A stretch of DNA of 13,570 nt, taken from Clostridiales bacterium (GTDB taxonomy: Bacteria > Bacillota > Clostridia > Christensenellales > Christensenellaceae). The stretch covers positions 1-13,570 of the forward strand of contig QAKS01000038.1 in the NCBI GenBank assembly GCA_003343685.1, read 5' to 3'. The notes beneath the pieces were generated by a model that ran no database searches, was not told the origin of the DNA, and saw nothing but the letters and a program-made list of their open reading frames with translations. Both the position numbers and the translations under genes were made by a program. The number at the start of each line of letters is the position of its first letter. Within the stretch, counting starts at the first letter, position 1. Positions 1-13,570 of this stretch are shown here, piece after piece.

Positions 1-796
1 TCTGTCTGGCAGCCTCCAGGTTGTTTAAATCGTAAGATGTAAAGACCTGAATGTCATTGCTGCTGTAATACTCTGTGAATGCGTCCGGGATTCTTTCATC
101 GGTAATCACTCTGGAACAGACGGAAAGGTCTCCCAGAGGTGAAAATGCGTTTTTATTAAAGCAGTCGCTGGTCACAGCCATCAGCGTATCGTCGGCATTT
201 TCCATAACGGTCTTATAAATATCGCAGATACCGGAATTCTGAACGCTGTACCCCGTATTCAGTTTGACTGCGTCGGGAGAGATAATGGCCTTGTCTACAT
301 ATTTGTCTTTGAGGTATTGAAGAGTGTCGGTTCCGGCAAGCATTGTTTCGCCGTTTTTGGAAACGGCAGACCCGGGCGTGGAAATCACATGCAGGTTGGG
401 ATTTTGTGCCATTAGGGCAATCGCCGTAACATTATTGGTAAGTACGGTGAGCTGTTCTTTTTTTGAAAGCTCTTCTGCGATTTTGGAGCACACTGCTCCT
501 GTGCCCAAATAGATGAAATCCGAATCGTCAATATAATATGCGGCCAGCTTGGCAATTGACCTAAGTCTATGTAGCTCGGGCGGCGTAAGAGTTCCTCCGG
601 ACGGCGGCATTACGTTGTCGCGCGCGACGGCTCCGCCGTGGGTCCGAATGACGATTCCGCTTTTCTCTAAAAAGACAAGGTCTTTTCGAATCGTAACTTC
701 AGATACGTTAAACTTCCGCGCGAGCTCGGATACGTCTACCTTTTCATTCTCTGCTACGATCTGTTGTATTGCATTTCTTCTGTCGCTTGTAAACAT
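1..796 (-). CDS. DeoR-family transcriptional repressor (C-terminus cut by window edge)
   Basis: This gene reads leftward from an ATG at 796-794 and is open to the window edge, giving about 265 residues, so little of a normal 250-270 residue DeoR protein can be missing. Residues 6-57 form the N-terminal winged helix-turn-helix; the recognition part reads VSELARKFNVSEVTIRKDL and is followed by the family hallmark RTHGGAV. The rest matches the DeoR C-terminal sensor domain, with a TNNVTAIA segment and a KTVMENADDTLMAVTSD segment. In the family this domain binds a phosphorylated sugar or similar effector that releases the protein from DNA. The usual D-[ST]-[ST]-K-F stretch is altered to SDCF, so the effector may be unusual. 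GGAAGG lies upstream of the ATG. The gene is divergent from the ABC transporter and glycyl radical enzyme operon, so it very probably represses that operon; this is inferred from position and candidate operators. Confidence 0.93.
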   Translation of the reverse strand, partial: MFTSDRRNAIQQIVAENEKVDVSELARKFNVSEVTIRKDLVFLEKSGIVIRTHGGAVARDNVMPPSGGTLTPPELHRLRSIAKLAAYYIDDSDFIYLGTGAVCSKIAEELSKKEQLTVLTNNVTAIALMAQNPNLHVISTPGSAVSKNGETMLAGTDTLQYLKDKYVDKAIISPDAVKLNTGYSVQNSGICDIYKTVMENADDTLMAVTSDCFNKNAFSPLGDLSVCSRVITDERIPDAFTEYYSSNDIQVFTSYDLNNLEAARQ

Positions 797-826
797 AGCC
801 GCCTTCCGATCCTTTTTCTATTATTT

Positions 827-855
827 ATGATACCATATGCACTAAAATATGGCAA
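827..855 (-). promoter_or_regulatory. Probable sigma-A promoter of the deoR-type gene
   Basis: Read on the minus strand, a -35 box TTGCCA (850-855) and a -10 box TATCAT (827-832) are separated by exactly 17 bp (833-849). Transcription would begin near 820, leaving a leader of about 24 nt that contains the GGAAGG ribosome binding site. The -35 box is part of a tandem TGGCAATGGCAA on the plus strand. Boxes and spacing are seen; activity is inferred. Confidence 0.55.
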
Positions 856-916
856 TGGCAAAATGTGCAGAGCCGTTTTAAAAAAATAGTAAAAAATTCT
901 GAAAAAAAGTATTGTG

Positions 917-985
917 TTTCGAAACGAAAGATGATATTATACTAATGCGAAAGAAAATTTTAAAAGACTAATTCGATTCGAAACG
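917..985. promoter_or_regulatory. Candidate DeoR operator: cluster of CGAAA repeats
   Basis: The pentamer CGAAA occurs four times on the plus strand: 920-924, 925-929, 948-952 and 979-983. The 9-mer TTCGAAACG occurs exactly twice, at 918-926 and 977-985, and contains the self-complementary core TTCGAA. The copies flank the -10 box of the transporter operon, one upstream in the -35 area and one in the leader RNA region. Direct repeats of TTTCG/CGAAA-like pentamers are known for operators of several DeoR-family regulators. Position next to the divergent deoR-type gene supports autoregulation and operon repression, but binding is inferred. Confidence 0.5.
937..943 (+). promoter_or_regulatory. 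Probable -10 element of the transporter / glycyl radical enzyme operon
   Basis: TTATACT contains TATACT (938-943), five of six matches to the sigma-A -10 consensus. No good -35 box is seen at 16-18 bp; the nearest is TTGTGT (912-917) at a 20-bp spacing. A weak -35 overlapped by a CGAAA repeat pair would fit a promoter controlled by a DNA-binding protein. The start point would be near 950, giving a leader of about 60 nt. Confidence 0.4.
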
Positions 986-1008
986 GAACTTGTAGGGGAG
1001 GATATGAC

Positions 1009-2481
1009 ATGGCAAAGCTTTTGGAAATGAAAGATATATGCAAATCATTTTCAGGCACGCAGATATTGTTTGACGTAAATTTTGATCTGGAAGCAGGGCA
1101 GGTACACGCCCTCGTGGGGGAGAACGGCGCAGGCAAATCCACACTGATCAAGACACTGGCGGGCGTACACCGACCGGACAGCGGGTCAATTCTGATTGAC
1201 GGAAGAGAAGTGGCGTTAAAGACACCGAAGGACGCCTTTGACAGCGGCGTCAGTACAATTCACCAGGAGTTTAACCTTGTACCCTTTTTGGATGTGGCGG
1301 CAAACATTTTTCTTGGAAACGAGAATACGACGGGCGGCGTGCTGAACAAAAAAGAGATGTATGACAGGACGCAGGAACTTCTGGATCGGGTCGGCGCTGA
1401 CATCAAGCCGAATACTCTTGTGAAAAAGCTGGGAGTTGCAGAAAAGCAGATGGTTGAAATCTGCAAGGCGCTCTCCATTCATTCTAAAATTATAATAATG
1501 GATGAACCGACGGCAGTCCTCTCGTCCAAGGAGATTGATAAGCTGTTTGCTGTAATCGAGTCGGTGAAGGCGCAGGGAATCTCCGTAATCTACATTTCGC
1601 ACCGCCTAGAGGAGCTTCCGCGCATAGCAGACAGAGTAAGTGTGCTCCGCGACGGACATATGATTGGCGAGGTGGAGGGGGAGTTTACCAAGGACAGGAT
1701 CACGAAAATGATGATTGGCCGTGATTTGACGGAGCAGTTTCCAAATGTGGAAAGAGAGCTGGGAGGTGTGGTTCTCAAGGTGGATCATCTAAACAGTGGT
1801 GCATTTCTGAAGGACATCAGTTTTGAACTCAGGGCGGGGGAAATCCTTGGGTTTTCGGGACTCGTCGGCGCGGGACGCACGGAAATGGCGCGGGCCATTA
1901 TGGGTCTGGACAAGAAGGACAGCGGCGATATCTATCTGAACGGTGAGAAAGTGGAGCTGAAATCTGCACTCAGCGCCAAAAAAAGAGGCGTCGTCATGGT
2001 ACCGGAGGAGAGGAAATCGGAGGGGCTTGTGCTCACCATGTCGGTGAAGGAAAATGTATCTCTCACATATCTGCCGTCCTTTGCCAAAGGTCCGGCCATA
2101 TCAGGGAAGGAAGTAGACGACAGGGCGGACGACGTGATTGACCGGCTGTCTATCCGGCCTGCGGACAGGAATATAAAGACGGTGAATATGAGCGGGGGCA
2201 ATCAACAGAAGGTGGCAATCGGCAAATGGATTTATAAAGACCATTCTGTAATGATATTTGACGAACCGACCCGCGGCGTGGACGTGGGTGCAAAAGCGGA
2301 AATTTATAAAATTATTGCGGGCATTGCAAAAAAGGGCGTCGGAATCATCATGATTTCATCGGATCTGCCGGAGATTATAGGTATGAGCGATCGGGTTATT
2401 GTAATGAAGGAAGGCAGAATATCCGGGGAACTGAAAAAAGACGTTTTGAGCGAGCATGCTGTGATGCAGCTGGCATTCTAA
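1009..2481 (+). CDS. RbsA-like two-domain sugar ABC transporter ATP-binding protein
   Basis: This 490-residue protein is the energy-coupling subunit of a carbohydrate importer of the ribose/galactose (CUT2) type and acts on the inner face of the membrane. Domain 1 shows Walker A GENGAGKST at 37-45, a signature region LGVAEKQMVEI at 141-151 (the C-loop form usual for RbsA/MglA domain 1), Walker B IIIMDEPTA at 161-169 and the H-loop His198. Domain 2 has a degenerate Walker A, GLVGAGRTE at 284-292, with Arg in place of Lys. It also has the CUT2-typical signature MSGGNQQKV at 394-402 and Walker B IFDEPTRGVDVG at 416-427. Length is normal. The start is fixed by AGGGGAGG at 994-1001, seven bases before the ATG. 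It is the first gene of the operon, 25 bp ahead of the permease. The substrate cannot be read from this subunit. Confidence 0.95.
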   Translation: MAKLLEMKDICKSFSGTQILFDVNFDLEAGQVHALVGENGAGKSTLIKTLAGVHRPDSGSILIDGREVALKTPKDAFDSGVSTIHQEFNLVPFLDVAANIFLGNENTTGGVLNKKEMYDRTQELLDRVGADIKPNTLVKKLGVAEKQMVEICKALSIHSKIIIMDEPTAVLSSKEIDKLFAVIESVKAQGISVIYISHRLEELPRIADRVSVLRDGHMIGEVEGEFTKDRITKMMIGRDLTEQFPNVERELGGVVLKVDHLNSGAFLKDISFELRAGEILGFSGLVGAGRTEMARAIMGLDKKDSGDIYLNGEKVELKSALSAKKRGVVMVPEERKSEGLVLTMSVKENVSLTYLPSFAKGPAISGKEVDDRADDVIDRLSIRPADRNIKTVNMSGGNQQKVAIGKWIYKDHSVMIFDEPTRGVDVGAKAEIYKIIAGIAKKGVGIIMISSDLPEIIGMSDRVIVMKEGRISGELKKDVLSEHAVMQLAF

Positions 2482-2506
2482 GGCTATTATTTGGAGGAGT
2501 GGGAAA

Positions 2507-3448
2507 ATGAAAGAGATGACAAAGAGATTTAAGGGAAAGATATCCGTCAACGGTGCGGTCGTAGGGCTCGTTGCGCTGTGTATTGTGTTTGGCATTATGA
2601 CGCCCTCGTTCTTTGGCGGATATAATATTATCAACATCGCAAGGCAGTGTTCCATCAATCTGATTCTGGCAGTGGGAATGACGTTTATTGTGCTGACAGG
2701 CGGTATTGACCTCTCGGTAGGAGGCGTCTATGCCTTGGTAGGTACGCTGGTCGCCGGATTTATAGCAGGCGGAACAAATATTGTTTTGGCCATTTTAATC
2801 GGACTGGTAGTAGGGATTGCCTGCGGGCTGTTTAACGGGGTATGTGTGGCGCTGGCAAAAATACCGCCGTTTATCACGACGATGGCGACGCTGAGTATTG
2901 CGAGAAGCCTAGCCCTCATCTACAGCGGGGGCTATCCTATTACGGGAATGCCGGACGAGTTTGCGTTTATCGGCTCCGGCTCTGTGGGATTCCTGCCTGT
3001 ACCTGTCATTATAGCGGCGGTAATTGTAGCAATAGGCGCATTTGTACTGAAAAAAACGGTTCTCGGAAAATATATCTATGCCATAGGAGGCAATGAGGAC
3101 GCTACAAGGCTGTCGGGAATTAACGTAAAGGCGTGGAAAATAGGGACTTATGGTATACACGGGCTGCTGATGGCAATTGCCGGAATTGTGATGACGGCGA
3201 GAATGAACTCGGGTCAGCCCGGCGCCGGGAGCGGTATCGAGCTGGATATCATAGCAGCGGTCGTCATCGGCGGCGGAAGCCTTTCCGGCGGCGAGGGAGG
3301 CATCTTTGGCACGCTGATGGGCGCGCTTGTCATCACCGTGCTGAACAATGGGTTGACGCTGCTCGACGTCAACTCCTACTGGCAGGGACTGATCATCGGA
3401 TGCGTCATCCTGATCGCAGTATTTCTGGATAAAAGGAAAAAAGCTTGA
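2507..3448 (+). CDS. RbsC-like sugar ABC transporter permease
   Basis: A 313-residue, strongly hydrophobic integral membrane protein of the CUT2 permease family, expected to form a homodimeric channel with the upstream ATPase. Hydrophobic segments fill most of the chain, consistent with 8-10 membrane helices. Family landmarks are GGIDLSVGG at about 65-73, IPPFITTMATL at about 119-129, the cytoplasmic GGNEDATRLSGINV loop that contacts the ATPase, and the late IIAAVVIGGGSLSGGEGG segment. The C-terminus is a short basic tail ending KRKKA. Its ATG is preceded by GGAGG (2493-2497) at nine bases. Only one permease is present, as is typical of RbsABC systems. No truncation or frame problem is seen. 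Confidence 0.94.
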   Translation: MKEMTKRFKGKISVNGAVVGLVALCIVFGIMTPSFFGGYNIINIARQCSINLILAVGMTFIVLTGGIDLSVGGVYALVGTLVAGFIAGGTNIVLAILIGLVVGIACGLFNGVCVALAKIPPFITTMATLSIARSLALIYSGGYPITGMPDEFAFIGSGSVGFLPVPVIIAAVIVAIGAFVLKKTVLGKYIYAIGGNEDATRLSGINVKAWKIGTYGIHGLLMAIAGIVMTARMNSGQPGAGSGIELDIIAAVVIGGGSLSGGEGGIFGTLMGALVITVLNNGLTLLDVNSYWQGLIIGCVILIAVFLDKRKKA

Positions 3449-3456
3449 CAATGTTT

Positions 3457-3493
3457 TTGGCTGAAAAGCCAAGTGAAAAAGCCCGAATTTGGG
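3457..3493 (+). other. Intercistronic hairpins before the binding-protein gene
   Basis: TTGGCT (3457-3462) and AGCCAA (3467-3472) form a perfect 6-bp stem closed by a GAAA tetraloop. A weaker CCC/GGG hairpin follows (3482-3484 with 3491-3493). Both lie between the permease stop and the ribosome binding site of the binding protein. There is a T-run after the second hairpin of only four bases, so full termination is unlikely. Such elements often adjust message stability so that the binding protein is made in excess; that role is inferred. Confidence 0.45.
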
Positions 3494-3506
3494 TTTTAAA
3501 ATAATC

Positions 3507-3512
3507 AGGAGG
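3507..3512 (+). promoter_or_regulatory. Ribosome binding site that fixes the binding-protein start
   Basis: AGGAGG ends six bases before the ATG at 3519. The in-frame ATG at 3513 abuts the motif directly and the in-frame TTG at 3489 lies upstream of it, so 3519 is the only well-placed start. Confidence 0.8.
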
Positions 3513-3518
3513 ATGAAA

Positions 3519-4580
3519 ATGAAGAAGAGTATTTTGTTGGTAATGATGGCGCTGGTCATGATAGTGTCCATGGTGGGATGCGCGAGCCCTGCGCCGCAGG
3601 AGTCCGGCGCAGCGGCGGGAGAGACTGCTGCTGCGGGCGAGCCAAAAGAAGGCAAGGCAGCATCCGATGTTGTGATTGCCCAGAGCATGCCTACGCTGAA
3701 CAATCCGTGGTACGTTCTGTTTGCAAACGGTTCCAAAGATATGGCGGAAGCCCTCGGCGTGGAACTGTCTCAGACCACGAACCCGGAAACAAATGAATGG
3801 GCGCCGGAGGAACAGATTAAGAAGATTGAGAACTTGATTGCAAAACAGCCTGACGTCATTGAGATTGATCCGACGAGCTCCGACGGCATCAACAGCGCGA
3901 TCGACGAAGCCAGAAAGCAGGGTATCTCTGTAGTCATGAGCGGAACGAAAGTTACGACCGAAGTGGAGTGCTCTATTACGGCAGACAACAAACAGGGCGG
4001 TAAGCTCTGCGGAGAGTTTATGGGTGAAGCGCTGGAAGGCAAGGGGAAGATTGCCATTCTCCAGGGAACGCCGGGCAGGGACGTTGTGCAGGCGAGGGAG
4101 GATGGCTTTAAGGAAGGCATCGCTGCCTATGACGGAATTGAGATCGTAGCGGAGCAGGTCGCCAATCTGGACAGGTCTGAGGCTGTAACGGTTACGGAGA
4201 ATATTCTTCAGGCAAACCCGGACATCGACGGCATCTGGGCGGCCAACGATGAGATGGCACTGGGAGCGATAGAGGCACTGAAAGCGCAGGGGCTGAACGG
4301 GAAAGTCATCGTTGGCGGTCTGGATTGCACGCCTGACGCTGTAGCGGCCATCGAGGAGGGCAATATGCACTTTACGGCCAACCAGGTTCCCTATGAGATG
4401 GGCGTCCGCGCCATAGCAATTTCAACGCTGATAGCGCAGGGTAAGGAAATTCCCTCCGATGACATCTCCCTCAACATGAGCCTCGTTACCTATGAAAATG
4501 TAGACGAATATCAGGACAACCAGGAAGCAGATCAAAAGGCAGTTATTGAACAGGTGATTCAGGAATACGGACTGAAATAG
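3519..4580 (+). CDS. RbsB-like sugar-binding lipoprotein of the ABC transporter
   Basis: The 353-residue product is the extracellular solute receptor of the importer. It begins MKKSILLVMMALVMIVSMVGC: a basic start, hydrophobic core and lipobox with Cys21 as the lipid-modified residue (Met at the -3 position is a less usual choice). Residues 22-50 are a low-complexity Ala/Gly/Glu linker, after which a type I periplasmic-binding fold starts with VVIAQSMPTLNNPWYV, the typical first strand and ligand-contact segment of the RbsB-type family. DGIWAANDEMALGAIEAL and VIVGGLDCTPDAVAAI are the usual second-lobe elements. Ligand is probably a monosaccharide, polyol or similar small molecule; it cannot be named. 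The gene lies 70 bp after the permease and is followed by a strong hairpin, fitting separate control of its level. Confidence 0.93.
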   Translation: MKKSILLVMMALVMIVSMVGCASPAPQESGAAAGETAAAGEPKEGKAASDVVIAQSMPTLNNPWYVLFANGSKDMAEALGVELSQTTNPETNEWAPEEQIKKIENLIAKQPDVIEIDPTSSDGINSAIDEARKQGISVVMSGTKVTTEVECSITADNKQGGKLCGEFMGEALEGKGKIAILQGTPGRDVVQAREDGFKEGIAAYDGIEIVAEQVANLDRSEAVTVTENILQANPDIDGIWAANDEMALGAIEALKAQGLNGKVIVGGLDCTPDAVAAIEEGNMHFTANQVPYEMGVRAIAISTLIAQGKEIPSDDISLNMSLVTYENVDEYQDNQEADQKAVIEQVIQEYGLK

Positions 4581-4600
4581 GAAGTATCGTATACAGTTTG

Positions 4601-4626
4601 GAGCCCGGAGATTTTTCTCCGGGTTC
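4601..4626 (+). terminator. Strong hairpin after the binding-protein gene (attenuator or stability element)
   Basis: Arms 4601-4611 and 4616-4626 pair over 11 bp (one G-U pair) around a TTTT loop; the core is CCCGGAGA with TCTCCGGG. The sequence that follows is A-rich and lacks a T-tract, so it is unlikely to be a full intrinsic terminator. Hairpins of this kind after binding-protein genes commonly protect the upstream message and reduce downstream expression; here the glycyl radical enzyme would be the gene affected. Confidence 0.5.
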
Positions 4627-4642
4627 ATCCTAAACAAAACAA

Positions 4643-4819
4643 ATGGATGGAAAAATTGTTTCAAATTCGGATAGATTGCAGACCGGAAAGAAAGGGCTGA
4701 AACCGTCCGTATTTGATAGAATAAAGGAAATAGCGATGGAAGGACACCGGGAACGCCGGTTTGACATAAAATGCGGAAAAGAAGGAAGACAGCACGGAGG
4801 TAAATATGAGAGGGTTTGA
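4643..4819 (+). CDS. Small hypothetical ORF (58 residues) overlapping the glycyl radical enzyme start
   Basis: An open frame of 58 codons begins at an ATG at 4643 and ends at a TGA at 4817-4819, overlapping the downstream gene by 14 bp in a different frame. The product is basic (it contains KPSVFDRIKEIAMEGHRERR) with one Cys. I do not recognise it. No ribosome binding site precedes the ATG (upstream bases are taaacaaaacaa), which argues against translation. It could be a leader peptide whose translation reaches the next gene's start, or chance. The rest of the 225-bp gap (4581-4805) holds the hairpin at 4601-4626, a small ACCGG/CCGGT hairpin at 4746-4760, and a lone TTGACA at 4761-4766 with no -10 box at the right distance. 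Confidence 0.15.
   Translation: MDGKIVSNSDRLQTGKKGLKPSVFDRIKEIAMEGHRERRFDIKCGKEGRQHGGKYERV
4796..4800 (+). promoter_or_regulatory. Ribosome binding site of the glycyl radical enzyme gene
   Basis: GGAGG lies five bases before the ATG at 4806. Reading upstream in the same frame meets a TAA stop with no earlier ATG, so 4806 is the supported start. Confidence 0.75.
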
Positions 4820-7085
4820 AAATCTAAAGAGCAAGGAATTTGATTTGGAGGCCTTTATGGTTTCCATAACATACCCGCCGGCGGGAATGACAATGAATCT
4901 GGCGAGAAAGCTGGTGACGGCGGAGTGTCCGGGGCTGGGAAATCTGGAGAGAGAAACGGCAATTCTCAGGAGAGCGCTGGAGATGCTGCCTGTCGGCATC
5001 AACGATACAGACGTAATCGCGGGCAATTACGGCCCGAAGTTTGCGGACCCCGAGCTGCTGGAAGCCATAAAAAAGGCTGACGAGGAGGAGTTTTCCGGAA
5101 GCGCGGAGTACAAGGTCAGAGATGAAGAGGAGAGGCTTGTAAGCGGGCGGTATATGCTGTTTGGCATCTATACGCCTTCTCATACATGCGTCGATTATGA
5201 GACGCTGATCACAAAAGGATTGAACCATTATAAAGAGAGAATCGAGAAGAGGCTTGCGGAGAATATCGACAAATATGCGACAGAATACCTGAATGCCATG
5301 CTGTACAGCATTGAGACAGTGGCCATATATGCGGGCAGATTCAGGAAACTGGCGGAGCAAAAGCTGAAGGAGTCGGAAGATAAAACGCAGATGGAAAATC
5401 TGGCCCGCATGGCGGATGCACTGTCGAGAGTGCCTATGGAGCCGGCGAGAGATCTGTTTGAGGCGCTCCAGTCCATATGGATGATGCATACGGCCATACC
5501 TACCTCCGAGCGCTCTTGGGCCTCTGTATCGCTGGGTCGCATGGATATGTATTTGATGCCTTATTATGAGAGATGGCTGGAAGAGGGCCATACGGAGCAA
5601 GAGGCTGTTGATCTGATGTCGGAATTTTTCAAGACTTTTGACGCCTATGGAGACGGATCCTGCGCGCTGAATATCGGCCCGGATTTTAACGCCATGAGTG
5701 AGGTTTTGCTAAAAGTGGAAAAAAGCGTAAAGCTCCGCTCGCCCATTATTGCGGTGAGGATGGAGAGCAGCACGCCGGACGAAATATATGACAAATATAT
5801 AGACAAAGAGCTGTTTGATATCGGACAGCCTACATTTTACGGAGAGGAAGCGTGCAGGGCGGCGATGGAATACCGGGGCATGGCGCCAGAGGAGGGACAC
5901 TCCGTCAACAGTTGTATGGGAATGGTCGTTGTCGGAAAAGAGCTGGCGGATATGTGGGGCTGTTGTGTTAACATGAATCTGCCGCTGGAACTGGCCGTCA
6001 ACAACGGCAGGCCAATTCTTGGGGAATTTCCACCCAGTCTCCGGCGGTTTACCGACCGGGTAACGCCGGAGCCGCCGACTGATTTTGAGGCGGTGAAGAG
6101 AAATTATGCCGGATACATTCGCGCTGTCGTGCAGTATGTGGTAAATGAGAACAGAAAGCGCTCTGCATGGGTATCGGTTAACAGGCCCAATCCGCTTTTG
6201 TCCATGATGCTGGACGATTGTATTCGGTATGGCAGAGACAGAGCACATGCCTCGTTCAAGGCGCTGGGAGAGGAAGCGCGGCAGCTGTTTGACGGCACAG
6301 AAGACGAATTCAACGCTATGCGGCAGGGCAGAGGCGTGCGGTATCACAATGTGACGGTGCTGTCCATGGGCTTTGCTCATGCGGCAGACGCGCTGGCCTG
6401 TATGAAGCAGCTTGTGTTTGAACAAAAAAAATATACGCTGAACGATTTGATGAACGCAGCCGCAGACAACTATGAAAGCCCCCGTTCCGCGCAGATCGGC
6501 GCAGATATGAGAAGCTGTGCAAAATATGCAGACGGGAGCGGCGAGGCTGACAAGTATGCGGCATATGTCTTAAATGCGCTTGCAGACGCCTGCGAGGCGT
6601 GTTATGATGGCAACATTCGCTATCTGCCCACCTGTCATACGATCGACGCGAATGTCCAGTTTGGCAACTGTGTTTATGCGTCTATGGATTCAAGACGGGC
6701 GGGCGAGCCGTTCGGGAAGAATGCGGGAGCGGTGATGTATGCTATCAAGAATACACCCACTGATCTATGTGTTTCATCGGCAGGACTGCCCTGCGAGAGA
6801 TTCAGCGGCGGCATGCCCATTGACATTTATGTGCCGGAAAATATTCTTTCGTCCAAGGAAAACAGGGATAAATTCCGCGGTCTGCTGAGGACATACTTTG
6901 ATATGGGAGGCATGCAGGTGCAGGTGAACAGCGTCAGCATAGACCTGCTGAAAAAGGCATATGAAGAGCCGGAAAACTACCCTCATGTGATCGTAAGAAA
7001 AGGCGGATTCAGCATTTACTTTACGGATATGCTGCGTGAGGTACAGAAAGACATGATAGACAGGTTTGAGATGGAGAGCAGATAG
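4806..7085 (+). CDS. Divergent glycyl radical enzyme (pyruvate formate-lyase superfamily), reaction unknown
   Basis: The 759-residue product has the architecture of a glycyl radical enzyme, which uses a backbone radical to form a cysteine thiyl radical that abstracts hydrogen from the substrate. Residues 30-75 match the family N-terminal part, ending INDTDVIAGNYG. The active-site loop reads HSVNSCMGMVVVGKELADM; Cys370 aligns with the thiyl Cys of choline lyase and diol dehydratases because the shared GKE and NLPLELAVNNG segments fall at the same distance after it. The Glu normally two residues after that Cys is Gly372. Near the C-terminus, YFDMGGMQVQVNSVS and the glycyl loop VRKGGFSIYF (Gly734) are present; the usual R-V-x-G-Y is R-K-G-G-F. 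Gly734 is 25 residues from the end, as expected. The activase follows immediately. The sugar-type importer and DeoR regulator suggest a carbohydrate-like substrate. Pyruvate formate-lyase, choline lyase and glycerol dehydratase are not supported by these residues. Confidence 0.88.
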   Translation: MRGFENLKSKEFDLEAFMVSITYPPAGMTMNLARKLVTAECPGLGNLERETAILRRALEMLPVGINDTDVIAGNYGPKFADPELLEAIKKADEEEFSGSAEYKVRDEEERLVSGRYMLFGIYTPSHTCVDYETLITKGLNHYKERIEKRLAENIDKYATEYLNAMLYSIETVAIYAGRFRKLAEQKLKESEDKTQMENLARMADALSRVPMEPARDLFEALQSIWMMHTAIPTSERSWASVSLGRMDMYLMPYYERWLEEGHTEQEAVDLMSEFFKTFDAYGDGSCALNIGPDFNAMSEVLLKVEKSVKLRSPIIAVRMESSTPDEIYDKYIDKELFDIGQPTFYGEEACRAAMEYRGMAPEEGHSVNSCMGMVVVGKELADMWGCCVNMNLPLELAVNNGRPILGEFPPSLRRFTDRVTPEPPTDFEAVKRNYAGYIRAVVQYVVNENRKRSAWVSVNRPNPLLSMMLDDCIRYGRDRAHASFKALGEEARQLFDGTEDEFNAMRQGRGVRYHNVTVLSMGFAHAADALACMKQLVFEQKKYTLNDLMNAAADNYESPRSAQIGADMRSCAKYADGSGEADKYAAYVLNALADACEACYDGNIRYLPTCHTIDANVQFGNCVYASMDSRRAGEPFGKNAGAVMYAIKNTPTDLCVSSAGLPCERFSGGMPIDIYVPENILSSKENRDKFRGLLRTYFDMGGMQVQVNSVSIDLLKKAYEEPENYPHVIVRKGGFSIYFTDMLREVQKDMIDRFEMESR

Positions 7086-7991
7086 ATGCTGCGCATATTC
7101 GACGTTCAACGGTTCAGTGTACAGGATGGGCCGGGAATCAGAACGAGCGTATTTTTAAAAGGCTGTAATGTAGGGTGCCTGTGGTGTCACAACCCGGAAT
7201 CGCTCTCCCACGAACCACAGCTGATGTACTATGAAGAGAAATGTGTCCTGTGCGGCGTTTGTACCGCGGTTTGCGCCCAAGGTGTACATGAACTGAATAA
7301 AAGAGAGCACCGTCTGAACCGCAGCGCCTGCATTGCGTGCGGGGCATGTGCAAAAGTCTGTCCTGCGGGCGCGCTTGAGCTGGCAGGGTATGATATCGGT
7401 ACAGCAGAGCTTATGGAGAGCGTTTTGCGTGACAAAGCCTTTTATGAGAAAACCGGCGGAGGCGTGACGTTCAGCGGCGGTGAACCGCTGGCACAGGCGG
7501 CAGAACTGGCGAAGGTATTGCAACGGTGCAAAGCGAAAGATATCCATACGGCGGTGGAGACCAGTTCAAACGTGCCGGAACAGGCCATAAGAGCGGTGAT
7601 GCCATATACCGATCTGTTTATTTGTGACATCAAATGTGCGTCGAACGCGCTGCACAAAAAGGTGACGCGCACAGGAAACGGAGCGATTCAAAGAAATCTG
7701 GAGATGCTGTTTCACAGCGGAAAAAACATGTGGATACGGATTCCCGTGATTCCGGGAGTAAACGACACGGAACAGGAGCTTATGGCAATGGCGGCATTGA
7801 TCCGAAGAGGAGGCGCTGCTGTTGAGCGAATAGAGTTTATGCCGTACCACGATTTCGGAAAGAGTAAATATACCGCCCTTGGGATGGATTATCCGTTTGA
7901 AACGGAGTACGGAAAATGTGAGAATGCAAAACAGCGGGCTGTGTATGCACAAAAGATTTTTGCAGAGCTGGGGCTTACCGGTATTGTCTGA
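7086..7991 (+). CDS. Glycyl radical enzyme activating enzyme (radical SAM)
   Basis: This 301-residue protein would install the glycyl radical on the upstream enzyme using S-adenosylmethionine and a [4Fe-4S] cluster. DVQRFSVQDGPGIRTSVFLKG leads into Cys27, Cys31 and Cys34 (C-x3-C-x2-C), followed by HNPES. A ferredoxin-like insert has two complete C-x2-C-x2-C-x3-C clusters, at Cys53/56/59/63 and Cys82/85/88/92, which is the arrangement of non-PFL glycyl radical activases. GGGVTFSGGEP at 124-134 is the SAM-binding glycine-rich motif. Length is normal. The ATG follows the upstream TAG directly with no gap, and GGAG (7073-7076) lies nine bases before it inside the enzyme gene, so translation is probably coupled. 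It is the last gene before the strong terminator. Confidence 0.95.
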   Translation: MLRIFDVQRFSVQDGPGIRTSVFLKGCNVGCLWCHNPESLSHEPQLMYYEEKCVLCGVCTAVCAQGVHELNKREHRLNRSACIACGACAKVCPAGALELAGYDIGTAELMESVLRDKAFYEKTGGGVTFSGGEPLAQAAELAKVLQRCKAKDIHTAVETSSNVPEQAIRAVMPYTDLFICDIKCASNALHKKVTRTGNGAIQRNLEMLFHSGKNMWIRIPVIPGVNDTEQELMAMAALIRRGGAAVERIEFMPYHDFGKSKYTALGMDYPFETEYGKCENAKQRAVYAQKIFAELGLTGIV

Positions 7992-8034
7992 CGGTACCGG
8001 TTTATCTGTTTGCAAAAACTTTCCTCCATATTTT

Positions 8035-8081
8035 AAACTATCCCCTTCAGCATTTTTGGATGCTGAAGGGGATAGTTTTTT
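8035..8081 (+). terminator. Intrinsic terminator of the transporter / glycyl radical enzyme operon
   Basis: Arms 8035-8053 and 8060-8078 are perfectly complementary over 19 bp with a 6-base TTTTGG loop, and the descending arm ends in a run of six T (8076-8081). The stem contains the G/C-rich block CCCCTTCAGC. It lies 43 bp after the activase stop and ahead of the trmL promoter. On the minus strand only a short TTTAAAA follows the stem, so the plus-strand direction is favoured. Confidence 0.88.
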
Positions 8082-8110
8082 ACAGAAACAGGAAATCCGA
8101 AAGCAAAGTA

Positions 8111-8119
8111 TGTTATAAT
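8111..8119 (+). promoter_or_regulatory. Extended -10 promoter of trmL
   Basis: TGTTATAAT is a perfect extended -10 (TGn plus TATAAT at 8114-8119). No convincing -35 box lies 16-18 bp upstream (8091-8096 reads GGAAAT), which extended -10 promoters tolerate. It sits just after the preceding terminator and about 33 bp before the trmL start. Confidence 0.6.
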
Positions 8120-8139
8120 AACAATAACAATAAAATGAT

Positions 8140-8144
8140 GAGGT
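8140..8144 (+). promoter_or_regulatory. Ribosome binding site that fixes the trmL start
   Basis: GAGGT ends eight bases before the ATG at 8153. In-frame ATGs at 8135 and 8138 lie just before or touching it, and one at 8060 lies inside the terminator and upstream of the promoter. Confidence 0.6.
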
Positions 8145-8152
8145 ACAGACGG

Positions 8153-8614
8153 ATGATTCATATTGTGCTGGTGGAGCCGGAGATACCCGGGAACACGGGT
8201 AATATAGCGCGGACGTGCGCCGTTTTGGGTGCGCGGCTTCATCTTGTGGAGCCGCTGGGCTTTTCCATAGATGAAAAACATATAAAAAGGGCAGGGCTGG
8301 ACTATTGGGATAAGCTGGATATTGCAATATATAAAAGTCTGGACGATTTCTTTGATGCAAACGCCGGCGGAGAGTTTTATTACTTTTCTACCAAAGCGAA
8401 GAGGAGACACAGTGAAGTCCGGTATCACGACGGCTGCTATCTGATATTCGGCAAGGAGACAAAGGGTCTGCCGGAGGAGCTGGTATACGGCAATCCGGAT
8501 ACGGCGGTGAGGCTTCCTATGCGCGACGAACTGCGGTCGCTGAATCTGGCAAATTCCGTATGTGCGGCGGCGTATGAGGTGATGCGGCAGCTGGACTATC
8601 CCGGTCTGCGGTAG
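8153..8614 (+). CDS. trmL: tRNA (cytidine/uridine-34 2'-O)-methyltransferase TrmL
   Basis: A 153-residue SPOUT-class (SpoU family) methyltransferase, close to the usual length of about 155. In the family it methylates the ribose of the wobble nucleotide of certain leucine tRNAs using S-adenosylmethionine. Motif 1 is PEIPGNTGNIARTC at 9-22, motif 2 LIFGKETKGLP at 97-107, and motif 3 LPMRDELRSLNLANSV at 121-136; motifs 2 and 3 form the trefoil-knot SAM site. The start MIHIVLVEPE matches the E. coli protein's beginning. It appears to be a single-gene unit with its own promoter, unrelated in function to the operon before it. A weak CGGCA/TGCCG hairpin at 8661-8674 follows but lacks a T-tract. Confidence 0.93.
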   Translation: MIHIVLVEPEIPGNTGNIARTCAVLGARLHLVEPLGFSIDEKHIKRAGLDYWDKLDIAIYKSLDDFFDANAGGEFYYFSTKAKRRHSEVRYHDGCYLIFGKETKGLPEELVYGNPDTAVRLPMRDELRSLNLANSVCAAAYEVMRQLDYPGLR

Positions 8615-8731
8615 CGTTTCGGTTGATTTGCTGCGGCAGTATATGTGGCAAAAGTGGGGGCGGCAAAGCTGCCGAATGACGGGGATTTTGTCCGAATATG
8701 TGGTATTTGTTGCACACCCTGCAAAATAGTG

Positions 8732-8760
8732 TTGATATGTGTGTAAAAATACCGTACAAT
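8732..8760 (+). promoter_or_regulatory. Sigma-A type promoter of the phosphate cotransporter gene
   Basis: TTGATA (8732-8737) and TACAAT (8755-8760) are separated by exactly 17 bp. Each matches the sigma-A consensus at five of six positions. Transcription would begin near 8767, leaving a leader of about 53 nt. Since no terminator or promoter is evident between this gene and pgk, it may also serve the glycolytic genes. Confidence 0.7.
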
Positions 8761-8819
8761 ATATGATGAGATGATTTTTGAGAATGCTACGTCATAGACT
8801 GACTCGGAGGAAATAAAGC

Positions 8820-10442
8820 ATGACTATTTTCAACTTGTTTGCACTGCTGGGGGGACTTGGGCTTTTCATTTACGGCATGAACTTGATGTCGGACGGCTTG
8901 GAAGCTGCCGCAGGAAACAAGATGAGAAAATGGCTGGGCATTGTGACGAGGAACCGGTTCAGCGGACTGCTGCTGGGGACGGGAATGACAATAGCGGTTC
9001 AAAGCTCCAGCGCAACAACGGTCATGGTGGTCGGATTTGTCAACGCGGGGCTGATCAGCCTGAAGCAGGCGGTCAGCATCTGTATGGGTGCGAACATCGG
9101 AACGACGGTTACCGCGCAGATTCTGGCCTTTGATTTTGACAAATTTGCTCCGCTTATATTGTTTATCGGCATTGTCATGATTATGTTTGTAAAAAACAAG
9201 GAGTGGCAGAAGATCGGCCAGATTGTGGCGGGCTTCGGCATTCTGTTTATGGGCATGATGTTCATGTCGGAGTCAATGGAGGGCCTGCGGGAATGGGAGC
9301 CGTTTATTGACATCCTCTCCTCCTTTGAAAGCCCGGTGATCGGCATACTGGCAGGAACGGCAATCACCGCGATTATGCAGGCAAGCGGCGCAACGATGGC
9401 GATGCTGCTGGCGTTGGGCTCAACGGGCCTCATTTCTCTCGACAATTCCATGTATGTGATACTCGGACTCAACATAGGCACATGTATTACGGCCATACTG
9501 GCAAGCATGAAGGCCAACAAGACGGCGAAGCGTACCGCTGTCGTACACGTTCTGTTCAATGTGATCGGTACGCTGATTTTTGTGGTACTCCTGAACGTGC
9601 TGCCCATTAAGGAATGGATATACTCCCTGTCGCCGGGCAGTGTGGAGAGACAGCTGGCTAACTTCCACATGATGTTCAATATCGTAACGACACTCATACT
9701 CATATGGTTCCCCGGTTTGCTCATCAAACTGTCATACCTGTTTGTCCGGGGCGAGGATCCGAAGGGAATAGAATTAAAGCTGCAGTACCTGATTCCCTCA
9801 ATGCTGGACAACCCTCCGGTCGCAGTCAGCATGGCAGTCAAGGAAGCGGCGCGTATGGCGGGAATAGCGAGGGACAATATATCCCTTGCCATGGAATCCT
9901 TCTTAAAGAGGGACGCCAGCCGGATGAACGAGATTAAAAAGACGGAGGAGACGGTCAACTATCTCAATCACCAGATTACGGATTTTCTGGCGAAGCTGTC
10001 TCAGGAAGAGCTGCCTGTGGGGGACAGCCAGTCTGTATCGTCTCTGTTTCATATGGTGATGGATATTGAAAGAATTTCTGACCATGCCGAAAATATAGGG
10101 GAGTTTACCGAATACGAAATCGACAAAAACGTCATACTCTCCGAAGAGGGCAGGCGAGAGATTACCACGATGATGGATAAGGTCGGCGAGGCTCTGGACA
10201 ATGCGGTAAAGGCTCTGTCGGAAGGAGATATGGCGGCGGCGGACAAGGTAATTGAGATTGAACAGGAGGTGGACGATTTGGAGACCATCCTGAAGGACAA
10301 TCACGTGGAGAGGCTTGGCCGCGGCGAGTGCAGCACAGGTGCGAGCATGATGTATGCCGATCTGGTAACCAATCTGGAGAGGGTTTCCGACCACTCTACA
10401 AATATTGCCTACCGGGTGAAACAAGACGGCATCTATAAATAA
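8820..10442 (+). CDS. Na+/phosphate cotransporter family protein with C-terminal PhoU-like domain
   Basis: This 540-residue protein has an N-terminal membrane half of two inverted Na/Pi-cotransporter repeats and a cytoplasmic PhoU-like tail. The first repeat carries the hallmark QSSSATT at 61-67 followed by GANIGTT at 90-96; the second has the matching QASGATM at 187-193 and GLNIGTC at 216-222. The tail from about 330 contains two PhoU helical signatures, ERISDHAENIGE near 417-428 and ERVSDHSTNIAYR near 519-531. The family (NptA-like, COG1283) takes up phosphate with sodium, and the PhoU part is thought to regulate this or bind metal. GGAGG (8806-8810) precedes the ATG by nine bases. It is 42 bp ahead of pgk with no terminator visible, so it may share a transcript with glycolysis genes. 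Substrate specificity is by family only. Confidence 0.9.
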   Translation: MTIFNLFALLGGLGLFIYGMNLMSDGLEAAAGNKMRKWLGIVTRNRFSGLLLGTGMTIAVQSSSATTVMVVGFVNAGLISLKQAVSICMGANIGTTVTAQILAFDFDKFAPLILFIGIVMIMFVKNKEWQKIGQIVAGFGILFMGMMFMSESMEGLREWEPFIDILSSFESPVIGILAGTAITAIMQASGATMAMLLALGSTGLISLDNSMYVILGLNIGTCITAILASMKANKTAKRTAVVHVLFNVIGTLIFVVLLNVLPIKEWIYSLSPGSVERQLANFHMMFNIVTTLILIWFPGLLIKLSYLFVRGEDPKGIELKLQYLIPSMLDNPPVAVSMAVKEAARMAGIARDNISLAMESFLKRDASRMNEIKKTEETVNYLNHQITDFLAKLSQEELPVGDSQSVSSLFHMVMDIERISDHAENIGEFTEYEIDKNVILSEEGRREITTMMDKVGEALDNAVKALSEGDMAAADKVIEIEQEVDDLETILKDNHVERLGRGECSTGASMMYADLVTNLERVSDHSTNIAYRVKQDGIYK

Positions 10443-10484
10443 GTGAATAAATGAATATTCTATACAGAAAAGGAGATTTTCAAA

Positions 10485-11669
10485 ATGGCTAAAAAAACGG
10501 TCCGTGATGTAGACGTAAAGGGTAAGAAAGTGCTCGTCCGCGTTGATTTCAACGTGCCTTTGGGCGAGAACAGGGAAATCACAGACGACACGAGGATAAA
10601 AGCGGCTCTTCCGACGATCCAGTATCTGCTGGACAACGGAGCAAAGGTAATTCTGTGCTCTCATCTGGGGCGTCCGAAGGGCGAGTTTAAGCCGGAGTTC
10701 TCTCTGGAGCCTGTGGCGAAGAGACTGGCGGAGCTGCTGGGCGATACAAAAATTGTATTTGCGAAGGACGTCATCGGTGAAAGCGCCGACAAGGCTGTGG
10801 CAGAAATGAAAGAAGGCGAAATCGTGCTGCTGGAAAATCTGCGTTTCCATGCGGAGGAGACAAAGAACGATCCGGAATTTGCAAAAAAGCTCGCGGGCTA
10901 TGCAGACTTGTTTGTGCTTGATGCGTTTGGCACGGCACACCGCGCTCATGCGTCTACAGCGGGCGTTGCGGCGTACCTTCCGGCAGTTGCAGGCTTCCTG
11001 ATCGGCAAGGAGCTGGATTTCATCGGCGGAGCTTTGGAAGATCCGAAACGTCCTTTTGTAGCAATTCTGGGCGGCGCGAAGATCGCCGACAAAATCCCTG
11101 TAATCAACAATCTCTTTGACAAGGTGGACTGTTTGATTATCGGCGGCGGCATGGCGAACACCTTTTTAGCCGCAAAAGGATATAAGATGGGAAAATCGCT
11201 CGTAGATGCCGACAGCATTGAGCTTGCGAAGACGCTGATGGCTGACGCGGAGAAAAAGGGCGTTAAGATGCTTCTGCCGGTTGACTTGAAGTGTGCCGGA
11301 GAGTTTGCGGATACAGAGGCAATTGTGTGTGCGGACGATGCAGTGGCGGATGACTTGATGGCGCTTGATATCGGGCCGAAAACGCTGGAACTTTATGCAG
11401 ATGAGGTGAAGCAGGCAAAGACAGTAATCTGGAACGGCCCCATGGGCGTTGCCGAATTTAAAAACTTTGCGGGCGGAACGGAGGGCGTGGCCCGGGCAAT
11501 GGCCGACAGCGACGCGACGACGATCATCGGCGGCGGCGATTCCGCGGCGGCGGTGAAAAAGCTGGGCTATGCTGATAAGATGAGCCATATTTCCACAGGC
11601 GGCGGCGCGAGCCTGGAGTTTATGGAGGGGAAAGTGCTTCCGGGCATTGCCGCTCTGAACGATAAATAA
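10485..11669 (+). CDS. pgk: Phosphoglycerate kinase
   Basis: A full-length 394-residue enzyme that transfers phosphate from 1,3-bisphosphoglycerate to ADP in glycolysis, in the cytoplasm. The N-terminal substrate domain shows RVDFNVPL at 19-26, SHLGRPKG at 59-66, ENLRFHAEE with Arg120, and [12 protein letters not shown] at 146-157. The nucleotide domain shows [10 protein letters not shown] at 195-204, WNGPMGVAE at 316-324, GGGDSAAA at 349-356 and TGGGASLEF at 371-379. The residue just before DAFG is Leu145, where most family members have Asn; other contacts look normal. AGGAG (10471-10475) lies nine bases before the ATG. It begins the pgk-tpiA-gpmI cluster; gap is absent from the position directly upstream. 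Confidence 0.98.
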
Positions 11670-11683
11670 AAAGCAGTCGGAAT

Positions 11684-11713
11684 ACTTAGGGGGCCTCATC
11701 GGCACCCCTAAGT
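11684..11713 (+). other. Intercistronic hairpin between pgk and tpiA
   Basis: ACTTAGGGG (11684-11692) pairs perfectly with CCCCTAAGT (11705-11713), and an inner GCC/GGC pair block surrounds a TCATC loop with one bulged A (11704). No T-run follows, so it is unlikely to terminate transcription. Hairpins between glycolytic genes are known to mark processing or stability borders that set different protein levels; that function is inferred here. Confidence 0.55.
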
Positions 11714-11757
11714 GTCAATAAAACAGTTTAAAATTTTAAATTTAAAGGAGAGAAAAA

Positions 11758-12501
11758 ATGAGGAAACCGATCATTGCAGGAAACTGGAAAATGAATATGA
11801 CGCCCTCCGAGGGAACAGCGTTGGTAAATGAGCTGATCCCTATGGTTGCGGACGCAAAGTGCGAGGTAGTTGTCTGCCCTACGGCTGCGTGTCTCGACGC
11901 GGTAGGAAAGGCGATTGCGGGAACGAACATCAAGCTGGGCGCTCAGAACGTACACTTTGCAGAAAAAGGCGCCTATACCGGAGAAATTTCCGCAGCTATG
12001 CTGAAGGAGCTGGGGTGTGAGTATGTCATCATCGGACACAGCGAGAGACGCCAGTATTTCGGCGAGACAGACGAGACGGTCAACAAGCGCACGCTGGCAG
12101 CAGTCAAGGCAGGCCTTGTGCCGATTATCTGCGTAGGGGAAAGTCTGGAGCAGCGCGAGCAGGGCATTACAAAAGAGGTTGTCAGCATGCAGACAAAGCT
12201 GGCTCTTCAGGGGCTGGTCGCGGGCGAGGTTGCGGATGTGGTCATCGCTTATGAACCGATCTGGGCCATCGGTACAGGCAAGACGGCCACCAGTGCAGAG
12301 GCAGACGAGACCATCGGCGATATCAGGCGTGCGATCAGAGAGGTGTTCGGCGATGCAGCGGACAGCACGCGCATTCAGTATGGCGGCAGCATGAACCCCG
12401 GCAACGTTTCCGAGCTGATGGCGAAAAAGGAAATTGACGGCGGACTGATCGGCGGCGCGAGCCTGAAAGCGCCTGACTTCAGCAAGGTTGTAAACTATTA
12501 A
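11758..12501 (+). CDS. tpiA: Triosephosphate isomerase
   Basis: A 247-residue (beta/alpha)8-barrel enzyme of normal length that interconverts dihydroxyacetone phosphate and glyceraldehyde 3-phosphate. Catalytic residues are in place: Asn9 and Lys11 in AGNWKMN, His94 in IIGHSERR, and Glu166 in AYEPIWAIGTG, which also starts the flexible loop 6. The phosphate-binding YGGSMNPGN and GGLIGGASL segments are present near the C-terminus. AAAGGAG (11744-11750) lies seven bases before the ATG. It follows pgk after an 88-bp gap with a hairpin and precedes gpmI by 11 bp. Confidence 0.98.
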   Translation: MRKPIIAGNWKMNMTPSEGTALVNELIPMVADAKCEVVVCPTAACLDAVGKAIAGTNIKLGAQNVHFAEKGAYTGEISAAMLKELGCEYVIIGHSERRQYFGETDETVNKRTLAAVKAGLVPIICVGESLEQREQGITKEVVSMQTKLALQGLVAGEVADVVIAYEPIWAIGTGKTATSAEADETIGDIRRAIREVFGDAADSTRIQYGGSMNPGNVSELMAKKEIDGGLIGGASLKAPDFSKVVNY

Positions 12502-12512
12502 GCGAGGCATAT

Positions 12513-13570
12513 ATGAGCGAAAAATTTACGGCTCTCATGATTCTTGACGGCTTCGGCATGAGGGCTGAAAAGGAAGGAAATGCGGTCATACTGGGTGACA
12601 CACCCAATATTGACGCGCTGATGAAGGAGTATCCGACAACGTCGATCGGCGCGTCCGGCGAATCTGTAGGGCTTCCCGACGGACAGATGGGCAACTCCGA
12701 GGTGGGGCATCTGAATATTGGCGCGGGACGCATTGTATATCAGGAGCTGACGCGCATTACGAAATCCATCAAGGACGGGGACTTTTTTACAAACGAGGCG
12801 CTGACAGGCGCAGTTGAATATGCAAAGGCGCATGACAGTGCCCTGCATTTGATGGGTCTGGTGTCCGACGGCGGTGTTCACAGCCATTTGGATCATCTCT
12901 GTGCGCTGGTAGAACTGGCGAAGCGCGGTGGGCTGGAGAAAATCTATATTCACTGCTTTATGGACGGCAGAGACGTTCCGCCCGACAGCGGCAAGGGCTA
13001 TATCGAGGAACTGGAAAAGCGCCTTGAGGAAATCGGTGCAGGCGCGATTGCAACGGTATCGGGGCGTTACTACGCAATGGACAGGGACAATCGCTGGGAG
13101 CGCGAGGAAAAGGCCTATGACGCGATTGTATACGGCAGGGGAGAGACGGCTTCCGATGCGGCGAGCGCAATGCAGCAGTCCTATGATGCAAAGGTGGTGG
13201 ACGAATTTGTCCTGCCGACGGTTGTGCTGAAGGACGGCGCGCCGACTGCGACACTGAAAGCGAATGACGCGGTGATTTTCTTCAACTTCAGGCCTGACAG
13301 AGCGCGCCAGCTGACGCGGGCTATTACAGAGCCGGATTTCGACGGGTTTAAGAGAGACTGGTTTGAGACGTACTTTGTGACAATGACGCAGTATGACAAG
13401 ACGTTTTCCCATGTGCATGTGGCCTTTAAGCCGGAAACGCTGAAAAACACCCTTGGCGAATATCTGGCAAAGTGTGGGAAAAAGCAGTTCCGCATTGCAG
13501 AGACGGAGAAATACGCGCATGTGACGTTTTTCTTTAACGGCGGTGTAGAGCAGCCAAATGAGGGCGAGGA
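12513..13570 (+). CDS. gpmI: 2,3-bisphosphoglycerate-independent phosphoglycerate mutase (C-terminus cut by window edge)
   Basis: The visible 352 codons cover about two thirds of a roughly 510-residue manganese-dependent enzyme of the alkaline phosphatase superfamily that converts 3- to 2-phosphoglycerate. Asp12 in LMILDGFG is a metal ligand and Ser62 in MGNSEVGH is the phosphoserine nucleophile. The inserted transferase domain shows SDGGVHSH with His123, DGRDVPPDSG at 151-160, RYYAMDRDNRW at 185-195 and NFRPDRARQ. The start of the second phosphatase half, AETEKYAHVTFFFNGG, appears before the edge. GAGG (12504-12507) lies five bases before the ATG and only 11 bp separate it from tpiA, so they are surely co-transcribed. 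Confidence 0.97.
   Translation, partial: MSEKFTALMILDGFGMRAEKEGNAVILGDTPNIDALMKEYPTTSIGASGESVGLPDGQMGNSEVGHLNIGAGRIVYQELTRITKSIKDGDFFTNEALTGAVEYAKAHDSALHLMGLVSDGGVHSHLDHLCALVELAKRGGLEKIYIHCFMDGRDVPPDSGKGYIEELEKRLEEIGAGAIATVSGRYYAMDRDNRWEREEKAYDAIVYGRGETASDAASAMQQSYDAKVVDEFVLPTVVLKDGAPTATLKANDAVIFFNFRPDRARQLTRAITEPDFDGFKRDWFETYFVTMTQYDKTFSHVHVAFKPETLKNTLGEYLAKCGKKQFRIAETEKYAHVTFFFNGGVEQPNEGE

Follow-up and report, generated by a model that had tools for sequence, protein, structure and literature searches.

Glycyl radical enzymes (GREs) form a superfamily in which several subfamilies, once characterized, reportedly opened hidden anaerobic pathways for hydroxyproline, choline, isethionate, and anhydroglucitol. 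In GRE eliminases, the CXE motif is the mark of the class; most proposals give its glutamate the role of the base that forms the ketyl radical (PMC7077986). The YbiW and PflD lyases of anhydroglycolysis act on 6-phosphates made by the PTS (PMC12441222). The GRE considered here lies in a window of 13,570 nucleotides, the whole stretch of DNA analyzed, from a probably anaerobic Clostridiales bacterium. Both this enzyme and YbiW/PflD, which perform C-O cleavage, appear to be GREs tied to sugar catabolism and accompanied by a sugar uptake system; however, the uptake system of the window unit is a CUT2 importer, and neither a PTS gene nor a kinase gene was found within the unit by ORF list and family search. 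CUT2 importers do not phosphorylate their cargo. A literature search covering titles and abstract openings, with most subscription papers outside its reach, turned up none that dealt with a CMG loop or with a GRE coupled to a CUT2 importer.

The first-pass annotation had placed a deoR gene and five plus-strand genes in this region, and the ORF list agrees. The divergent deoR (265 aa, 2..796, minus strand) runs off the window edge at its C-terminus without a stop. It shares a control region with candidate operators (797..1008) with the plus-strand genes, which encode an RbsA/AraG-like ATPase (1009..2481; 60% identical to its counterpart in the related locus L001), an RbsC-like permease (2507..3448; 70-71% identical to that of L001), a lipoprotein binding protein (SBP; 3519..4580), the GRE (759 aa, 4806..7085), and a radical-SAM activase (7086..7991). 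The gaps between successive plus-strand genes, from ATPase to activase, are 25, 70, 225, and 0 bases, with the GRE stop directly abutting the activase start (TAG ATG). The SBP reading frame has an ATG start preceded by AGGAGG and a VGC lipobox. Judged by its layout, the unit is operon-like: a divergent deoR, a ribose-type importer, a GRE, and an activase.

The first-pass annotation also described the unit as closed by a perfect terminator. A strong terminator-like stem does follow the activase gene on the plus strand (8035..8078), with 19 nt that are 100% complementary and a fold of -32.5 kcal/mol, 20 pairs, and a z of -9.3; its six-T run lies half inside the stem. Because this stem was absent from the output of a simple terminator scan (13 sites found vs. 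12.5 expected), its reading as a perfect terminator rests on the fold. A closed unit in the sense of a single transcript is putative, and the 225-base gap between the SBP and GRE genes holds a strong hairpin (4601..4626, plus strand; 61-nt fold of -22.9 kcal/mol, z -4.5) with no T tract. Strong hairpins of this type are often found 3' of highly expressed binding-protein genes. In the control region, the same simple scan found no plus-strand sigma-70 match. The sequence TTCGAAACGRAA occurs as two exact copies in the window, at 918-929 and 977-988, both in the gap between deoR and the importer. As a conserved operator it was set aside, with an exact copy present in none of the five close related loci (L001-L005); the control region of L003 has been lost by fusion. 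No Rfam family reached its gathering score in the window. Downstream of the unit are genes matching TrmL and an Na/Pi cotransporter with a PhoU domain, the latter at 8820-10442 and apart from the unit. Three further window ORFs, which we take to be pgk, tpiA, and gpmI, are unrelated to the importer-GRE unit.

The family calls made at first pass (DeoR, RbsABC-like CUT2 importer, GRE, and activase) were confirmed by NCBIfam and Pfam. The regulator belongs to the DeoR family, with PF08220 (HTH_DeoR) and the PF00455 (DeoRC) sensor domain. The activase is a GRE activating enzyme by score (345.8 bits vs. the curated TIGR02494 cut-off of 174.35) and by its CX3CX2C motif and ferredoxin insert with two CX2CX2CX3C motifs. 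The importer is of the CUT2 sugar ABC type, comprising an RbsA-type ATPase, an RbsC-type permease, and a Peripla_BP_4 binding protein, with each part scoring under the cut-off of every NCBIfam family shown. The enzyme is a member of the GRE superfamily, carrying PF02901 and PF01228, a PFL-like barrel fold, a Cys loop, a C-terminal Gly loop, and a paired radical-SAM activase. By alignment, the presumed glycyl-radical residue is Gly734 (RKGGFS; codon 7005..7007, plus strand) and the presumed thiyl residue is Cys370 in the motif NSCMG (codon 5913..5915, plus strand).

That the GRE falls outside the known subfamilies, as first suggested, holds against NCBIfam scores, alignment, and tree, and no characterized subfamily among those tested takes it in. 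None of the curated NCBIfam cut-offs for HypD, CutC, sulfopropanediol dehydratases, HPAD, IAD, PFL, and PFL2-3 was reached. The best score was to TIGR01774 (245.8 of 678.2 bits); other scores include HypD (211 of 1100), CutC (181.9 of 1050), and PFL (53.7 of 994.2). The YbiW/PflD anhydrohexitol-phosphate lyases fall on the opposite side of a tree split with 97/98 support, and the enzyme is not one of them. The Archaeoglobus GRE 2f3o (pyruvate formate-lyase 2) is 22% identical to it and has C-V-E in the aligned loop. PF11230, the domain of E. coli YjjI (DUF3029), matches residues 211-370 of the enzyme, but YjjI is a protein of 516 aa on a very long tree branch, with no close kinship to the window enzyme shown, and a YjjI-like assignment was dropped for that branch. 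By sequence, the GRE forms its own subfamily.

The active site sets this subfamily apart. In an alignment of 64 rows (59 family members and five outsiders), all 59 members share Cys370, Met371, and Gly372 without exception, whereas glutamate is present at the CXE position in three of the five outsiders. Glu379, Trp384, Arg479, His611, Asn639, Asp673, and Gln704 are likewise invariant in 59/59, and every outsider, or almost every one, has a different residue at these positions. His126 aligns with a histidine of HypD and the diol dehydratases. A second alignment of 52 rows contains CXE in YbiW, PflD, HypD, and CutC, while its glutamate is missing from PflB (ACCVSP) and from the window family. 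Loss of the glutamate is not unique to this family, since L038, L050, L053, and P0110 also lack it and have other residues there, among the 35 rows displayed of the 52; within the same 35 rows, the full C-M-G loop is seen in the window family only. Compared to the GRE eliminases (glycerol/propanediol dehydratase, CutC, HypD, and IslA), the window enzyme has CMG instead of CXE, shows 22-26% identity in structure alignments, and stands with a CUT2 importer. By the CXE criterion, the window enzyme is not of the eliminase class, and the missing glutamate in all 59 members counts against ordinary dehydration. An enzyme without the glutamate thought to be the eliminase base also offers a test of how general that mechanism is. 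The absence of this residue from both the window enzyme and PflB would suit C-C chemistry on the imported compound, either PFL-like fragmentation or X-succinate-synthase-like addition, in place of C-O cleavage; this alternative is considered unlikely.

The SBP bears on what the importer may carry. The window importer shares its component families with the ribose importer RbsABC but scores below the cut-offs for RbsA (522 of 745 bits), RbsB (167 of 337), and RbsC (290 of 398), and it is not assigned as a D-ribose importer. In a comparison with the RbsB ribose contacts, the SBP keeps five pocket residues (Asn13, Arg141, Asn190, Asp215, and Gln235) and has Trp-Tyr in place of Phe15-Phe16. The Asp89-Arg90 pair is replaced by Gly-Thr/Ile/Ser in 14/14 enzyme-linked SBPs covering the site, one of which (P0275) differs at two of the kept positions. 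Because of these replacements at Asp89-Arg90 and Phe15-Phe16, the SBP, as predicted from its pocket, is not a plain ribose binder. Many of the SBP relatives P0302-P0352 are about 590 residues long at 33-38% identity to the window SBP, a few with PF07905, and the two of these long relatives examined keep the ribose pocket.

Named relatives of the SBP at 51-57% identity come from Neorhizobium, Pseudarthrobacter, Microbacterium, and Agrococcus, which are aerobic genera where a GRE would serve no purpose. On a Neorhizobium plasmid, the importer relatives (SBP 54%, permease 54%, and ATPase 43% identity) are followed by genes for a zinc alcohol dehydrogenase, a FucU/RbsD-family mutarotase, an SMP-30 lactonase, a GntR regulator, an enolase-superfamily sugar-acid dehydratase, and an SDR. 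None of these enzymes reaches the cut-offs of the particular NCBIfam families that it resembles, and from its composition the operon looks like an oxidative aldose pathway. Since Asn190 is Ser in most SBPs of Neorhizobium and its kin, the ligands of the two groups need not be identical. The earlier suggestion of a small sugar, polyol, or related compound is thus narrowed slightly toward an aldose by the rhizobial operon and the RbsB-like pocket without Asp89-Arg90; a shape like that of L-fucose, L-galactose, or D-arabinose, drawn by analogy with FucU, may serve as a lead only. With an importer of its own, whose ligand allows direct screening, the substrate question for this GRE becomes testable. 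The same mutarotase neighbor could be taken to mean that the imported sugar is broken down classically by an isomerase, kinase, and aldolase encoded elsewhere and that the GRE comes in one or more steps further on, with a phosphorylated or shortened intermediate as its substrate, in the manner of the diol dehydratases that follow deoxysugar breakdown. The GREs for 1,2-propanediol do act after fucose or rhamnose breakdown, but the window unit has no isomerase, kinase, or aldolase and its enzyme, at 22-26% identity to the propanediol/glycerol dehydratases, lacks CXE. Such a late role is rather improbable.

If importer and enzyme serve one pathway, they should be found together in other genomes. 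A protein search gave 115 GRE relatives, of which the 43 top-scoring ones (P0001-P0043, counting that of the window itself) are called close; each is at least 47% identical, and some are fragments. P0045, a 55%-identical fragment, was placed in the second GRE group and is not among the 43. A scan of named genome contigs gave 29 GRE loci, five of them close (57-63% identity): Spirochaetaceae L001, Christensenella L002, Lachnospiraceae L003, Family XIII L004, and Blautia L005. The same gene arrangement was partly recovered at these loci. The spirochaetal locus (Spirochaetota) keeps the full order ATPase-permease-SBP-GRE-activase at 60/71/60/60/49% identity, and a divergent DeoR (44% over 149 residues) accompanies the ATPase, SBP, GRE, and activase in L003, where the permease and portions of its neighbors have dropped out through either deletion or assembly collapse. 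At L003:1740-3773, pieces of DeoR, ATPase, and SBP are fused without the permease, and the clipped SBP cluster P0353 occurs in 12 contigs. L002 has a distant CUT2 set (32-42%) after GRE and activase. In L004, the order is GRE-activase-aldo/keto reductase-FGGY kinase-2-hydroxyacid dehydrogenase-shikimate-dehydrogenase-like gene, with no CUT2 permease or SBP relative at 1e-5, and in L005 no orthologous importer lies 3' of the GRE, on a contig that stops 0.7 kb upstream of it. The answer to whether related genomes hold importer and enzyme apart is thus mixed: an orthologous importer is at the locus in two of five, a distant CUT2 set in one, and none in two.

Within the five reference genomes (G001-G005), all of which are drafts, a close SBP occurs in G001 and G003, and there only at the GRE locus. 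In G001 this locus carries the sole SBP match at E 1e-15 (65%); in G003 the SBP adjoining the GRE has 63% identity, and none of the 17 further matches exceeds 36%. A close SBP was not found in the drafts G002 (39% at most), G005 (one match, 34%), and G004 (none at 1e-15). Since the GRE stands without a close SBP in these three, the enzyme presumably can work with another supply. As a wider comparison, the 43 close GRE clusters were set against 119 SBP relatives, each cluster being represented by its longest contig. In 15 of the 43, the longest contig was of exactly equal size to that of an SBP cluster; 12 of these contigs exceed 9,000 bases (e.g., 103535, 136865, and 268226), and the listed sources overlap in 15/15 pairs. 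Shifting the sizes by 1-5% gave a mean of 0.11 coincidences, and other GREs gave 1/72 (5295 bases), presumably by chance. The shikimate-dehydrogenase-like gene, used as a further control, coincided once with GREs (28274 bases, L004 itself) and once with SBPs. Because the exact matches so exceed these controls, we infer from equal size, as opposed to direct observation, that SBP and enzyme lie on common contigs in many genomes.

The first-pass view that importer and enzyme work as one set is borne out insofar as they travel together, in L001 and L003 and in the contig coincidences. They might instead be mere neighbors on mobile or accessory DNA. The family is rare and patchy, close importers were not found in three of the five genomes, and six overlapping group searches (392, 297, 195, 197, 64, and 13 genomes, the sets of 392, 297, and 197 being sampled from larger groups) matched only seed genomes at 1e-100. 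However, the gene order is kept across two phyla at 49-71% identity, contigs coincide in 15/43 clusters, and the GRE and activase genes touch, and chance adjacency is accordingly very improbable. Two scans of viral contigs found no relative.

The substrate, reaction, and regulation of the unit are proposed from these comparisons. It is moderately probable that the unit is an inducible operon for the anaerobic catabolism of an unphosphorylated monosaccharide-like compound, and the best-supported reading is that radical attack on the free sugar-like compound would precede phosphorylation, unlike in YbiW and PflD. Repression by DeoR may act through the TTCGAAACGRAA sites and last until a ligand derived from the sugar is present, and the CUT2 importer would take up a free aldose or a near analogue. 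The activase would use SAM to place a radical on Gly734, which would pass to Cys370, and the Cys370 thiyl radical would then abstract hydrogen at one of the free sugar's carbinol carbons. A C-O bond would break, or, less likely, a C-C bond, with proton transfer possibly via family-invariant residues such as His126, Glu379, and His611 in place of the CXE glutamate. The deoxy or ring-opened product could be phosphorylated afterwards, perhaps by an FGGY-type kinase, and enter lower glycolysis. Phosphorylation after the GRE step is plausible because an FGGY kinase lies 3' of the enzyme and activase genes as the next gene in L001 and the second in L004, although just two of the five loci place it next to the enzyme, and kinases of this type are common (15 matches in G003 at 1e-30). 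The shikimate-dehydrogenase-like gene was rejected as part of the pathway: it neighbors the enzyme or importer in L001 and L004 and all five genomes have it, yet presence by itself is uninformative because 7918 of 7993 scored candidates match at 1e-60. L093:4999-9138 and L001:2034-5307 share a cluster of a 2-hydroxyacid dehydrogenase, a KDPG aldolase, a cupin-type phosphoglucose isomerase, and a shikimate-dehydrogenase-like protein, the last of which reaches no Pfam cut-off despite thousands of relatives.

Pairing of CUT2 importers with GREs may extend to other enzymes. Two other GREs, about 24% identical to that of the window, occur in the order ATPase-permease-SBP-GRE-activase (L071, G003:C67; L072, G002:C148), and three more loci (L073-L075) have CUT2 sets near GREs. 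Peripla_BP_4 genes lie within 5 kb of 8/22 GREs, where 1.8 would be expected under genome-wide random placement. This statistic used 70 of 109 PF13407 matches (E to about 1e-28), with one LacI-type match removed by hand, and 22 GREs merged by hand from 29 rows. Once the window family is removed, the clustering is weak and suggestive only, with 5/17 GREs within 5 kb (1.5 expected, P 0.013) and 2/17 within 600 bases (0.46 expected, P 0.08). It is tentatively proposed that the enzyme uses a Cys-Met-Gly loop lacking the CXE base for radical chemistry on a free, unphosphorylated aldose, as one case of a wider scheme in which anaerobes combine CUT2 importers with various GREs to open uncommon sugars. 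If the layout is general, it would give genome mining a simple rule for finding further pathways of this kind in Clostridia and other anaerobes. In a Lachnospiraceae genome (L074:2100-9513), a CUT2 importer adjoins an FGGY kinase of about 48% identity to the one in L001, and another GRE is nearby. Christensenella sp. UBA5399 (G002) has ten GRE genes in 2.3 Mb after row merging, one of which is split into two ORFs (L002:19173-21676).
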